From positions 22,998 through 86,997 of the forward strand of contig NZTP01000083.1 of the NCBI GenBank assembly GCA_002696485.1: a stretch of DNA of 64,000 nt, in the 5' to 3' direction. The translations under genes were made by a program, and so were the position numbers. This stretch comes from Altibacter sp. (GTDB lineage: Bacteria; Bacteroidota; Bacteroidia; Flavobacteriales; Flavobacteriaceae). Below the pieces are notes generated by a model. It was not told the origin of the DNA. It worked only from the letters and a program-made list of their open reading frames with translations, and searched no databases. Each line of letters starts with the position of its first letter. Positions within the stretch are counted from its first letter, which is position 1. Shown in pieces: positions 1 through 64,000 of the stretch.

Positions 1-3000
1 ATGGTACTATTCGGTTCGTGCGCCTCCTATGATGCGCTCTATCGTGAACCCGATAGGCAAGTGGTTTATCCTTCAGAAAAGAAGGTGGAAAAAACTTTCT
101 ATCTCATTGGTGACGCAGGACTTTCCCCAATGGACGGTATGAGCGACGCCCTTAAAACACTTCAAAACCTCATAAAGGATAAGGACACCGAAGGCGATTT
201 TGCGATATATTTAGGTGATAATATCTATCCCGACGGAATGCCTCCACAAGATCAACCCATAGGGCGTAAGTGGGCCGAGAACCATTTGGATGCACAACTT
301 AGAGCACTCGAAGATTTTAAGGGTGAGATTGTTTTTATACCGGGAAATCACGACTGGTATAACGATGGTCTCGCAGGGTTACGCCGTGAAGAACTCTATT
401 TAGAATTCGCGTCGGGTAAAAATCTATTACGACCCTCAGGGGGCTGCCCTCTTGAAAGCATTGATCTGGGCGAGAACATTCAGTTGATCGTAATAGATAC
501 ACAGTGGTATTTGGAGGACTGGAACACAGACCCTAGTATCAATGAGAATTGTGAGATAAAGACGCGAGAAAAGTTCTTTATAGAAGTGGAGACCGAATTG
601 GAAAAGAATCAAGGTAAGACCATTCTTTTTGCAATGCATCATCCTATGTTTACCTACGGTGCCCATGGCGGACACTTCGCTTTAAAAAAACATTTGTATC
701 CATTGCAAAAAAAGATACCAATGCCTATTCTCGCTTCATTGGTGGCGCAAATACGGTCGCAGGGAGGCGTTTCGGTGCAAGACCGTTATAACGAATTGTA
801 TAACAAATTAATGACGCGCTTGGCGACCATTTCAAAAAAGAGCAAGCGCCTTGTCTTTGCATCGGGTCACGAACACAGCATGCATCACATTGAGCAAGAT
901 GGGTTAATTCAGATCCAAACAGGCAACGGTGCTAAATCGAGTTTTGCAGATCTTGGACAATTTGGTGAATTTAGCTACGGCGGACAAGGATTTGCGGTTA
1001 TGGATGTGTTTGAGGACGGATCGTCGTGGGTAAAATACTATGGTGTTGGAGATAATTACACCCCTGAGCTATTGTTCCAAAAGGAGATCATCGCTCCTCC
1101 AAAACCTTATGACATCAGCAGTTTGCCAAAATTGCCAAAAGATCTAAAAACAATAAGCGTACCTATCTACAAGCAAGACTCTATCAATGAGGCGCTATTC
1201 TTTAAAACCGTGTGGGGAAAAAAATATAAGGATGTGTACGCTCTCCCCGTTGAAGCTCCCATTGGTTACTTGGATACCCTCTTTGGAGGTGTTACCGTAA
1301 TTGGTGAAAGCAGTAATAAGAATTTTAAAGCCTTGCGATTAGAAGATAAGGATGGGAACGAATACCGAATGCGTACCCTAAAGAAAAATGCGCTAAATTT
1401 TCTAACAAAAATAGATGTTTCCTTAGACCCTCAAAACGTAGAAGCCTCACAAGAGACCGATGCAAAGGAAGAGATATCGTTTCCCGATAATTTTGATAGT
1501 AACTTCTATACCGCTACCCACCCATACGCCCAAATGGCGATTCCTGTTTTGGCAGATGCGATCGAGATCTTTAATACAAAACCCAGGTTGTATTATATTC
1601 CCAAGCAGGAGCGTCTAGGTAATTACAACGAGAATTTTGGAAATGACCTGTACTATATTTCAATACAACCCAATGAGGATAGCGAGGGCCAACGCACCTT
1701 CGAATATCCGGACGATATCGAGACCACGGATGATATCCTTATTAAAATGCGCGCCCGTGCCGATCTCCGAGTGGATGAGCAAAATTATATAAAATCAAGA
1801 TTATTCAATATGCTTATTGGCGATTGGGATCGTGAAAGCGATCACTGGCGTTGGGCCGAGTACTACAACAGGGACAGCCTTAATGTATTTGTACCCATCC
1901 CGAAGAATCAAGACGATGCTTTTTCCAGCTTTGAAGGGAGCATCCTCGATGTGGCAAAGTCTATCTTCGGAAGCAATAACCAGAAGCATATCTATAGTGA
2001 AGACATACGGGATTTGCAATACTTTAATGAAGAAGGGATCATTCTGGACAGAGCGCTTCTGAAGCGCTCGGGGAGAGCCCAATGGATCTTTTTGGCCGAA
2101 ACAATGCAGAAAACGTTAACCGATTCGCTCATTGATGCGGCCTTTATGAGGGTTCCTGAAGAGGTACGTGAAGAATCCTTAAAAGAGATTATTGAAACCT
2201 TGAAAGCTCGAAGAGAGAACTTAGTGGACATAGCAGATCGTTACTATTCCTATTTGGCTACGCAGCAAACCATAGAAGGAAGTAATTATAACGACTATTT
2301 TGAGATCACAAGACTGCCGGAAGGGATGACCAATGTTAAAGTATATGCTAATTATAAGGATGCACGGAAGGAACCGGCCATCGATCGCACGTTCAGGGCC
2401 AAGGAGACACGTGAGATTTGGATCTATGGTTTGGATGGTAAAGATACGTTCGAAATACATGGCGACACAGACGGAGATCTGATCTTTGTCCGATTGATTG
2501 GAGGACAAGGGATCGACACTTATAAACTCATAGAAGGCGAAAATGCTAAGGTGTACGATCATGAAAGCAGAGAAAGTAATGTGGAAGTGCGAAAAGGGGG
2601 CAGTCTTCGATTTACCGATGTGTACAATCTGAATGTGTACGATTACCGGAAACAGATCACGCGCTCCAACGATTATGCTTCAGTCTTTGGCTACAATCCG
2701 GATGACGGCATGAATGCGGGTATACAATTCACATATCTGGTAAATAATTATCAACGAAATCCGTTCTCCCAAAAACACACGGCCCGAGCATCTTACTATT
2801 TTGACACTTCAAGTTTTGATGTAGAATACAATGCAGAATATGCTAATATTCAGAACGATAGAAATCTTAGTTTTGGCCTCTATTTTACCAGTCCAAACTA
2901 TACGGTAAACTATTTCGGCTACGGAAATGAGACGCTTAATCCTGAAGAGGAATTAGGGATCGAGAACAATAGGGTCGAATTACAGACTATTGCTGCCAAC

Positions 3001-3699
3001 ATTGGTTTGCTTCGAAACTCTAATTTTGGTAGTTTCTTTAAACTTCAAACAAAAGTGGAAGCCATACGGCTTCACAGTCCGTTGCCCGCCTCACTTTCAC
3101 CAAATGCGACTTTGATACAAGACGAAACTTCCTATTTCGGAACGCTGGAAGGACTTTATAACTATCGCAGCTACGACAATCCGTTGAACCCAACTAAAGG
3201 AATGATGTTCGATCTTTCGGCGGGAGCTACCGACAATTTAAAGGATTTAGACAGGATATTCGGATTTCTTAAAACCCGACTGGGTTTTTATAATGCTTTA
3301 ACGAGAAACAAGAAGGTTGTTCTTAAAACGAATATTCAGGCAGGATTTAACTTCGATAACAATTTTGAATTTTATCAAGGTGTGACCTTAGGCGCTAATA
3401 ACGGCTTACGGGGGTACCGGGAGGAACGGTTTACCGGAAAATCATCTTTAGTTGGAAGTGCCGATGTGCGGTATAGTTTCAACGAATTTAAAATAGAACT
3501 CATCCCCATTCAGGTGGGGGTCTATGGAGGAGCCGACCTTGGGAAGGTCTGGGTACCGGGCCATGAATCCGATAAATGGCACAATTCCTTAGGCGGCGGG
3601 TTATGGATCAATGGTTCGGGTGGCCTCAATGGATCTTTCAGTGCTTTTCATTCGGTGGAAGGGACGCGCTACGTGTTTGGCTTCGGCCTTACCTTTTAA
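1..3699 (+). CDS. Metallophosphatase / kinase-like / Omp85-type barrel fusion lipoprotein (5' partial), paralog 1
   Basis: The frame is open from the first base, and the first residues (LFGSC) look like the end of a lipoprotein signal peptide, so the true start is probably just upstream of the window. Residues 35-310 carry all calcineurin-type metallophosphatase motifs: GDAG at 37, GDN at 72, GNHDW at 115, HHP at 213 and GHEH at 289. The middle part (about 380-830) is not a family I recognise by name. It has a lysine-bearing strand (MRTLKK, about 457-462), then GDWDRESDHW at 607-616 and PKNQDDAF at 634-641, which resemble the catalytic and metal-binding loops of FAM20/HipA/CotH-like kinases. 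The last 330 residues look like an outer-membrane barrel of the BamA/TamA class: LRGYREERF near 1136-1144 and a terminal aromatic residue (GFGLTF). Family knowledge places such barrels in the outer membrane. The substrate is unknown. A paralog follows after 16 bases. Confidence 0.8.
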   Translation: MVLFGSCASYDALYREPDRQVVYPSEKKVEKTFYLIGDAGLSPMDGMSDALKTLQNLIKDKDTEGDFAIYLGDNIYPDGMPPQDQPIGRKWAENHLDAQLRALEDFKGEIVFIPGNHDWYNDGLAGLRREELYLEFASGKNLLRPSGGCPLESIDLGENIQLIVIDTQWYLEDWNTDPSINENCEIKTREKFFIEVETELEKNQGKTILFAMHHPMFTYGAHGGHFALKKHLYPLQKKIPMPILASLVAQIRSQGGVSVQDRYNELYNKLMTRLATISKKSKRLVFASGHEHSMHHIEQDGLIQIQTGNGAKSSFADLGQFGEFSYGGQGFAVMDVFEDGSSWVKYYGVGDNYTPELLFQKEIIAPPKPYDISSLPKLPKDLKTISVPIYKQDSINEALFFKTVWGKKYKDVYALPVEAPIGYLDTLFGGVTVIGESSNKNFKALRLEDKDGNEYRMRTLKKNALNFLTKIDVSLDPQNVEASQETDAKEEISFPDNFDSNFYTATHPYAQMAIPVLADAIEIFNTKPRLYYIPKQERLGNYNENFGNDLYYISIQPNEDSEGQRTFEYPDDIETTDDILIKMRARADLRVDEQNYIKSRLFNMLIGDWDRESDHWRWAEYYNRDSLNVFVPIPKNQDDAFSSFEGSILDVAKSIFGSNNQKHIYSEDIRDLQYFNEEGIILDRALLKRSGRAQWIFLAETMQKTLTDSLIDAAFMRVPEEVREESLKEIIETLKARRENLVDIADRYYSYLATQQTIEGSNYNDYFEITRLPEGMTNVKVYANYKDARKEPAIDRTFRAKETREIWIYGLDGKDTFEIHGDTDGDLIFVRLIGGQGIDTYKLIEGENAKVYDHESRESNVEVRKGGSLRFTDVYNLNVYDYRKQITRSNDYASVFGYNPDDGMNAGIQFTYLVNNYQRNPFSQKHTARASYYFDTSSFDVEYNAEYANIQNDRNLSFGLYFTSPNYTVNYFGYGNETLNPEEELGIENNRVELQTIAANIGLLRNSNFGSFFKLQTKVEAIRLHSPLPASLSPNATLIQDETSYFGTLEGLYNYRSYDNPLNPTKGMMFDLSAGATDNLKDLDRIFGFLKTRLGFYNALTRNKKVVLKTNIQAGFNFDNNFEFYQGVTLGANNGLRGYREERFTGKSSLVGSADVRYSFNEFKIELIPIQVGVYGGADLGKVWVPGHESDKWHNSLGGGLWINGSGGLNGSFSAFHSVEGTRYVFGFGLTF

Positions 3700-3715
3700 T
3701 AAATAATGTATAGCT

Positions 3716-6700
3716 ATGATGCGATGTTGTATCCTTTTACTTTTTAGTATGATTCTTATCGCTTCCTGTACCACTTCAGGTACGGTGATCGATAGGAATG
3801 CTTCAGAAGTGTGGCAAGACGATAAGGATACCGTATCGGTAAAGGCGACATTCATTATAACCGGAAACGCGTCCGGCTTTAATAGTGATAAAGTATTATC
3901 AGCCATAAAAGAAACGATTGTTGCAACGCCTTCAGAAAAGCGTTACATCCTGTTTGTGGGAGACAATATACGTGGGGATAGCGAAGCTAAAATTAAAGAG
4001 AATCTGGATAAGCAAATTGCCGTATCAAAAGCCAGCAAAGCCAAAGCTTTCTTTGTTCCCGGTAAATACGAATGGGAATTCGATGGAACGAAAGGCTTGG
4101 AGGTTATGGAGGATTATTTGGAAAAAGCCCTTGAAACCGATGAGGTCCTAACACCCAATAATGGTTGTCCGCTGGAAAGTATCGAGATATCAGAGTCCAT
4201 TCAACTTCTCGTCATGGACAGTCAGTGGTATCTGGAAAATTGGGACAAGCATCCGGGTATGAATGATAAGTGTGAGATCAAAACACGGGAGAAGCTGCTT
4301 TTAGAGATTGAAGGAGAATTAAAGGATCATGCCAATAAACTGGTGCTGTTTGCGATCCATCATCCGTTGTATACTAATGGTTTTTATGGGGGACGGTTTT
4401 CGGCTCGCGATCATCTGTTTCCGTTTCAAGGAAATATCCCGCTTCCGGGTGTGGGTACTTTAGTAGCACAAATTAGATCGCAAGGCGGACCCTCTATGCA
4501 GGATCGGTTTAACCTTCGGTATAGGGAGATGGTTGATGCCTTGCTTCCATTGCTCACGGAAAACGATCAACGTATCTTAGTGTTTTCGGGACACGAGAAA
4601 AACCTCCAGTATATAGAAAAAGGAGCCATACGCCAAATTATTTCAGGTGCCGGAAATGATACCAGACCTGTTGGGATTAGTGATAACGGATTATTTTCTC
4701 ACGGAGGACAAGGGTTCACCGAAGTGGCAATTTTTGAAGATGGTAGTGCTTGGGCTACCTTCTTTGGTGTAAATGCCGAAGGGAAAGTTAGTGAACTCTT
4801 TCAGAAGAAGGTCATTACAGCACCTATCCCTCCAAAGCTGGATCATCTCCCCACAAATTTTCCTAAAACAATGAAAGCTTCGGTCTACGATCTGGATCTG
4901 GTAGATCGTTCCGATTTCTTTAAGTCGTTTTGGGGCAATCACTATCGCGCGGTGTATGGAACCAAGGTTGAAGCCAAGGTCGCGGTATTGGATACGCTTT
5001 ACGGAGGGCTTACTATCGAGCGACCCGGAGGCGGACACCAAACAAAGTCGTTACGACTGTTGACCAAAGAAGGGAAAGAGTACAATATGCGTGCCTTGAA
5101 GAAAAGTGCCACTCAATTTCTAAAGAGTACTACGTTTAAGGGGATAGACGGAGAGAAGTATTTTTCTGAAACCGTTACCGAAGAACTGATCTTGGATTTC
5201 TATACAGCGGCACACCCCTATGCGGCATTTGCCATCCCAACGCTCGCTAAGGCGGCCGGAGTGTACTACACTACGCCTGAATTATTTTATGTACCGCAAC
5301 AAAAAGCGCTAGGCAAATACAATGAGGAATACGGCGACCAACTATACATGATCGTTGAAAAACCCTCTGATGAGTACACTGACAAGAAGAATTTTGGCTA
5401 TCCGGATGATGTTGAAAGTACCGATGATCTCTTAAATAAACTTAGAGAAGACGAAGATTATATTTTAGATGAAGAGGCCTACATTCGGGCACGTATCTTC
5501 GACATGCTTATAGGCGACTGGGACCGTCATAGCGACCAGTGGCGATGGGCCGTTTTTGAAAATGAAGGAGGCAAGACCGCTTTCGTTCCAATCCCTCGGG
5601 ATCGAGATCAGGTATTTGCCAATTTTGATGGAAGTTTTTTGAATGTACTGCGCAAACTCATGGGAGGTGTCAATCAGCTTGGGGTTTATGGACCGGACAT
5701 TCACGATGTGAAATGGTTTAATGTGGCGGGCTCCAAACTTGACAGAGCTTTGGTAAAACGCAGCGCCAGAGAAGTATGGCTAGAGCAGGCTAAAATCCTG
5801 CAGGCCGCCATCAACGAACAGATTGTCGATCAAGCCTTTAACGCACTTCCTAAAGAGGTGCAAGACAGTACCGTCGTCGAGATCAAATCCCATCTGCTGG
5901 CACGTAAGGACAATTTGGTCTCCATCGTTGATCGTTATTATTCTGCTTTCATTAGGTTTCAAATGATCACCGGAACCGACAAAGACGATTACTTTGAAAT
6001 TACCCGACTCCCGAATGGGGTGACCCGTATTGTAGGATACAGGATCAAAGATGGGGAGAAAGGAGATTTGTTGTTCGATAGAACTTTTAATAGTCGGGAG
6101 ACTGAAGAAATTTGGCTTTACGGTTTGGATGATGACGACGTATTTACGGTCACCGGAGAGGGAGATCATCCGGTATTGCTTCGCATTATCGGCGGGCAGG
6201 AAAAGGATCGCTACAACATACAGAACGGAAAAAGAATCAAGGTATACGATCGCCGGTCTATGGACCATGAGATCGTGAATAAAGGAGGAGCGCAATTTCG
6301 GTTTACAAACTTTTATGAAGCGAATTTGTACGATTACCAAAAGAAACCATCATCAGGGGGCAGCATAGGCTTATTTACAGGCTACAATCCCGATACCGGG
6401 CTCTCTGTAACAGCCCAATTCGAGAAGACCGTAAATCAATTTATTGCAAATCCGTACGGTCGAAAATTCAACCTAAGCGCCGAATACCACTTTTTGACCC
6501 AAGGATTAGATATTAAATTCGCCAAGCGGTATGCTGCGGCAGTGGGTTCATTCAACATGCTGCTACAAGGACGTGCAACATCCAAAAATTATACTCAAAA
6601 CTTCTTTGGCTTCGGAAATGAGACCCGCAATGATGAAGAAACTTTAGGAATTGATTTCAACAGGGTAAACCTTAGTTGGTACGAAGGAGGAATTGGTCTC

Positions 6701-7387
6701 GAGACTGCTTCAGAGTACGGAAGTTTTTTTCAAATTGGTTTGAACCTTCAAGCGGTAGATGAAATTCGTAATGGGGTTAATTTCTTCGACCAGAACTTTT
6801 CCGAAGCATTTGGTGCACGCTCTTATTTCTTGAAACCCTCATTGACGTATCGCTATAAGAACTTTAACGATCTCTATTTTCCAACTAAAGGAATGCTGTT
6901 TCAAATTGAAGGGGGTGCCATTGAAGCATTGGATTCAGAAACTATAAGCGCTTTTGTAGATACCGGCATCACGTTTTACAATTCACTGTTAAGTAATAAT
7001 AGGTTGGTGTTAAAGACCGAAGCAAAGAGCTATATCACTTTTGGAGATCGCCCTGAGTTCTATCAATCCGCTCAATTAGGGGCTGCACGCGGATTGCGAT
7101 CGTATCGCAATCAAAGGTTTACGGGTGATAAAGACCTATTGGGAAGTGCAGATCTCTATTACAGTTTTGAAGAACTTAAGACCTTTCTCTTTCCATTGGC
7201 GATCAATGTTTTTGCGGGATACGACATAGGCAGGGTTTGGGTCTCAGGTGAAGATTCCCAACAATGGCACCAGTCGTATGGCGGCGGAGTGCTACTGAAA
7301 TGGACCGATGCGATCTTGGGTAATGTAAGTGCATTCCATGGGGCTGAAGGTTTACGTATAGCCTATGGTTTCGGGCTTAGTTTTTAA
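3716..7387 (+). CDS. Tandem paralog 2: degenerate metallophosphatase / kinase-like / Omp85-type barrel lipoprotein
   Basis: This 1223-residue protein starts with a clear lipoprotein signal (lipobox IASC, Cys18). It is collinear with its upstream neighbour and shares long identical motifs, so the pair arose by tandem duplication. The phosphatase motifs are eroded: GDAG has become GNAS, GNHD has become GKYE and GHEH has become GHEK, while GDN and HHP remain. The N-terminal domain is therefore probably inactive. The middle domain keeps a glycine-rich stretch (GGGHQTKSLRL), a lysine strand (RALKK, about 455-459), GDWDRHSDQW at 600-609 and PIPRDRDQVF at 625-634, a fuller kinase-like set than in paralog 1. 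The C-terminus has the Omp85 motif LRSYRNQRF and ends GFGLSF, a plausible barrel-insertion signal. Its 3' end overlaps the convergent gene by 11 bases. Confidence 0.8.
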   Translation: MMRCCILLLFSMILIASCTTSGTVIDRNASEVWQDDKDTVSVKATFIITGNASGFNSDKVLSAIKETIVATPSEKRYILFVGDNIRGDSEAKIKENLDKQIAVSKASKAKAFFVPGKYEWEFDGTKGLEVMEDYLEKALETDEVLTPNNGCPLESIEISESIQLLVMDSQWYLENWDKHPGMNDKCEIKTREKLLLEIEGELKDHANKLVLFAIHHPLYTNGFYGGRFSARDHLFPFQGNIPLPGVGTLVAQIRSQGGPSMQDRFNLRYREMVDALLPLLTENDQRILVFSGHEKNLQYIEKGAIRQIISGAGNDTRPVGISDNGLFSHGGQGFTEVAIFEDGSAWATFFGVNAEGKVSELFQKKVITAPIPPKLDHLPTNFPKTMKASVYDLDLVDRSDFFKSFWGNHYRAVYGTKVEAKVAVLDTLYGGLTIERPGGGHQTKSLRLLTKEGKEYNMRALKKSATQFLKSTTFKGIDGEKYFSETVTEELILDFYTAAHPYAAFAIPTLAKAAGVYYTTPELFYVPQQKALGKYNEEYGDQLYMIVEKPSDEYTDKKNFGYPDDVESTDDLLNKLREDEDYILDEEAYIRARIFDMLIGDWDRHSDQWRWAVFENEGGKTAFVPIPRDRDQVFANFDGSFLNVLRKLMGGVNQLGVYGPDIHDVKWFNVAGSKLDRALVKRSAREVWLEQAKILQAAINEQIVDQAFNALPKEVQDSTVVEIKSHLLARKDNLVSIVDRYYSAFIRFQMITGTDKDDYFEITRLPNGVTRIVGYRIKDGEKGDLLFDRTFNSRETEEIWLYGLDDDDVFTVTGEGDHPVLLRIIGGQEKDRYNIQNGKRIKVYDRRSMDHEIVNKGGAQFRFTNFYEANLYDYQKKPSSGGSIGLFTGYNPDTGLSVTAQFEKTVNQFIANPYGRKFNLSAEYHFLTQGLDIKFAKRYAAAVGSFNMLLQGRATSKNYTQNFFGFGNETRNDEETLGIDFNRVNLSWYEGGIGLETASEYGSFFQIGLNLQAVDEIRNGVNFFDQNFSEAFGARSYFLKPSLTYRYKNFNDLYFPTKGMLFQIEGGAIEALDSETISAFVDTGITFYNSLLSNNRLVLKTEAKSYITFGDRPEFYQSAQLGAARGLRSYRNQRFTGDKDLLGSADLYYSFEELKTFLFPLAINVFAGYDIGRVWVSGEDSQQWHQSYGGGVLLKWTDAILGNVSAFHGAEGLRIAYGFGLSF

Positions 7388-8237
7388 GAGATAATTCGTA
7401 GAGATTTCCTCCCTCATATCCATTGCGTTCATCGGCTATATACAAAGTATTGGCATCCTTAAAACTCACGCTTTCCTTTTGTGATTTATGACCTATTTTT
7501 ATCTTCTCCACAGTTCCTTCAAAGAAGCGATCTTCAGGGTAGTCCTTGAAGATAAACACTTTGTTATAGGTAAGAAGTGCTATAGTACCGTTTTTATGAT
7601 CGATAGCTGCACCAGTCACATCACAATCTGAAGGATCCTTACAAGTTTGGAAAGAACTGATTAATTTGGCTTCAAAAGTACCGGCCTGCGCAGGAAGTTT
7701 ATACAACTTTGTCGTGCCATCAAAACTAGCACTACGGTTTCTGGTAAACAAGTAAAAATGCGCATTAAAATAGATAAAAGCCTCTATGTCGAAGTTGCGC
7801 TCGCTCTTCTTTGGAGGAAATTCAGTTTGATCTTCCAAGGAGAATGCCGTCCTTGTGGCAGTGGTTCTGTCGTCTTGGATAGCAACAACATTTGGTACCG
7901 TGTAGATAGCTAGGTTTTGGCGCGCATTATTGTTATTGCCAAAATCACCTATATAAAGCGTTCCTTTTTCATCAGCCGCAAGATCTTCCCAGTCATGATT
8001 CTTGGCATTTTCGATCTTGATGGTTCTCTTAACGGCTTCTGTAGCGGGGTCGACACCAAAAACGGCACGCGCATTTCCTGCATCGGCCACCATCCAGACT
8101 AGCTCACTATCGGGAAGATATTCAATTCCGCTCACTTCATCCAACGCTAGGGGTAAGGAGGCAAGGATTTTTAGCTTTCCAAAGTCTTGACAGCTTATCG
8201 AAACACAAATAAAACAAAAGAGCAGAAACTTTTTCAT
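7377..8237 (-). CDS. Predicted surface lipoprotein, SdiA-regulated/beta-propeller-like
   Basis: The protein has 286 residues with a lipoprotein signal peptide (SISC, Cys16), so it should be lipid-anchored. The body has propeller-like repeats (DEVSGIEYLPDSELVWMVAD, DWEDLAADEKGTLYIGDFGN, DVTGAAIDHKNGTIALLTYN) of the kind found in SdiA-regulated and PE-PGRS/LVIVD-like beta-propeller proteins of Bacteroidota. No catalytic motif is evident, so the function is unknown. The start codon lies only five bases from the preceding dps terminator hairpin, so it may depend on read-through or on a promoter overlapping that hairpin. The 3' end overlaps the end of the convergent paralog 2 gene by 11 bases. Confidence 0.6.
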   Translation of the reverse strand: MKKFLLFCFICVSISCQDFGKLKILASLPLALDEVSGIEYLPDSELVWMVADAGNARAVFGVDPATEAVKRTIKIENAKNHDWEDLAADEKGTLYIGDFGNNNNARQNLAIYTVPNVVAIQDDRTTATRTAFSLEDQTEFPPKKSERNFDIEAFIYFNAHFYLFTRNRSASFDGTTKLYKLPAQAGTFEAKLISSFQTCKDPSDCDVTGAAIDHKNGTIALLTYNKVFIFKDYPEDRFFEGTVEKIKIGHKSQKESVSFKDANTLYIADERNGYEGGNLYELSLKN

Positions 8238-8242
8238 AATAA

Positions 8243-8266
8243 AAAGTCTGCCCGAAGGCAGACTTT
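8243..8266 (-). terminator. Terminator of dps
   Basis: On the minus strand a perfect 10-base-pair stem (AAAGTCTGCC / GGCAGACTTT) closes a TTCG tetraloop and runs into TTATT. It sits 16 bases after the dps stop codon. Confidence 0.8.
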
Positions 8267-8282
8267 GTGGTTTTAGTAAAGG

Positions 8283-8774
8283 TTATGCTGTGGGATGCGT
8301 ATCGTTTGTTTTCATAGACCAAGCATCTAGCATCCAACTAGTCTTTTCCAGATCGGCAATATACGATCCAATGAGGTCTATGGTTCCCTCATCGCCCGCA
8401 GCGTCTGCCTTTTCGATCACCTTTCGCATTTGCTGAATTATGGTGCCATGGTCATTAAGAAGGGTCTTCACCATTTGCACATCGTCGATGGTAGAAGAAG
8501 ATTCTTTTAAATTGGATTTTTCTAAATAGTCTGAAAAATTACTCACAGGCTGAAACCGTAAGGTAAGAATACGTTCTGCGATCTCATCGATCTTGAGTTT
8601 AGCATCGTCGTACATTTCTTCAAACTTTATATGAAGATCAAAAAAGTTTTTTCCAACAACGTTCCAATGAAAATTTCGCAATTTTTGATAGTACACGTGG
8701 TAATCGGCTAATAAGATATTGAGTTCTTGTGCCGTTTTGGTGATTTTAGTCTTATCCAGGTTCAAGTAATTCAT
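8283..8774 (-). CDS. dps: Dps-family DNA-binding ferritin-like protein
   Basis: The 163-residue protein has the Dps/ferritin signature YHVYYQKLRNFHWNVVG followed by FFDLHIKFEEMYDD. These contain the inter-subunit ferroxidase ligands of the family: the His of NFHWN, the Asp/His of the second motif and the following Glu. Dps dodecamers bind DNA and oxidise Fe(II) with peroxide, protecting DNA during stress. The start chosen is the ATG at 8774 (MNYLNLDKTK). A longer open frame exists upstream, but a strong promoter (-7 element at 8798-8805) lies inside that extension, which makes the inner ATG the better choice and leaves a short leader. A terminator hairpin follows. Confidence 0.9.
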   Translation of the reverse strand: MNYLNLDKTKITKTAQELNILLADYHVYYQKLRNFHWNVVGKNFFDLHIKFEEMYDDAKLKIDEIAERILTLRFQPVSNFSDYLEKSNLKESSSTIDDVQMVKTLLNDHGTIIQQMRKVIEKADAAGDEGTIDLIGSYIADLEKTSWMLDAWSMKTNDTHPTA

Positions 8775-8797
8775 AGATTTTAATTTTTTGGTTCTTT

Positions 8798-8828
8798 CAA
8801 AAGTACGAGCAAAGCAAGGGAGTGCCAA
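8798..8828 (-). promoter_or_regulatory. dps promoter
   Basis: Read on the minus strand, a TTG is followed after 20 bases by TACTTTTG (8798-8805), matching the Bacteroidota consensus TTTG-N17-23-TAnnTTTG. It lies 24 bases upstream of the chosen dps ATG. Confidence 0.6.
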
Positions 8829-8947
8829 TTTTTGAGCGCTGTTTAATGTTTTTTTAACGCTGAAATTCTGCATTTTAAGAAATTGTAAAGAATACATTTT
8901 AATGAGGGTTATCCGGTAATCGCCAAGTATCTTTCTTGTAATTATTG

Positions 8948-8955
8948 TACCTTTG
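8948..8955 (+). promoter_or_regulatory. -7 element upstream of cysQ and the polysaccharide locus
   Basis: TACCTTTG matches TAnnTTTG and lies 23 bases before the cysQ ATG. No clear -33 TTG is visible at the usual spacing. If active it would drive the start of the 23-kb plus-strand locus. Confidence 0.45.
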
Positions 8956-8978
8956 GCGCTTCAAATAGCTCCCAATCT

Positions 8979-9770
8979 ATGAAACCCTATTTAACCTTGG
9001 CCATACAGGCTGCATTGGACGCAGGTGAAAAGATCTTAAGTGTGTATGAAACCGGTTTTGACATCGAGACCAAGGACGACAATTCACCACTAACTACCGC
9101 CGATACATTGGCCAACGATGCCATTATGCGCTACCTCAGGCAAACGGATATACCCATTATAAGTGAAGAGAACAAACGCATTGCTTATTCAGAACGAAAA
9201 AACTGGACACGCTGCTGGATCGTGGATCCGCTGGACGGAACGAAAGAGTTTATTAAACGGAATGGCGAATTTACGGTGAACATTGCCTTAATTGAGGATA
9301 ATGCACCCCTATTGGGTGTTATTTATGTCCCGGTAAGCAAAATACTTTATTTTACGTCACAGGACGGTACCAAGGCATATAAGATCGAATTAGCTTCGGA
9401 AACGGTTTCCGTAGATGATATCTTCGCAAATGCTTCGGAAATACAACCCGATACAAAAGGGGGGTCTCCGGTAAGGATCGCAGGGAGTCGTTCTCATTTA
9501 AATGAGGATACCAAGGCATTTATTTCAGAAATAGAGAAAGAGAATTTGGTTGAAATCGTTTCTAAAGGAAGTTCTTTAAAATTTTGTTTGGTGGCTGAAG
9601 GGGCTGCCCATGTGTACCCGCGGTTTGCACCTACCATGGAATGGGATACGGCTGCAGGTCAGGCTATTTGTGAAGCAGTGAAGATCAAGGTTCTGGATAA
9701 CGATACTCAAAAACCGTTGCGCTATAACAAGGAGAATTTATTGAATCCTTACTTTTTGGTAACTGCCTAA
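8979..9770 (+). CDS. cysQ: 3'(2'),5'-bisphosphate nucleotidase CysQ
   Basis: This 263-residue member of the inositol monophosphatase superfamily hydrolyses 3'-phosphoadenosine 5'-phosphate (PAP) to AMP and phosphate. Visible motifs are the metal-binding SEE (62-64), WIVDPLDGTKEF at 80-91 and the C-terminal MEWDTAAGQAI near residue 223, all diagnostic of the CysQ/IMPase fold. PAP is the by-product both of PAPS reduction and of sulfotransferases. This gene heads a string of PAPS-making genes, and a sulfotransferase lies 10 kb downstream, so its likely job is to clear PAP made by polysaccharide sulfation. It overlaps the next gene by one base (TAATG), indicating translational coupling. Confidence 0.9.
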   Translation: MKPYLTLAIQAALDAGEKILSVYETGFDIETKDDNSPLTTADTLANDAIMRYLRQTDIPIISEENKRIAYSERKNWTRCWIVDPLDGTKEFIKRNGEFTVNIALIEDNAPLLGVIYVPVSKILYFTSQDGTKAYKIELASETVSVDDIFANASEIQPDTKGGSPVRIAGSRSHLNEDTKAFISEIEKENLVEIVSKGSSLKFCLVAEGAAHVYPRFAPTMEWDTAAGQAICEAVKIKVLDNDTQKPLRYNKENLLNPYFLVTA

Positions 9771-10195
9771 TGAAAGACACATCCTATAAAAGGCACATCG
9801 CCAAGACCATCACTTGGCGTATTGTTGGAACCGTTGATACTATTCTGCTTTCTTGGTTGATCACGGGAGATCCTTTATTGGGGTTGCAAATTGGTCTAGC
9901 TGAGGTCATCACCAAAATGATCCTCTACTTTATCCATGAACGGGTTTGGTTTAGAGTGAACCTATCGAAGAATGGTAAGGTACTGGAAAGTAGAAAACGA
10001 CACATAGCCAAGACATTCACATGGCGCGGTCTGGGGACTTTGGATACAATGATCATATCGTGGATCATTTCGGGGAATCCGTTTACCGGACTGAAAATTG
10101 GATTCGCAGAGTTGATCACAAAGATGATTTTATATTATCTTCACGAAAGAGTTTGGTATCGAACGGATTACGGATTAAAAGCACGCAAATACTAA
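9770..10195 (+). CDS. DUF2061 membrane protein (two tandem repeats)
   Basis: The 141-residue protein consists of two copies of a DUF2061 unit of about 60 residues. Each begins KRHIAKT(I/F)TWR, passes through GT(V/L)DT and a hydrophobic SW(L/I)I(T/S)G(D/N)P stretch, and ends KMILY(F/Y)(I/L)HERVW. Each unit holds one or two likely membrane segments, so it is probably a small inner-membrane protein. DUF2061 genes often lie among sulfate activation genes in Bacteroidota and proteobacteria. A role in sulfate handling is inferred from context only. Confidence 0.8.
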   Translation: MKDTSYKRHIAKTITWRIVGTVDTILLSWLITGDPLLGLQIGLAEVITKMILYFIHERVWFRVNLSKNGKVLESRKRHIAKTFTWRGLGTLDTMIISWIISGNPFTGLKIGFAELITKMILYYLHERVWYRTDYGLKARKY

Positions 10196-10200
10196 CAGCA

Positions 10201-10791
10201 ATGAAGCATATCGTCCCGCATGATTTTTCAGTAAAAAAAGAACAAAGAAACCGCCTTAACGGTCACGGAAGCTTCTTGATATGGTTTACAGGCTTGTCCG
10301 GTTCCGGAAAATCTACAATAGCCAATGCCGTAGAAGCACAACTTCTAGAACGGGGCATTCATACCTATACCTTGGATGGCGATAATGTGCGAAAAGGACT
10401 CAATACCAACCTATCCTTTACACCCGAAGACCGTACCGAAAATATTCGAAGAATAGCAGAGGTTTCGCACCTGATGATCGATGCCGGATTGGTAGTATTG
10501 GCGGCGTTTGTATCGCCCTATGCAAAGGATCGAGAAGCAATCCAAAAGATCGTAGGATATACCAATTACATTGAAGTATTTGTCAATACACCCTTAGAAG
10601 AGTGTGAGCGCCGGGATGTAAAGGGTTTATATGCCAAAGCGCGGGCCGGCGAGATAAAGAATTTTACAGGGATAGATGCGCCATACGAAGCTCCGGTAGC
10701 ACCCCATGTGCAGATAGACACCATGAAGGTTACGGTGGCGAATGCCGTAGAACAAATTTTAAAAGCGATAGAAAGTAAACTTAACATATAA
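10201..10791 (+). CDS. cysC: Adenylyl-sulfate kinase CysC
   Basis: This stand-alone 196-residue APS kinase phosphorylates adenylyl sulfate at the 3' position to make PAPS. It has the P-loop GLSGSGKS at 31-38, the APS-binding stretch LDGDNVRKGLN, the FTPEDRTENIRRI lid region and the family sequence FVNTPLEECERRDVKGLY. The ATG at 10201 (MKHIVPHDFS) is chosen. The open frame extends upstream, but only inside the preceding DUF2061 gene. Stop and the next start overlap as TAATG, so cysC and cysD are coupled. With CysN and CysD it completes PAPS synthesis. Confidence 0.93.
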   Translation: MKHIVPHDFSVKKEQRNRLNGHGSFLIWFTGLSGSGKSTIANAVEAQLLERGIHTYTLDGDNVRKGLNTNLSFTPEDRTENIRRIAEVSHLMIDAGLVVLAAFVSPYAKDREAIQKIVGYTNYIEVFVNTPLEECERRDVKGLYAKARAGEIKNFTGIDAPYEAPVAPHVQIDTMKVTVANAVEQILKAIESKLNI

Positions 10792-11696
10792 TGAGCAGGT
10801 ATTATTTGAACTATTTGGACGAATTGGAGTCTGAAGCAATTTTTATATTACGCGAAGTATGGGCTCAATTTCAAAATCCGGTGATTCTATTCTCCGGAGG
10901 GAAGGATTCCATTGTAGTTACCCACTTGGCTAAGAAAGCCTTTTATCCGTCACGTATTCCATTCCCACTTATGCACGTGGATACCGGGCATAATTTTCCT
11001 GAAACCATTCGGTTTCGGGATGATCTCATCAATGAACTTGAGGCTCAATTGATTGTAGGTTCCGTACAGGAATCTATCGATCAGGGACGGGTAGCGGAAG
11101 AACGGGGTAAGAACGCTACCAGGAATGCCTTACAGATCACAACCTTGTTAGATGCTATAGAGATGCACAAGGTAGATTGTGCCATAGGGGGCGGAAGACG
11201 TGATGAAGAAAAAGCAAGAGCTAAAGAACGCTTTTTTTCGCATCGTGATGATTTTGGACAATGGGATCCTAAGAACCAACGACCCGAATTATGGAACCTG
11301 CTCAACGGAAAACATTTTGAAGGAGAGCACTTCAGAGCATTTCCAATAAGCAACTGGACCGAGATGGACGTGTGGAACTACATTCTTAGAGAAAACATCA
11401 AGATTCCATCGTTGTACTTTGCACATGAGCGCGAGGTAGTATGGCGAAGCAATTCTTGGATACCCGTATCCGAGCATTTGAAACTAGAGGATGGAGAAAA
11501 GGTTCTCACAAAGAAGATTCGTTTTAGAACTTTGGGTGACATCACCATAACAGGGGGCATTGAAAGTGAAGCAGACACACTGGAAAAGATCGTTACAGAA
11601 GTGGCTGCTATGAAGCAAACCGAACGAGGTAACCGAAGTGACGATAAGCGCAGTGAAACTGCCATGGAAGACAGAAAGCGACAAGGTTATTTTTAA
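10791..11696 (+). CDS. cysD: Sulfate adenylyltransferase subunit 2 (CysD)
   Basis: This 301-residue PP-loop ATP pyrophosphatase is the catalytic subunit of ATP sulfurylase, joining sulfate to ATP to give adenylyl sulfate. The PP-loop SGGKDSIVVTHLA starts at residue 35, and the CysD-specific sequences AIGGGRRDEEKARAKER and FPISNWTEMDVW are present. Length is normal. It acts with the GTPase subunit CysN encoded just downstream. No PAPS reductase (cysH) or sulfite reductase gene accompanies the set, which points to sulfation rather than cysteine synthesis. Confidence 0.95.
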   Translation: MSRYYLNYLDELESEAIFILREVWAQFQNPVILFSGGKDSIVVTHLAKKAFYPSRIPFPLMHVDTGHNFPETIRFRDDLINELEAQLIVGSVQESIDQGRVAEERGKNATRNALQITTLLDAIEMHKVDCAIGGGRRDEEKARAKERFFSHRDDFGQWDPKNQRPELWNLLNGKHFEGEHFRAFPISNWTEMDVWNYILRENIKIPSLYFAHEREVVWRSNSWIPVSEHLKLEDGEKVLTKKIRFRTLGDITITGGIESEADTLEKIVTEVAAMKQTERGNRSDDKRSETAMEDRKRQGYF

Positions 11697-11718
11697 GATA
11701 ATTAGTAAAGAACCCAAT

Positions 11719-12975
11719 ATGAAAATTGATAATAATCAGCTACTACGATTTACGACGGCCGGAAGTGTGGACGACGGTAAGAGCACACTCATTGGTCGAC
11801 TACTTTACGATAGTAAAGCCATTTTTGAGGATCAGTTGGCCGCTGTAGAAACGACTAGCAAGAAAAAAGGACACGCCGGAGTAGACCTGGCACTTTTTAC
11901 AGACGGACTTAGAGATGAAAGAGAACAAGGGATTACAATAGATGTTGCCTACCGCTATTTTACCACGCCAAAGCGAAAATTCATTATCGCAGACACACCC
12001 GGGCACATTCAATATACCCGGAATATGGTTACCGGTGCATCTACTGCCAACGCCGCCCTCATTTTGATTGATGCAAGGAACGGAGTGATCGAACAAACAA
12101 AGCGACATGCATTTATTGCTTCCTTACTTCAAATACCTCACCTTATTGTGTGTATCAATAAAATGGATCTCGTTGATTATTCAGAGCAAGTATACAATGA
12201 TATTATTATTCAGTTCGAGGAATTTTCATCAAAACTCTATACCAAGGATATTCAATTCCTGCCCATTAGTGCTTTAGATGGCGATAATGTGGTAAATCGC
12301 TCTACACGTATGGACTGGTACCAAGGGGCACCGCTGCTTCATACATTGGAACACATGCATATAAGCAGTGATATCAACAAAATTGATGCGCGCTTTCCGG
12401 TGCAAACGGTAATTAGACCACAACGCGACGAATTTATAGATTACAGAGGATACGCCGGTAGGGTAGCCAGCGGTATATTTAGACCCGGGGATGCGATCAC
12501 CGTACTACCTTCAGGCTTCACTTCAAAAATCAAATCCATCGATACACTGGAGGGCACTCTGGAGGAAGCTTTCGCCCCTATGTCTGCCGCCATAACCTTA
12601 GAAGATGATATTGACGTAAGCAGAGGTGACATGATCGTCAAGACCAATAACAAACCAACACCTACGCAAGAGTTCGATGCCATGTTGTGTTGGCTTCATA
12701 ATGATGCGGCAAGACCTCGCGCCAAATACACCATCTTACATACCTCGAACGAACAAAAAGCCATGATCAAAGAAGTTCTTTACAAGATTGATATCAATAC
12801 CTATTCGCGTGAAGAAGAGAATAAGGAATTGGGCATGAACGACATTGCGCGTATCAAGGTTCGTACCACCAGACCTCTCATGATCGACGAGTACAGAGAC
12901 AACAGGATAACAGGTAGCTTTATCCTGATAGATGATGCCACGCATGAAACCGTCGCCGCAGGAATGATACTGTAA
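11719..12975 (+). CDS. cysN: Sulfate adenylyltransferase subunit 1 (CysN GTPase)
   Basis: This 418-residue translation-factor-like GTPase drives the CysD reaction by GTP hydrolysis. The G1 motif AGSVDDGKST lies at 14-23, DTPGH at 93-97 and NKMD at 148-151, followed by the EF-Tu-like barrel domains. The ATG at 11719 (MKIDNNQLLRF) gives the usual N-terminus; an in-frame earlier ATG at 11638 lies inside cysD and is unlikely. CysC is not fused to it, unlike the bifunctional NodQ form. The gene ends 55 bases before the flippase gene. Confidence 0.94.
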   Translation: MKIDNNQLLRFTTAGSVDDGKSTLIGRLLYDSKAIFEDQLAAVETTSKKKGHAGVDLALFTDGLRDEREQGITIDVAYRYFTTPKRKFIIADTPGHIQYTRNMVTGASTANAALILIDARNGVIEQTKRHAFIASLLQIPHLIVCINKMDLVDYSEQVYNDIIIQFEEFSSKLYTKDIQFLPISALDGDNVVNRSTRMDWYQGAPLLHTLEHMHISSDINKIDARFPVQTVIRPQRDEFIDYRGYAGRVASGIFRPGDAITVLPSGFTSKIKSIDTLEGTLEEAFAPMSAAITLEDDIDVSRGDMIVKTNNKPTPTQEFDAMLCWLHNDAARPRAKYTILHTSNEQKAMIKEVLYKIDINTYSREEENKELGMNDIARIKVRTTRPLMIDEYRDNRITGSFILIDDATHETVAAGMIL

Positions 12976-13030
12976 GAGTTTCAGAATAGAATAGCGATAG
13001 TATAGCTATCGAGACCGTTTAAAATTGTAC

Positions 13031-14455
13031 ATGGGACAAGGAAAGAGCATTCTAAAGAACACATTGATCTATGCTATAGGGAACTTTGGTTCCAAGGCTC
13101 TTACATTTTTATTGCTTCCGTTATACTCCTTCTATCTTACCAAAGATGAATTTGGAACCTACGATCTTATCATCGTTTCTATAAATCTCCTTGCTCCCAT
13201 CATTACCTTGCAAACCTCAGAAGCAATCTATCGCTGGCTGTTGGAGGCTAAAGATGATACCGGTAAGCAAGCAAGGATTATTTTCCACGGTTTGACCATA
13301 ATAACAGCGATTGCAGCAGTCTTCTTTGTGGTCTATTATGTACTTACCTTTTTCATCGACTTCCGATACACCGGGTATTTTGCAGGCATGCTCCTACTAA
13401 GCTGCTACTTGCCCTTCCTTCAAAAGATTTTAAGAGGGTTGGGGAAAACAAAGGTGTTTGCAGCTTCGGGAATTCTATATACCGTATCATTTCTAGGGTG
13501 TACGATCCTTTTTCTAGCTGTATTGAAAATGGGATTGGAGAGTTTGCTCCTAGCATCTATTATCTCGGGATTGGTGACCATCACCTTTGTTATATATAAT
13601 CTTTCGTGGAAAGGGGTGTTTTCTAACAATCGCTTCAATAAGTCCGAAATGCGCGAAATGATAGGCTACTCGCTACCGTTAGTGCCAAATGCGGTGAGTT
13701 GGTGGCTCATTAACGCTGCAGATAAATATTTGATCGTCCTCATCTTAAATATCCAAGCCAACGGTATCTACGCCGTATCTACCAGATTTCCGGCCGTGGT
13801 AACCCTGGTGAATTCTATCTTTCTGTTAGCGTGGCAGGATCACGGCATAAGTGTGAAGGAGGATAAAGAGAATACCGCTTTTTTTTCGAAACTTTTCGAT
13901 AAGTTCATCACCTTAGAACTTACGCTGGTCATTTTCTTGATCTCTATTTCGTATTATTTGGTTCGGTATCTTATCGACCCGGTCTACTTGGAAGCATGGA
14001 AATATTTGCCATTTCTATTCATTGGTGTGGCTTTTCAAGCATTTGCATCTTACGTAGGCGTGGGATATCAACGCGCCAAACGTACCAAGCATATTTTCAC
14101 AACATCGTTGGCCGGTGGGATCGTAAACATTGCAATTAGTTTGTTACTCTTAAAGCATATCGGTCTTTATGCGCCGGCAGTGGGAACATTTTTCAGTTTT
14201 TTAGTGATGTATATATTACGAAAGGTACAAACCGATCACTTCTTTAAAATTGAAGTTAATAACATAAAACTCGTTTCGCTAACTTGTGTAGCGATCGTAT
14301 TTGCCTTTTTAACGCAGCTCACAAATTTTTATCTTGATCTCTTTTTAATCGGGAGTTCTTTGTTTGGATTGATATTCCTGAACAAAAAGCTGTTCCACGA
14401 TCTGTTCTATCTTACAAAGAAGCAGTTGACAAACCTTAAAAATAATAATGGATGA
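13031..14455 (+). CDS. Wzx-type polysaccharide flippase (MOP/MATE superfamily)
   Basis: The protein has about 474 residues and is almost entirely hydrophobic, with 12 to 14 likely membrane helices. The N-terminus (KNTLIYAIGNFGSKALTFLL, then PLYSFYLTKDEFGTYDLI) is characteristic of polysaccharide biosynthesis flippases, which move undecaprenyl-linked repeat units across the inner membrane. The ATG at 13031 is preferred to an in-frame TTG six bases earlier. It is the first dedicated glycan gene after the sulfate activation set and overlaps the next gene by four bases (ATGA), so the locus is read as one unit. Confidence 0.85.
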   Translation: MGQGKSILKNTLIYAIGNFGSKALTFLLLPLYSFYLTKDEFGTYDLIIVSINLLAPIITLQTSEAIYRWLLEAKDDTGKQARIIFHGLTIITAIAAVFFVVYYVLTFFIDFRYTGYFAGMLLLSCYLPFLQKILRGLGKTKVFAASGILYTVSFLGCTILFLAVLKMGLESLLLASIISGLVTITFVIYNLSWKGVFSNNRFNKSEMREMIGYSLPLVPNAVSWWLINAADKYLIVLILNIQANGIYAVSTRFPAVVTLVNSIFLLAWQDHGISVKEDKENTAFFSKLFDKFITLELTLVIFLISISYYLVRYLIDPVYLEAWKYLPFLFIGVAFQAFASYVGVGYQRAKRTKHIFTTSLAGGIVNIAISLLLLKHIGLYAPAVGTFFSFLVMYILRKVQTDHFFKIEVNNIKLVSLTCVAIVFAFLTQLTNFYLDLFLIGSSLFGLIFLNKKLFHDLFYLTKKQLTNLKNNNG

Positions 14456-15537
14456 AACAGAAAAAGGCGCTAGTGATCAATGAAGGTTTTAGTGATAATT
14501 TGGGGGATCAAGCAATTAGAGAGGCGATGATCGCCATGTTATCAGACCGTGATTTCGAGACCGAATTCCTTTACCTATCCAAACCTTCCGTACGATCTTT
14601 GCCTTCATACGCTTACTCAAAAGCTATCGTTAAAAAAAGAAAACGAAACTCGTTATGGAGTCAGATTAAAGGGGTGTTGTATGTTCAATATTGGTCTATA
14701 AAACATAAAAAACAAATTCAATCCATTCTTACAAAGCACTCTTTCGATCTCATTGTAATTGGAGGTGGACAACTTATAAATAGCGCAGGGACGAGGGCCC
14801 CCAGCGGATTTGCTATCGCAATTAATGCAGTGTCGTATCTCATCAAAAAACACACCAAGGCGCCCATCCACTTAATTGGTGTAGGGTTCTCAGGAAATTA
14901 CAATAAATTGGAGCGAACGTTATATCAAAAAGGAATGGATCGCGTGGACAGCATCTATGTGCGTGACTCTTTTTCTAAAAAGATCTGCAAAGAAATTTTT
15001 AAACGAGATTCCATTGTGATTCCGGATGTTGCATTTTATACTTCGGAAAAGGTAACAGCTCCAAATAAAGTAAAAAAAGACCTAGCCTTAATAGGGATTA
15101 CTAATTTTACTGAAGTGTTCAAAAAATATAACGATGATGCATCTTTCACTAAAGCAGATTACTTTGAAGCTTTGTATAAGGTTTCTAAAGAGTATCGCGC
15201 CAAATCATTGGAAGTGTTACTCTTTTACACTACATTAACTGATGCTTCCGAATGTAGAGAATTTCAAACCTTTGTAAAGAAAGAATATAATGTGCAACTC
15301 TCAATAGCGTCTATAGCTTCCTTACAAGATTTAAAACGGTATTTAGAAAGCGCATCGCATGTCTATTCTGCTCGCATGCATGCTCTTATTTTGGGAATAA
15401 AGGAACACTGTGAAGTACAGCCTTTTTTAATTTCACAAAAACTTCGTTCGTTTAATGAAGCATATATACAGCGCTCCGAACCTGTTTCAGAATATGGAAA
15501 AAGAATTGTCTCAAACCTAGAACCACTATTGGAATGA
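14452..15537 (+). CDS. Polysaccharide pyruvyl transferase family protein (first copy)
   Basis: The protein has 361 residues. The N-terminal ALVINEGFSDNLGDQAIREA and the later IVIGGGQLINSAG and DSIYVRDSFSKK motifs are those of the PS_pyruv_trans / WcaK / CsaB family. Known members transfer pyruvate from phosphoenolpyruvate to a sugar as a ketal, although many family proteins in glycan loci are of unproven activity. It overlaps both neighbours by four bases (ATGA). A second, distant member lies two genes downstream. The acceptor sugar cannot be deduced. Confidence 0.75.
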   Translation: MKQKKALVINEGFSDNLGDQAIREAMIAMLSDRDFETEFLYLSKPSVRSLPSYAYSKAIVKKRKRNSLWSQIKGVLYVQYWSIKHKKQIQSILTKHSFDLIVIGGGQLINSAGTRAPSGFAIAINAVSYLIKKHTKAPIHLIGVGFSGNYNKLERTLYQKGMDRVDSIYVRDSFSKKICKEIFKRDSIVIPDVAFYTSEKVTAPNKVKKDLALIGITNFTEVFKKYNDDASFTKADYFEALYKVSKEYRAKSLEVLLFYTTLTDASECREFQTFVKKEYNVQLSIASIASLQDLKRYLESASHVYSARMHALILGIKEHCEVQPFLISQKLRSFNEAYIQRSEPVSEYGKRIVSNLEPLLE

Positions 15538-16685
15538 GAAAACCGGCAATAGTATCCATTATTCCTACACTGTATGAAGGCGGTGCTCAAAAGTTTGCGG
15601 CCGACCTTAGCTTCGGACTCTCCAAAGAATTCGATCATAGTTTTGCCTGTTACAATTCCAGCGAACACGAATATGATCATGCGGGTTGCGTTATCGATCT
15701 TAATATTCCCGAACGACAAGATATTTTTGGAAAGCTACGCAGACAGTGGCAACTATTACAGGCGTTTAAAAAACTAAAGCGTCAAACACGACCCGACGTA
15801 TCTATAAGTCATTTACTTATGCCCAACATGCTCAATGTATGGAGCCAAAACAAGGAAGTAACCCTTTGTGTACTTCACGGTGAGTGGAGTGTGAGAACGG
15901 GGAGATCAAGATGGCTCGATCTGTTGGTAGGGAGATCGTATAGGAAAGCAGATTGTATTGTTTCTGTTTCGCATTATATAAAAGAGATGTTCGATGCGCA
16001 ATACAAGCTACCCAATCGGCATCATGTCATTTATGCCGGTATCGACATTGGCTCGGTGATACAAAAGACCTTGGAGCCAAAACCTCTTGGACTTCCTGAA
16101 ACCTATGTGGTATATGTGGCAGGATTCCGCCCGGTAAAGAATCACCTCCAACTCATTACACACCTGGAAGAATACCTGAAATCTAACCATAAACATCTGG
16201 TCCTTGTGGGTGATGGTCCGCTACGCCCCGAGATCGAGACGCTGATTAGAAGTAGGGGACTCACTTCCCACGTAGTGTTAATGGGCAATCTAACGAATCC
16301 GTATCCTGTGATCGCTAACGCTAAAGCCTCCCTGATGGTCTCTTCTTCCGAATCATTCAGCTTAGTGGTGGTTGAATCGATGGCATTAGGTGTTCCTGTG
16401 ATTGCAACCGACTGTGGCGGACCTAGAGAAATACTCTTGCCGAATAGGAAACAAGAAGTGATACTTCCCTTTCAAAATGAAAACGGAGTCCTTATACCTA
16501 AACCTAACGAATGGACGAGCGATACCTTGCCAAGACAATTGGATATGCTTTTTTCGAAAGAAGAGGTATGGCAGCGTCTTTCAGAGAACGGAAAAGAACG
16601 GGCTAAGCATTTCAGTATGGAACGCAGTGAAAAGGCATACAGAAAATTGATCCATGATATAATCGCAAAACCAAGATCGATATAG
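15534..16685 (+). CDS. Glycosyltransferase family 4, GT-B fold
   Basis: The 383-residue protein starts IVSIIPTLYEGGAQKFAADL, typical of GT4/GT1-type retaining transferases. It has the C-terminal domain signature YVAGFRPVKNH, LVGDGPLRPEIE and the E-x7-E region SSSESFSLVVVESMALGVP that binds the nucleotide sugar. It should add one sugar to the lipid-linked repeat unit on the cytoplasmic side. The donor is not predictable. The stop codon overlaps the GTG start of the next gene by one base (TAGTG). Confidence 0.85.
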   Translation: MRKPAIVSIIPTLYEGGAQKFAADLSFGLSKEFDHSFACYNSSEHEYDHAGCVIDLNIPERQDIFGKLRRQWQLLQAFKKLKRQTRPDVSISHLLMPNMLNVWSQNKEVTLCVLHGEWSVRTGRSRWLDLLVGRSYRKADCIVSVSHYIKEMFDAQYKLPNRHHVIYAGIDIGSVIQKTLEPKPLGLPETYVVYVAGFRPVKNHLQLITHLEEYLKSNHKHLVLVGDGPLRPEIETLIRSRGLTSHVVLMGNLTNPYPVIANAKASLMVSSSESFSLVVVESMALGVPVIATDCGGPREILLPNRKQEVILPFQNENGVLIPKPNEWTSDTLPRQLDMLFSKEEVWQRLSENGKERAKHFSMERSEKAYRKLIHDIIAKPRSI

Positions 16686-17815
16686 TGCCGCAAACAAGAA
16701 AAATAGGGATATTTACGATGCCATTAGGGACCAACTATGGCGGAATTCTTCAGGCAATGGCGCTTATGGAGTTCTTAAAGGCGCAGGGATACGATCCGTT
16801 ACTCCTGGATAGGAGGTATCCAAGTTCTATAGGGCTTCGCCTTCTGAAAACTGCGTTGGAACGGACAGCCTTTTTTGATTATAAAGGTGTGGGAGCCCGC
16901 AAAAAAGCGGCACTTGCCATCGAGCGATTCCTGAAAGAATTCATCCCTCAAAGAACGCGACCAATCTATACTGAAGCCCAATTGCAAAGAGTTGTCGATA
17001 AGGTGCTTTTACATGCGGTTATCGTTGGCAGTGATCAAGTGTGGCGCATGGAATACATGCAGACGATATGGAGGAATGCGTTTTTAAATTTCATTGATGA
17101 TCCTTCGGTTAGGAAGATTGCTTACGCAGCTTCCTTCGGTACGGCACAATGGGAGCATCCTCAACATTCAAAAGAGATCACAAAATTGTTAGGTTCCTTT
17201 TCGGCGGTCTCGGTTCGGGAATCGAGCGGTATTCGTATGTGTTCCGAAAATTTTAAATGTAGCACTGCAACCCACGTTTTAGATCCAACCATGCTCGTGG
17301 ATGAAACATACTATTTCCAATTCTTTGATAGGGATACTGAAGTAACACCCAACAAAGGGATCTTCACGTATGTGTTGGACGATGAAAATGATTGGGTTAC
17401 CTTACTTTCTAAGGTAGAAAAGGAACGTAAGGAAAGTGTGTATAGGATGCGGGGATATACCGCTAACAGAGAAAAAGATGCCGGTGTACTTAAACCCACC
17501 CCGGGCGAATGGCTGAAGCATTTGTATAACGCCAACTTCGTTATTACCGATTCCTATCACGGCATGTTATTTTCCATTATATTTAAGAAGCAGTTTATTG
17601 CCATTGCAAATAAGAAACGAGGAGCTGAACGCTTCATTTCCTTACTAAAGGAACTGGGTCTCGAGGAACGACTGGTCAAAAGTCCCGCAGACATTGATTC
17701 GGGGATATGTGCTAGAGCTATCGATTATGCGACAGTGGATACGAAGCTTGCAACATGGCGGGAAGCGTCCAAAGACTTTCTATTACATTCATTGGATCAT
17801 AAGCGTACGAAATGA
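16685..17815 (+). CDS. Polysaccharide pyruvyl transferase family protein (second copy), GTG start
   Basis: The protein has 376 residues and begins at a GTG one base into the previous stop codon. Motifs of the PS_pyruv_trans family seen here are GTNYGGILQAMALMEFL, VIVGSDQVWR, YAASFGTAQW, VSVRESSGIRMC and FVITDSYHGMLFSIIF near the C-terminus. It is only distantly similar to the family member at 14452 and is closer to the type often paired with GT2 transferases. Either pyruvyl transfer or another glycan-modifying activity is possible. It overlaps the downstream GT2 gene by four bases. Confidence 0.78.
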   Translation: MPQTRKIGIFTMPLGTNYGGILQAMALMEFLKAQGYDPLLLDRRYPSSIGLRLLKTALERTAFFDYKGVGARKKAALAIERFLKEFIPQRTRPIYTEAQLQRVVDKVLLHAVIVGSDQVWRMEYMQTIWRNAFLNFIDDPSVRKIAYAASFGTAQWEHPQHSKEITKLLGSFSAVSVRESSGIRMCSENFKCSTATHVLDPTMLVDETYYFQFFDRDTEVTPNKGIFTYVLDDENDWVTLLSKVEKERKESVYRMRGYTANREKDAGVLKPTPGEWLKHLYNANFVITDSYHGMLFSIIFKKQFIAIANKKRGAERFISLLKELGLEERLVKSPADIDSGICARAIDYATVDTKLATWREASKDFLLHSLDHKRTK

Positions 17816-18744
17816 TATCGGTAGTCATTCCATTATACAATAAAGAGGCCTATATCGCAGAAGCGATCACGTCGGTATTGCAGCAATCGTACAGGGACTT
17901 CCAACTTATTGTCATCGATGACGGAAGCACAGATAGATCGTTGGAGGTCGCTTCGGGTTTTTTAGACAACCGACTTACATTGATCTCCATACCGAATCAA
18001 GGCGTTTCTGTAGCAAGAAACAAAGGTATCGGAGCAGCATCTTTTGAATGGATTGCCTTTCTCGATGCAGATGATTGGTGGGCACCCGATTTTCTGAAAG
18101 AAATAGTGAAGTGCATTGAAGCATATCCGCAGCACAAACTGTTCGCATCAGGCAGAAGCCACGTTTTTAGCGATCACGTTATGCGCTATGACAATCCGTA
18201 TCTTCCTGAAGACGGTGAGGTAGCGATCCTTAATTACTTTAAGGTGATTAGTAAGTACCTGCCGCTTATCAACTCTTCTAATGCGGTGATTTCAAAAACG
18301 CACTTGCTCGCCTGCGGATGCTTCAAAGAGCAACAAAAGAAGCATGAGGATCACGATCTTTGGATTCGTCTTAGCAAAGGAGAAGATGTGGTCTTCAGTA
18401 ATAGAAATCTGTCTTTCTATAGAAATTCCGGAAGTGGCGGAGCATCAAAGGCGTATTATCATCCTTCCGATTTCAAATTGTTCTTAAAGACCTTACTGAA
18501 TACAAAGCAAGAACTTTCAGCAAAAGAAAAGACGTATTTTGTGAAGTATTGTAATCGTTTCGTGCTGCTTACCTATATTAAGAATTACGGCTCCTATACC
18601 AGAGCCCAAGATCGCGAAGTGTATAAAGTGGCTAAGAAATTGGTAACGGGGTGGCAAAAGCAACTGTTGTGGATGTTGTTTCTAGTCCCCTACAAAAGAA
18701 CTTATCCATTCTTTAAACTTTTTAAAAAGCGCCATGGAAAATAA
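17812..18744 (+). CDS. Glycosyltransferase family 2, GT-A fold
   Basis: The 310-residue protein has a canonical GT2 N-terminus: SVVIPLYNKEAYIAEAI, VIDDGSTD near residue 40, NQGVSVARNKGI and the metal-binding DADDWW near residue 85. The catalytic-base region KKHEDHDLWIRLSKG is also present. It is cytoplasmic or membrane-associated and adds a sugar from a nucleotide donor. It overlaps the sulfotransferase gene by 11 bases, so the two are probably produced together. Confidence 0.88.
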   Translation: MISVVIPLYNKEAYIAEAITSVLQQSYRDFQLIVIDDGSTDRSLEVASGFLDNRLTLISIPNQGVSVARNKGIGAASFEWIAFLDADDWWAPDFLKEIVKCIEAYPQHKLFASGRSHVFSDHVMRYDNPYLPEDGEVAILNYFKVISKYLPLINSSNAVISKTHLLACGCFKEQQKKHEDHDLWIRLSKGEDVVFSNRNLSFYRNSGSGGASKAYYHPSDFKLFLKTLLNTKQELSAKEKTYFVKYCNRFVLLTYIKNYGSYTRAQDREVYKVAKKLVTGWQKQLLWMLFLVPYKRTYPFFKLFKKRHGK

Positions 18745-19624
18745 GGCGAATTTATTTATTGTTGGCGCTATGAAAGCGGGTACAACCTCCTTTATCGAGA
18801 CGCTATCAACGCATCCGGAGATCTACGTGTCACCGGTAAAAGAACCGCACTATTTTGTAAAGGAATTGCCGCGGGAACTGTACCAAGACTCTCGCTTTTT
18901 TGACCTTGACAAATATTTGGACCATCAATTCCCCGAACCCCTTCACATTACCAAGATCAAAACCGAAGCACAATACGCGCGACTGTTTTCGTTGGCTCAA
19001 AAAGAAACTTACAAAGCCGAAGCCAGTACCGCCTATCTGCATGCGCCGGAAGCTGCCCGATTAATTCATGCATACAATGCAGAGGCACGCATTATTATGA
19101 TATTGAGAGATCCGCTTAAACGTGCTTTTTCACATTACAAGATGAACCTTAGTCTTGGAAAGGAAAAAAGAACCTTCGAAAAAGCAATGCAAAATGATCT
19201 TGAGAAATATGACAATGACACATTACATTGGCATAGTTATCTGGGAATGAGTTGCTACGACCATGCTGTGAAACGGTTCGAGAAGTATTTCAGTCATATT
19301 CATATCATCCGTTTTGAGGATCTTATGAAACACCCTGAAAGCGTCTTCAGTGCCTTGGAAAACTTCTTAGGCATTGCACCGTTTACTAGAATTGCAACAG
19401 AACATAAGAATGAAAGTAAGGCGTTGCGGTTTCAAAAACTTTTTTATGTGCTGAAGCAATTTGGATTAAAGGATTATTTCTCCAAGATTTTTAGTGCTAC
19501 CTTTAGACAATGGTTGTTTCGCAAGGTGACTAAGAATAAAAAGCAAGAAATGGTTTTAACAGAAACTACTACATTGAGGTTAGTGGAAGTATTTAAAAAA
19601 GAATCACAACAATGGTCCTCTTAG
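18734..19624 (+). CDS. PAPS-dependent sulfotransferase
   Basis: This 296-residue protein belongs to the Sulfotransfer_1 superfamily. The 5'-phosphosulfate loop MKAGTTSF lies at 13-20, and the 3'-phosphate-binding segment RIIMILRDPLKRAFSHY lies near 118-134 with the conserved Arg and Ser. The family moves sulfate from PAPS to hydroxyl or amino groups, and this position indicates a carbohydrate acceptor. The cysC, cysD and cysN genes upstream supply PAPS and cysQ removes the PAP product, so all parts of a sulfation pathway lie in one locus. It overlaps both neighbouring genes. Confidence 0.88.
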   Translation: MENKANLFIVGAMKAGTTSFIETLSTHPEIYVSPVKEPHYFVKELPRELYQDSRFFDLDKYLDHQFPEPLHITKIKTEAQYARLFSLAQKETYKAEASTAYLHAPEAARLIHAYNAEARIIMILRDPLKRAFSHYKMNLSLGKEKRTFEKAMQNDLEKYDNDTLHWHSYLGMSCYDHAVKRFEKYFSHIHIIRFEDLMKHPESVFSALENFLGIAPFTRIATEHKNESKALRFQKLFYVLKQFGLKDYFSKIFSATFRQWLFRKVTKNKKQEMVLTETTTLRLVEVFKKESQQWSS

Positions 19625-20790
19625 ATATTTGTATTTGCACCATTATATTCCTGGTGGGTGTAAACCTTAAGAATTTCTTTTCCGGGTTTTCAAACATCGA
19701 AAAGCGATGGCTCACCGGCTTGTTCTTCTTCCATTTTTTTATTGCTGTAGTATTTCACTTTTACATTGCGACCAATGGTGGGGATGCCATTAAATACTGG
19801 ATGCTACCCAAGAACGGTACGTTCGACGACGTGTGGTTTTTGGTCGTGAATCAGCGTGCTTCCAGTTTTATCTACTTTTTCAATTACTTCCCATCGAATG
19901 TACTGGACCTTAGTATGTTCACAGGAAATATGTTATATGCATTGGTGGGCTACACGGCTTTTATATATTGGTTCAAGATATTTAAATCGTTATTTCCCAA
20001 CGGTGTTATTTTAAACGGTCTGACTTTGTTCAGGGTGCCTTTATTCCCCCTATTGTTGTTCCTTCCTAATTTACATTTCTGGTCATCGGGAATTGGAAAA
20101 GACGCTATTCTTTTTTTCTGCATCAGTATCTTTCTGTACGCATTATTGGATATTAAAAAACGCTTGGGACTAATGGGGGTGAGTATACTGTTGTCACTCC
20201 TCATAAGGCCGCACATCACACTGTTTCTATTATTGGCCTTTAGTTTGGGGTATTTGATCGACGGAAGATTGAAAGTGTACCAGAAAATAGCGGTATTCTT
20301 GGTTTTGGCTATTGGATTTGCCTCTATTTTTAACTATGTAGTACAATTTATCCAACTGGAAAGCCTGGAGGTAAGCAGTGTGGAGGAATTCGCAAGTACT
20401 CGGGTTTCTAATCTTAGTGAACAACGCACGGAGTCTGGGGTAGATATCTCTGCCTACCCCTTCCCATTGAAGGTGTTTACTTTTCTATACCGCCCATTGT
20501 TCTTCGATATTATTGGAGTTTTTGCCATCTTGTCTTCGTTCGAAAATGTAATACTGCTTCTTTTTACTGTGACTGTTTTGGTAAACAAACCTATCATTGC
20601 CTTCAGAAAGGGGAGCTATATTCTCAAAGGGGCCATCATTTTTTTTATCATGGGATCGGTCTCTTTTTCATTAATCCTTGGAAATCTGGGCATTATGCTT
20701 CGCCAAAAGAATATGTTTATTCCGGGGTTTCTTCTCTTCGGAATCTGGGTGCTTTATTATCGTAAATTACATAAGCTTCAAAGTGTATGA
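19612..20790 (+). CDS. Polytopic membrane protein, candidate Wzy polymerase
   Basis: The 392-residue protein has about ten hydrophobic helices and a long non-membrane loop around residues 240-290 (LESLEVSSVEEFASTRVS), the layout seen in Wzy-type O-antigen or capsule polymerases. Sequence-level Wzy proteins are poorly conserved, and I recognise no signature. The call rests on topology and on being the only polytopic protein besides the flippase in a locus that needs a polymerase. It overlaps the next gene by four bases. Confidence 0.55.
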   Translation: MVLLDICICTIIFLVGVNLKNFFSGFSNIEKRWLTGLFFFHFFIAVVFHFYIATNGGDAIKYWMLPKNGTFDDVWFLVVNQRASSFIYFFNYFPSNVLDLSMFTGNMLYALVGYTAFIYWFKIFKSLFPNGVILNGLTLFRVPLFPLLLFLPNLHFWSSGIGKDAILFFCISIFLYALLDIKKRLGLMGVSILLSLLIRPHITLFLLLAFSLGYLIDGRLKVYQKIAVFLVLAIGFASIFNYVVQFIQLESLEVSSVEEFASTRVSNLSEQRTESGVDISAYPFPLKVFTFLYRPLFFDIIGVFAILSSFENVILLLFTVTVLVNKPIIAFRKGSYILKGAIIFFIMGSVSFSLILGNLGIMLRQKNMFIPGFLLFGIWVLYYRKLHKLQSV

Positions 20791-21881
20791 GAGTGCTACA
20801 GGTGATCAATAGTTTAGATACGGGCGGGGCAGAGAAGTTATTGCTGGAAACCATTCCTAAATATCGCAATAAGGGGATAACCATGGACTTGCTTTTGCTC
20901 AATGGAGCACCCCATCCTTTCTTGCAAGAGTTTAGAAAAGTTTGTGATGCAAAGGTAATTCTGCTGGGAATGGGATCTGTGTACAATCCTTGTTTAATTC
21001 TGAAACTGAAACGCTATCTAAAGAACTATGATGTAATACATGTTCATTTATTTCCGGCATTGTATTGGGTGGCTTTAGCGAAAATAGTAACTCGGTCTCA
21101 AACTCCGCTTATCTTTACAGAACACAATACAACAAACAAACGACGTAGCCATTTTTTACTCAAACATATTGACAAAGTAATATACCGCAAATACACCAAA
21201 ATAATTACCATTGCTCCAGAGGTAGATCGATTGCTTAAGGCATATCTTGGTGGACTTGATTCAAAATTTCATCTAATCCCTAATGGCGTGGATGTTGAAA
21301 AGATTCATAGAACAGAACCTGCCAATCGAAATGAGTTTACCGCGGCACTTTCAACTCGCATTTTAGTACAAGTGGCCAGTTTTACCCCTCAAAAGGACCA
21401 GAAAACACTTATTGAGGCACTGCGACTCCTCAAGACGCCGGTGAAGTTACTTTTGGTCGGACAAGGACCTTTACAAACCGAATGCAAAGATTTGGTCAAG
21501 AAACTGAAGCTGCAGGAAAAGGTTCAATTTCTTGGGCAGCGAATGGATGTGCCGGCACTCTTAAAAATGGCCGATATTATCGTACTGTCTACCCATTATG
21601 AAGGTCTTTCTCTTTCAAGCATGGAAGCCTTGGCATCGGGAAAACCGTTTGTAGCTTCAAATGCTCCGGGCCTGGGCGGGGTGGTGGAAGGCGCAGGCGT
21701 CCTCTTTCCCACAGGAGACGCAGTGCAACTCGCCAGAGAAATAGAACAGTTGCTTTCAGATTCGAAGCATTATGACAGAATTGCGAATCTTGGTTTTGAA
21801 AGGGCAAAGCATTACTCACAAGAAAAAATGATCGAAAAACATAGAAACGTGTACAATCAATTATGCCAAAGCAAAAGCTAA
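20787..21881 (+). CDS. Glycosyltransferase family 4
   Basis: The 364-residue protein starts MRVLQVINSLDTGGAEKLLL, a GT4 N-terminal signature. It continues with IFTEHNTTNKRR, IPNGVDVEKI, LLVGQGPLQTECKDLVKKL and the donor-binding STHYEGLSLSSMEALASGKP. It is expected to extend the lipid-linked oligosaccharide at the cytoplasmic face. Donor and linkage cannot be read from sequence. It overlaps the downstream GT4 gene by 19 bases. Confidence 0.86.
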   Translation: MRVLQVINSLDTGGAEKLLLETIPKYRNKGITMDLLLLNGAPHPFLQEFRKVCDAKVILLGMGSVYNPCLILKLKRYLKNYDVIHVHLFPALYWVALAKIVTRSQTPLIFTEHNTTNKRRSHFLLKHIDKVIYRKYTKIITIAPEVDRLLKAYLGGLDSKFHLIPNGVDVEKIHRTEPANRNEFTAALSTRILVQVASFTPQKDQKTLIEALRLLKTPVKLLLVGQGPLQTECKDLVKKLKLQEKVQFLGQRMDVPALLKMADIIVLSTHYEGLSLSSMEALASGKPFVASNAPGLGGVVEGAGVLFPTGDAVQLAREIEQLLSDSKHYDRIANLGFERAKHYSQEKMIEKHRNVYNQLCQSKS

Positions 21882-23023
21882 TTCGTATCACCACAGTGCC
21901 ATTGTCGCTGGAGAAACTATTAGAAGGCCAACTTGCTTTCATGAGCGAACATTTCCAGGTGATCGCTGTTTCATCCGATAAGGAACGATTGGAACGGTAT
22001 GGTAAAAAAGAAGGCGTGGCGGTGTTCCACTTGGAGCTTACACGAAAGATCACACCTTTCAAGGATCTGCGTGCGGTGTATAAACTTTATAGGTTTTTAA
22101 AAAAAGAGAAACCGCTCATTGTGCATACACACACGCCCAAAGCTGGTACCGTGGGTATGTTGGCTGCATGGTTGGCCAAAGTTCCGCTGCGACTTCATAC
22201 GGTAGCCGGTCTACCTCTAATGGAAGCTTCGGGTTTTAAACGTTTTGTGCTCAACACCGTAGAAAAATGGACCTATGCTTGGGCGACACATGTGTACCCT
22301 AATTCGCATGGACTGTATGATTTTATTCTTTCTGAAAGGTTTACAAGGCCATACAAGCTGAAGGTACTTGGAAACGGTAGCTCCAATGGTATTGACCTTT
22401 CGTATTTCGATCCGAACCTCTTTCCGAAGCAATCGAACCTACTATGTAAGGAACAGTTGGGCATCCCGGAAACGAACACCGTTTTCCTTTTCGTGGGGCG
22501 AGTCGTTAAAGACAAAGGTATTACCGAATTGATAGATGCGTTCATACGGTTACATAAAGAGCATAACAGTTGTACATTATTGCTTGTAGGACCGCTCGAA
22601 GCAGAGTTAGACCCATTGCCGATGCAAACATCCCGGTATATAGAGAACCACCCCAATATTGTATCGGTGGGCTATCAGCAGGATGTGCGTCCTTATTTTG
22701 CTATTAGTGATCTCTTGGTATTCCCTAGCTACCGTGAAGGGTTTCCTAATGTAGTACTGCAGGCTAATGCAATGAGATTGCCGGCTATTGTGACTAATAT
22801 CAACGGTTGTAATGAGATCATTACACACGGGTATAACGGAATCATAATTCCGGTGAAAGATACAGACAGTGTGTATCATGCCATGAAAAAGCTTAAAAAC
22901 GATAAAGTACTGTACGATCAACTAACCTTACACGCTCGTAACGAGATTGTTGAGAAATACGACCGAAATGAAATTCGTAACGCTTTATTAACAGAATATC
23001 GTGCTCTTCAAGCAAAGCTTTAA
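21863..23023 (+). CDS. Glycosyltransferase family 4 (partner of initiating transferase)
   Basis: The 386-residue GT4 protein has LTRKITPFKDLRAVYKLYRF, HTHTPKAGTVGMLAAWLA and LHTVAGLPLMEASG. These mark the subgroup that usually lies beside PglC-type sugar transferases and adds the second sugar (PglA-like). The C-terminal FVGRVVKDKGITELIDAF and FPSYREGFPNVVLQANAM supply the nucleotide-sugar pocket. The initiating transferase gene follows after 12 bases, in keeping with this role. Confidence 0.85.
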   Translation: MPKQKLIRITTVPLSLEKLLEGQLAFMSEHFQVIAVSSDKERLERYGKKEGVAVFHLELTRKITPFKDLRAVYKLYRFLKKEKPLIVHTHTPKAGTVGMLAAWLAKVPLRLHTVAGLPLMEASGFKRFVLNTVEKWTYAWATHVYPNSHGLYDFILSERFTRPYKLKVLGNGSSNGIDLSYFDPNLFPKQSNLLCKEQLGIPETNTVFLFVGRVVKDKGITELIDAFIRLHKEHNSCTLLLVGPLEAELDPLPMQTSRYIENHPNIVSVGYQQDVRPYFAISDLLVFPSYREGFPNVVLQANAMRLPAIVTNINGCNEIITHGYNGIIIPVKDTDSVYHAMKKLKNDKVLYDQLTLHARNEIVEKYDRNEIRNALLTEYRALQAKL

Positions 23024-23031
23024 TACCTTTG
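23024..23031 (+). promoter_or_regulatory. Internal -7 element before the initiating transferase
   Basis: TACCTTTG matches TAnnTTTG exactly. It lies only five bases from the GTG start of the transferase gene, so transcripts from it would be leaderless or nearly so. Confidence 0.35.
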
Positions 23032-23035
23032 CAAC

Positions 23036-23650
23036 GTGTATAAGAACCTTGTTAAAGTAATATTGGATTGGGTAGTGGCATTGGCACTATTTTTAGTGTT
23101 AACTCCTGTGTTTCTTTTGCTTACGGTGCTTTTGGCATTCGTAAATGCAGGGAGTCCATTCTTTCTGCAAAAACGACCCGGATTGCATGAACGTCTTTTT
23201 ACAATTGTGAAATTCAAGACCATGAATGATAAAATGGACTCAAATGGCCAATTATTACCCGATGAGAAGCGAATAACCGCTATTGGGAAAATAGTAAGAA
23301 AGACCTCTCTCGACGAGATCCCGCAATTAATCAACGTTATAAAAGGTGATATGAGTCTGGTAGGACCTAGACCCTTGTTGCCTCAATACATTCCATTGTA
23401 CAACGATTTTCAACGATTACGTCACAACGTAAAACCGGGAATTACTGGGTACGCTCAAGTCAATGGCAGGAATGCGATAGGTTGGCACGATAAATTTAAG
23501 TTGGACGTGTACTATGTGCAAAATCAAAGTTTTGCCTTAGACTTAAAGATCCTTTTTCAAACTCTATTTAAAGTCATGGCTTCTGAAGGTATTAGCGATG
23601 GAAGAACGCAAACAGTAACTTATTTTACAGGAAATGACAATAAAGAATAG
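23036..23650 (+). CDS. PglC-like initiating sugar-phosphate transferase
   Basis: This 204-residue single-domain (monotopic) polyprenyl-phosphate hexose-1-phosphate transferase has one re-entrant N-terminal helix, then QKRPGLHERLFTIVKFKTM, the catalytic Asp-Glu dyad in SLDEIPQLINV, and GDMSLVGPRPLLPQY. Family members such as PglC link a sugar phosphate, often a bacillosamine-type sugar, to undecaprenyl phosphate. The neighbouring aminosugar genes fit this substrate class. The start is GTG (VYKNLVKVILDW). No ATG is available near the expected N-terminus. Confidence 0.9.
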   Translation: MYKNLVKVILDWVVALALFLVLTPVFLLLTVLLAFVNAGSPFFLQKRPGLHERLFTIVKFKTMNDKMDSNGQLLPDEKRITAIGKIVRKTSLDEIPQLINVIKGDMSLVGPRPLLPQYIPLYNDFQRLRHNVKPGITGYAQVNGRNAIGWHDKFKLDVYYVQNQSFALDLKILFQTLFKVMASEGISDGRTQTVTYFTGNDNKE

Positions 23651-23966
23651 ACTTATTATGGCTGTAGACAGGTCCGAGACTGCTTACGGATATTACCTTG
23701 TGGATCGGAGTTTCTTTAAAGCACAGCGTATATACAGCGCCAACCTGATGGTCTATGGCTTGTTGGAATCCTATATGTTCGAGGCGCCTCATGAAAAGGA
23801 GCATATCTTTCAATACCTTTTTCATTTAGATGACTGGTTTGGCAGATTTGATTTCGAGGTGTCATCAAGGAATCCGGCTCCTGAAGACCACTTTGTGTTC
23901 GAAAGGATCGAAGGGGCAATAGCCTACCCAAAAGACTTTGTTTCAAATTTAAAAAGAAACGCATGA
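23634..23966 (+). CDS. Uncharacterised 110-residue protein in the aminosugar segment
   Basis: I do not recognise this protein. It is soluble, rich in aromatic residues (YGYYLVDRSFFKAQ, HIFQYLFHLDDWFGRFDFEV) and has no signal peptide or membrane segment. It overlaps the initiating transferase by 17 bases from the first ATG. A second ATG at 23658 would start seven bases after that gene's stop. It overlaps the formyltransferase gene by four bases (ATGA). Its tight packing shows that it is a real gene of the locus, perhaps an accessory or modifying factor for the aminosugar enzymes. No function is assigned. Confidence 0.65.
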   Translation: MTIKNRLIMAVDRSETAYGYYLVDRSFFKAQRIYSANLMVYGLLESYMFEAPHEKEHIFQYLFHLDDWFGRFDFEVSSRNPAPEDHFVFERIEGAIAYPKDFVSNLKRNA

Positions 23967-24721
23967 GATATGCATTTGCAGGGGATCGACAGATCGCCGT
24001 GAACATTTTAAACTTGTTACTTGCAAAAGGACATAGACCCAAGGCTCTTTTAGTGACCAACGGAATACACGCCACACATAAACAGGAGCTGTGTTCCCTT
24101 GCCGGGCTTGATAAAGAAATGGTTTTTGAAGGAAAGGATTTTACCAATTCAGAGAATATTGAGAAGCTCAAAGCGCTTGCGCTTGACTATATTTTCGGAA
24201 TTCATTTTCCATATATTATTCCTTCTGAAGTACTAACAATACCGCGTATTGGGTTTTTAAACCTACATCCTGCATATCTGCCGTACAACAAAGGATGGCA
24301 TACGCCTTCCTGGGCCATTTTGGACGGCACACCCTATGGTGCAACACTGCATTTCATGTCCGTTGCATTGGACAAAGGGGATATTATTTATCAAGAAAAG
24401 TTGGAAGTGCTGCCTAATGATACGGCCAACTCACTGTATGAAAAGGTTCTTTTACTAGAAGAAAAAGTATTCCAAAAGGCATTACCGGAGCTGGAATCTT
24501 TGCGCCCGAATCGTGAAGGTCAAACCGAAAAGGGTTCGGCGCATACAAAAAAGGACCTGAAAGCAAAACAGGAACTGGAGCTGGACGAACCTACCACCGC
24601 AGGAGACCTTATTGATAGACTACGGGCTCTTACTACCAATACTTGGGAAGAAGCAGCTTATTTTAAAAAGGACGGCAAAAAATACAAAGTGCAAATAGTT
24701 ATTCAAGAAACAGAAGAATGA
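23963..24721 (+). CDS. Formyltransferase-family protein, probable sugar N-formyltransferase
   Basis: The 252-residue protein has the formyltransferase fold shared by Fmt, PurN and sugar N-formyltransferases. The catalytic triad is readable as Asn100 and His102 in FLNLHPAYLPYNKG and Asp140 in LDKGDIIYQ. It lacks the C-terminal tRNA-binding domain of full-length Fmt (usually about 310 residues), and it sits beside an aminosugar-forming transaminase. Transfer of a formyl group from N10-formyl-tetrahydrofolate to a 4-amino sugar nucleotide is therefore the best inference. Both ends overlap neighbours by four bases. Confidence 0.8.
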   Translation: MRYAFAGDRQIAVNILNLLLAKGHRPKALLVTNGIHATHKQELCSLAGLDKEMVFEGKDFTNSENIEKLKALALDYIFGIHFPYIIPSEVLTIPRIGFLNLHPAYLPYNKGWHTPSWAILDGTPYGATLHFMSVALDKGDIIYQEKLEVLPNDTANSLYEKVLLLEEKVFQKALPELESLRPNREGQTEKGSAHTKKDLKAKQELELDEPTTAGDLIDRLRALTTNTWEEAAYFKKDGKKYKVQIVIQETEE

Positions 24722-25851
24722 AACCTGAAAAAATATGGCTTTCGTCTCCGCATATGGGGGGCAAGGAATTCGAATATGTGCAAGAAGCGTTTGCATCCAA
24801 CTGGGTGGCTCCCTTGGGTCCCAATGTGAACGGATTTGAAGCATCCCTTGAAGCGTATCTCGGCCAAGGCAGTCATATTGCAGCCCTGAGTTCCGGTACA
24901 GCCGCGATCCACTTGGCGCTTATTCTTTTAGGTGTGGAGCGGGGCGACGAAGTGCTGTGTCAAAGCTTGACCTTCTCGGCTTCAGCGAACCCGATCGTCT
25001 ATCAGGGTGCAACGCCCGTTTTTATAGATAGTGAACCGGATACCTGGAACATCTGCCCAAGTCATCTGGAAACGGCAATCAAGGATCGAATCGCAAAAGG
25101 CAAGAAACCCAAAGCGATCATAGCAGTACATCTCTACGGTATGCCTTTTAAAGTGAATGAAGTGATGGCAGTGGCCGAAAGGTATGAGATCCCCGTGATC
25201 GAGGATAGTGCCGAAGCGTTGGGAAGTAGCTATAACGGACAAAAATGCGGGACATTCGGTGCTATTGGAATCCTTTCCTTCAATGGTAATAAGATCATCA
25301 CGACCTCCGGGGGTGGGGCATTGGTCTCAAAGAACGAAAAAATAAAGGAAAAAGCGATCTTTTTGGCCACACAGGCGAGGGATGAAGCACCGCACTACCA
25401 ACACAGCGAGATAGGCTATAATTACCGACTTAGTAATATTTCGGCGGGGATCGGTCGCGGACAAATGGAAGTGTTGGACGAGCATGTGCAGTTACGCCGA
25501 AAGATGCATGACTTCTATAAATTAGTATTCGAGGACCGGGAGGGTATTTCAGTTTTTTCTGAACCTTCAGATATGCTGTTTTCTAATCATTGGCTTAGTT
25601 GCATCACAGTAGACGCTACTCGTGCCGGGATTTCTTCCGAAGCGATCCGGGAAGCCTTGGCTCAAGATAATATCGAATCCCGCACGCTTTGGAAACCTAT
25701 GCACCTGCAACCTGTATATTGGGACGCACCCTATTATGGTGCAAAGATTTCTGAAACTCTTTTCCAACAGGGACTATGTCTTCCTTCGGGCTCGAATCTT
25801 ACAGATACGGACCGTGAAAGGATATGTGCTGTTTTAGAAAAATGTAAGTAG
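24718..25851 (+). CDS. DegT/DnrJ/EryC1/StrS (PglE-like) sugar aminotransferase
   Basis: This 377-residue PLP enzyme converts a 4-keto sugar nucleotide to a 4-amino sugar using glutamate. Family marks are SSGTAAIHLALILLG (58-72), IEDSAEALGSSY with the PLP-pairing Asp at 163, and the Schiff-base Lys192 in SFNGNKIITTSGGG. It resembles PglE of bacillosamine synthesis in length and motifs. Its substrate should be supplied by the CapD/PglF-type dehydratase encoded next and its product used by the formyltransferase encoded just before. Confidence 0.88.
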   Translation: MKPEKIWLSSPHMGGKEFEYVQEAFASNWVAPLGPNVNGFEASLEAYLGQGSHIAALSSGTAAIHLALILLGVERGDEVLCQSLTFSASANPIVYQGATPVFIDSEPDTWNICPSHLETAIKDRIAKGKKPKAIIAVHLYGMPFKVNEVMAVAERYEIPVIEDSAEALGSSYNGQKCGTFGAIGILSFNGNKIITTSGGGALVSKNEKIKEKAIFLATQARDEAPHYQHSEIGYNYRLSNISAGIGRGQMEVLDEHVQLRRKMHDFYKLVFEDREGISVFSEPSDMLFSNHWLSCITVDATRAGISSEAIREALAQDNIESRTLWKPMHLQPVYWDAPYYGAKISETLFQQGLCLPSGSNLTDTDRERICAVLEKCK

Positions 25852-25859
25852 ATTATAGT

Positions 25860-25867
25860 TATATTTG
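25860..25867 (+). promoter_or_regulatory. -7 element before the dehydratase gene
   Basis: TATATTTG matches TAnnTTTG and lies 26 bases before the ATG at 25894, at the first sizeable gap in the overlapping gene string. No convincing -33 motif is seen. Confidence 0.5.
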
Positions 25868-25893
25868 TCTGACTCCCAGTCTTATTAAAACCT

Positions 25894-27852
25894 ATGAAAC
25901 AAATTTTCAAACAATTTTATATTGGGGACAATAAAATAAAACTCCTCGATCAACGGTATTTACCCCGCTGGATCGTTATAGCGATCGATACTTGTATTGG
26001 GATACTTTCATTGTTTTTAACCTTCTTTATTCTTCTGGGAACACCCATACAATTTTTGGAAGTGATCCCCGTACCATGGCAAGCCGGGGCCATCCTGGCA
26101 GTCAATGTGTTATTCTTTTTTGTCTATAAGACCTATTCGGGGATCATTCGGCACTCGACCTTTACCGACATTTTGAAATTGGCGTTCTCATCTTTCTCTA
26201 CCATGCTGTCAGTGCTTATTTTTAACGGCATGCATGCCTTGGTTTCAGAAGAAGGTAAGGTATTCTTGACAACTTCTGTCTTGTTATACGGATTGCTTTC
26301 TTTTACATTAATGCTGCTCTTTCGGGTCGCTGTAAAGGAAAGCTATCAGTTCCTGCGAAGCTCTGCCAGCGGAAGCCTTAAAAAGCGGGTGGCGATTATC
26401 GGATTAGACGATCATACCATCTCGCTGGGGAAAGCCATCACCACCGAATCGCATCTGCCGTTTCAATTAATGGGGTTCATTACCGAGAAGCGAGATTCAA
26501 AACGTCTTAAAATTCTGGGGAAACCAATCATTCCTATTAAGAATAGTTTTGCCGAAACGCTTACACAACTTGATCTGGATGGTGTGATTATTATCAGTGG
26601 TGCCCTTCCGGGTAAAATAAAGAATGAGATCATTGAAGTGTGTATTGCTCATAACAAACAGGTATTTAACGTGCCTAATATGGAAACGTGGAATAAGAAA
26701 GAGGATATTCAAAATCAAATTCGCCCCATTGAGATCGAAGATCTCTTGGAACGTACACCCATCGAGATCGATAATGAGCTCATTAGGAACGATCTCTTCG
26801 GAAAGACGATCCTGGTCACAGGCGGAGCAGGTTCTATTGGAAGCGAGATCGTAAAGCAAGTAGCCGAATTCGAACCGGAACAGATCATCATATTGGATCA
26901 GGCCGAATCGGCATTGCATGAATTGGAGATCTACCTGCAACTCAATTATCCGAAGCTTAATTTTATTACCGAATTGGCAGACATTAGCAATATGTATCGC
27001 ATGGGACTGCTGTTCTCTAAATACAGTTTTAACATCATCTATCATGCAGCAGCCTACAAACATGTGCCGCTTATAGAACGAAACCCGCATGAGGCGATCT
27101 ATGTAAATATCCTAGGGACTGTAAACCTTTCCATTTTGGCGTTAAACCACGATATCGATAAGTTTGTGATGGTCTCTACAGATAAAGCGGTCAACCCAAC
27201 CAATGTGATGGGGGCTTCCAAAAGAGCGGCAGAGATGTATGTACAATCCCTCCAGAATGAGAAAGGGGTCCGTACACGTTTTATCACGACCCGTTTCGGC
27301 AATGTGCTGGGCTCAAGCGGATCGGTCATTCCGCATTTCAGAAAACAGATTTCACAAGGAGGGCCGGTTACCGTAACCCATCGCGATATTATTCGTTATT
27401 TTATGACCATCCCCGAAGCCTGTCAGTTGGTATTGCAGGCGGGTACCATGGGCAACGGCGGGGAGATCTATGTGTTCGATATGGGGAAACCGGTGAAGAT
27501 CCTGGACCTGGCAGAACGTATGATTCGTTTATCGGGTCTTGAGCCGTATGTGGATATCGATATCAAGATCACGGGATTGCGACCGGGTGAAAAATTGTTC
27601 GAAGAATTGTTGAACGATACATCTACCTCCATGCCTACACACCACCCAAAGATCATGATCACAAAGGTACCCGTGGTTCGCTTCGAAGAATTTAAGGCCC
27701 AGGTAAAACAAATTGTCAAAACCGCTACTAAACGTAAAGATGAAAAGGTGGTAAAACTCTTAAAGGAAATGGTACCGGAATTTAAGAGTGAAAATTCCCA
27801 ATTTGAATCCTTGGATGGTCCTAAAGATGTTCAATTGCATAAAGTACCGTAA
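25894..27852 (+). CDS. CapD/PglF/FlaA1-type nucleoside-diphosphate-sugar 4,6-dehydratase, membrane-bound
   Basis: The 652-residue protein has four N-terminal membrane helices (about 25-150), a regulatory Rossmann-like domain and a C-terminal short-chain dehydrogenase domain. NAD binding is shown by GGAGSIGSE at 310-318, and the active-site region is STDKAVNPTNVMGASKRAAE near 428-447. The Tyr of the usual YxxxK is replaced by Met, as in PglF. The family converts UDP-GlcNAc to a 4-keto-6-deoxy sugar, the first step of bacillosamine-type and QuiNAc4N sugars. The DegT aminotransferase and formyltransferase genes lie just upstream. Confidence 0.9.
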   Translation: MKQIFKQFYIGDNKIKLLDQRYLPRWIVIAIDTCIGILSLFLTFFILLGTPIQFLEVIPVPWQAGAILAVNVLFFFVYKTYSGIIRHSTFTDILKLAFSSFSTMLSVLIFNGMHALVSEEGKVFLTTSVLLYGLLSFTLMLLFRVAVKESYQFLRSSASGSLKKRVAIIGLDDHTISLGKAITTESHLPFQLMGFITEKRDSKRLKILGKPIIPIKNSFAETLTQLDLDGVIIISGALPGKIKNEIIEVCIAHNKQVFNVPNMETWNKKEDIQNQIRPIEIEDLLERTPIEIDNELIRNDLFGKTILVTGGAGSIGSEIVKQVAEFEPEQIIILDQAESALHELEIYLQLNYPKLNFITELADISNMYRMGLLFSKYSFNIIYHAAAYKHVPLIERNPHEAIYVNILGTVNLSILALNHDIDKFVMVSTDKAVNPTNVMGASKRAAEMYVQSLQNEKGVRTRFITTRFGNVLGSSGSVIPHFRKQISQGGPVTVTHRDIIRYFMTIPEACQLVLQAGTMGNGGEIYVFDMGKPVKILDLAERMIRLSGLEPYVDIDIKITGLRPGEKLFEELLNDTSTSMPTHHPKIMITKVPVVRFEEFKAQVKQIVKTATKRKDEKVVKLLKEMVPEFKSENSQFESLDGPKDVQLHKVP

Positions 27853-27891
27853 CAGGGTGAAGGTTTCTAAAGTACGTTCTATTTATTACCT

Positions 27892-27899
27892 TATATTTG
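27892..27899 (+). promoter_or_regulatory. -7 element before the export genes
   Basis: TATATTTG matches TAnnTTTG and is 17 bases before the ATG at 27917. It supports the inner ATG as the start of the export lipoprotein, because a start at 27788 would lie upstream of it. Confidence 0.5.
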
Positions 27900-27916
27900 C
27901 ATCATTAAGATACCGC

Positions 27917-28672
27917 ATGAAAAAAGTAGTTTTACTCATTCTTTCCTTGGCAAGTCTCATGTCTTGCGCTACCAAGAAGCAAATTCTTTATTTTCAGGAT
28001 GCCGAAACCATGGATCAGGCAGCGATCCAAGAGACATTTGAACCGATTATTGAACCCAACGATATTTTACATATTTCCATCTCTTCTATCGACAATGAGG
28101 TAGTAAAACCGTTCGAGCGTGTTACGGGTCTTGAGAACAATGTAGGGAACAGCAATCCGGGATTACAGGGGTATTTGGTGGATGCCGAAGGGATGATCCG
28201 GTTTCCGGTCTTGGGAGATGTTTCGGTGGCAGGGAAGACTCGGGGAGAAGTGCAAACAATTTTAAAGGAAAAGCTTTCAGAATATATAAAGGACGTGGTT
28301 GTGGATGTTCGTATCATGAATTTTAAGATCACCGTACTGGGCCAAGTGAACAATCCGGGGGTCTATGCGGTAAAGGATGAACGAATCACCTTGCCGGAAG
28401 CGATTGGATTGGCGGGTGATTTTACCTTGGACGGCAATAGAAATGAAGTGGTGATCATTCGTGAGAACGACGGAAAACGCATTGTAGGACGCGTGGACTT
28501 TACCCAAACCGACTTTTTTAACAGCCGCTTCTATTTTCTAAAACAGAATGATGTGGTCTATGTGGAGCCCTCTTTAAAAGGAGTAAAGAAATCCGGATTT
28601 CTGCCGGACATTCCGGCCTTGTTGTCGCTGGTAACTGTGGTGTTGAGCACCGTGATCATCTTAACTCGATAA
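27917..28672 (+). CDS. Wza-like polysaccharide export outer-membrane lipoprotein
   Basis: The 251-residue protein has a lipoprotein signal peptide (SLMSC), a Poly_export domain (IEPNDILHISISSID, then GYLVDAEGMIRFPVLGDV), a SLBB-type domain (ITVLGQVNNPGVYAVKDERI, LPEAIGLAGDF) and a final hydrophobic helix. Wza-type octamers form the outer-membrane exit channel for capsule or exopolysaccharide. The ATG at 27917 is chosen because it gives a clean signal peptide; the longer frame begins inside the dehydratase gene. The Wzc-type gene follows after nine bases. Confidence 0.9.
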   Translation: MKKVVLLILSLASLMSCATKKQILYFQDAETMDQAAIQETFEPIIEPNDILHISISSIDNEVVKPFERVTGLENNVGNSNPGLQGYLVDAEGMIRFPVLGDVSVAGKTRGEVQTILKEKLSEYIKDVVVDVRIMNFKITVLGQVNNPGVYAVKDERITLPEAIGLAGDFTLDGNRNEVVIIRENDGKRIVGRVDFTQTDFFNSRFYFLKQNDVVYVEPSLKGVKKSGFLPDIPALLSLVTVVLSTVIILTR

Positions 28673-28681
28673 GGAAGCTAT

Positions 28682-31066
28682 ATGAACACACCCATGAACA
28701 ATTCCGAAGCAAAAGAAACATCCCTTAGAGAGCTGGTCGAAAAGTACCTGCGACACTGGTATTGGTTTGTATTAGGAGTGATCATAGCCTTGGCGTTGGC
28801 GTTTATCTACTTGCGATACACAACGCCTTCGTATGCAACGCATGCGACGGTGATTATCAAAGACGAACGCAGCGGTGGCGGTCCTTCGGAATTGGCGGCC
28901 TTTGCCGATCTTGGCGGATTCTTCTCAAAGTTCAATAACAGTAAGATCGAGAATGAATTGGCGATCTTCAATTCAAAACGCATCATATCCGATGTGGTTC
29001 GGGAACTGGACCTCAATATTACCTATCAGTCTTTGGGAACCGTGAAGGCTTCCGAACTCTACAAATACAAACCCTTTACGGTGCAGTATTTATCTTTCTC
29101 AGACAGTACCCGTACAAATCCGGTGCCTACACTTATTTTCGAAATTAAGTCCAGTACCCAATATGCTGTCGAAACGCAATCTGGGGCTATGCAGGGAACC
29201 CATACGTTTGGGGAGCGGGTCTCGTTACCCTTCGGAGACATTACCGTACTTCCTAATTTAGAGAATGTTTCTATTTTTGAAAGCTTTATCGATAAGCAGA
29301 TATCTGTAACCTATCGCCCCGTTGAAGCAGTGGCTTTGGCGTACCAGCAGCGTATCACGGTCGCCAACGATATCAAGAACAGCAATGTGGTGAATGTGCG
29401 CTTGCAATCACCGGTTCCTGAAAAGGCCGAGGATTTTATCAACGAGCTTATTTTTCAGTACAACAAGGACGCGATCAACGACCAGAATCAGGTAGCACAA
29501 AAGACTTCCAATTTTATCGATTCCCGTCTCGAGATCATCACCCGCGAACTGGATTCCGTAGAACGAAACAAAGAACAATTTAAGAGTAGCAATCGCTTGA
29601 CCGATATCGAGACCGAAGCACAGATCATTCTGCAAAATGCCAGCGAATACAACAACCGCCAGTCGGGGATCGCTACCCAACTCGAACTAGCGAACACCAT
29701 GATCGACTATATGGAAAGCTCTTCCACCAACGATCTTTTGCCTTCCAATATTGGGTTGGACGGACAAGAAGTAGGGGAGGCAGTCAACAACTACAATCAG
29801 TTGATCCTGCAACGAAACAAATTGTTAAAGACTTCCACCGCCAAGAACCCTATTGTGGTGAATGTGAACAACCAGATCGAGCAGATACGCGAGAGCATAC
29901 TTAGCAGTTTGAAGAATACCAGCAATGCGCTAAAGGTGTCCATGCGCGACCTCAATTATCAGGAAGCTGCGCTCAATTCTAAGATTGCACAAGTGCCTAC
30001 AAAGGAAAAACTGTACAGAGGCATCGAGCGTCAGCAAACCATTAAAGAACAATTATACCTCTTTTTACTGCAGCAACGGGAAGAGGCTTCTATATCCTTG
30101 GCAGTCACGGCTCCCAAGGCCAAGATCGTGGACCTGGCATACAGCAGTAAGGCCCCGGTCGCTCCTAACCGACCGCTTATTTATATGGGCGCCTTATTGG
30201 CAGGCTTGTTGGTTCCTTTTATAGGAGTCTACGGAAGCTTCTTGCTGAACACAAAGGTGGCGAACCGTCGCGATGTGGAACGGGCACTTAAAGATACGCC
30301 TTTGATCGGGGAGATCCCTAAGCTGAAAAAGAGCGATGACGAACTCATTCAGCACAACGACCGTAGTATTCTGGCCGAATCTTTCCGCATTCTGCGTACC
30401 AACCTGCAATATTTGTTTGTGAGTAAGGAGAAGGGTACTGCGGAGACCAAGACCGTTTTTGTTACGTCAACCATTAAAGGAGAGGGAAAGACCTTTGTTG
30501 CTTTTAACTTGGCGCTTACGCTTGCCCTTACCGGGAAGAAAGTAGTATTGTTAGGGGCCGATATCAGAAATCCGCAGCTACACCGATACCTTCCTGAAGC
30601 ATTTCGAAAGAACAAAGGACTTACCGAATACATTATAGACCCATCACTTACGGCCAAAGAATTGGCGTCGCAAAGTGAATACAATCCAAACCTCAGTATC
30701 GTGCTATCGGGGGTGATCCCTCCCAATCCTGCCGAATTGCTTATGCAGGAACGTACCACAAAGATATTTGATGAACTGAGTGCCGATTTCGACTATATTA
30801 TTGTCGATACGGCACCTTCCATGTTGGTAACGGATACCATTCTTATCAATAAGATGGCCGATATCATGCTATATGTGGTGCGGGCGGGCTATACAGACAA
30901 ACGACTGCTGGAGTTCCCTAAGGATGCCATGAACGATGGTCGCCTGTCCAACATGGCCGTGGTCCTTAACAATGTGACCATGAGCAATTTTGGCTACGGA
31001 AACAAATACGGGTATACGTATTCCAACGAAAAAAGATCCCTGCGCGATCGTATGTTGCGAAGGTAG
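28682..31066 (+). CDS. Wzc-like chain-length regulator with BY-kinase domain
   Basis: The 794-residue inner-membrane protein has an N-terminal Wzz domain between two membrane helices (about 25-45 and 500-520), a coiled-coil periplasmic region (about 270-420) and a C-terminal tyrosine autokinase domain. The Walker A motif is TIKGEGKT at 597-604, Walker A' is VVLLGADIRNP and Walker B is DYIIVDTAP. A short Tyr-containing tail (NFGYGNKYGYTYSNEK) offers phosphorylation sites. With Wza it controls polymer length and export. No cognate Wzb phosphatase gene is visible nearby. Confidence 0.92.
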   Translation: MNTPMNNSEAKETSLRELVEKYLRHWYWFVLGVIIALALAFIYLRYTTPSYATHATVIIKDERSGGGPSELAAFADLGGFFSKFNNSKIENELAIFNSKRIISDVVRELDLNITYQSLGTVKASELYKYKPFTVQYLSFSDSTRTNPVPTLIFEIKSSTQYAVETQSGAMQGTHTFGERVSLPFGDITVLPNLENVSIFESFIDKQISVTYRPVEAVALAYQQRITVANDIKNSNVVNVRLQSPVPEKAEDFINELIFQYNKDAINDQNQVAQKTSNFIDSRLEIITRELDSVERNKEQFKSSNRLTDIETEAQIILQNASEYNNRQSGIATQLELANTMIDYMESSSTNDLLPSNIGLDGQEVGEAVNNYNQLILQRNKLLKTSTAKNPIVVNVNNQIEQIRESILSSLKNTSNALKVSMRDLNYQEAALNSKIAQVPTKEKLYRGIERQQTIKEQLYLFLLQQREEASISLAVTAPKAKIVDLAYSSKAPVAPNRPLIYMGALLAGLLVPFIGVYGSFLLNTKVANRRDVERALKDTPLIGEIPKLKKSDDELIQHNDRSILAESFRILRTNLQYLFVSKEKGTAETKTVFVTSTIKGEGKTFVAFNLALTLALTGKKVVLLGADIRNPQLHRYLPEAFRKNKGLTEYIIDPSLTAKELASQSEYNPNLSIVLSGVIPPNPAELLMQERTTKIFDELSADFDYIIVDTAPSMLVTDTILINKMADIMLYVVRAGYTDKRLLEFPKDAMNDGRLSNMAVVLNNVTMSNFGYGNKYGYTYSNEKRSLRDRMLRR

Positions 31067-31099
31067 TATAAACACTATGGATCTAAAACAACCCCACTC

Positions 31100-32455
31100 A
31101 TGAAGTCTCACCTTATCGTGCTTTTTCTACTTTTGGGTGGTATAGGAATTGCTCAGGAACTTGATTACAACGGAAGCATCGAAGCGACCGGCGCTTTTTC
31201 GAACGAAGAGGAACTTCCATTCTGGTTTTACACCAATACGAATACAGCACTAAACGCTGAAACCAATATTTCAGGGACAGCGAGCTTTCAAGCGGTGTAT
31301 TCCTTCGAGAATTCATCCATAGGAGCAGGCGTAGCCGCATTCTACCGGGATGGCGTTTCAGACGCGTTTCAGCGACGTGACATGTATGTTTCTTTTGAAA
31401 ACTCCTTTTTAAAAGCCACGCTGGGTGCGAAAAAGAGAGAGGCCGCTCGCAACGGATTGTCAACAACTCATGAGAACTTTCTTTGGTCTCAGAATGCACG
31501 TCCGCTGCCGGGAATACGTCTGGAGGCTAACGACCCTATACGTTTGTCGAATACCTTTGCTTTGGATTGGGGCATTGCACACTATCAATTGAACGACGAT
31601 CGCTACGTACAGGATACACGAGTTCATTACAAACGGCTGGGATTGATCACCTCGATTACCGAACGCAACACGATCACGGCACGTATCCAGCATGTCGCTC
31701 AGTGGGGTGGCACTTCCCCCGTCTATGGAGACTTTCCAGATGGATTAGATACTTTTTTCGATGTGTTCATAGCCAAAAAAAGAACCATTACGGTCAACGG
31801 TACCCAACTTAACAACGCAGTGGGCAATCATTTAGGAACCTATTACTTAGAATTCGAACGTAGTTTAGATAGGGGTACGTTTACGGTGTACCATGAGCAT
31901 CCCTTTGAAGATGGTTCGGGAACACGATGGGCCAATTTTCCGGACGGTATTTGGGGAGTGATGTATACTACCAAAGCACAGGGATGGATTTCTTCGATAC
32001 TCTATGAATATGTGGATACATCCGATCAAAGTGGGGATACCGGCGATAGTGCGGTTGACAATTATTTTACGAATAATTTATACCGAAGTGGCTGGAGCTA
32101 TGATCAAACCACGATCGGTTTCCCTTTTATTATCTATGACCCCACCATCCCTGTTACCGAAACAACGTCGCCTTTGCGCAACAACAGGGTAAAAGTACAT
32201 CACTTGGGGGTGGCGGGAGCTTATAAAAACTTTGATTGGATGATCAAGTCATCATACGCTACGCTTCTGGGAAACTATCGGGCACCTATCGATCCGCCGG
32301 TAAAGAATTGGTACAACAGTATTACACTTACGTATAATACACAAAGGTTTGGGTCTTTCATCCTTCAAGGCGGTTTAGATAGAAGCAATACACTTCCCAC
32401 GGTAGTAGGAGGCGGACTCACATACCGGTATCGTTTTAGCTCCCAAAAGCCATGA
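31100..32455 (+). CDS. Wzi-like capsule assembly outer-membrane protein
   Basis: The 451-residue protein has a signal peptide (FLLLGGIGIAQ) and a beta-rich body alternating aromatic and polar residues. It matches the Cap_assemb_Wzi family: EELPFWFYTNTN near the start, SFLKATLGAKKREAARNGLS and a C-terminal strand series. Wzi is an outer-membrane barrel that helps anchor group 1 capsule at the surface. Its place right after wza- and wzc-type genes supports a cell-attached polymer. It overlaps the next gene by four bases. Confidence 0.8.
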   Translation: MKSHLIVLFLLLGGIGIAQELDYNGSIEATGAFSNEEELPFWFYTNTNTALNAETNISGTASFQAVYSFENSSIGAGVAAFYRDGVSDAFQRRDMYVSFENSFLKATLGAKKREAARNGLSTTHENFLWSQNARPLPGIRLEANDPIRLSNTFALDWGIAHYQLNDDRYVQDTRVHYKRLGLITSITERNTITARIQHVAQWGGTSPVYGDFPDGLDTFFDVFIAKKRTITVNGTQLNNAVGNHLGTYYLEFERSLDRGTFTVYHEHPFEDGSGTRWANFPDGIWGVMYTTKAQGWISSILYEYVDTSDQSGDTGDSAVDNYFTNNLYRSGWSYDQTTIGFPFIIYDPTIPVTETTSPLRNNRVKVHHLGVAGAYKNFDWMIKSSYATLLGNYRAPIDPPVKNWYNSITLTYNTQRFGSFILQGGLDRSNTLPTVVGGGLTYRYRFSSQKP

Positions 32456-34011
32456 GCAAACTGGTTCAGCTCTTAGTGACGCCGCAACAGGCAGCCGATA
32501 CGGCCTACGTTTTGGAAGTAGGCCTTGAAAAGGCACAGCTTCGGAAAGGAGATATCTCCGATTGGCGCATTCGGAAACGTTCTATCGACGCCCGCCGAAA
32601 ACCTATTAAGGTCAATCTCCAACTCGAATTCTGGTTGCAGAACGAAACTCGTGATGTCATGCCTGCCTTTCTTCCGAAGCAGGTACACAACGCTCGAAGC
32701 ATTCACATTATTGGTGCAGGACCTGCCGGGCTCTATGCTGCGCTACGAGCGATCGAGGCTGGTTTGAAACCTGTTGTCTTCGAACGCGGAAAGGATGTGC
32801 GTGCCCGTAGACGTGACCTGGCTGCCATCAATAAGGACGAGATCGTAAACCCCGAATCCAATTATTGTTTTGGCGAAGGGGGCGCGGGAACCTATTCCGA
32901 TGGAAAGCTGTACACGCGGTCTAAGAAAAGGGGGAATGTGCTTAAAGCAATGGAATGGTTCGTGCACTTTGGTGCCGACCCTGATATACTGGTGGATGCG
33001 CATCCGCATATTGGAACCAACAAATTGCCCAAGATCATTACCAACATGCGGGAAGCCATCATCGCAGCAGGGGGAGAGGTACACTTCGAAAGCAAACTCA
33101 CCGATCTTGAGATCAAAGACGGAGCCGTTACGGCGATTCAGATCAACGATGCGCAACACATACCTTGCACCGATCTCATATTGGCGACAGGCCATTCGGC
33201 CCGGGATATCTTTTACCTGCTTCACGATAAGAAGATCACATTGGAAGCCAAACCCTTTGCGATTGGGGTACGCGTGGAGCACAGTCAGGAACTTATTGAT
33301 ACAATCCAATACCACGGAGAATCCGATAACCCGTATCTGCCACCGGCTTCGTATGCCTTGGTGGAACAGGTAGACGGTCTGGGCGTATACTCCTTCTGTA
33401 TGTGCCCCGGCGGTATCATTGCGCCTTGTGCGACCCGGCAGGAGGAAGTAGTGACCAATGGATGGAGCCCCAGCAAACGCAACAACCCCTATGCCAATTC
33501 GGGTATCGTGGTGAGTGTGGAACCCAAAGACCTTCCAAACTACACGCCCGAAGATCCTTTTGTATGCCTAGATTTCCAGAAATTCGTAGAGCGTAGCTGC
33601 TGGGAGGCGGCAGGGCGTACGCAACATGTGCCTGCCCAACGCATGATCGACTTTATAGAAGGACGTGTATCTAAGGATTTTCCGAAGACTTCCTATCAGC
33701 CCGGGATTACGTCGGTAGACCTTAATGAGGTACTTCCCGCGCTTTTGACCAAACGATTAAAGAAGGCTTTTAGAGCTTTCGGTAAGAAGATGAAAGGGTA
33801 TTACACCAACGAAGCAGTGCTGCATGCCCCGGAAAGCCGCACCTCGTCTCCTGTAAGCATTCCGCGAGACCCCGAGACCTTGGAGCATATTGCCGTACGT
33901 GGATTCTATCCCTGCGGGGAGGGAGCAGGATATGCAGGCGGGATCATTTCCGCCGCTATCGACGGTATTAACTGTGTGGATGCGATCGCCAAGAAATACA
34001 CCACAGACTAA
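32452..34011 (+). CDS. FAD-dependent dehydrogenase (COG2509 type)
   Basis: The 519-residue flavoprotein has an N-terminal extension, then a dinucleotide-binding motif IIGAGPAGLYAALRAIEAG starting near residue 84, ERGKDVRARRRDLAAI, the family motif CFGEGGAGTYSDGKLYTR, and a C-terminal FYPCGEGAGYAGGIISAAID. These define the widespread uncharacterised FAD-dependent dehydrogenase family. Reaction and substrate are unknown. It overlaps the Wzi gene by four bases. A link to the glycan locus is not required, because the gene also occurs alone in many genomes. Confidence 0.82.
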   Translation: MSKLVQLLVTPQQAADTAYVLEVGLEKAQLRKGDISDWRIRKRSIDARRKPIKVNLQLEFWLQNETRDVMPAFLPKQVHNARSIHIIGAGPAGLYAALRAIEAGLKPVVFERGKDVRARRRDLAAINKDEIVNPESNYCFGEGGAGTYSDGKLYTRSKKRGNVLKAMEWFVHFGADPDILVDAHPHIGTNKLPKIITNMREAIIAAGGEVHFESKLTDLEIKDGAVTAIQINDAQHIPCTDLILATGHSARDIFYLLHDKKITLEAKPFAIGVRVEHSQELIDTIQYHGESDNPYLPPASYALVEQVDGLGVYSFCMCPGGIIAPCATRQEEVVTNGWSPSKRNNPYANSGIVVSVEPKDLPNYTPEDPFVCLDFQKFVERSCWEAAGRTQHVPAQRMIDFIEGRVSKDFPKTSYQPGITSVDLNEVLPALLTKRLKKAFRAFGKKMKGYYTNEAVLHAPESRTSSPVSIPRDPETLEHIAVRGFYPCGEGAGYAGGIISAAIDGINCVDAIAKKYTTD

Positions 34012-34031
34012 GTTCCTGATTTGAAAACAAA

Positions 34032-34057
34032 AAAGCCCCCGCAATGGCGGAGGCTTT
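34032..34057 (-). terminator. Terminator after the small lipoprotein gene, possibly bidirectional
   Basis: A ten-base-pair stem with one mismatch (AAAGCC..CCGC / GCGG..GGCTTT) and a four-base loop is followed on the minus strand by a long T-rich run. On the plus strand only TTT follows, so it serves chiefly the minus-strand gene. Confidence 0.75.
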
Positions 34058-34098
34058 CGTACGGTATGCTCAACAGCATACTATGTCTAAAGTGCTTC

Positions 34099-34323
34099 TT
34101 ACTTGATCTCTACTTTCTCGGTAGCAACTGAATCAGTTACTTCAGTAGTAGTCTCAACAGCAGTTTCGGTAGCTTCTGCAGTTTCTGCTGCAGGAGTTTC
34201 CATAACCTCAGTAGTAGTTACTTCTTCTACTGCGTCTTCTGCTTTCTCTTCAGTAGTCTCACGACATGAAGAAAATGCTACTAATACCATTAATGCGAAA
34301 GCACTTAAAATTACGTTTTTCAT
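34099..34323 (-). CDS. Small acidic Thr/Glu-rich lipoprotein
   Basis: The 74-residue product has a lipoprotein signal (LVAFSSC, Cys20). The mature part is composed almost wholly of Glu, Thr, Val and Ala (EEVTTTEVMETPAAETAEA), with no fold or motif visible. Such short, low-complexity, strongly acidic lipoproteins occur in many flavobacteria and have no known role; a disordered surface or periplasmic tether is possible. The leader of the gene is AT-rich. A terminator lies about 40 bases past the stop codon. Confidence 0.6.
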   Translation of the reverse strand: MKNVILSAFALMVLVAFSSCRETTEEKAEDAVEEVTTTEVMETPAAETAEATETAVETTTEVTDSVATEKVEIK

Positions 34324-34474
34324 TTGTTGAAAAAATTAGATGTTAAATTGAGCGCGAATGTAGATTATTTTTTGACACGAAAAACATTTTGTGAAAAAAT
34401 ATTTTAGACATCGTAAACAACTAAATACAAGCTAATTACAATAGGTGCATCTTCCAACGCTTCCGCAGGGCACC

Positions 34475-35242
34475 CTATTGACAGGGAAGCAAACAGAATC
34501 CGGCACTTTGTTCCGATCGCAGGGTGTAAAAGGTACCGTTTATTTCCTGTAAAAAATCAACGCCCAACACAGCCAATGGCTCACCGATCCCTTGCGGAAG
34601 GGTAGTAGGGGTGAGTTGCAGACTGCTTACAGTATCCTCACGCGATAGCTGTATGGGGGCTGCGATATGCCGCACCCATGCCGTGCTGTCAAAATCAAAT
34701 TCCAAAATTCCGTAACGCAGCTGTACATGGGTCGCGCCGGACGGAAAGGGGATGACCCCAACATCCATCTGCGTGATCTGTGTACAAAAGCTCTCGGGAT
34801 CGTATTGAATGTCGAAGGGAAGTACGGTATAGACATCGCATTGGGGTGTAAAGGTATGCGTATGTAAGAGATGTTTTCCGTAGGGATCCTGCAATCCTTC
34901 ACCCACACGCCGTTCGCCGCGTCTGTGTACGGTGTCGAGTTTTTTTAACGCACTGAAGAGCGTCATAAGCCGTCGGTGCAAGTATTTGAAATGATGTTCG
35001 GGAAAGAATCCCTCCAATCCGCGACGGAAGGCCTTCAGCAACGCAGAACAGTGTCCAAATTCACTGGAGTTTTCAAGCACCCGCTTCATCTTGGGGTCAT
35101 TCTTGATGCGTTCGCTGGTGAAGCCGCCCCCTTTTATTCGTGCCGGCGCCTCGTTCCCTTTTTTCGTGTTGATCTTGTCAACATAAAAATTAATACCCCC
35201 TAGGGTACCTACCAATGTGATAATTCCTTTTTGTCGTGCCAT
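34475..35242 (-). CDS. Bacteroidota-specific hypothetical protein (MARQKG-type)
   Basis: The 255-residue protein begins MARQKGIITLVGTLGGINFY, a start shared by a group of unnamed Bacteroidota proteins, and continues with RIKGGGFTSERIKNDPKMKR and EFGHCSALLKAFRRGL. The C-terminal half has beta-sandwich-like features and no catalytic motif. The ATG at 35242 is chosen; an ATG 30 bases earlier is possible. No function is known. The 240 bases upstream carry two sets of 11-base tandem repeats, which suggests unusual control. Confidence 0.6.
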   Translation of the reverse strand: MARQKGIITLVGTLGGINFYVDKINTKKGNEAPARIKGGGFTSERIKNDPKMKRVLENSSEFGHCSALLKAFRRGLEGFFPEHHFKYLHRRLMTLFSALKKLDTVHRRGERRVGEGLQDPYGKHLLHTHTFTPQCDVYTVLPFDIQYDPESFCTQITQMDVGVIPFPSGATHVQLRYGILEFDFDSTAWVRHIAAPIQLSREDTVSSLQLTPTTLPQGIGEPLAVLGVDFLQEINGTFYTLRSEQSAGFCLLPCQ

Positions 35243-35340
35243 GATCTCGTTTTTAGAGGGGCAACCGATCAACTTCGAGGTATGTATATAAACGCTAGTA
35301 AGTTAGGTTTAGTATAAAGTAGGAATACGGCTACGTTATA

Positions 35341-35395
35341 GCATACCTATAGCGTACCTATAGCGTTCTTATAGCGTAGTCATAGCGTAGTTACT
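35341..35395. repeat. Five tandem 11-base repeats
   Basis: Units at 35341, 35352, 35363, 35374 and 35385 follow the pattern GC(G/A)T(A/T)(C/G)(C/T)(T/C)(A)T(A), for example GCGTACCTATA. The period is about one DNA helical turn. They lie about 100 bases upstream of the minus-strand gene that starts at 35242. Confidence 0.8.
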
Positions 35396-35439
35396 TCATG
35401 GATATCCTAACGAGGAGCGCACTACAACTCTTGTATACG

Positions 35440-35472
35440 GGCAGTATACCGGCAGTATGATGGCAGGATCCT
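35440..35472. repeat. Three tandem 11-base repeats (GGCAGTATACC type)
   Basis: GGCAGTATACC, GGCAGTATGAT and GGCAGGATCCT lie end to end. This is a different sequence from the set at 35341 but has the same 11-base period. It abuts the 3' end of mnmE. Confidence 0.6.
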
Positions 35473-35480
35473 CGTGGGTA

Positions 35481-36938
35481 TTACTTCCCGATACAGAAAT
35501 TTGCAAAGATATTCCCCAACAGATCGTCATTGGTGATCTCGCCCGTGATCTCCCCAAAGTGATACAACGCCTGCCTGATGTCGATGGCAAGCAGGTCCCC
35601 GCTTAGATTACTGTTCAGTCCTTCTTGTACTTTCAGGATCTCTTCCAAGGCTTTCAGCAGGGCATCGTAGTGGCGGGTATTGGTGACTATGGTCTCATTG
35701 TTCCGCAAGACGCCTGAATTCACAAACGCAAGTAAGCGATGCTTCAATTCCTCTACGCCTTCACCTGTTTTTGCAGAAAGGAGGAGGGGGTGCGTCCCTT
35801 CCACAGCGCTCAAACGGTCCTGTAGGTGTGCTTTTTCAGTTTCGGTGAGGGTATCTGTTTTGTTCGCTATCACCACTAAGGGCTTCTGCGGAAACCGGTT
35901 TTTTACTTTTTCCAGTTCTTGCTGAATGGCACCAAGGTCACGCAGTGCTTCCGGATGTGCGGCTTGTCGGGTAGCATCCGAAGCTGACAAACCAAGTTGC
36001 AGGTGAGACGCATCAAACAAGTACACGACGACATGGGCTTGTTCCATTTTCTGAAAGGTCTTTTGGATCCCCAACCCTTCAATGACATCTTGGGTCTCGC
36101 GTATTCCGGCCGTATCAATGAACCGAAACCCGATACCGCCAATGTTTATCTCATCTTCTATGGTGTCTCGAGTGGTACCGGCAATGTCACTTACGATGGC
36201 GCGCTCTTCGTTCAGTAGGGCATTGAGTAGGGTCGATTTGCCCACATTGGGTTCGCCTACAATAGCTACAGGGATCCCGTTCTTTAATACATTCCCTGTC
36301 GCAAACGAATCAATAAGGCGCTTAAGGACGTGAGTGATCTTGCTTATGAGTTGCTGAAAGGCTTCTCGGTTGGCAAATTCTACGTCTTCTTCGGCAAAAT
36401 CCAACTCCAGCTCGATGAGCGACGCAAAATTGAGCAGTTCTTCCCGAAGCTTTAGTATCTCGTTCGAAAAACCGCCTCGCATTTGGGAAATGGCGAGTTG
36501 GTGGGAGGCTTCAGAATCACTGGCGATAAGATCGGCAACGGCTTCCGCCTGACTCAGGTCCATCTTTCCGTGTAAAAAGGCTCGTAAGGTGAATTCGCCC
36601 GCTGTAGCCATCCGACAACCCTTCCGAAGACATAATTGCAGGATCTCTTGCTGAATGTAATGACTTCCGTGACAGGAGAATTCTACCACATCTTCACCGG
36701 TGTAACTATTGGGGTTTTTAAAGAGGGTGGCCAGCACCTCGTCGATCATACGTTCCCCGTCTTTAATGTGTCCGAGATGCACGGTATGGGTTTTCTGCTT
36801 GGACAGCACTTTGTCTGAAACCGAATGGAATACCTCGGAAGCAATAGCAATGGCTTGTGCTCCCGATAACCGAATCACGGCGATGGCACCCGCACCCGAA
36901 GGCGTGGCTAAGGCAACAATGGTATCTGAGTACGTCAT
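35481..36938 (-). CDS. mnmE: tRNA uridine-5-carboxymethylaminomethyl GTPase MnmE
   Basis: MnmE, with MnmG, modifies the wobble uridine of certain tRNAs. The N-terminal tetrahydrofolate-binding domain begins TYSDTIVALATPSGAGAIAV. The G domain has VGEPNVGKSTLLNALL, DIAGTTRDT, DTAGIR and ANKTD, and the C-terminus ends in the obligatory FCIGK with its catalytic Cys. The start at 36938 (MTYSDT) is preferred. The longest open frame begins at 36971, but a -7 promoter element overlaps that codon. The product then has 485 residues, slightly longer than the usual 450-470. Confidence 0.93.
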   Translation of the reverse strand: MTYSDTIVALATPSGAGAIAVIRLSGAQAIAIASEVFHSVSDKVLSKQKTHTVHLGHIKDGERMIDEVLATLFKNPNSYTGEDVVEFSCHGSHYIQQEILQLCLRKGCRMATAGEFTLRAFLHGKMDLSQAEAVADLIASDSEASHQLAISQMRGGFSNEILKLREELLNFASLIELELDFAEEDVEFANREAFQQLISKITHVLKRLIDSFATGNVLKNGIPVAIVGEPNVGKSTLLNALLNEERAIVSDIAGTTRDTIEDEINIGGIGFRFIDTAGIRETQDVIEGLGIQKTFQKMEQAHVVVYLFDASHLQLGLSASDATRQAAHPEALRDLGAIQQELEKVKNRFPQKPLVVIANKTDTLTETEKAHLQDRLSAVEGTHPLLLSAKTGEGVEELKHRLLAFVNSGVLRNNETIVTNTRHYDALLKALEEILKVQEGLNSNLSGDLLAIDIRQALYHFGEITGEITNDDLLGNIFANFCIGK

Positions 36939-36968
36939 GGGCATGTCCCGCAAAGGGATTGTTTTTGG

Positions 36969-36976
36969 CAAAAGTA
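36969..36976 (-). promoter_or_regulatory. mnmE -7 element
   Basis: On the minus strand TACTTTTG matches TAnnTTTG and sits 30 bases before the chosen start codon. Confidence 0.5.
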
Positions 36977-37077
36977 CAAAGTATCTTTTAGTTGGTGCTA
37001 CCTTTTTCTAAAAGCGGCACCTTGCCGGATTCTGTAACAATTTGTAAATTTCTGCTACCAATACAATAAACAAGACC

Positions 37078-37194
37078 ATGGAAGAGCAAAAACCCGATAA
37101 CGGAATGAAACATCTTTGGATCCCCTTACTGATATTTGTAGGGGTGGCCGTTGCTGCATTTTTCCTCACGACATGGGTCATTAGTTTATTTTAA
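37078..37194 (+). CDS. 38-residue single-span membrane protein
   Basis: The frame reads MEEQKPDNGMKHLWIPLLIF and continues through a hydrophobic, valine/alanine-rich segment to WVISLF and TAA. It has a short charged N-terminus and one clear membrane helix. It precedes the DUF4870 gene by 21 bases on the same strand and shares its upstream region, so the two probably form an operon. No family is recognised. The codon pattern and placement support it as a real small gene. Confidence 0.55.
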   Translation: MEEQKPDNGMKHLWIPLLIFVGVAVAAFFLTTWVISLF

Positions 37195-37215
37195 TCACCT
37201 TAAATACCAATCAAA

Positions 37216-37578
37216 ATGGAAGTCATCAACCACACCCACAAACGAACCGATACCAACCTTCTGGTCATCACCCACCTTTCTCAGCTTTTGGGCTACCTTA
37301 TCGGTTTCGGAAGCTTGATCGTCCCGCTTATTATCTGGCTCTCTTCTAAAGACAAGGTGGAAGGCATGGACCTGCACGGAAAATCCGTCGTGAACTTCCA
37401 ACTAAGTATATTATTGTATATCATCATCAGCATTCCGGCTATTCTCTTATTGGGACTTGGTATCTTAATGCTTATTGGTATCGCTATCATAGGGTTTGTA
37501 CTGCCTATTGTGAACGCAATCAAAGCCAGTAACGGCCAAGCACCCAGCTACTTTATGACCATTCGGTTTATTTCTTAA
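37216..37578 (+). CDS. DUF4870 domain membrane protein
   Basis: The 120-residue protein matches DUF4870: THLSQLLGYLIGFGSLIVPL, then IWLSSKDKVEGMDLHGKSVV and NFQLSILLYIIISIPAILLL. It has three or four predicted membrane helices. This is a common small integral membrane protein of unknown function. The preceding 38-residue membrane protein gene is its likely operon partner. Confidence 0.85.
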   Translation: MEVINHTHKRTDTNLLVITHLSQLLGYLIGFGSLIVPLIIWLSSKDKVEGMDLHGKSVVNFQLSILLYIIISIPAILLLGLGILMLIGIAIIGFVLPIVNAIKASNGQAPSYFMTIRFIS

Positions 37579-37700
37579 TTGAGGGTACTGTCATAGGTTC
37601 AGACTTAACGATATAGGTATCCTGCGCGTAATTCGTATGATTAATTATTCGTACATTCGGTATTGAACACTAGGGTCGTTAAGATCGGAACTACCATTGT

Positions 37701-39233
37701 ATGGGGTCATCTCGTTTCAATTCTGTCAGATATATCGTGTGGGGGGTCGCCCTCATGAACGTTCTCATTCATCTTGCCGTGCATGCGAATCTGGAATACC
37801 ACAGGGATGAGTTGCTTTATTTCGCTTTGGGAAATCACCCGGCCTTCGGTTATGCTACTGTACCTCCTTTAATTGGCTGGATCGCATGGGTTATGCAAAG
37901 TTTCTTTGGCCATGGCCTCTTTGCCGTAAAATTATTTCCGGCACTGCTGAGCGGGGCACTAATTCTGGTGACCGACCGTATAACGATCTCGTTTGGGGGC
38001 AAAGGATACGCGCGGGTACTTACGGCAGTTGCCATTTTGTGCCTACCTGTTGGATTACGGGCCTTTCATCTATTTCAGCCTGTACCCATCGATCTGTTCC
38101 TATGGACACTTCTATGCTACATGGTCATTCGATATGTAGAAACAACGAAAGACCGCTATTTGTATCTCGCCGGTTTGGTTACAGGCATTGCATTGCTAAA
38201 CAAATACTTAATCCTCCTACTACTTCTGGCGCTCAGTATCGGACTACTGTGTTCGCCTCACCGAATCGTGTTTAAAAGAAAAGCGTTGTATCTAAGTGCT
38301 GGGATTACGTTCTTGCTCATACTGCCCAATATGTTGTGGCAATGGGATCATGATTTTCCGGTGTTGGGACATATGGCTGCCTTACAGGAAAATCAACTGG
38401 TATATGTAGATCGCATAGGTTTCGTAATGGAGCAGTTGTTGCTCACATTTTCGGTGTGTTTTCTAGTAGTGGCAGGGTGGGTATTTCTAGCAAAGCAACG
38501 GCAATATCGCTTTCTTGCCATCACTGCAACCTTGGTCTTCTTGGTACTTTTGGCACTTCAAGGCAAAAGCTATTATACGATAGGTGTGTATCCTTTCCTT
38601 GTAGCCGCCGGCAGTGTAGCGGTAGCCCGCACCGTTTACAACGTACTATTCCGGGTGATGATACCGTTGGTCGTCGTCGGACTGACACTGCCTGCTTTAC
38701 CTATCGGGGTACCTGTTTACAAAGAGGATGGTCTAATCGCATATTTTAAACGACTCGAGACCGAATATGGACTGGAGATCGGTCGGCGTTTTGAAGATGG
38801 CACTGTGCACGCCTTACCACAAGATTATGCAGACCAGCTTGGGTGGGAGGAACTTACAGCGATTACTTCTAAGGCGTATCATGCATTGCCGGACAAAGAT
38901 AAGGTGGTGATCTATGCTGAAAATTACGGTCAGGCCGGAGCCATCGCTGTCATTGGTAAGCGATATGGGTTACCCGAACCTATTAGCTTTCACGAAAGTT
39001 TTTTTTATTGGAAACCGGATGTCCTTTCTAAGGACGTTGAATACTTCATATATATAAATGACGAGCTGGGAACCGACGTGGAAGCTGCATTCGACAAGAT
39101 CGAAGTGGCCGGAAGAATTACCAATGTGAATGCGCGTGAATTTGGTACCACGGTCTATGTATGCAGTGAACCTATCATTCCGGTGCGTGTACTATGGGAG
39201 AAAGCGCTTGAAATGCGAACAGACCCCTTTTAA
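37701..39233 (+). CDS. ArnT-like glycosyltransferase family 39 membrane protein
   Basis: The 510-residue protein has about ten membrane helices with a short C-terminal soluble part. The first external loop carries NLEYHRDELLYFALG, where the acidic residues match the catalytic loop of PMT/ArnT GT39 enzymes, and the region VPPLIGWIAW is typical of the PMT_2 group. GT39 enzymes use polyprenyl-phosphate sugars to modify lipids or proteins at the periplasmic face. The substrate is unknown. The gene stands alone and converges on the dioxygenase-like gene with a 12-base gap. Confidence 0.8.
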   Translation: MGSSRFNSVRYIVWGVALMNVLIHLAVHANLEYHRDELLYFALGNHPAFGYATVPPLIGWIAWVMQSFFGHGLFAVKLFPALLSGALILVTDRITISFGGKGYARVLTAVAILCLPVGLRAFHLFQPVPIDLFLWTLLCYMVIRYVETTKDRYLYLAGLVTGIALLNKYLILLLLLALSIGLLCSPHRIVFKRKALYLSAGITFLLILPNMLWQWDHDFPVLGHMAALQENQLVYVDRIGFVMEQLLLTFSVCFLVVAGWVFLAKQRQYRFLAITATLVFLVLLALQGKSYYTIGVYPFLVAAGSVAVARTVYNVLFRVMIPLVVVGLTLPALPIGVPVYKEDGLIAYFKRLETEYGLEIGRRFEDGTVHALPQDYADQLGWEELTAITSKAYHALPDKDKVVIYAENYGQAGAIAVIGKRYGLPEPISFHESFFYWKPDVLSKDVEYFIYINDELGTDVEAAFDKIEVAGRITNVNAREFGTTVYVCSEPIIPVRVLWEKALEMRTDPF

Positions 39234-39245
39234 GACAACGCATAA

Positions 39246-39887
39246 TCAATCGGTAGCGGATCGTAAGATGATATCACGGGTGCCCTGCCAAACCCCTTGC
39301 GCATCCTTAATGAGCTTGATAGTTGAAGGGTAACCTCCGTCACGTTCGGTAAGAGGGGGTAGCGTTTTTGGCAGTAAGGGATCGCCCTGAAATTGTGTAG
39401 CATTCAACCAATATTCCGGGATGCTATCATGGGCGACGGTAAGATGCATATGTGCCGGCTCCGAACGGGAAGGATAAGCCTCCGGACGAATGGTTTCAAA
39501 CCGATACGCTCCTTCTGCATTAGTGCGTACCCAAGCGCGCAAATACCCGTGTCGTTGTCCATTTCCGGTCTCATCTCCGCGTTTCGGATAGATACCCTCG
39601 GCATTGGTATGATAGGCATAGACTAATACGTTAGAAGCAGGCGTCTTCCCGTCCGGCAAGTACACGGTCCCGCTCAGCACCAGCGGTTCCCCGGGCTCCG
39701 ATGCATCGGCGATCCGGGTAGACCAACTTAGGTCCTTGGGAGCATCCATGGCACCACACCATTCACAATCGGGTAGGGCAGACCGGGATTGTGACACGGT
39801 TGGGGTCGAATCCGTTTGGGCTTTGCTGCCGCTTTCTGCACAGCCAAAACAACAACATAGGAGGAGCAGGAAGGAGTAGTATTTCAT
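39246..39887 (-). CDS. Intradiol-dioxygenase-like lipoprotein
   Basis: The 213-residue protein has a lipoprotein signal (CFGC, Cys16) and a domain like the catalytic beta-sandwich of intradiol ring-cleavage dioxygenases: LVLSGTVYLPDGKTPASNVL, VYAYHTNAEGIYPKRGDE, HGYLRAWVRTNAEGAYRFET and AHMHLTV. The Tyr and the HMH pair could be the Fe(III) ligands of the family. Secreted members with this signature are common in Bacteroidota, and their substrates are not established. True dioxygenase activity is possible but unproven. Confidence 0.72.
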   Translation of the reverse strand: MKYYSFLLLLCCCFGCAESGSKAQTDSTPTVSQSRSALPDCEWCGAMDAPKDLSWSTRIADASEPGEPLVLSGTVYLPDGKTPASNVLVYAYHTNAEGIYPKRGDETGNGQRHGYLRAWVRTNAEGAYRFETIRPEAYPSRSEPAHMHLTVAHDSIPEYWLNATQFQGDPLLPKTLPPLTERDGGYPSTIKLIKDAQGVWQGTRDIILRSATD

Positions 39888-39965
39888 AATATGTGGATAA
39901 GTACCGTTACAGTGTAACGCTTTGCATCAAATTAATATTGTTGTAAGTAACTTAGGTATAGCTTT

Positions 39966-41990
39966 TTACTGTTGTTTAGTGCCAATTTCCGTGAGTCCGT
40001 GTTGTATGATCGTGAACTCCTCCCGGCACTGCGCAACAAGGCCATTGAAATCTGCTTCCGATTCCGGGAGATTGGATAAGGATTCTTTACAGGCGTTTAG
40101 CAAGGTTCCTAAACGGTTGGCTTCAATATAGAAAAAAGACATGGTGCTTTTGTGAATAAGCCCCGAAAGACCTTCCGCATCCTTGGCGGCAACGCTTTTC
40201 TCGAAATCTTGGTGATACGTCTCGAATGCATCCAACGTGCTTAACACGAACTTCTTGATATATTCGGGTCGGTTATTTGCCATCTTTACATACTTGTCTA
40301 TGGTAAAACTAGGGGTATCCGAAGGGTGGTCAGCGATTCGGGGAGCATCGGATTTCTTTTTTGGCTGTGTAGGACGCTTGGAAAGTACAGCTTTTGATTT
40401 CTTCTTCTTAGAATGTGGTGTTCGTTGCACACTATATTGTAACAATTTCTCCAAGAGTTCATTTGGTTCAAAAGGTTTAGGAAGATAATCATCAATACCT
40501 GCTTCTGCCAATCGATCGGAAACCTCACCCACGGACGATGCCGAGAATGCAATGATCACGGGCTGCTTTTTTGAGGGATCGGAGCGAAGGGTGGTAGCCA
40601 CTTGATACCCGTCCATTTTCGGCATTTGAAGATCCAGCAATACAAGATCAAAGGAATCCTCGCTTAGCAACTCCAACGCTTTCGTTCCACTGTGTGCTTT
40701 TTTAAACGGTACATTCCATTGTGAGAGGTATTGGGAAGCGATAAAGATATTGTCGGGGTTATCATCCACAACCAAAACATGTATGCCTTTCAATGCGCGT
40801 TTATCGATCTTGGTGATATCCTTCTTCTGAGGTAAGGAGGTTTTCTTACTCTCGGTATACCAGATAGAAAAATGAAAACAGGAACCTTCACCTAAGGTGC
40901 TTTTTACTTCCATCGTACTGCCGTGGAGTTCTAATAATTTCTGACTTATGGTGAGACCCAATCCCGTACCTCCAAATTCTACACTTACATCATAACTCGC
41001 TTGGGAGAATTCTTGAAAAATAGCTTCCAACTTTTCGGGAGGGATTCCCATACCGGTATCGGTGACCGAAAAATGCAGCTGTCGCTCTTCTCCTCGTCGT
41101 TTCACGGTCGTTACTTCCAAGGTTATCTTACCTGTTTTAGTAAACTTTATGGCATTTCCTATTAGGTTGGTGAGTATCTGATTCAGTTTTACAGGATCAC
41201 CCAACAAATATTTTGGCACCCCTTTGGCAATGGTGACCTCCAGCTGAATGCCTTTGGCGCGTGCTTTAACTGAAAAAGTTTCATGTAAGATCGCCAATCG
41301 TTCTTCCAAATTGAAAGGTATCTGTTCCAGCTGTACTTTCTTTGCTTCAATTTTACTTAGATCGAGAAGATTATTAACCAGACTTAATAAGTTTTCTGAT
41401 GAATGCAGCAGTAATCGGGCATATTCTTTTTGGTTCTCATTTAACGGTGTTTCATGCAAAAGATGACCTATTCCCAATATGGTATTAAGCGGCGTGCGGA
41501 TCTCATGACTTATGGTAGCCAGGAACTCGGCTTTTGCTTTTATATCGGCTTCAGCCGCGCGTTTGGCGTGAAGTAGCTCCTGCTCATACCTCCAACGATC
41601 GGAAATGTCCAGAACAGTCGCCTGATACTTGGCAGGCTCACCTTCCTTAGATGGGAGCTCTCGGGCATTGATTAAAGCGTGAAAGATACTCTTGTCCTTC
41701 CGAACCACATCGAAGTACACTTCGTTGATAAACCCCTGCATTTTGATAAGGGGAAAGAAGTGGGTTTCAAAGAAGATTTGCCCTCCTATTCTAAAAAGAC
41801 TTGTTAAAGTTTGCTTCTGTAAGAGCTCTTCTCGCTTATATCCCAACCAAGTAAGCATGGTTTGATTGATGGCATAGATGGTACCATCTTTAAAGAACGT
41901 AATCGAACCACAGGGCGCATTATCATAGAGCTCCAAAGCGATAATGTGTGCTTCGGAAAAGGTTGCATTTTGTGGCTCATCTTCTTCCAT
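39966..41990 (-). CDS. PAS hybrid histidine kinase with receiver and Hpt domains
   Basis: The 674-residue protein is soluble, with no membrane segment. The order is: PAS/PAC (about 20-135), HisKA with SHEIRTPLN and phosphorylatable His162, HATPase with N279 in LIGNAIKF and the glycine boxes DTGMGIP (311) and GGTGLGL (340), a receiver domain at about 403-520 with Asp409, Asp453 and Lys505, then a Lys/Ser linker and a C-terminal Hpt-like domain with His613 in GLIHKSTMSFF. The whole phosphorelay could run within one protein, with output to an unlinked regulator. The gene for an RsbQ-type hydrolase ends four bases before its start. Confidence 0.9.
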   Translation of the reverse strand: MEEDEPQNATFSEAHIIALELYDNAPCGSITFFKDGTIYAINQTMLTWLGYKREELLQKQTLTSLFRIGGQIFFETHFFPLIKMQGFINEVYFDVVRKDKSIFHALINARELPSKEGEPAKYQATVLDISDRWRYEQELLHAKRAAEADIKAKAEFLATISHEIRTPLNTILGIGHLLHETPLNENQKEYARLLLHSSENLLSLVNNLLDLSKIEAKKVQLEQIPFNLEERLAILHETFSVKARAKGIQLEVTIAKGVPKYLLGDPVKLNQILTNLIGNAIKFTKTGKITLEVTTVKRRGEERQLHFSVTDTGMGIPPEKLEAIFQEFSQASYDVSVEFGGTGLGLTISQKLLELHGSTMEVKSTLGEGSCFHFSIWYTESKKTSLPQKKDITKIDKRALKGIHVLVVDDNPDNIFIASQYLSQWNVPFKKAHSGTKALELLSEDSFDLVLLDLQMPKMDGYQVATTLRSDPSKKQPVIIAFSASSVGEVSDRLAEAGIDDYLPKPFEPNELLEKLLQYSVQRTPHSKKKKSKAVLSKRPTQPKKKSDAPRIADHPSDTPSFTIDKYVKMANNRPEYIKKFVLSTLDAFETYHQDFEKSVAAKDAEGLSGLIHKSTMSFFYIEANRLGTLLNACKESLSNLPESEADFNGLVAQCREEFTIIQHGLTEIGTKQQ

Positions 41991-41994
41991 AGGC

Positions 41995-42807
41995 TCAGTT
42001 TTCCAAAAACTCCTTTATTGCGTCCACGGTTTCTTCCGGGGCGCTAAGATTGGGACAGTGTCCCGTGGCACTAAGAATTTTTAAAGAACTGTTAGGGATG
42101 GCTTCTGCCACGTATGTACCCACTTCCACGGGAGCGATCACATCCTGTGAGCATTGTAGTACAAGCGTAGGAATTTGCAGTCTTTTTAGGTCCTTTCGGT
42201 TATCGGATAAGAAAGTAGCACGAGCAAAGTTCTTGGCGATCTCAGGATCGGTTTGACAGAAGCTATTGCTTAATTCTTTTCCAAGCTCGGGTCGCTCCGG
42301 ATTTCCCATGATCACAGGCGCCATGGTGGTTGACCACCCTAAATAATTAGTATCTAAGGTATCCAACAGCTCCTCTATGGCGTCTTCATCAAAGCCTCCT
42401 ACATAGTTGTCATCATTAATGTAGCGGGGAGAAGGCCCCACCAATACCAAACGGGCAAAGAGGTCCGGGCGCTTATTGGCAGCCAGTACGCCTATCATAC
42501 TGCTTACAGAATGCCCTACAAAGACCACTTCAGTCAATTTTAATCCTTCACAGATGGCGATCACATCATCCGCATAGGCCTCAAGAGAACTGTACTTGTT
42601 AGGATCGTAAACCGAAACATCCGATTTTCCCGCACCTATATAATCAAAAAGTACGGTCTTATAACCTTTTTCAAAATGTGGAGAAACAAAACGCCACATA
42701 TTCTGATCACAGCCATATCCGTGTGCGAAAAGCATGGGCTGTGAACCCTTGCCACCGGTATGAATGTTGAATCGCCGAATGAGATCAGTTGTTGGTTGGT
42801 ACGTCAT
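41995..42807 (-). CDS. RsbQ-like alpha/beta hydrolase
   Basis: The 270-residue alpha/beta hydrolase has the full triad: Ser100 in VGHSVSSM, Asp222 in CSQDVIAP and His250 in ATGHCPN. The N-terminal FAHGYGCDQNMW and DYIGAGKSDVSVYD are signatures of the RsbQ/KAI2/D14 group. In Bacillus, RsbQ is an obligatory partner of the PAS-domain phosphatase RsbP and is thought to supply it with a small ligand. Here the next gene, four bases downstream, encodes a soluble PAS histidine kinase, so an analogous hydrolase-PAS signalling pair is inferred. Confidence 0.85.
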   Translation of the reverse strand: MTYQPTTDLIRRFNIHTGGKGSQPMLFAHGYGCDQNMWRFVSPHFEKGYKTVLFDYIGAGKSDVSVYDPNKYSSLEAYADDVIAICEGLKLTEVVFVGHSVSSMIGVLAANKRPDLFARLVLVGPSPRYINDDNYVGGFDEDAIEELLDTLDTNYLGWSTTMAPVIMGNPERPELGKELSNSFCQTDPEIAKNFARATFLSDNRKDLKRLQIPTLVLQCSQDVIAPVEVGTYVAEAIPNSSLKILSATGHCPNLSAPEETVDAIKEFLEN

Positions 42808-42892
42808 GAGGTTTGTTGTTAGGTCTATTAAAAATACAACAAACCAATGATATAATGTTAAAAAAGTGAAAATTCGCTACAAAATCAGTCTC

Positions 42893-43264
42893 CTAACGAT
42901 GTTGGTCTACTAGTATGATGTTACCGTCGGGATCTTTAAAAACAATACTCCCCGGCCCTGATGTAGAGGTGTCTACTTCACGCTCCAGCGAAATTCCTTG
43001 CGCTTGCATGTGTTTTTGAATGTCACGAACATCATCGAACTCCGGCAATGGCTGTGCGTTGGTGTCCCAACCCGGATTAAAGGTAAGAAGGTTGCCTTCA
43101 AACATTCCCTCAAACAACCCGATAAGGGAAGTGCCTTGTTTCATGATAAGGTAATTTTGCTCAAGACCGCCTGCAAAGACGGCAAAGCCCAGACCTTCAT
43201 AAAATTCTTTGGATATCTTGAGGTCCTTCACACTCAAACTAATGGAAAAAGCACCTAAGGTCAT
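42893..43264 (-). CDS. Glyoxalase/VOC superfamily protein
   Basis: The 123-residue protein has the paired beta-alpha-beta-beta-beta modules of the VOC fold: FSISLSVKDLKISKEFYEGL at the start and GSIVFKDPDGNIILVDQHR at the end. The terminal segment holds the conserved Asp-Pro-Asp-Gly-Asn turn of such proteins. The ATG at 43264 (MTLGAFS) is chosen, since 13 earlier residues of the open frame do not fit the fold. Substrate unknown. Confidence 0.82.
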   Translation of the reverse strand: MTLGAFSISLSVKDLKISKEFYEGLGFAVFAGGLEQNYLIMKQGTSLIGLFEGMFEGNLLTFNPGWDTNAQPLPEFDDVRDIQKHMQAQGISLEREVDTSTSGPGSIVFKDPDGNIILVDQHR

Positions 43265-43331
43265 ATGGTTTCTTTTATAGATTCGTAAGCAGTAAAGGTA
43301 CACATTCGTTACTAAGTTCAGTAATGGGAGC

Positions 43332-43404
43332 TCGTTGAATAATCTGGTCTGAGCCTGTCGAAGACTCCTGCCTCATCATAAGCTTCCAAACACATATTCA
43401 ACGA
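43332..43404. repeat. Candidate palindromic repeat element
   Basis: TCGTTGAATA at 43332-43341 is repeated as its exact reverse complement at 43395-43404. Between them lies TGAGCCTGTCGAAG (43350-43363), a sequence often met in dispersed intergenic repeats of bacteria. The stretch 43304-43443 holds no gene. Confidence 0.4.
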
Positions 43405-43443
43405 ACGCCCTTCGGTGCAGCCATATTCACCAAGGGTAAACTG

Positions 43444-44214
43444 CTAGTCAGTCCGTTCCGAAGCGATCAGCGCCAGTAGAATGTCCAATTCTGTAAGTAG
43501 CGGCAGGTAATGTGAGGACTCGGCACTGATCCCGGTAAGTATAAAAGAATAGGCTTTATTCTCAAACAGCCGACTTTGTAGTAGCGGCAAATTGCTGAAG
43601 GGTTCTTTTTCTGAAGGCATTTTTAAATAGGTCGCAGTTACATCAGTCTGATCGAAAATGGTTCGGATACTCCCTTGCTCGCTGCCAAGCAACTGCCGTA
43701 CGCTTTCACGTTGTTGCCGAAGGTCTGCTTCCTGAATACGCAGGGTTTCCAGCACCGATTCCCACGAGGTAAGATGTAACCGGAGTTCGTCATTGGAGAT
43801 GACATTCAAACTCCCCGAATTGATGATCTCATCAAGCAGGGAATTGTTCGGATTGTAAGCGATCTCAAAGGCAAAAGCATCATAGAGAAGTTTTGATATT
43901 CGGGCTTCTTGGGGGGTTTGTGTGGTATCCTCAAGCAACACCAGCAGTGTCTTGGCACTTTCATAACTGCGTCTGTTAACCTCGATAAGAGTCTGAAGCT
44001 TCAGCTTACTGGCTTCAAATTCGCTTTCCAAACCCTTGAGATAGGTTTGTTCTTTTTCACGAATACTGCGTCGTTCATTGGCATTGTTGATGCTTAATGC
44101 AATAAGAATACCAATCACCACTAGGACGATCTCACCAACGGCATACAACATATACTTTCCGAAGCGGTGTTCGGTAAGGAGATTCCTGCGAATGTTTCGG
44201 AAGAATTTTAGCAT
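43444..44214 (-). CDS. DUF6090 family protein
   Basis: The 256-residue protein begins with the family signature FFRNIRRNLLTEHRFGKYML and YAVGEIVLVVIGILIALSIN, which covers a membrane helix, followed by a helical, coiled-coil-rich region (EKEQTYLKGLESEFEASKLK). These proteins are abundant and often multi-copy in flavobacteria, anchored in the inner membrane with a soluble domain outside. The function is unknown. Confidence 0.85.
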   Translation of the reverse strand: MLKFFRNIRRNLLTEHRFGKYMLYAVGEIVLVVIGILIALSINNANERRSIREKEQTYLKGLESEFEASKLKLQTLIEVNRRSYESAKTLLVLLEDTTQTPQEARISKLLYDAFAFEIAYNPNNSLLDEIINSGSLNVISNDELRLHLTSWESVLETLRIQEADLRQQRESVRQLLGSEQGSIRTIFDQTDVTATYLKMPSEKEPFSNLPLLQSRLFENKAYSFILTGISAESSHYLPLLTELDILLALIASERTD

Positions 44215-44285
44215 GGGATCGTCTGTCCTTGGTAGGGGCTAAGATACATAATAAACTTAATAACAGTTAGAGACTGCAGTAACGG

Positions 44286-44645
44286 CTACCTACGCAGGAT
44301 TTTCTCGATGGGCTTACCGCGTGCCAGTTCATCCACTAGTTTATCCAGATAACGGATCTTTTGCATGAGTTCGTCTTCAATGTCTTCTACGCGCTGTCCG
44401 CAGATCACTCCGGTGATCTTTACAACATTAGGGTTGATCTCCGGTGCTTCCTCGAAGAACGTCTCAAAGTCGGTACGGGCATCCAATTGGTGTTGCAACC
44501 CTTTTTGGCTATAACCTGTCAACCACTTGATAATGGTATCGACCTCTTCTTTGGTGTAGCCCTTGCTTTCGGCCTTATAGATGTAATGCGGATACACGCT
44601 GGAAAAGGGAGTTGTAAAGAGTCTGTGCTTCACCATGACGCTCAA
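44286..44645 (-). CDS. DUF2200 family protein
   Basis: The 119-residue protein carries the DUF2200 core: [29 protein letters not shown] and [20 protein letters not shown]. It is small, soluble and highly conserved in many phyla, with no known activity. A second in-frame ATG three codons in (MVKHRLF) could be the true start. No operon partner is evident. Confidence 0.85.
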
Positions 44646-44713
44646 GATAAGGATATAACAAGATACGGATTTCCCTTGTGCGTTGGTAAGGTCAGTGCAA
44701 TTTTAATATCGGG

Positions 44714-45439
44714 TTAGAAGCTGTGGTGTGCGCTAATTTGCAACTGACCTTTTTGCCAGTTGGTGGTGGTCTGTTGCATCCAGCCCAACTGAAATCGGAG
44801 GTTGGGTTTGAGTACATACCCTAATCCCAAGTAGGTTCGGTTTCGGTCAAAATAACCCACACTGCGCCCGTCCCCAATTTGGCGCTCTCCGTTGATAAAA
44901 AGCTCATTGTAAAAGGCAAAATAGTAGGTGTTTTTCACCAGTTCGTTGGCGTTGAATGGTATGTTCACAAACAAATTGTACCGATAGCGGGTTCTGAAAT
45001 CCTGATCCTCCACCCAGCGCTGTTCATAACGAAAGCGGTGGGTCACGAGCAATCGTTTCAAAATGGTATTGGAAAGGAGCGCTTCTTGATACACACGATG
45101 TTCGATCACGAGCGCATCGCTGTCTGTGCCATAGGCACCGGAACTGATGTTCCCATAGCCCAGTGTAAATTTGACGCCCAGATCCTTAGGAGTATAGGTA
45201 ACACCGGAACGCAATAATAACTGCTCTCTGTCACCCAATCCGCGCCAGTCCCGGTATTGAAAGTCGCCCTGAAGCCCCCAATCAGATTCCCCGAAAGAAG
45301 TATTGAAAAAATACATATACCAAGCACCCAACTGATCCTCATCGGGACCTTGGGCATGGGTTTGCGTATAACATAAGAGGCAAAGTACAGGAAATAGAAA
45401 GATTCTTTTTAAGAGAGTAGGGTATGCGTTTTGCGTCAT
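44714..45439 (-). CDS. DUF2490 outer-membrane protein
   Basis: The 241-residue protein has a signal peptide ending LLCYTQTHAQ and a beta-barrel-like body. It matches DUF2490 (DEDQLGAWYMYFFNTSFGES, WGLQGDFQYRDW, and the C-terminal LRFQLGWMQQTTTNWQKGQ). The final residue is Phe, as in barrel proteins inserted by BamA. The ATG at 45439 is chosen because it places the signal peptide at the N-terminus; an earlier in-frame ATG at 45490 would add 17 charged residues. Confidence 0.8.
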   Translation of the reverse strand: MTQNAYPTLLKRIFLFPVLCLLCYTQTHAQGPDEDQLGAWYMYFFNTSFGESDWGLQGDFQYRDWRGLGDREQLLLRSGVTYTPKDLGVKFTLGYGNISSGAYGTDSDALVIEHRVYQEALLSNTILKRLLVTHRFRYEQRWVEDQDFRTRYRYNLFVNIPFNANELVKNTYYFAFYNELFINGERQIGDGRSVGYFDRNRTYLGLGYVLKPNLRFQLGWMQQTTTNWQKGQLQISAHHSF

Positions 45440-45820
45440 GAAGGTGTGTGTTTTATAAATTAGGAAGCGTTTTTCTTTTTCGGATTTCAAAATACGAATT
45501 TCTTAGGACAGGGAAAAGGGAATTGAAAGTGGAATCTGTAGTGATGGTGGTGAGAAAGACAGATAAGTTCCATTGTAAATATAGGAGTTAACGGTCTTGT
45601 ATATGGCTCGTAGCGTGTTAATTAGCGATTATTTTTCGGTTAAGCACGAGCCGAATTTTTTAATTTTCTTATTACCTTTTTTTTCTCAATAAGCCAAATT
45701 AAAAAATTTGGCGGACTTGCAAATATGCCTTAACTACGATTAATAAACTGCACAGCTATGAGCTATATACGTCTTAAGTTTGAATCTCACTAAATTAATA
45801 TTGTAATCAGAAAGAACAAA
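45440..45820. other. Non-coding left flank of the island
   Basis: No credible gene is seen between the DUF2490 gene and the IS110 leader. A 63-codon minus-strand frame at 45740-45931 lacks any family features. The stretch is AT-rich and contains the strong inverted repeat at 45650-45712. Confidence 0.5.
45650..45712. repeat. Strong 17-base inverted repeat at the island boundary
   Basis: GCCGAATTTTTTAATTT (45650-45666) and AAATTAAAAAATTTGGC (45696-45712) are reverse complements apart from one G-T wobble position. They are separated by 29 pyrimidine-rich bases. There is no gene within it. Confidence 0.75.
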
Positions 45821-45975
45821 AGAGAGGATTAAGATATACGTAGAAGCTCTGTACTTCGTCAACAATGATAATCCCCTCTCTTTTACTACTTCAACCACGT
45901 TCAGTTCTATGAGGCCGGACCTCGTTTTCAAGTTGTTGTGCTTAAGGTAGTATGTTCTTTCATAAATCAGTTCTT
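45821..45975 (+). ncRNA. Candidate IS110 bridge RNA leader
   Basis: The stretch before the transposase starts with AGAGAGGATT (45821-45830), which pairs with AATCC-CCTCTCT (45870-45881) around a 40-base loop. A second hairpin, GAGG-CCGGA-CCTC, lies at 45910-45922. IS110 elements of the IS621 type are known to encode a structured bridge RNA in this place. The assignment is by position and structure only. Confidence 0.35.
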
Positions 45976-46947
45976 ATGAATAAATATAAAGAAACTTTTG
46001 GAGTTGATATCAGCAAGGATGTCTTTGATGTCTATGGCAGCGTTTGCGGTCATTCCCAATTCAAGAATGAAGCTTCGGGGTTTAAGCAATTTCTAAAGTC
46101 ACTGTCGCAAAACAGTCTTGTTGTTATGGAAGCTACGGGCTATTACCACTATCGACTTGCACAGTTCCTTTACAAGAACGGTATTAGCGTATCGGTAGTA
46201 AACCCATTATCTGTCAAGCGTTTTGTTCAGATGAAACTGGCCAAGGTAAAGACAGATAAGAGTGATGCCCAAGCTATCTGTGATTATGCTCTGTCAAACC
46301 AACCTCCACTCTACAATGCCCTTACCGATGTACAGGCAGAGTGCTTACAGCTCTTTAGATTAATGGATAGTTATCTAAAGAAGCGTACGGCCACCAAGAA
46401 CAAGCTTCACGGCGAAGAAGCCTTGGGGATCCCCTCCAGGTACGCTTACAGATCCCTAAAGCGCGACCTTAAACATTTGAATATGGAAGTGAAAGGTATT
46501 GAAGATCGCCTGCTGGAGCTTGTAAAACAGGAGCAACAACAACAATTAACCTTATTGACCGGCATACCAGGCATAGGTATCAAGACTGCATTGTTCTTGG
46601 TTGTTATAACTGATGGGTTCTCTAAATTCGAGAAAGCTTCACAACTGTGCAGCTATGTAGGGATCACACCAACGATACGGGAATCTGGCAGTAGTGTAAG
46701 GGGCAGAAGCAGGATCAGCAAAGTAGGTAATAAAAAGCTACGAAACCTTTTATTCCTATGTGCATTCAATGCCTGCAAGCACAACCGGGGATGTAGAATG
46801 CTTTATGAGCGCATTGTAGCAAAGGGAAAGAGCAAGAAATTAGCATTGATCGCTGTGGCCAATAAACTTTTAAAACAAGCTTTTGCTATAGCTACATCAG
46901 GATTGCCGTACGATGAAAATTATGTGTCTGTTTTGGCAAGGGGATGA
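45976..46947 (+). CDS. IS110-family transposase (DEDD recombinase)
   Basis: The 323-residue protein has the N-terminal RuvC-like DEDD domain: FGVDISKDVFDVYG with Asp11, VVMEATGYYHYRLAQ, and KVKTDKSDAQAICDYA. The C-terminal Transposase_20 domain has LTGIPGIGIKTALFLV and the region TIRESGSSVRGRSRISKVGN containing the catalytic serine of the family. Length is normal and there is no frameshift, so it may be active. The ATG at 45976 (MNKYKETFG) is preferred over one eight codons earlier. A Shedu defence gene lies 130 bases beyond on the opposite strand. Confidence 0.9.
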   Translation: MNKYKETFGVDISKDVFDVYGSVCGHSQFKNEASGFKQFLKSLSQNSLVVMEATGYYHYRLAQFLYKNGISVSVVNPLSVKRFVQMKLAKVKTDKSDAQAICDYALSNQPPLYNALTDVQAECLQLFRLMDSYLKKRTATKNKLHGEEALGIPSRYAYRSLKRDLKHLNMEVKGIEDRLLELVKQEQQQQLTLLTGIPGIGIKTALFLVVITDGFSKFEKASQLCSYVGITPTIRESGSSVRGRSRISKVGNKKLRNLLFLCAFNACKHNRGCRMLYERIVAKGKSKKLALIAVANKLLKQAFAIATSGLPYDENYVSVLARG

Positions 46948-47059
46948 GACAAAACAAGGATAAATTTAATGGCCAAAATCTAAATTATAGCGTATTGGCC
47001 CAGGCACAATATGTTTCAAATTTAATGCAGAAAAGAGTTGGTTTTTACCTCAGTTCTTT

Positions 47060-47073
47060 GTTGCCAGTAGTAC
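47060..47073. repeat. Left arm of inverted repeat flanking the Shedu gene
   Basis: GTTGCCAGTAGTAC is the reverse complement, with one mismatch, of GTATTACTGGCAAC at 48356-48369. It ends four bases from the Shedu stop codon. Confidence 0.6.
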
Positions 47074-47077
47074 TTTT

Positions 47078-48346
47078 TTAAAATGGTAAATCATCATATT
47101 CTTCATCCGATACATTATTCAGTTCAGATTCTTCATTATTTTTTCCGTCATTGACAATAAACGTTGCTCTTGCAAAAAGCTCATCATAAGTCAGGATTTC
47201 AATATTCCTTGAATTTCGTCTGTAAAGTTCAAATGTCTTTTTCTTTATTAAGTCAGTTTTTGTAGAACCTGAAAATTGATTAGAATTACCAATTATTAAA
47301 ATTGTTTTTGGGTCAAATGTCTTTTGTTCAATTTTATTTCCTTCTCCGTCAAACTGTTCTGTTTGTGATTTTATTTTCCATTCTGCTTTTTGAGCAAGGA
47401 TTTGTGAAACAGCATAGGTCAAATCCTTTGACAATCTCCAAGATTCAGAACGATTTTTGTCTTTTTCGAATAGAGCTGTATCTGGCCTTTTTAACTCAAC
47501 CAAAACAGTGAAATTTTTATCGGCAAGTAGATAGTCCGATTTCACTTCATTTTTTCCATCGAGGTCAGTTGATGAAACCGAAGCTTCTCTTTGAAGGATG
47601 CTCAAAAATCTGTAGTCAAGTCCATATCCGAAAATCCAAGAATTTTGTTTGAAGAATAATTGCCATTCTGGTTCAGTAACGTCCTTTTCAAGAAGTTCAC
47701 TAAATAACTCCAAACCTTCTTTTCGTCCAGATAGAATATTCAAGTCTTCTTTTGTCAAAACATTATTACGTAAAGTCTCTAAAACAGATTCTCTTTTTTC
47801 TTTTTCTAAATCTGATAATTTGTCAACTATATCAGCCAATTCTTTATCAACAAGAACTTTACTTGGATCTGGTTTTGTTAAGTTTAGAAGTATTTTTCTG
47901 TTTGGTAATGTTCCTTCTTCAATTACAAAACGTTCTTTGTTTGAAAAATCTAAAAACTTTAAGTCGCTTAAAAATTTTAATAAAGCAGTAAATTCTTCTT
48001 GACTAAATGAAAAAGCTGTTTCTTGAATAGGTGTTGTTATTCCTGTTTCTTGATTTTCCGTAAACTTTTGTAAAGTAAATTCTAATAGGTTGGTGTCTTT
48101 TATTGAGTAAACAATTGCACTGACTTGATATTTGTCTTCAAAAATTCCAGTTTCTCGTAGTACAATTTCTCCTTTTACTTCAGCAAACTCATTGATGGTT
48201 TCCTTTTTGAAAACTTTCTTTACGAATCGTTTTTCATTGGTAAAAATGCTTCTAAATTTCAAATAAGGAAATGATTTGCTTACGTAAATCCGAGATGGAC
48301 TTCGCATTTTAAAGTATTCTAATTCCTTTTTTAAATTTCTTCGCAT
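47078..48346 (-). CDS. sduA: Shedu (SduA/DUF4263) anti-phage nuclease
   Basis: The 422-residue protein carries the Shedu C-terminal domain. It starts with EPEWQLFFKQNSWIFGYGLD, then has the PD-(D/E)XK nuclease core KSDYLLADKNFTVLVELKRP near residues 265-287 (Asp ... Glu-x-Lys). It goes on with SKDLTYAVSQILAQKAEW and ILIIGNSNQF. Shedu is a single-gene system that protects bacteria from phage by nuclease activity. The N-terminal part (1-190) is variable between Shedu proteins and would sense the trigger. The gene is strikingly more AT-rich than its neighbours and lies beside an IS110 element, both signs of transfer. Confidence 0.85.
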   Translation of the reverse strand: MRRNLKKELEYFKMRSPSRIYVSKSFPYLKFRSIFTNEKRFVKKVFKKETINEFAEVKGEIVLRETGIFEDKYQVSAIVYSIKDTNLLEFTLQKFTENQETGITTPIQETAFSFSQEEFTALLKFLSDLKFLDFSNKERFVIEEGTLPNRKILLNLTKPDPSKVLVDKELADIVDKLSDLEKEKRESVLETLRNNVLTKEDLNILSGRKEGLELFSELLEKDVTEPEWQLFFKQNSWIFGYGLDYRFLSILQREASVSSTDLDGKNEVKSDYLLADKNFTVLVELKRPDTALFEKDKNRSESWRLSKDLTYAVSQILAQKAEWKIKSQTEQFDGEGNKIEQKTFDPKTILIIGNSNQFSGSTKTDLIKKKTFELYRRNSRNIEILTYDELFARATFIVNDGKNNEESELNNVSDEEYDDLPF

Positions 48347-48355
48347 TCAAGGTCG

Positions 48356-48369
48356 GTATTACTGGCAAC
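48356..48369. repeat. Right arm of inverted repeat flanking the Shedu gene
   Basis: GTATTACTGGCAAC lies ten bases upstream of the Shedu start codon and pairs, with one mismatch, with the arm at 47060. Confidence 0.6.
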
Positions 48370-48400
48370 ACCGGCTATCATTAATTTTTTTCCTAAACCA

Positions 48401-48426
48401 AAAAAGGCTGCTTTCGCAACCTTTTC
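48401..48426 (-). terminator. dnaN terminator
   Basis: On the minus strand AAAAGGTTGC, loop GAAA and GCAGCCTTTTT form a stem of about ten pairs including one G-T, followed by a T-run. It lies just after the dnaN stop codon. Confidence 0.7.
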
Positions 48427-48429
48427 TGT

Positions 48430-49548
48430 TTAATTGTTTAACATCACCGGCATCACCAGCATGGTCACCTGCTCGCCTTCGTCCAGGCCGTCCACAGGGG
48501 TGAGGATCCCCGCCCGGTTGGGCAGCGACATGGCCAGTGAGACTTCGTCACTGGTAAGGTTGTTGAGCATTTCGGTAAGGAAACGGGAGTTGAACCCTAT
48601 TTGCATATCGTCTCCTTGATAGTCACAGGTGAGGCGCTCTTCGGCCTTGTTGCTGTAATCGATATCTTCGGCAGAGATGTTCAGTTCGGCGCCTGCGATC
48701 TTTAAACGTATTTGGTGCGTGGTCTTGTTCGAGAAGATGGACACCCGCCGTACCGAGTTAAGGAATTGGTTGCGGTCTATGGTGAGTCTGTTCGGGTTCT
48801 CCTTAGGGATCACCGCTTCGTAGTTAGGATATTTCCCGTCTATAAGGCGGCAGATCATCTGGGTGCCGTCAAAAGAGAACTTGGCGTTGCTCTCGTTGTA
48901 TTCGATCACCACTTCGTCCTCGCTTCCGGCTAAGATGCCTTTTAAAAGGTTAAGTGGCTTCTTCGGCATGATGAATTCGGCAGTTTGTGAGGCCGAAACA
49001 TCTTCGCGTGTATATTTTACCAATTTGTGTGCGTCGGTTGCAACAAAGGTGAGCCCTTCCGTAGAGAACTGAAAGAACACCCCGCTCATCACCGGACGCA
49101 GATCGTCGTTTCCGCTGGCAAAGATGGTCTTGCTGATGGCCGTGGCCAGTATATCGCCTTGTACCACAGTGCTAGAGGGGTCCTTTAAGGCCACCGCATT
49201 CGGGAATTCTTCGCCATTGGCATAGGCCAATGCGTATTTCCCGTGGTTGGAACTTATTTCCACGGTGCTGTTGTCTTCTATGGTAAAGGTGAGTGGTTGC
49301 TCCGGAAAGGTTTTTAGCGTATCCAATAAGAGCCGGGCAGGGATACATACCTTGCCTTTCTCGTTGCTTTCTACATCCAGTTTGGAGGAAATGGTCGTCT
49401 CCAGATCCGATGCCGATACCACTAAGGTGCTTCCGTCCAGATCGAACAGGAAGTTATCTAAAATAGGCAGCGTGTTGTTATTGTTGATAATGCCCCCTAA
49501 TACTTGTAATTGCTTTAATAAATACGAACTCGATACAATAAATTTCAT
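48430..49548 (-). CDS. dnaN: DNA polymerase III beta sliding clamp
   Basis: The 372-residue protein begins MKFIVSSSYLLKQLQVLGGI and NNNNTLPILDNFLFDLDGST, and ends with a clamp C-terminus (EQVTMLVMPVMLNN). Three repeated clamp folds are expected and the length is typical. The dimeric ring tethers DNA polymerase III to the template. It is not next to dnaA here, as is common in Bacteroidota. Its own promoter element is seen about 80 bases upstream, and a hairpin terminator follows. Confidence 0.95.
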   Translation of the reverse strand: MKFIVSSSYLLKQLQVLGGIINNNNTLPILDNFLFDLDGSTLVVSASDLETTISSKLDVESNEKGKVCIPARLLLDTLKTFPEQPLTFTIEDNSTVEISSNHGKYALAYANGEEFPNAVALKDPSSTVVQGDILATAISKTIFASGNDDLRPVMSGVFFQFSTEGLTFVATDAHKLVKYTREDVSASQTAEFIMPKKPLNLLKGILAGSEDEVVIEYNESNAKFSFDGTQMICRLIDGKYPNYEAVIPKENPNRLTIDRNQFLNSVRRVSIFSNKTTHQIRLKIAGAELNISAEDIDYSNKAEERLTCDYQGDDMQIGFNSRFLTEMLNNLTSDEVSLAMSLPNRAGILTPVDGLDEGEQVTMLVMPVMLNN

Positions 49549-49629
49549 CTACGTTAAATTTCTATCTGTTAGTTTCCGTGTGTCATCTTGCGCCGCTGTT
49601 CTTAGCGCACTGGCCGTGATGCATCCCTA

Positions 49630-49637
49630 CAAATATA
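49630..49637 (-). promoter_or_regulatory. dnaN -7 element
   Basis: TATATTTG on the minus strand matches TAnnTTTG. It would give a leader of about 75 bases before the dnaN ATG. Confidence 0.45.
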
Positions 49638-49676
49638 TTTCAATTGGGACGTATAAGAAAACTAACTTATTAACAA

Positions 49677-51368
49677 CTAACGGGCGTATTTTCGCTTCCG
49701 AAGATAGGAGAATACCACACCGAATAGTGCCAGCAAAACCAATGGTAGCAAGACATTAACGAGTTGCCATTGGCCGCGCTGCTCGGCGGTGCGTTGCGGA
49801 TCGAGGAAGGGTACCGCAATTTCCTTGGTTCGAATGTTTATAAGTCCGCTGTCATCCAGCAAATAATTCACCGTATTGAGCAAGAATTCTTTATTTCCGT
49901 AGAAGGCATTCGTCATTTTGTCGAAGCCTAGTTCCAGCGGCCGATTGCGGTCCAGCTGATTCACAATCACGTCACCGTCACTTATCACCACCATCTTGGC
50001 AGGGACGCTTTGCGTCTTATCTTCGGAAAGTTGAAAAGGTTTTATTCTGTTCGTAAATGCCGAAGGAAAGCTGCCTTCAAGTAGTACCGCCAGCGGGGTT
50101 TCACCTGCGGTATATTCTGAAGGGTCCGGGCCTTCGTTCACTACCTGAAGGTTCTTCGGGATCTCCTTGTCATAATCGATTTCCGCAGGCAATCCTACGA
50201 TCTTGGTGATAGGGGACGAGGAGAGTAGTACGGTCTTTTCCAAACGGCTTGGTAACGTATCGATGGCACTGGCATACGAGAACTTTACGGCTTCGATATT
50301 GCTGGTGATGGGGTGGTCGCTGCCACTGGCGCTCAACGGATTGTAGAACCAGGGATACCGGTTGTACTGTGCCTCGTTTTCGGAACCCGTAGCCAAGACA
50401 ATGGGAGCCGAATAGACATCTTTCACCAAGTTGGGGTTAATCCGCAACCCGTATTTGAAGAAGAGATCGGTGAGGTTGAGATCGGTCCCAAAGACTATGG
50501 TCTTTCCGGAAATGGTATCGGTTTGGAGTTCGGTCGCATCGATGAGCCAAAGGGAGGCACCGCCGTTCATGGTGTATTGATCGAGGATGTACTTTTCTGA
50601 ATCTGTAAAGGCTTGCTGTGGTTTGGCAGATACAATTAGATCGAATCCGTTGAGCTGTTCTAAGGTCCTTTTAGGATTCACCGCAGCAGAATCTAGTGTA
50701 AAGGGCGCGATGAAGTAATACTCACGTAAGGTGGTAAAAAAATCGGCAATGTATCGTTCATCGAGCTGACCGTTTCCTTTGAGTACGGCTACTTTTCGTT
50801 TCTTCGGAAATCCCAGCTTGTTGAACCCATCGGCAAAGCCGTATTCAAGATTTTGAATGGAACTGTTCACCCGCTCTTCCGAAGTGGCCCCTAACTGATT
50901 CTTGAGCAAGGGGATCTTGACGGTCTTGTCCTTGTAATACGCCAGCGCCCAGGGATAGATGAGTTCTGTGCTTATTTTACCATCCTCCCGCACTTCGATC
51001 TGTGCCGCCTTGAGTCCGAAGTTGGCTAATTGCTGTCTAATGGCAGCCGGATCTTCTTCCCCTTCCAACGGATCGATGAATTCGTAGGTAATATTTGGAT
51101 TATAGGCGGCAAACTCTTCTAATAATTGGCGTGTTTCTAGCTGTAATCGCCGAAATTCAGGAGGAAATGTTCCTGTGAGAAAGACATCCACGATCATGGG
51201 GGAGTCGACCGTCGCAATGGTTTCTTTGGCAGCTTGCGAAAGCGTGTACCGTTGATCTTGGGTAAGGTCGAAACGATGGTACACATGCTGCGAGAGCACG
51301 TTCAAAAGGATAAGTCCCAGAACAAGGACCGCAAAGGAGGTGATATGTTTTTTGTTGGTATGTATCAC
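49677..51368 (-). CDS. gldG: Gliding-motility ABC transporter substrate-binding component GldG
   Basis: The 563-residue protein has an N-terminal membrane anchor (ITSFAVLVLGLILLNVLSQ), a large periplasmic ABC_transp_aux-like region (DSPMIVDVFLTGTFPPEFRR, FDLIVSAKPQQAFTDSEKYI) and a C-terminal membrane helix ending YLRKRKYAR. These are the features of GldG, which with GldF and the ATPase GldA forms an ABC transporter required for gliding in Flavobacterium. The start is GTG, overlapping the gldF stop by one base (TAGTG). gldA is not in this window. Confidence 0.9.
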   Translation of the reverse strand: MIHTNKKHITSFAVLVLGLILLNVLSQHVYHRFDLTQDQRYTLSQAAKETIATVDSPMIVDVFLTGTFPPEFRRLQLETRQLLEEFAAYNPNITYEFIDPLEGEEDPAAIRQQLANFGLKAAQIEVREDGKISTELIYPWALAYYKDKTVKIPLLKNQLGATSEERVNSSIQNLEYGFADGFNKLGFPKKRKVAVLKGNGQLDERYIADFFTTLREYYFIAPFTLDSAAVNPKRTLEQLNGFDLIVSAKPQQAFTDSEKYILDQYTMNGGASLWLIDATELQTDTISGKTIVFGTDLNLTDLFFKYGLRINPNLVKDVYSAPIVLATGSENEAQYNRYPWFYNPLSASGSDHPITSNIEAVKFSYASAIDTLPSRLEKTVLLSSSPITKIVGLPAEIDYDKEIPKNLQVVNEGPDPSEYTAGETPLAVLLEGSFPSAFTNRIKPFQLSEDKTQSVPAKMVVISDGDVIVNQLDRNRPLELGFDKMTNAFYGNKEFLLNTVNYLLDDSGLINIRTKEIAVPFLDPQRTAEQRGQWQLVNVLLPLVLLALFGVVFSYLRKRKYAR

Positions 51369-52081
51369 TACTCTTTACTTATTTTTAAAACGGTTGCCGC
51401 AAGAAACAGCCCCGCGACACTTAAAAAATAGATAATATCTCGCGTATCAAGGACACCCCGTGCCACACTGTTAAAGTGTGCTTTCATACCAAATCCTTGA
51501 ACCACGGCAGCATTTGTTAGTTCGGCCATAGCTTCAAAACCGTAATACAAGCCAAAACAGAGAAACATAGCGATAAGGAAGGCTACGATTTGGTTTTGGG
51601 AAAGGGTGGAGGCAAACACGCCAATGGCGGTATAGGCAAGCACCAAGAACAGCAATCCGATATAAGATCCCAAGGTACTCCCAACGTCCCAATTTCCCGG
51701 CGGATTCCCAAGATTGGAAATGGTTAGGATATACAACAAAGTAGGTAGGATTGCGATCACGATAAGGATTACAGCGCCAAAGTATTTGCCAAGAACAATG
51801 TTGCGTAAGGAAATAGGCTTGGTTAGTAACAGCTCCAGTGTACCCATCTTCATTTCTTCACTGAAGGCACGCATGGTGACAGCTGGAATAAGGAACAACA
51901 GCACCCAGGGAGCCAGTTCAAAAAATGCAGAAAGATCGGCAAACCCGGCGTCTAGTATATTGAAGGTTCCGGCAAAGACCCAAAGGAACAACCCATTGAT
52001 TAACAAAAAGGTTGCGATCACCAAATACCCGACCGGGCCGGCAAAAAATGCATTGATCTCTCTTTTAATAATAGCTGTCAT
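51368..52081 (-). CDS. gldF: Gliding-motility ABC transporter permease GldF
   Basis: The 237-residue protein has six membrane helices and the GldF signature INAFFAGPVGYLVIATFLLI followed by RAFSEEMKMGTLELLLTKPI, typical of ABC-2 permeases. It is the membrane component of the GldFGA complex. The upstream 170 bases are a heptamer repeat tract, which would form most of its leader or promoter region. It is translationally coupled to gldG. Confidence 0.92.
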   Translation of the reverse strand: MTAIIKREINAFFAGPVGYLVIATFLLINGLFLWVFAGTFNILDAGFADLSAFFELAPWVLLFLIPAVTMRAFSEEMKMGTLELLLTKPISLRNIVLGKYFGAVILIVIAILPTLLYILTISNLGNPPGNWDVGSTLGSYIGLLFLVLAYTAIGVFASTLSQNQIVAFLIAMFLCFGLYYGFEAMAELTNAAVVQGFGMKAHFNSVARGVLDTRDIIYFLSVAGLFLAATVLKISKE

Positions 52082-52093
52082 TCTTATTTTTAT

Positions 52094-52263
52094 CTCCTAA
52101 CTCCTAACTCCTAACTCCTAACTCCTAACTCCTAACTCCCAACTTCCAACTCCCAACCCCTAACTCCAAATTCCAAACTCCCAACTTCCAACTTCCAACT
52201 CCAAACTCCCAACTCCCAACTCCCAACTCCCAACTTCCAACTCCTAACTCCCAATTCCTAACT
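52094..52263. repeat. Heptamer tandem repeat tract upstream of gldF
   Basis: About 24 copies of a seven-base unit (CTCCTAA / CTCCCAA / CTTCCAA on the plus strand; TTAGGAG on the coding strand of gldF) fill the whole gap between two genes. The six copies next to gldF are identical. The distal end of the tract includes the stop codon of the monooxygenase-like gene. Confidence 0.9.
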
Positions 52264-52551
52264 CACCCATACCGTATCCACACTCCAGGCAACTGGTTTA
52301 GAACGGAACATCGGTTTGGTTGTTGCCCATACTTTCTTAAAAAGTGAACTGTTGCGATAAGCATCCAGATCCGCTGTGGCTTTCCATTTACTATAGGTAA
52401 AGAAGATAGTATCATCATCCTTATCACGGTACAATTCCAAAAATTCACATCCCGGAAAGTTTCGGATCTTATCCTTTACAGATTCAAAATTATCTAAAAA
52501 GGCCGGCACCTTCGCCTCTTGAAATTCCATTTTTACAATTCTTGTGAACAT
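52258..52551 (-). CDS. ABM-family (antibiotic biosynthesis monooxygenase-like) protein
   Basis: The 97-residue protein has the dimeric alpha/beta-barrel ABM fold: FTRIVKMEFQEAKVPAFLDN, FPGCEFLELYRDKDD and FFTYSKWKATADLDAYRNSS. Such proteins act on quinones, haem or small aromatics, or have no known activity. Its stop codon TAG is part of the heptamer TTAGGAG that starts the repeat tract. It begins one base after the SAM hydrolase stop codon, so the two are co-transcribed. Confidence 0.82.
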   Translation of the reverse strand: MFTRIVKMEFQEAKVPAFLDNFESVKDKIRNFPGCEFLELYRDKDDDTIFFTYSKWKATADLDAYRNSSLFKKVWATTKPMFRSKPVAWSVDTVWVS

Positions 52552-52552
52552 G

Positions 52553-53383
52553 CTAGCTAAAATTTACGGTAATGGTGTCTCGAAAACCCAATCCGAATAA
52601 GGTCGACGCACTCCCCACGGTCGATGGATTACTTTTATAAATGGCCAATTCTAAATAATTGGACGAGTTCCACAAAGCAAGTTTCTTACCATCCTCTTCT
52701 CGGCGTTCCGGGGGAACGTCAAAATTAATGGCATCGCTGTAATGCGTATGAATTTTCGTAAAGGTGGCGCCGCGTGCCGCAATACTAAAATCACGCCCTT
52801 TCCCTACATCGTCAAATAGGTTCTTAGTAATATTGCAGATCACATTTCCGTAGTTATCAATGTAGATCACGTTTCCAATGATCTGGTTGGAATCTGAATT
52901 CACCACCGGCCGGATTCCCGTGAGCTCTTTTATTTCTGAAATGGTTTTACCGATTACTTCTAAGGTACCGCCACGAGCAAGATGGCATGCAACCTTCACA
53001 AATACGTCCAACACAGGAAAGTTACTGGTAATGCGATCGTGAATGTTGATCTCTACGATCTTCTCCGGCTTTATTTCCGAAGCTAACATCGAAATGATAC
53101 CATTGTTGGCACATAGAAAATAGTGCCCGTCCAGATATACGGCTATATGTGTATTCTCCGGATTCAGTTCACTGTCGATGCCTATGATATGGATACTACC
53201 TTCCGGAAAACTGCGATACGCATTTTGAATGATGTAGGCAGCCTCGGTGATGTGAAAGGGTGAAACCGAGTGCGAGATATCAACAATACGAACCGTATCC
53301 AGTTCGCTGTAGATAGCCCCTTTAACCGCACCTGCAAAGTGATCCTTCTCTCCAAAATCGGTCGTTAACGTAATGATGGGCAT
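52553..53383 (-). CDS. SAM hydrolase / SAM-dependent halogenase family (DUF62)
   Basis: The 276-residue protein starts PIITLTTDFGEKDHFAGAVK, the signature of the S-adenosylmethionine hydroxide adenosyltransferase family, and has VDISHSVSPFHITEAAYII, VVNSDSNQIIGNVIYIDNYG and FGLGFRDTITV at the end. Most bacterial members hydrolyse SAM to adenosine and methionine; chlorinase and fluorinase are rare relatives. The hydrolase activity is the default inference. It is divergent from phoH. Confidence 0.88.
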   Translation of the reverse strand: MPIITLTTDFGEKDHFAGAVKGAIYSELDTVRIVDISHSVSPFHITEAAYIIQNAYRSFPEGSIHIIGIDSELNPENTHIAVYLDGHYFLCANNGIISMLASEIKPEKIVEINIHDRITSNFPVLDVFVKVACHLARGGTLEVIGKTISEIKELTGIRPVVNSDSNQIIGNVIYIDNYGNVICNITKNLFDDVGKGRDFSIAARGATFTKIHTHYSDAINFDVPPERREEDGKKLALWNSSNYLELAIYKSNPSTVGSASTLFGLGFRDTITVNFS

Positions 53384-53419
53384 GGGCTAATTGTTGATAT
53401 TTTGTTTACACAAGTACCA

Positions 53420-53449
53420 CAAAAATAGGTTACTTTTGTGAGTAGCAAA
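53420..53449 (-). promoter_or_regulatory. SAM hydrolase promoter
   Basis: On the minus strand TTTG (53446-53449), an 18-base spacer and TATTTTTG (53420-53427) match the complete Bacteroidota consensus TTTG-N17-23-TAnnTTTG, 36 bases before the ATG. Confidence 0.7.
53431..53438 (+). promoter_or_regulatory. phoH -7 element
   Basis: TACTTTTG matches TAnnTTTG. It overlaps the divergent SAM hydrolase promoter. It also covers the first codon of the longest phoH frame, arguing for a downstream start. Confidence 0.5.
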
Positions 53450-53491
53450 ACTATTTTGCATATTGTATTCATAAATTTAATCACACCGCTT

Positions 53492-54445
53492 TTGAACGAA
53501 CTTATTATCGAATTGACAGAGATTAGCCCACGTGATTTCTTCGGCCTCCAAAACGCTAATATCGATCTGCTTAAAAAATACTTTCCTAAATTAAAAATAG
53601 TTGCTCGCGGTAGCAAGATCAAGGTCTACGGGGACGAAGAGGTTCTCGAAGAGTTCGACTCGCGTATCTCTATGTTGTTGGATCATTTTGCCAAATACAA
53701 TAAGATCGACGAGAACAGCATCGAGCGAATCCTTCAGAGTGCCGGTCCCGAAGAATACGAGACCTCGCCAAGCAGTAATGAAGTATTGGTGCATGGCGTG
53801 AACGGAAAACTGGTCAAGGCTCAAACGGCCAATCAGCGTAAGTTGGTGGAGAAAATGCAAAAGAACGACATGGTCTTTGCCGTGGGTCCTGCGGGAACAG
53901 GAAAAACGTATACGGGAGTGGCGCTGGCAGTTAAAGCTTTGAAAGAAAAACAAGTGAAGCGTATTATTCTTACCCGTCCGGCGGTGGAAGCGGGTGAAAA
54001 TCTGGGTTTCCTTCCCGGAGATCTCAAAGAGAAACTGGATCCGTATATGCAACCCTTGTATGATGCCCTTCGCGATATGATTCCGCATGAGAAATTGGAG
54101 ATGTTCATTGAGAATGGAACCATTCAGATCGCACCTTTAGCCTTCATGCGCGGTCGTACTTTGGACAACGCCTTTGTTATCCTTGACGAGGCACAGAACA
54201 CCACCCATGCACAAATGAAGATGTTCTTAACCCGTATGGGTAAGAATGCCAAATTCATGATCACCGGAGACCCGGGGCAAATTGATCTGCCCAGACGTGT
54301 GATTTCCGGGCTAAAAGAGGCCTTATTGGTGCTAAAGGATGTTAATGGCGTAGGGATGATCTATTTGGACGACAAGGACGTGATCCGTCACCGTTTGGTG
54401 AAAGAAGTGATCGCCGCATACAAGAATATCGAAAACATAGATTAA
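53492..54445 (+). CDS. PhoH-family ATPase
   Basis: The protein has 317 residues from the TTG start chosen here. It has the N-terminal ELTEISPRDFFGLQNANIDL region and KH-like part, then the P-loop AVGPAGTGKTYTGVALAVKA, TRPAVEAGENLGFLPGDLKE, the Walker B VILDEAQNTTHAQMKMFLTR and MITGDPGQIDLPR. PhoH is a cytoplasmic ATPase thought to act in RNA metabolism with YbeY. The frame opens at a GTG (53438), but that codon overlaps the likely -7 element, and relatives start at the NELIIELTEI segment. This supports TTG at 53492. It precedes purC by three bases. Confidence 0.88.
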   Translation: MNELIIELTEISPRDFFGLQNANIDLLKKYFPKLKIVARGSKIKVYGDEEVLEEFDSRISMLLDHFAKYNKIDENSIERILQSAGPEEYETSPSSNEVLVHGVNGKLVKAQTANQRKLVEKMQKNDMVFAVGPAGTGKTYTGVALAVKALKEKQVKRIILTRPAVEAGENLGFLPGDLKEKLDPYMQPLYDALRDMIPHEKLEMFIENGTIQIAPLAFMRGRTLDNAFVILDEAQNTTHAQMKMFLTRMGKNAKFMITGDPGQIDLPRRVISGLKEALLVLKDVNGVGMIYLDDKDVIRHRLVKEVIAAYKNIENID

Positions 54446-54448
54446 GAA

Positions 54449-55402
54449 ATGGCGCAAACGCTAACAGTAACAGATTTTCAGTTTCCGGGACAAAAAGCAG
54501 TATATCGCGGAAAAGTACGCGAAGTGTATACCTTAGAAGACGACCTCTTGGTCATGGTTGCGACCGATAGGCTTAGTGCTTTCGACGTCGTCATGCCAAA
54601 GGGAATACCTTATAAGGGGCAGATCCTAAACCAGATCGCTACGAAGATGATGCGGGATACCGAAGATCTGGTACCCAATTGGTTGATCGCCACGCCCGAC
54701 CCGAATGTTGCGGTTGGGGCAGCCTGTGAACCGTATAAAGTAGAAATGGTAATCCGCGGGTACTTGAGCGGTCATGCAGCCCGTGAATACAAAGCAGGAA
54801 AACGCATGCTCTGTGGTGTAGCAATGCGCGAAGGGATGCAGGAGAATGATAAATTTCCGGAACCTATCATTACCCCGGCTACCAAAGCCGATGCAGGGGA
54901 TCACGATGAAGACATTTCTCGGGAAGACATTTTGGCACGAGGGATCGTTTCTGAAACGGAATACCTTCAGTTGGAAGACTACACGAGAAAATTGTTTCAG
55001 CGTGGAACCGAGATCGCAGCCAAACGCGGATTGATCCTTGTTGATACCAAATATGAATTCGGAAAAACGAAAGCGGGGAAGATCGTTTTAATCGATGAGA
55101 TCCACACACCCGATTCTTCGCGTTATTTTTATGCGGAAGGCTATTCAGAAAGACAACAAAAAGGAGAACCGCAGAAGCAACTGTCAAAAGAATTCGTACG
55201 TCAATGGCTTATTCAGAACGGCTTTCAGGGCTTGGAAGGGCAACGCGTTCCGGAAATGAGCGATGCTTATATCAACAGTGTTTCCGAGCGCTATATTGAA
55301 TTGTATGAGAATATTACCGGCGAACCGTTTGTAAAGGGGGATCTTTCAGACCTGCATAATCGCATTAAAACCAATGTCTTGAATTATTTGGAACAGCGAT
55401 AA
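54449..55402 (+). CDS. purC: Phosphoribosylaminoimidazole-succinocarboxamide synthase
   Basis: The 317-residue SAICAR synthetase has [76 protein letters not shown] and [20 protein letters not shown]. It joins aspartate to CAIR with ATP in purine synthesis. The length is that of the longer form common in Bacteroidota and yeast. It lies three bases after phoH and is probably co-transcribed with it. Confidence 0.95.
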
Positions 55403-55531
55403 TTCCTACTTTTAACGCTGTAGTCGCTTTCTTTCATTTCTCACAATCTATTGTTAATATTATGGATTTTCAGTATTTACGTCCCGGTATAAATAACTGA
55501 AAAACAATAAACTATATTCTTGCTTGACCTT

Positions 55532-55560
55532 AACTACGTGTTTCCACGTAGTTTTTTTTT
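55532..55560 (+). terminator. Terminator after phoH-purC
   Basis: AACTACGTG, loop TTTC and CACGTAGTT form a perfect nine-base-pair stem followed by a run of T. It lies 130 bases after the purC stop. Confidence 0.88.
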
Positions 55561-55905
55561 CAATAAGTGTTGCTATTTTCTAAGCATATTTCAATAAAAT
55601 TTACTTTTAATTATCATATAGCAACAACTATTGCAATAAAATTGAAATTTTATAAAACCGAAACATCTTTTTTTGCGTACATGTAAAGAATAGGTAAAAA
55701 AATAAGTAGGTATTTAAAACTGAAATAATAACAATTAATGTGACTTACTATATGAAAAGATGCGTATTAGTACGTGGAAGTGCTTCAGCGGTAAGGACAA
55801 TTTTTACACGGTCATCTTAAAATTAAAAATAACTATATAAAAAAAATACCCTGCAAACTATGGAATCAAAAATAGAATGTTATTGTAAAGAAGTATTATA
55901 GGCTA

Positions 55906-55936
55906 TTGACGCTTTGTGATACTTTTTTTATTTCTG
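55906..55936 (+). promoter_or_regulatory. Candidate promoter of the giant adhesin gene
   Basis: TTG at 55906, a 20-base spacer and TATTTCTG at 55929-55936 fit the Bacteroidota pattern with one mismatch in the -7 box, 36 bases before the ATG. Confidence 0.35.
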
Positions 55937-55972
55937 TTTCCAAGGAAAATATTAATCTTCAATAAACCAATC

Positions 55973-58900
55973 ATGAAAAACAAAACTACTCGAATTTTAA
56001 TTATGTTGATAGCACTGGTTGCCTTGACTTTCAATGGACATGCACAAACATATTGTGCTTCTAGTGGAAGCGCAGGAAGCACATTCTACATAGGCCAAAC
56101 TTGCTTGCAATCAAATTTTCCAAATTGTGAAAACTGTTGTGCGATTCCTGGTTCTTATACAGATGAAACCGGACGAGCACCTATTACAATTTTTACCCCA
56201 AACAGTACAACAAACGATCAGTTATCGGTCGGATATAATACCAATGCCGGGGGACTCCAAAATTACACATATGCGTTTTACATTGATTTAAATATAGATG
56301 GTGATTTTAATGATCCCAATGAATTGGTGAATTCCGGTTCGGGTAATATTAATTTTCCAACTGGAGGAGGTGGCTCTTTGAATGCTACTCCAATGATTCC
56401 TATGTCGGCTACAAACGGTATTACCAGAATGCGGTTTATTGTAAAAAACGGTACTACACCCGTTGCGGGCCCATGCGAAACCGGATTTGATGGTGAAACT
56501 GAAGATTGGCCGGTAGAAATTTCTGGTGCAGGTGTAGTTGGGGACACAACACCTCCAAACGCAGTGTGCCAAAATGTGACTGTACAATTGAATGCATCTG
56601 GGAATGCTTCAGTTACTGCAGCTCAGGTAGATGGGGGCTCAACTGACGATACAGGAATTACAAGTCGTTCTGTTTCACCCTCGTCATTTACCTGTTCAAA
56701 CATTGGAGGTAATACAGTAACTCTTACCGTGATGGATGCTGCAGGCAATATGGATACGTGTACTGCAACGGTAACCGTACAGGATAATATAGCCCCCTCC
56801 ATTACGTGTGCTTCAAACGGTACGCGAAATGTGGATTCGGGATCAAACATGTATACAGTTGTTGGAAATGAATTTGACCCTACGGCGTCTTCAGATAATT
56901 GCCCTCCGATAACTATTACCAACAATGTGAATGGAACCACAACTTTAGCCGGGGAATCATTCCCTGTTGGAGATACAGTAATTACTTGGTCGGTAGACGA
57001 TGGGAATGGTCAAATAACAAGTTGTATTGTGACCATTTCCGTTCAGTTCGACTCAAATCCTATGGTGCCGGGTACGGGGGCTGATGATACTTTTACGATA
57101 GTTTTAGACGGAGCCGATGTTGTAGTTATTAATGGGGGGATGGAGCTACTTAGACAACCATCTGCGAGTACTTCATCACTAACACTGAATGGAGCTGGTG
57201 GAAATGATTCGGCAACTACAGATTATTCCGGAGGTACTTTCGGTTTCCCGATTATTTTCAATGGAGGTTCTCAAAGCGGTGCTCCTGGTGATGTATTGAC
57301 CGTAACGGGAGCTACTTTTACAACTCAAACACTTAATTACGACGTTCCAGGAGCGGATGGAAATAATGGAAATATAGATTTGGATGGTTCGACAATTACC
57401 TATACGGGATTAGAACCTATTAATGCTGGAGATGCAGCTAACACAATATTAAACCTGCCTTCTGCAGTTGCGAATAATGCCACTTTGCAAAACAGTGCAA
57501 ATGCTGGTGAAATTGAAATTGTTGATAATGGTGCTACTTTTGAGGATACAGTTATCCCTAACCCTACAAGCACCTTAACGATAAACTTGGGAGACTCGGG
57601 TGATATCCTAAACGTAAATACCTTGGATGCAGCATATGCAGCTTCTCTAATTATTAACGGAGGATTAGCAACGACTGATAGTGTACAACTGACGGACGTA
57701 GACATCGATTCAGGAAATACAGGACGTGGTCTATATGTAACCGAAACAGAAACGCTAAATATATCCGGGGGAACAATAACGAATAACACGGCTACAATAG
57801 GCGGTGGAATTCTAGTCGATAATAGCACCAGTGGTATAGCTACAACGACCACAATTTCTGGTACAATAATATCCAACAATACGGCTTCAAGAGGAGGTGG
57901 GATCTTAAATAATGGAGGTATTATGAATATTGGAGCATCTACCTCAATTATATCTAATGCGGCTTCTTTTAGGAGTGGTGGCATTGAAAATTTCGGGGGA
58001 ACATTAAATGTCTTCGGAACAATTAGCGGTAATATCGCTACCGGTTCAGGAGGGGGCGTTCTTTCACAAGGAGGAACCCTAACTATTGATGGTGCTACCC
58101 TATCTGGAAACCAAGCTGGTTTCGTAGGGGGCGGTCTACAGATTGAAGCTGGTGCGACAGTAACTGTTTCTAATAATACCTCATTTACAGGTAACTTAGC
58201 TTCAGTAAATGGAGGGGCTGTGAATTTCGGAGGTGGAAGCTTGACCATTAGTGATGCCACAATTTCTGGTAACTCAGCGGGGTCAAATGGAGGGGGAATC
58301 TTTTTTGATCTAGGTACACTCTCTCTTACTAATACATCGATTGATGGTAATACGGCCAGTGGATCTGGAGCTACAGAAGGGGGTGGTGGTATCTACCTAA
58401 ACTCAGGTCGAACGTTAACCTTGGATAATTCAGTAAACATAACGAACAATATAGCTAACGGTACTTCTGGAAGTGGTGGAGGTATTTTTATGAGTACTGG
58501 TGCATCCTTAAGTGCTACCGGAACTATAATTAATGGAAATAGAGCCAATCGTGCGGGAGGTGGAATAGAAGACAATTCAGGAGCAGGGTTAAACCTTACT
58601 TTAATTAATGTAACCCTTAATAACAACAATACCGGTGTTGCACCTGCCGTAGCCAACCCTGGCAATGGTGGAGGTCTTCACATAACCGGAGCTGGAGATG
58701 CAAGCATTACCGGTGGTACCGTTAATGGAAATTTAGCTGCACGTGAAGGTGGAGGTTTATGGAACGGTACAGGAACCATGACGGTTACAGATGTGAGCAT
58801 TAATGGGAACGACGCTCAAGGAGCCGGTGCCGATGATGGTGGTGGTGGTATCTTCAATAATGGAGGAACACTCATTGTTGACGGTACAAGTACCATTGTT

Positions 58901-61900
58901 GGAAACATAGCCTCAGGAGCAGCTGGTTCTGGTGGTGGAATCTTCACACTTGGTGGAAGCTTAACAGTCGATAATATTTCTATTTCGGGCAATTCGGCCA
59001 ATCGTGCCGGTGGGGGTATAGAGATTAATGGTGGAACAAGCTATACATTTAATAATCTAGTACTGAATACAAACTCAATAACAACTCCAAATCCGGGTAA
59101 CGGAGGTGGATTGCACATTACCGGGCCAGCTAATACAACCTTTAACGGTGGTTCAATCATTAACAATAGTGCGAATGAAGGAGGCGGATTATGGAACGGT
59201 AGTGGATTGATGGATATTAACGGAACGATCATAACAGGAAATAGTGCGTTAGGGCCCAATACCGGCGGTGGAGGGATCTTTAACCTTGGTGGAGGTACCG
59301 TAGATATCGATGCCGCTACGACTTTAACAGGAAATATAGCTTCTGGGGCAACTCCAGGAGGCCGAGGTGGTGCCATCTTCAACAACACAAACGGTAGCCT
59401 TGTACTGGCTTCAGGACTAACAATCAATGGAAACTATGCCAGTAGAGCCGGTGGAGCTATTGAAGATACTTCAGGGGGATTATTGCTTCTTAACGGAGTG
59501 ACAATGCAAGGAAACGCTGCCGGAGTAGATATTGGTCTAGGAAATACCATAACGGCTAATCCAGGAAATGGAGGGGCTTTACACCTTTCTGGAACCACTA
59601 GTGCTACCGTAGATCTTTTCAGTAACATCTCAAATAATTTAGCTGCTTCTGAAGGAGGTGGTTTATGGAACAATTTAGGTACGCTTACCGTAAACCTTCC
59701 TATTATGGATGGTAACATAGCAAGTGGCGACGATGCTACTAACGGTGGTGGCGCAATCTTCAATAATGGAGGTACGCTAGATGTAAATGGGGGTGCTTAT
59801 TCCAATAATGTAGCCGACGGAATCTCAGGTTCTGGTGGGGCCATTATGAGTGTTGATGGAGCTGTTACCATTACTGATGTGGTAATGGCTTTCAATACCT
59901 CAAATCGTGCCGGAGGTGCTATCGAGCTTATTGACGGTACCCTGACAGTAGACGGAAATTATAATTTAAGTCAGAACAATGCCGGCGCAAATCCAGGTAA
60001 CGGAGGTGCAGTTCATATTTCAGGAACGGCCAATTCAACCTTTATCGGTGGACTTATACAAAATAATATTGCCGGAAGAGAAGGAGGTGGATTGTGGAAC
60101 AATACGGGTTTAATGACCGTAACTGGAACTCAAATTGATGCGAACGATGCCCAAGGTGGTGCCGCTGCCGACGATGGTGGGGGAGGAATCTTCAATAATG
60201 GCGGAACCGTTACCGTAGATGGTGGAAGTACCATCACGAACAATACAGCTTCAGGATCCACATTGGGCTCTGGAGGAGGAATATTGAACCTGAACGGAAC
60301 GCTTAACCTTGATGGAATTTCCGTCACGGGCAATACATCGAACCGTGCCGGTGGAGGAATTGAAATTAATGTGGCTGCAACAACTACTTCAACCTTTACG
60401 AACATTACATTGGACGGAAACAATGCAGGAACAAGTCCTGGTAATGGAGGTGGACTTCACATCACAGGTCCAGGAAACGTCACATTGAACGGAGGATCGG
60501 TTACCAATAATATCGCCAATGAAGGCGGGGGACTTTGGAACGGAAGTGGACTGATGGATATTAATGGAACAACGATTACGGACAACAGTGCCTTAGGTTC
60601 AAACACCGGAGGTGGTGGAATCTTTAACAATGGAAACGGAACGGTAGATGTCGATGCGGCTACAACCTTATCAACGAATATCGCTATGGGGGCAACTCCG
60701 GGCGGACGTGGAGGAGCAATCTTCAATAACACCAACGGTGTTCTTGCATTGGCTTCGGGACTTTCCATTACTGGAAATTATGCCAGTAGAGCCGGTGGAG
60801 CGATTGAGGATGCTTCCAATGGAATTTTGACCTTGAATGGTATCACAATGAGCGGCAACACTGCAGGAGTGGATATCGGCTTAGGAACGATGGCCAATCC
60901 GGGTAATGGAGGAGCTCTTCACCTATCGGGAACCACAAATGCAAACATCACAGGAAGTACAATATCAAACAACCAAGCTGCACTTGAAGGCGGTGGTCTT
61001 TGGAACAACGCTGGGACAATGGTTGTTTCTTCAACCACAGTTTCTGGAAACACAGCCCAAGGTGATGCTGCGGATGATGGTGGTGGAGGTATCTTTAATA
61101 ATGGTGGAACCTTAACACTTGTTGGAAATTCTGTATTGATATCCAATAATACTGCTTCGGGTACTTCCGGAAGTGGTGGTGGAATTTTTAGTACAGACGG
61201 AACGGTTACTATGGGGCAAGCGATTATTGAAGACAATTCGGCAAACAGAGCCGGAGGTGGTATTGAACTAATAAATGGAACCCTAAATGGAACAGGAACA
61301 CGATTACGCAATAATGATGTAAATGGTGGCGCGGGAATACCTAATCCGGGTAATGGTGGTGGTTTCCATGTAACGGGTGTTGCTACAATTACATTTAACA
61401 ATTCTATAGTATCGGGTAATGATGCTGCCTCTGAAGGAGGGGGTCTTTGGAACCAAGCTGGTACTACTATGAATGTCATCGCAACGCAAATTGTAAATAA
61501 CGAGGCATTAGGTGCTGCTGCCGATAATGGTGGAGGAGGTATCTTTAACAATGGAGGAACGTTGAACATATCAACGGGTGCTGGTCCAAGTACATTAATA
61601 AATAACAGAGCTACCGGTACTGCAGGATCTGGTGGAGGTTTATTTTCAACGGATGGTGCAGTAACTATTGGTGCGTCAACGGTTATTACTGGAAACCGTG
61701 CCAACAGAGCCGGAGGAGGTATCGAAATTATTAATGGTGACCTTGATCTAACCGATGTAACCCTTGATAACAATAACGCCGGAGTTGCTCCTGCGACTGC
61801 TGCTCCTGGAAACGGTGGTGGCTTACACATTACTGGTACTGCCAATGCAACCATTACCGGCGGAACAGTAGACAGCAATGTCGCTGCTTCTGAAGGTGGT

Positions 61901-64000
61901 GGACTATGGAACGGTACCGGAACAATGACAGTGGATGCCGTGCCGGTGACTAACAACACTGCCAGTGGTGCTGCTGCCGATAATGGCGGTGGTGGGATCT
62001 TTAACAATGGAGGAACTTTGGATGTCCTTGCAGGAACGTCGATTACCGATAACGTTGCCGATGGTGCGGCCGGATCGGGTGGAGGAATCTTCTCTACTAA
62101 TGGAGCCGTTACCGTTACGGACGCAACCATAACCAACAACACTGCCAATAGAGCAGGTGGGGGTATTGAATTGATAGAAGGTTCTCTGATTATGTCAGGA
62201 ACAACCTTAGATACAAACAACGCCGGAGTTGCTCCTGCGACTGCTGCCCCTGGAAACGGTGGTGGCTTACACATTACCGGTGCTGCCAATGCAACCATTA
62301 CCGGCGGAACAGTAGACAGCAATGTCGCTGCTTCTGAAGGTGGTGGACTATGGAACGGTACTGGAACAATGACAGTGGATGCCGTGCCGGTGACCAACAA
62401 CATTGCCAGTGGTGCTGCCGCTGATAATGGTGGTGGAGGAATTTTCAACAACGGAGGAACACTCGATGTTCTTAGTGGCACAACAATTAATAATAATTTC
62501 GCAAATGGAACCGCAGGTTCGGGAGGTGGTATTTTCTCCACCAATGGAACGGTAACAATTGCTGATATAACTATTTTCTCAAATTATGCGAATCGTGCCG
62601 GAGGGGCGATTGAAGTGATCGATGGAGCGTTAAATCTTAACGGAACCGTGGTCGCATTTAATGATGTAAACGGAACAGCGGGAACACCTGCTCCCGGTAA
62701 TGGAGGTGGAATCCATATTTCAGGAATAACGACCACAAACATTAACAACGCCGTTATTTCTGCAAATCAAGCTGCTCGTGAAGGTGGTGGGCTTTGGAAC
62801 CAAGCCGGAAGCACCATGAATGTTTTTGATACCATGGTCAACATCAACAGTGCAAGCGGATCGGCTGCTGACGATGGCGGTGGCGGTATCTTCAATAACG
62901 GTGGAAATCTTGGAATCGTCAACGGAACAGTTCAGAATAACATAGCGAACGGAACTTCAGGATCTGGAGGAGGTCTTTTCTCCACAGCTGGAACAGTAGC
63001 TATCATTGGCGGAATGATCGATAACAATGCTGCAAACCGTGCAGGAGGAGGAATTGAGATTGTAGATGGTACATTAGATATGTTCAATACATCCCTTATT
63101 ACCAACAGCGTAGATGGTTCTGCGGGAACACCCGCTCCGGGGAACGGAGGAGGAATGCACGTTACAGGTACAGCAACGATTAATATTGCGGGAGCTACTA
63201 TTTCAGGTAATGATGCTGCGAGTGAAGGTGGCGGATTATGGAATCAGTCTGGAAGTACAATGACAGTTGACAGCTCTATCTTAGATGGCAACACTGCCGG
63301 AGGAGATGACCCAACTAATGGAGGAGGAGGCATCTTCAACAATGGAGGAGTGCTCATGGTCCAAAATTTCACAACCATTTCCAACAACGTTGCTACCGGT
63401 CTTGCAGGTTCCGGAGGAGGAATCCTAAATGTAGATGGAGGAACTGTAGTTGTCAATAATACAACAATCGAAAACAACTCGGCCAAGAGAGCCGGTGGTG
63501 GAATTGAAGACAATTCTTCTGTTGCGGTCGGAAGTATCACGTTGTTCAATGTAAATTTAGACAATAACGCAACAGCTTCTGCACCGGGTAACGGTGGAGG
63601 ATTGCATATGACGGGACCTGGTACATCTACAATAACCAACGGTACCGTTAATGGGAACAGTGCGGCACTTGAAGGTGGCGGACTGTGGAACGGTAGCGGA
63701 TCAATGACCGTTAACAATACAACTATTGATGGAAACACCGCCAGTGGCGCTGCTGCCAATGAAGGTGGTGGAGGAATCTTTAACGCCGGAGGAACACTCA
63801 CGGTGACGAACGCTACGATCACCAATAACATAGCTAACGGAGCTGCAGGTTCCGGTGGTGGTATACTCAATGACATGGGAACCTTAACGGTAACCGACAC
63901 TGAATTGAGTGGAAACACTTCCATGAGAGCCGGTGGCGGAATTGAGGTAGCTTCCGGAGGAAATCTCCTTACGCTAACCAATGTAGATCTTTTGAATAAC
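55973..64000 (+). CDS. Giant secreted repeat adhesin, GEVED-HYR-beta-helix (3' partial)
   Basis: One frame runs from the ATG at 55973 to the window end without a stop: 2676 codons. The signal peptide (ILIMLIALVALTFNGHAQ) is followed by a GEVED-type domain (YIDLNIDGDFNDPNELV, ending in GETEDWPVEI, about 75-185), HYR domain 1 (TPPNAVCQNVTVQLN, about 190-272) and HYR domain 2 (IAPSITC to TSCIVTISVQ, about 273-357). From about residue 590 onward there are Gly/Asn-rich beta-helix rungs with motifs GGGLWN, GGGGIFNNGG, GSGGGIF and NRAGGGIE, like chlamydial Pmp GGA(I/L/V)/FxxN repeats. Such proteins act as cell-surface or secreted adhesins. A type IX secretion C-terminal signal would be expected past the window but is not seen here. 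Confidence 0.88.
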   Translation, partial: MKNKTTRILIMLIALVALTFNGHAQTYCASSGSAGSTFYIGQTCLQSNFPNCENCCAIPGSYTDETGRAPITIFTPNSTTNDQLSVGYNTNAGGLQNYTYAFYIDLNIDGDFNDPNELVNSGSGNINFPTGGGGSLNATPMIPMSATNGITRMRFIVKNGTTPVAGPCETGFDGETEDWPVEISGAGVVGDTTPPNAVCQNVTVQLNASGNASVTAAQVDGGSTDDTGITSRSVSPSSFTCSNIGGNTVTLTVMDAAGNMDTCTATVTVQDNIAPSITCASNGTRNVDSGSNMYTVVGNEFDPTASSDNCPPITITNNVNGTTTLAGESFPVGDTVITWSVDDGNGQITSCIVTISVQFDSNPMVPGTGADDTFTIVLDGADVVVINGGMELLRQPSASTSSLTLNGAGGNDSATTDYSGGTFGFPIIFNGGSQSGAPGDVLTVTGATFTTQTLNYDVPGADGNNGNIDLDGSTITYTGLEPINAGDAANTILNLPSAVANNATLQNSANAGEIEIVDNGATFEDTVIPNPTSTLTINLGDSGDILNVNTLDAAYAASLIINGGLATTDSVQLTDVDIDSGNTGRGLYVTETETLNISGGTITNNTATIGGGILVDNSTSGIATTTTISGTIISNNTASRGGGILNNGGIMNIGASTSIISNAASFRSGGIENFGGTLNVFGTISGNIATGSGGGVLSQGGTLTIDGATLSGNQAGFVGGGLQIEAGATVTVSNNTSFTGNLASVNGGAVNFGGGSLTISDATISGNSAGSNGGGIFFDLGTLSLTNTSIDGNTASGSGATEGGGGIYLNSGRTLTLDNSVNITNNIANGTSGSGGGIFMSTGASLSATGTIINGNRANRAGGGIEDNSGAGLNLTLINVTLNNNNTGVAPAVANPGNGGGLHITGAGDASITGGTVNGNLAAREGGGLWNGTGTMTVTDVSINGNDAQGAGADDGGGGIFNNGGTLIVDGTSTIVGNIASGAAGSGGGIFTLGGSLTVDNISISGNSANRAGGGIEINGGTSYTFNNLVLNTNSITTPNPGNGGGLHITGPANTTFNGGSIINNSANEGGGLWNGSGLMDINGTIITGNSALGPNTGGGGIFNLGGGTVDIDAATTLTGNIASGATPGGRGGAIFNNTNGSLVLASGLTINGNYASRAGGAIEDTSGGLLLLNGVTMQGNAAGVDIGLGNTITANPGNGGALHLSGTTSATVDLFSNISNNLAASEGGGLWNNLGTLTVNLPIMDGNIASGDDATNGGGAIFNNGGTLDVNGGAYSNNVADGISGSGGAIMSVDGAVTITDVVMAFNTSNRAGGAIELIDGTLTVDGNYNLSQNNAGANPGNGGAVHISGTANSTFIGGLIQNNIAGREGGGLWNNTGLMTVTGTQIDANDAQGGAAADDGGGGIFNNGGTVTVDGGSTITNNTASGSTLGSGGGILNLNGTLNLDGISVTGNTSNRAGGGIEINVAATTTSTFTNITLDGNNAGTSPGNGGGLHITGPGNVTLNGGSVTNNIANEGGGLWNGSGLMDINGTTITDNSALGSNTGGGGIFNNGNGTVDVDAATTLSTNIAMGATPGGRGGAIFNNTNGVLALASGLSITGNYASRAGGAIEDASNGILTLNGITMSGNTAGVDIGLGTMANPGNGGALHLSGTTNANITGSTISNNQAALEGGGLWNNAGTMVVSSTTVSGNTAQGDAADDGGGGIFNNGGTLTLVGNSVLISNNTASGTSGSGGGIFSTDGTVTMGQAIIEDNSANRAGGGIELINGTLNGTGTRLRNNDVNGGAGIPNPGNGGGFHVTGVATITFNNSIVSGNDAASEGGGLWNQAGTTMNVIATQIVNNEALGAAADNGGGGIFNNGGTLNISTGAGPSTLINNRATGTAGSGGGLFSTDGAVTIGASTVITGNRANRAGGGIEIINGDLDLTDVTLDNNNAGVAPATAAPGNGGGLHITGTANATITGGTVDSNVAASEGGGLWNGTGTMTVDAVPVTNNTASGAAADNGGGGIFNNGGTLDVLAGTSITDNVADGAAGSGGGIFSTNGAVTVTDATITNNTANRAGGGIELIEGSLIMSGTTLDTNNAGVAPATAAPGNGGGLHITGAANATITGGTVDSNVAASEGGGLWNGTGTMTVDAVPVTNNIASGAAADNGGGGIFNNGGTLDVLSGTTINNNFANGTAGSGGGIFSTNGTVTIADITIFSNYANRAGGAIEVIDGALNLNGTVVAFNDVNGTAGTPAPGNGGGIHISGITTTNINNAVISANQAAREGGGLWNQAGSTMNVFDTMVNINSASGSAADDGGGGIFNNGGNLGIVNGTVQNNIANGTSGSGGGLFSTAGTVAIIGGMIDNNAANRAGGGIEIVDGTLDMFNTSLITNSVDGSAGTPAPGNGGGMHVTGTATINIAGATISGNDAASEGGGLWNQSGSTMTVDSSILDGNTAGGDDPTNGGGGIFNNGGVLMVQNFTTISNNVATGLAGSGGGILNVDGGTVVVNNTTIENNSAKRAGGGIEDNSSVAVGSITLFNVNLDNNATASAPGNGGGLHMTGPGTSTITNGTVNGNSAALEGGGLWNGSGSMTVNNTTIDGNTASGAAANEGGGGIFNAGGTLTVTNATITNNIANGAAGSGGGILNDMGTLTVTDTELSGNTSMRAGGGIEVASGGNLLTLTNVDLLNN
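58655..64000 (+). repeat. Twelve ~445-base coding repeats within the adhesin
   Basis: The start of each unit, encoding (N/A)PGNGG(G/A)(L/I/F/V)H(I/L/V), recurs near 58655, 59090, 59560, 59990, 60435, 60895, 61342, 61805, 62249, 62690, 63135 and 63582. Spacing is 430-470 bases, most often 444-447 (148-149 codons). Each unit encodes about six beta-helix rungs in constant order: GNGGGLH, EGGGLWN, GGGGIFNNGG, GSGGGIF, NRAGGGIE. Confidence 0.88.
61777..62424 (+). repeat. Two near-identical adjacent repeat units
   Basis: About 205 bases starting at 61777 recur starting at 62221 with only a few substitutions, a shift of exactly 444 bases (148 codons). Other unit pairs differ much more at the DNA level, so this copy is recent. 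Confidence 0.75.

Follow-up and report, generated by a model that had tools for sequence, protein, structure and literature searches.

The tandem genes at the start of the window, a 64,000-nucleotide stretch of an Altibacter sp. contig (NZTP01000083.1, positions 22,998 to 86,997; Bacteroidota, Flavobacteriales), probably encode outer-membrane proteins that unite a kinase and a phosphatase, with the two activities divided between tandem duplicates in this genome. Both open reading frames described in the first-pass annotation are present (Table 1), but the copy number is three rather than the two counted there, as paralog A (L009:7278-10958) sits shortly before the window begins. The likely start codon of protein 1 is found at L009:10966, 33 bases before window position 1. 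The folds assigned to the domains are confident predictions.

Table 1. Features of the tandem locus, in window coordinates
Feature	Position	Strand	Details
Protein 1 (paralog B)	1..3699	+	lipoprotein-like N-terminus, intact PAP-type phosphatase, degenerate kinase-like domain, beta linker, Omp85 barrel
Protein 1 phosphatase motifs GDAGLS, GDNIYPDG, GNHDW, HHPMF, GHEHS	109..879	+	8/8 scored residues; Pfam Metallophos E 1e-8
Protein 1 kinase-like domain, pseudokinase-like	1165..2319	+	ESSNKN loop, DRE for DRH, H for Q, N for metal D
Protein 1 Omp85 barrel, Pfam match span	2830..3585	+	residues 944-1195
Protein 2 (paralog C)	3716..7387	+	1223 aa; lipoprotein-like N-terminus, degenerate phosphatase, intact kinase-like domain, beta linker, 16-strand Omp85 barrel
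Protein 2 phosphatase-fold domain, pseudophosphatase-like	3839..4816	+	3/8 scored residues; GAP50 (3tgh) fold match E 6.3e-9
Protein 2 kinase-fold domain	4883..6013	+	residues 390-766 as modelled; AF2 model m96cef4b44af2, Foldseek
Protein 2 G-rich loop PGGGHQTKSLRL	5024..5059	+	residues 437-448; between modelled strands 1 and 2 of the fold
Protein 2 third strand YNMRALKK	5081..5104	+	residues 456-463; Arg459 and Lys463 conserved
Protein 2 catalytic-loop-like GDWDRHSDQW	5513..5542	+	residues 600-609; Asp603, His605, Gln608
Protein 2 metal-loop-like PIPRDRDQVF	5588..5617	+	residues 625-634; Asp629, Asp631
Protein 2 all-beta linker	5957..6304	+	residues 748-863, AF2 secondary structure; in the place of POTRA domains
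Protein 2 16-strand Omp85/BamA-type barrel with RGLRSYR	6350..7381	+	AF2 model, fold match
Lipoprotein-like protein, probable beta-propeller	7377..8237	-	weak Phytase-like match, below cut-off

The middle domain of protein 2 gave a confident AF2 model (pLDDT 87.6, pTM 0.88), and the best 50 of 368 Foldseek matches in the PDB (E<=10) were all kinase folds. Among the matches listed, CtkA came top, followed by HipA, RIO2, Fam20, CotH and PI4K. The CtkA/HipA/HipT group supplied the best of them (3akl, E 1.2e-4; 4pu3, E 4.1e-4), CotH matched with E 4.9e-3 (5jd9), and nine of the best 50 had E<=0.001. TM-scores among these matches were low, from 0.16 to 0.47. The kinase reading of the middle domain, which the first-pass annotation had drawn from motif order, thus holds at the level of the modelled fold, and catalysis is predicted.

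A search of the PDB with protein 2 alone gave no match, and one with profile A1 gave seven weak matches with no kinase among them; the deeper 103-row profile A4 put CtkA first, with E 0.058. A Fam20C profile had a sole match in 148 genomes, and that was a member of the kinase-fold family (E 4.8e-4). Among the members scanned, no Pfam model rose above its cut-off for the kinase domain, including Fam20 (PF06702; best member 20.4 versus 26.8 bits, 1 of 103 members at E<=1), CotH (PF08757; 2/103 members, best E 0.013) and HipA (PF07804; 4/103, best E 0.063), and no CotH was found in the window's genome by profile search. The likeness to CotH and HipA did not reach significance with hhalign either (CotH E 0.007, probability 5%; HipA E 0.36). 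Against alignments built from genomes CotH scored 31.6, above both the phosphatase (22.4) and barrel (19.3) controls, and HipA 16.5, below both; the CotH alignment superposes the catalytic and D-x-D loops.

Single members had scattered chance-level Pfam matches, the commonest being EnY2 (11/103, best E 0.0018), an unrelated family whose match is taken as chance. That EnY2 matches more members than any kinase family, and that no known kinase family is matched significantly by sequence, would fit a modelling or search artefact with some other fold behind it. This is hardly credible given the confident model, the uniform kinase folds among the best 50 structural matches and a motif order consistent with kinase elements.

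All the motif strings quoted in the first-pass annotation occur in order in protein 2, but protein 1 lacks the glycine-rich stretch attributed to both copies: it has ESSNKNFKALRL where protein 2 has its Gly-rich loop, followed by GDWDRESDHW and PIPKNQDDAF. GGG, Gln, His, Gln and the first (metal) Asp are all altered in protein 1. The residue named there as Lys459 is an arginine in protein 2, which has lysines at 462 and 463, only the latter conserved. In an alignment of 103 diverse middle domains, both window copies included, GGG, Gln, Lys, DWDRH, Gln, Trp and both Asp of DRD each occur in 90% or more of the rows, a conservation that exceeds what chance would give. The full set of 11 scored kinase residues (G-loop, beta3 Lys, catalytic Asp and metal Asp, in order) is found in 120 of the 137 full-length members; protein 2 belongs to this group and protein 1 has 4/11.

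The N-terminal domain is, as judged from sequence, of the purple-acid-phosphatase type, with activity predicted. The relative L015 aligned with tartrate-resistant/purple acid phosphatase (1qfc) in phmmer at a whole-sequence E of 2.1e-5 (best single stretch 0.046), through the GDNxY, GNHD, H and GHxH stretches. The family differs from that enzyme in its fusion to a kinase-like domain and a barrel and in being degenerate in several paralogs. The scored set of D, D, Y, N, H, H, H and a catalytic His, which we take to be metal ligands and catalytic residues, is complete only in protein 1 of the window pair. The motifs of protein 2 are broken (GNAS, GDNIRGD, GKYEW, GHEKN), and its fold match GAP50 is presumably a phosphatase-like fold.

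Across the 137 full-length members (five partial ORFs were left out), 92 have all scored residues of both domains and none has lost those of both. Phosphatase residues are missing in 28 that keep 11/11 kinase residues, L078 only through unread bases. The remaining 17 have 8/8 phosphatase residues and changed kinase residues, 13 grossly (one a duplicate record) and four by a single residue. L078 was excluded from tree and rate counts, and L112, a duplicate of L048, from tandem, rate and tree counts. All 12 distinct kinase-degenerate copies adjoin a phosphatase-degenerate copy in tandem, and all 29 single-copy genomes checked have every scored residue of both domains (hand tally). When proteins are matched for barrel identity, the dead phosphatase domain is seen to drift: its identity is 39% and that of the kinase domain in the same proteins 56%, the values for intact proteins being 51 and 52%.

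On trees the phosphatase was lost in five to six changes and the kinase in one; because kinase loss is a single event, the split seen in the window's genome occurs once in the sample. It seems that an ancestral kinase–phosphatase was split between tandem duplicates, and by residue retention protein 1 appears to be phosphatase-only and protein 2 kinase-only. The kinase fold might instead be a non-catalytic binding or scaffold module beside a phosphatase that is the sole enzyme, as one clade has lost the kinase residues and still keeps the protein. However, the phosphatase died at five to six separate tree positions with the kinase at 11/11 throughout, and the kinase domain occurs without the phosphatase in proteins of other sizes, which makes a mere scaffold improbable.

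The Pfam Omp85 model is above its cut-off in protein 1 (32 versus 24 bits). Protein 2 has no Pfam Omp85 match and was assigned through its model and a fold match to BamA/TamA (E 3e-12, 16 strands); its RGLRSYR is presumably the L6-type motif. The linker of protein 2 was modelled as all-beta, unlike POTRA, and shares its first part with the region modelled as the kinase domain. No patatin domain was found in the window proteins. The lipid anchor is putative; in alignment A3 at least 90% of the 47 rows share one Cys close to the N-terminus, and a crude lipobox pattern, too loose as a test, matched 83/135 proteins.

The first-pass annotation placed the enzymes at the surface, and lipoproteins of Bacteroidota can indeed be surface exposed. 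Export of the enzyme domains through the barrel is nevertheless unlikely, as a 16-strand Omp85 barrel has its N-terminal side in the periplasm. PMC11116518 describes the fused enzyme of PlpD as remaining in the periplasm, and a periplasmic position of the enzyme domains is likelier than a surface one. PlpD (patatin-POTRA-Omp85) also has an N-terminal enzyme on a 16-strand Omp85 barrel; the window proteins differ in carrying other enzymes, an all-beta linker for POTRA and a lipoprotein-like N-terminus.

Of 395 genomes sampled from the phylum, 142 have the kinase domain, which also occurs without the phosphatase in proteins of about 520-570, 860-960 and 410-442 amino acids. Relatives of the lipoprotein-like protein on the opposite strand adjoin the kinase–phosphatase family in 38 of 79 other loci. 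Outside the order the domain lies within 10 kb of polyphosphate kinase (PPK1) in 18 of 73 genomes, with 0.7 expected. This comparison covered 78 of 98 matched genomes, those outside the order, with both gene positions for 73; no kinase-domain position was used for 19 of the 20 genomes left out or for G091, which was kept.

ATP should be absent from the periplasm, and kinase folds such as SelO and SidJ transfer AMP or glutamate rather than phosphate. The conserved residues could serve AMPylation, glutamylation or another chemistry. An enzyme that transfers AMP, glutamate or another group, or that acts on a small molecule, would agree with the enzyme-like conservation, the lack of ATP and the divergent fold with its low TM-scores. 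It is rather unlikely all the same, since the phosphatase fusion in the two-domain form and the linkage to polyphosphate kinase genes indicate phosphate chemistry, and the DRH loop is like that of Fam20. The linked PPK1 suggests polyphosphate as a candidate phosphoryl donor. It is conceivable, if doubtful, that polyphosphate replaces ATP as the periplasmic donor, that the kinase alters a target in the outer membrane and its fused acid phosphatase undoes this change, and that the halves are here split between tandem pseudoenzyme partners acting as a complex.

No fusion of CtkA, HipA or HipT with a phosphatase or outer-membrane barrel is known. Fam20 is, like the present domain, a kinase fold outside the cytosol with an Asp-x-His catalytic loop, and the window pair resembles the pseudo-/active partnering of Fam20A and Fam20C; the window family differs in being bacterial and in having a phosphatase and a barrel. 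PMC5865150 gives Asp299/His301 for the catalytic loop of Fam20B and describes Fam20A-Fam20C as a pseudo-/active kinase pair. The words 'phosphatase', 'metallophos' and 'phosphoesterase' are absent from the main text of a survey of the Omp85 superfamily (PMC4104836), and no described system with a kinase fold and a phosphatase on one outer-membrane barrel was found in the open-licence PMC literature (preprints excluded). A Riemerella metallophosphoesterase considered as a studied relative was set aside; it appears in a list within a review (PMC10202324) as a type IX secretion effector.

The preferred reading is a single protein in which a lipid-anchored purple-acid-phosphatase and a protein-kinase-like phosphotransferase of a new, divergent kind are joined through a beta linker to a 16-strand Omp85 barrel, which would keep both enzymes on the inner face of the outer membrane. 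A protein, glycan or lipid in the periplasm or outer membrane would be phosphorylated by the kinase domain, and the phosphatase would counteract that domain or process its donor or its product. In its ancestral single-copy form the protein would have had both activities. After tandem duplication in the window's genome protein 1 would act as a phosphatase with a dead kinase, and protein 2 and paralog A as kinases with a dead phosphatase; the split partners might form a hetero-oligomer.

The family raises the question of phosphate-adding chemistry inside an ATP-poor compartment, through a kinase domain that has no Pfam model above cut-off in the scanned members though it is present in more than a third of the sampled genomes of the phylum. 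If the preferred reading is right, the tandem split would be a clear natural example of a division of labour between pseudoenzymes, and the split paralogs would provide built-in controls for experiments.

The two genes that open the window each encode a protein of about 1230 amino acids, with 16 bases between them, and are the second and third members of a tandem triplet; the start of protein 1 lies before the window edge. Every motif that the first-pass annotation quoted for protein 2 is present there, but its residue 459, proposed as a lysine, is arginine and the conserved lysine is residue 463. The glycine-rich loop that had been described for both paralogs is missing in protein 1, together with several other residues.

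The N-terminus of protein 1 matches the Pfam family Metallophos (E 1e-8), and no Pfam family was found at the N-terminus of protein 2. The N-terminal region of a relative (locus L015) matches purple acid phosphatase 1qfc in PDB with E 2.1e-5 for the whole sequence but only 0.046 for the best single stretch, and the GDNxY, GNHD and GHxH stretches align. Two cysteines of the phosphatase domain do not vary in any of 135 proteins, which would fit an oxidising compartment.

The middle domain gave nothing above cut-off against the family-model library. An AF2 model of residues 390-766 of protein 2, built with 53 relatives including protein 1, has pLDDT 87.6 and pTM 0.88. The modelled order is strand, glycine-rich turn, strand, strand with Arg459/Lys463 and helices, then two strands, a long helix, the GDWDRHSDQ loop, two strands and the DRD loop. 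This is the order of a kinase, as had been supposed from the motifs. The structural search also agrees with the proposed fold: Foldseek against PDB gave 368 matches at E<=10 (9 at E<=0.001), of which the best 50 are all kinase folds. Among the matches listed are CtkA (E 1.2e-4), HipA (4.1e-4), RIO2 (1.3e-3), Fam20 (4.0e-3) and CotH (4.9e-3), as well as HipT, ABC1/COQ8 type and PI4KIIalpha. Some entry titles lack the word kinase; we take HipA, HipT, Rv3197/MSMEG_1954 and YihE to be kinase folds, and 6zxg_z, a pre-40S chain, is presumably a RIO kinase. TM-scores in the matches listed are low (0.16-0.47), so the middle domain would be a distant branch of the kinase fold, to which predicted structure and motifs assign it.

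Single sequence links to kinases are each weak. The Fam20C profile had one match at E<=0.001 in 148 genomes (E 4.8e-4 for one genome), within a member of the protein 1/2 family (L254), at 20.4 bits and under the 26.8 cut-off. A 103-row profile of the middle domain against PDB sequences ranked CtkA best (E 0.058), and CtkA also heads the Foldseek listing. When 103 members were scanned at E<=1, HipA_C matched 4, CotH 2, Fam20C 1 and FAM198 1, while the unrelated family EnY2 matched 11, more than any kinase family. Alignment with hhalign to CotH or HipA, both named by the first-pass annotation, was not significant, and by profile score the domain does not belong to Fam20, CotH or HipA. Fam20B has the catalytic base Asp299 and also His301, with the same spacing as Asp603/His605 in protein 2 (PMC5865150); this is a resemblance and no proof of common ancestry.

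A 1200-residue model of protein 2 (pLDDT 87.8, pTM 0.84) has a C-terminus of an all-beta linker followed by 16 strands of at least 10 residues. The best fold matches of the barrel are those of BamA and TamA (E 3e-12), and no POTRA-like helix-containing repeat was found between kinase and barrel in this model.

Eight phosphatase and 11 kinase residues were scored in 137 full-length proteins, including proteins 1 and 2 and paralog A. Both sets are complete in 92. Some phosphatase residues are missing in 28, yet these have 11/11 kinase residues (in one, L078, the loss is merely due to unread bases). The remaining 17 have 8/8 phosphatase residues and altered kinase residues; in 4 only one residue differs, and in 13 the change is gross, with 3-6 of 11 left. 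No protein of the 137 is deficient in both sets. The 13 include one duplicate record, and in all 12 distinct copies His605 is replaced by Glu or Ser, Gln608 by His or Tyr and Asp629 by Asn or Ser, while Asp603 is kept in 12 and the lysine in 11; all 12 have a phosphatase-degenerate copy in the same tandem. The phosphatase-less state requires 5 changes in the full tree and 6 in the linker and barrel tree, for which long branches that meet gave a warning, and the kinase-less state 1 in each; both are FastTree trees and these counts do not separate gain from loss. At barrel identities of 38-60%, phosphatase and kinase domain identities are 39% and 56% in phosphatase-less proteins (180 pairs), 51% and 52% in intact proteins (3462 pairs) and 63% and 56% in kinase-less proteins (46 pairs), the pairs being mutually dependent. 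Matches are present in 38 of 60 near genomes, own included. By hand tally, 29 have one full-length copy, always with both sets complete, and 9 have two or more, always with at least one complete set of each kind.

Some architectures lack the phosphatase: the kinase domain is then joined to linker and barrel (about 860-960 aa), is joined to the linker alone (about 520-570 aa; several start lipoprotein-like by eye) or forms, in the window's genome and 6 others fetched, a protein of 410-442 aa whose N-terminus is hydrophobic. The domain was identified in 142 of the 395 genomes sampled across the phylum, in 38 of the 60 near genomes and in five plasmid records (Hymenobacter, Persicobacter, Parabacteroides), where it is either labelled a hypothetical protein or not annotated. 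Every architecture seen contains it, though searching with it is also how all of them were found.

Features of the tandem, its surroundings and related loci (relatives counted in 79 fetched loci besides the window's; some loci are incomplete, hence lower bounds)
Feature	Position	Remark
Protein 1 gene	window 1-3699	
Protein 2 gene	window 3716-7387	
Paralog A (copy 1)	L009:7278-10958	directly upstream of window
HD-PycTM protein	L009:6002-7225	adjacent to paralog A and divergent from it; relatives in at least 54/79
792-aa protein, no Pfam match	L009:3627-6005	relatives in at least 41/79
Lipoprotein-like protein	window 7377-8237	relatives in at least 38/79
Ferritin-like gene (presumably Dps-like)	window 8283-8897	downstream of tandem
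Inositol-monophosphatase-family gene (presumably CysQ-like)	window 8979-9770	downstream of tandem
Stand-alone kinase-domain relative, 436 aa, hydrophobic N-terminus	L040:4700-6010	window's genome, another contig
Bacteroidota cluster, varying subsets of HD-PycTM, histidine phosphatase, PPK1, SdiA-regulated/phytase-like and [phosphatase-]kinase-Omp85	L256:1294-8493, L257:4128-11857, L258:1108-8955, L061:858-6930	

We take PycTM to be named for the anti-phage Pycsar effectors; the frequency of HD-PycTM relatives beside the family suggests a housekeeping role. They occur in 7 of 20 loci from other families, several of which, L256, L257 and L258 for example, also have an SdiA-regulated/phytase-like protein, a histidine phosphatase (presumably SixA-like) and the polyphosphate kinase PPK1 alongside. 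A direct search with the 7377-8237 protein matched the SdiA-regulated/phytase-like neighbours in none of these 20 loci, and weak shared Pfam hits suggest that the two may be the same gene.

Among 73 genomes outside the window's order with both genes listed, the kinase domain lies within 10 kb of PPK1 in 18, from 8 families, compared with 0.7 expected by random placement. Within 20 kb there are 35, of which 18 belong to one family (f38) whose mostly near-constant spacing of 13-14 kb could simply reflect synteny. Another tandem duplication is seen at L182:2023-7529, where a pair of kinase-Omp85 genes lacking the phosphatase adjoins PPK1. Of 77 domain-carrying genomes in the window's order, the small stand-alone kinase is present in 12, two or more PPK1 in 15, and the two features together in 11 (hypergeometric 2e-9, kinship uncorrected). 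Full-length genes seldom adjoin PPK1 in this order (G039, with locus L061, is one case), which is evidence against linkage, and in the window's genome PPK1 is found on contigs C94 and C7 and not beside the tandem.

The family most likely represents an outer-membrane-anchored phosphotransferase on the periplasmic face, with an acid phosphatase that would oppose the kinase-fold domain or process its donor. There is no ATP in the periplasm, which is a real problem for the phosphoryl donor; polyphosphate is a candidate suggested by the PPK1 linkage. In studied Omp85 proteins the extension N-terminal to the barrel is periplasmic, and the same side is suggested here by analogy, also with PlpD, for whose fused enzyme a periplasmic position and an effect on lipids are reported (PMC11116518). 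PlpD is likewise an enzyme-Omp85 fusion, but proteins 1 and 2 differ from it in enzymes and linker. In the Fam20A-Fam20C pair a pseudokinase activates its active partner (PMC5865150), and proteins 1 and 2 may be a comparable pair. In the open-licence literature searched, no report of a phosphatase-kinase-Omp85 architecture was found. Each single fold is already known, and what would be new is the whole assembly.
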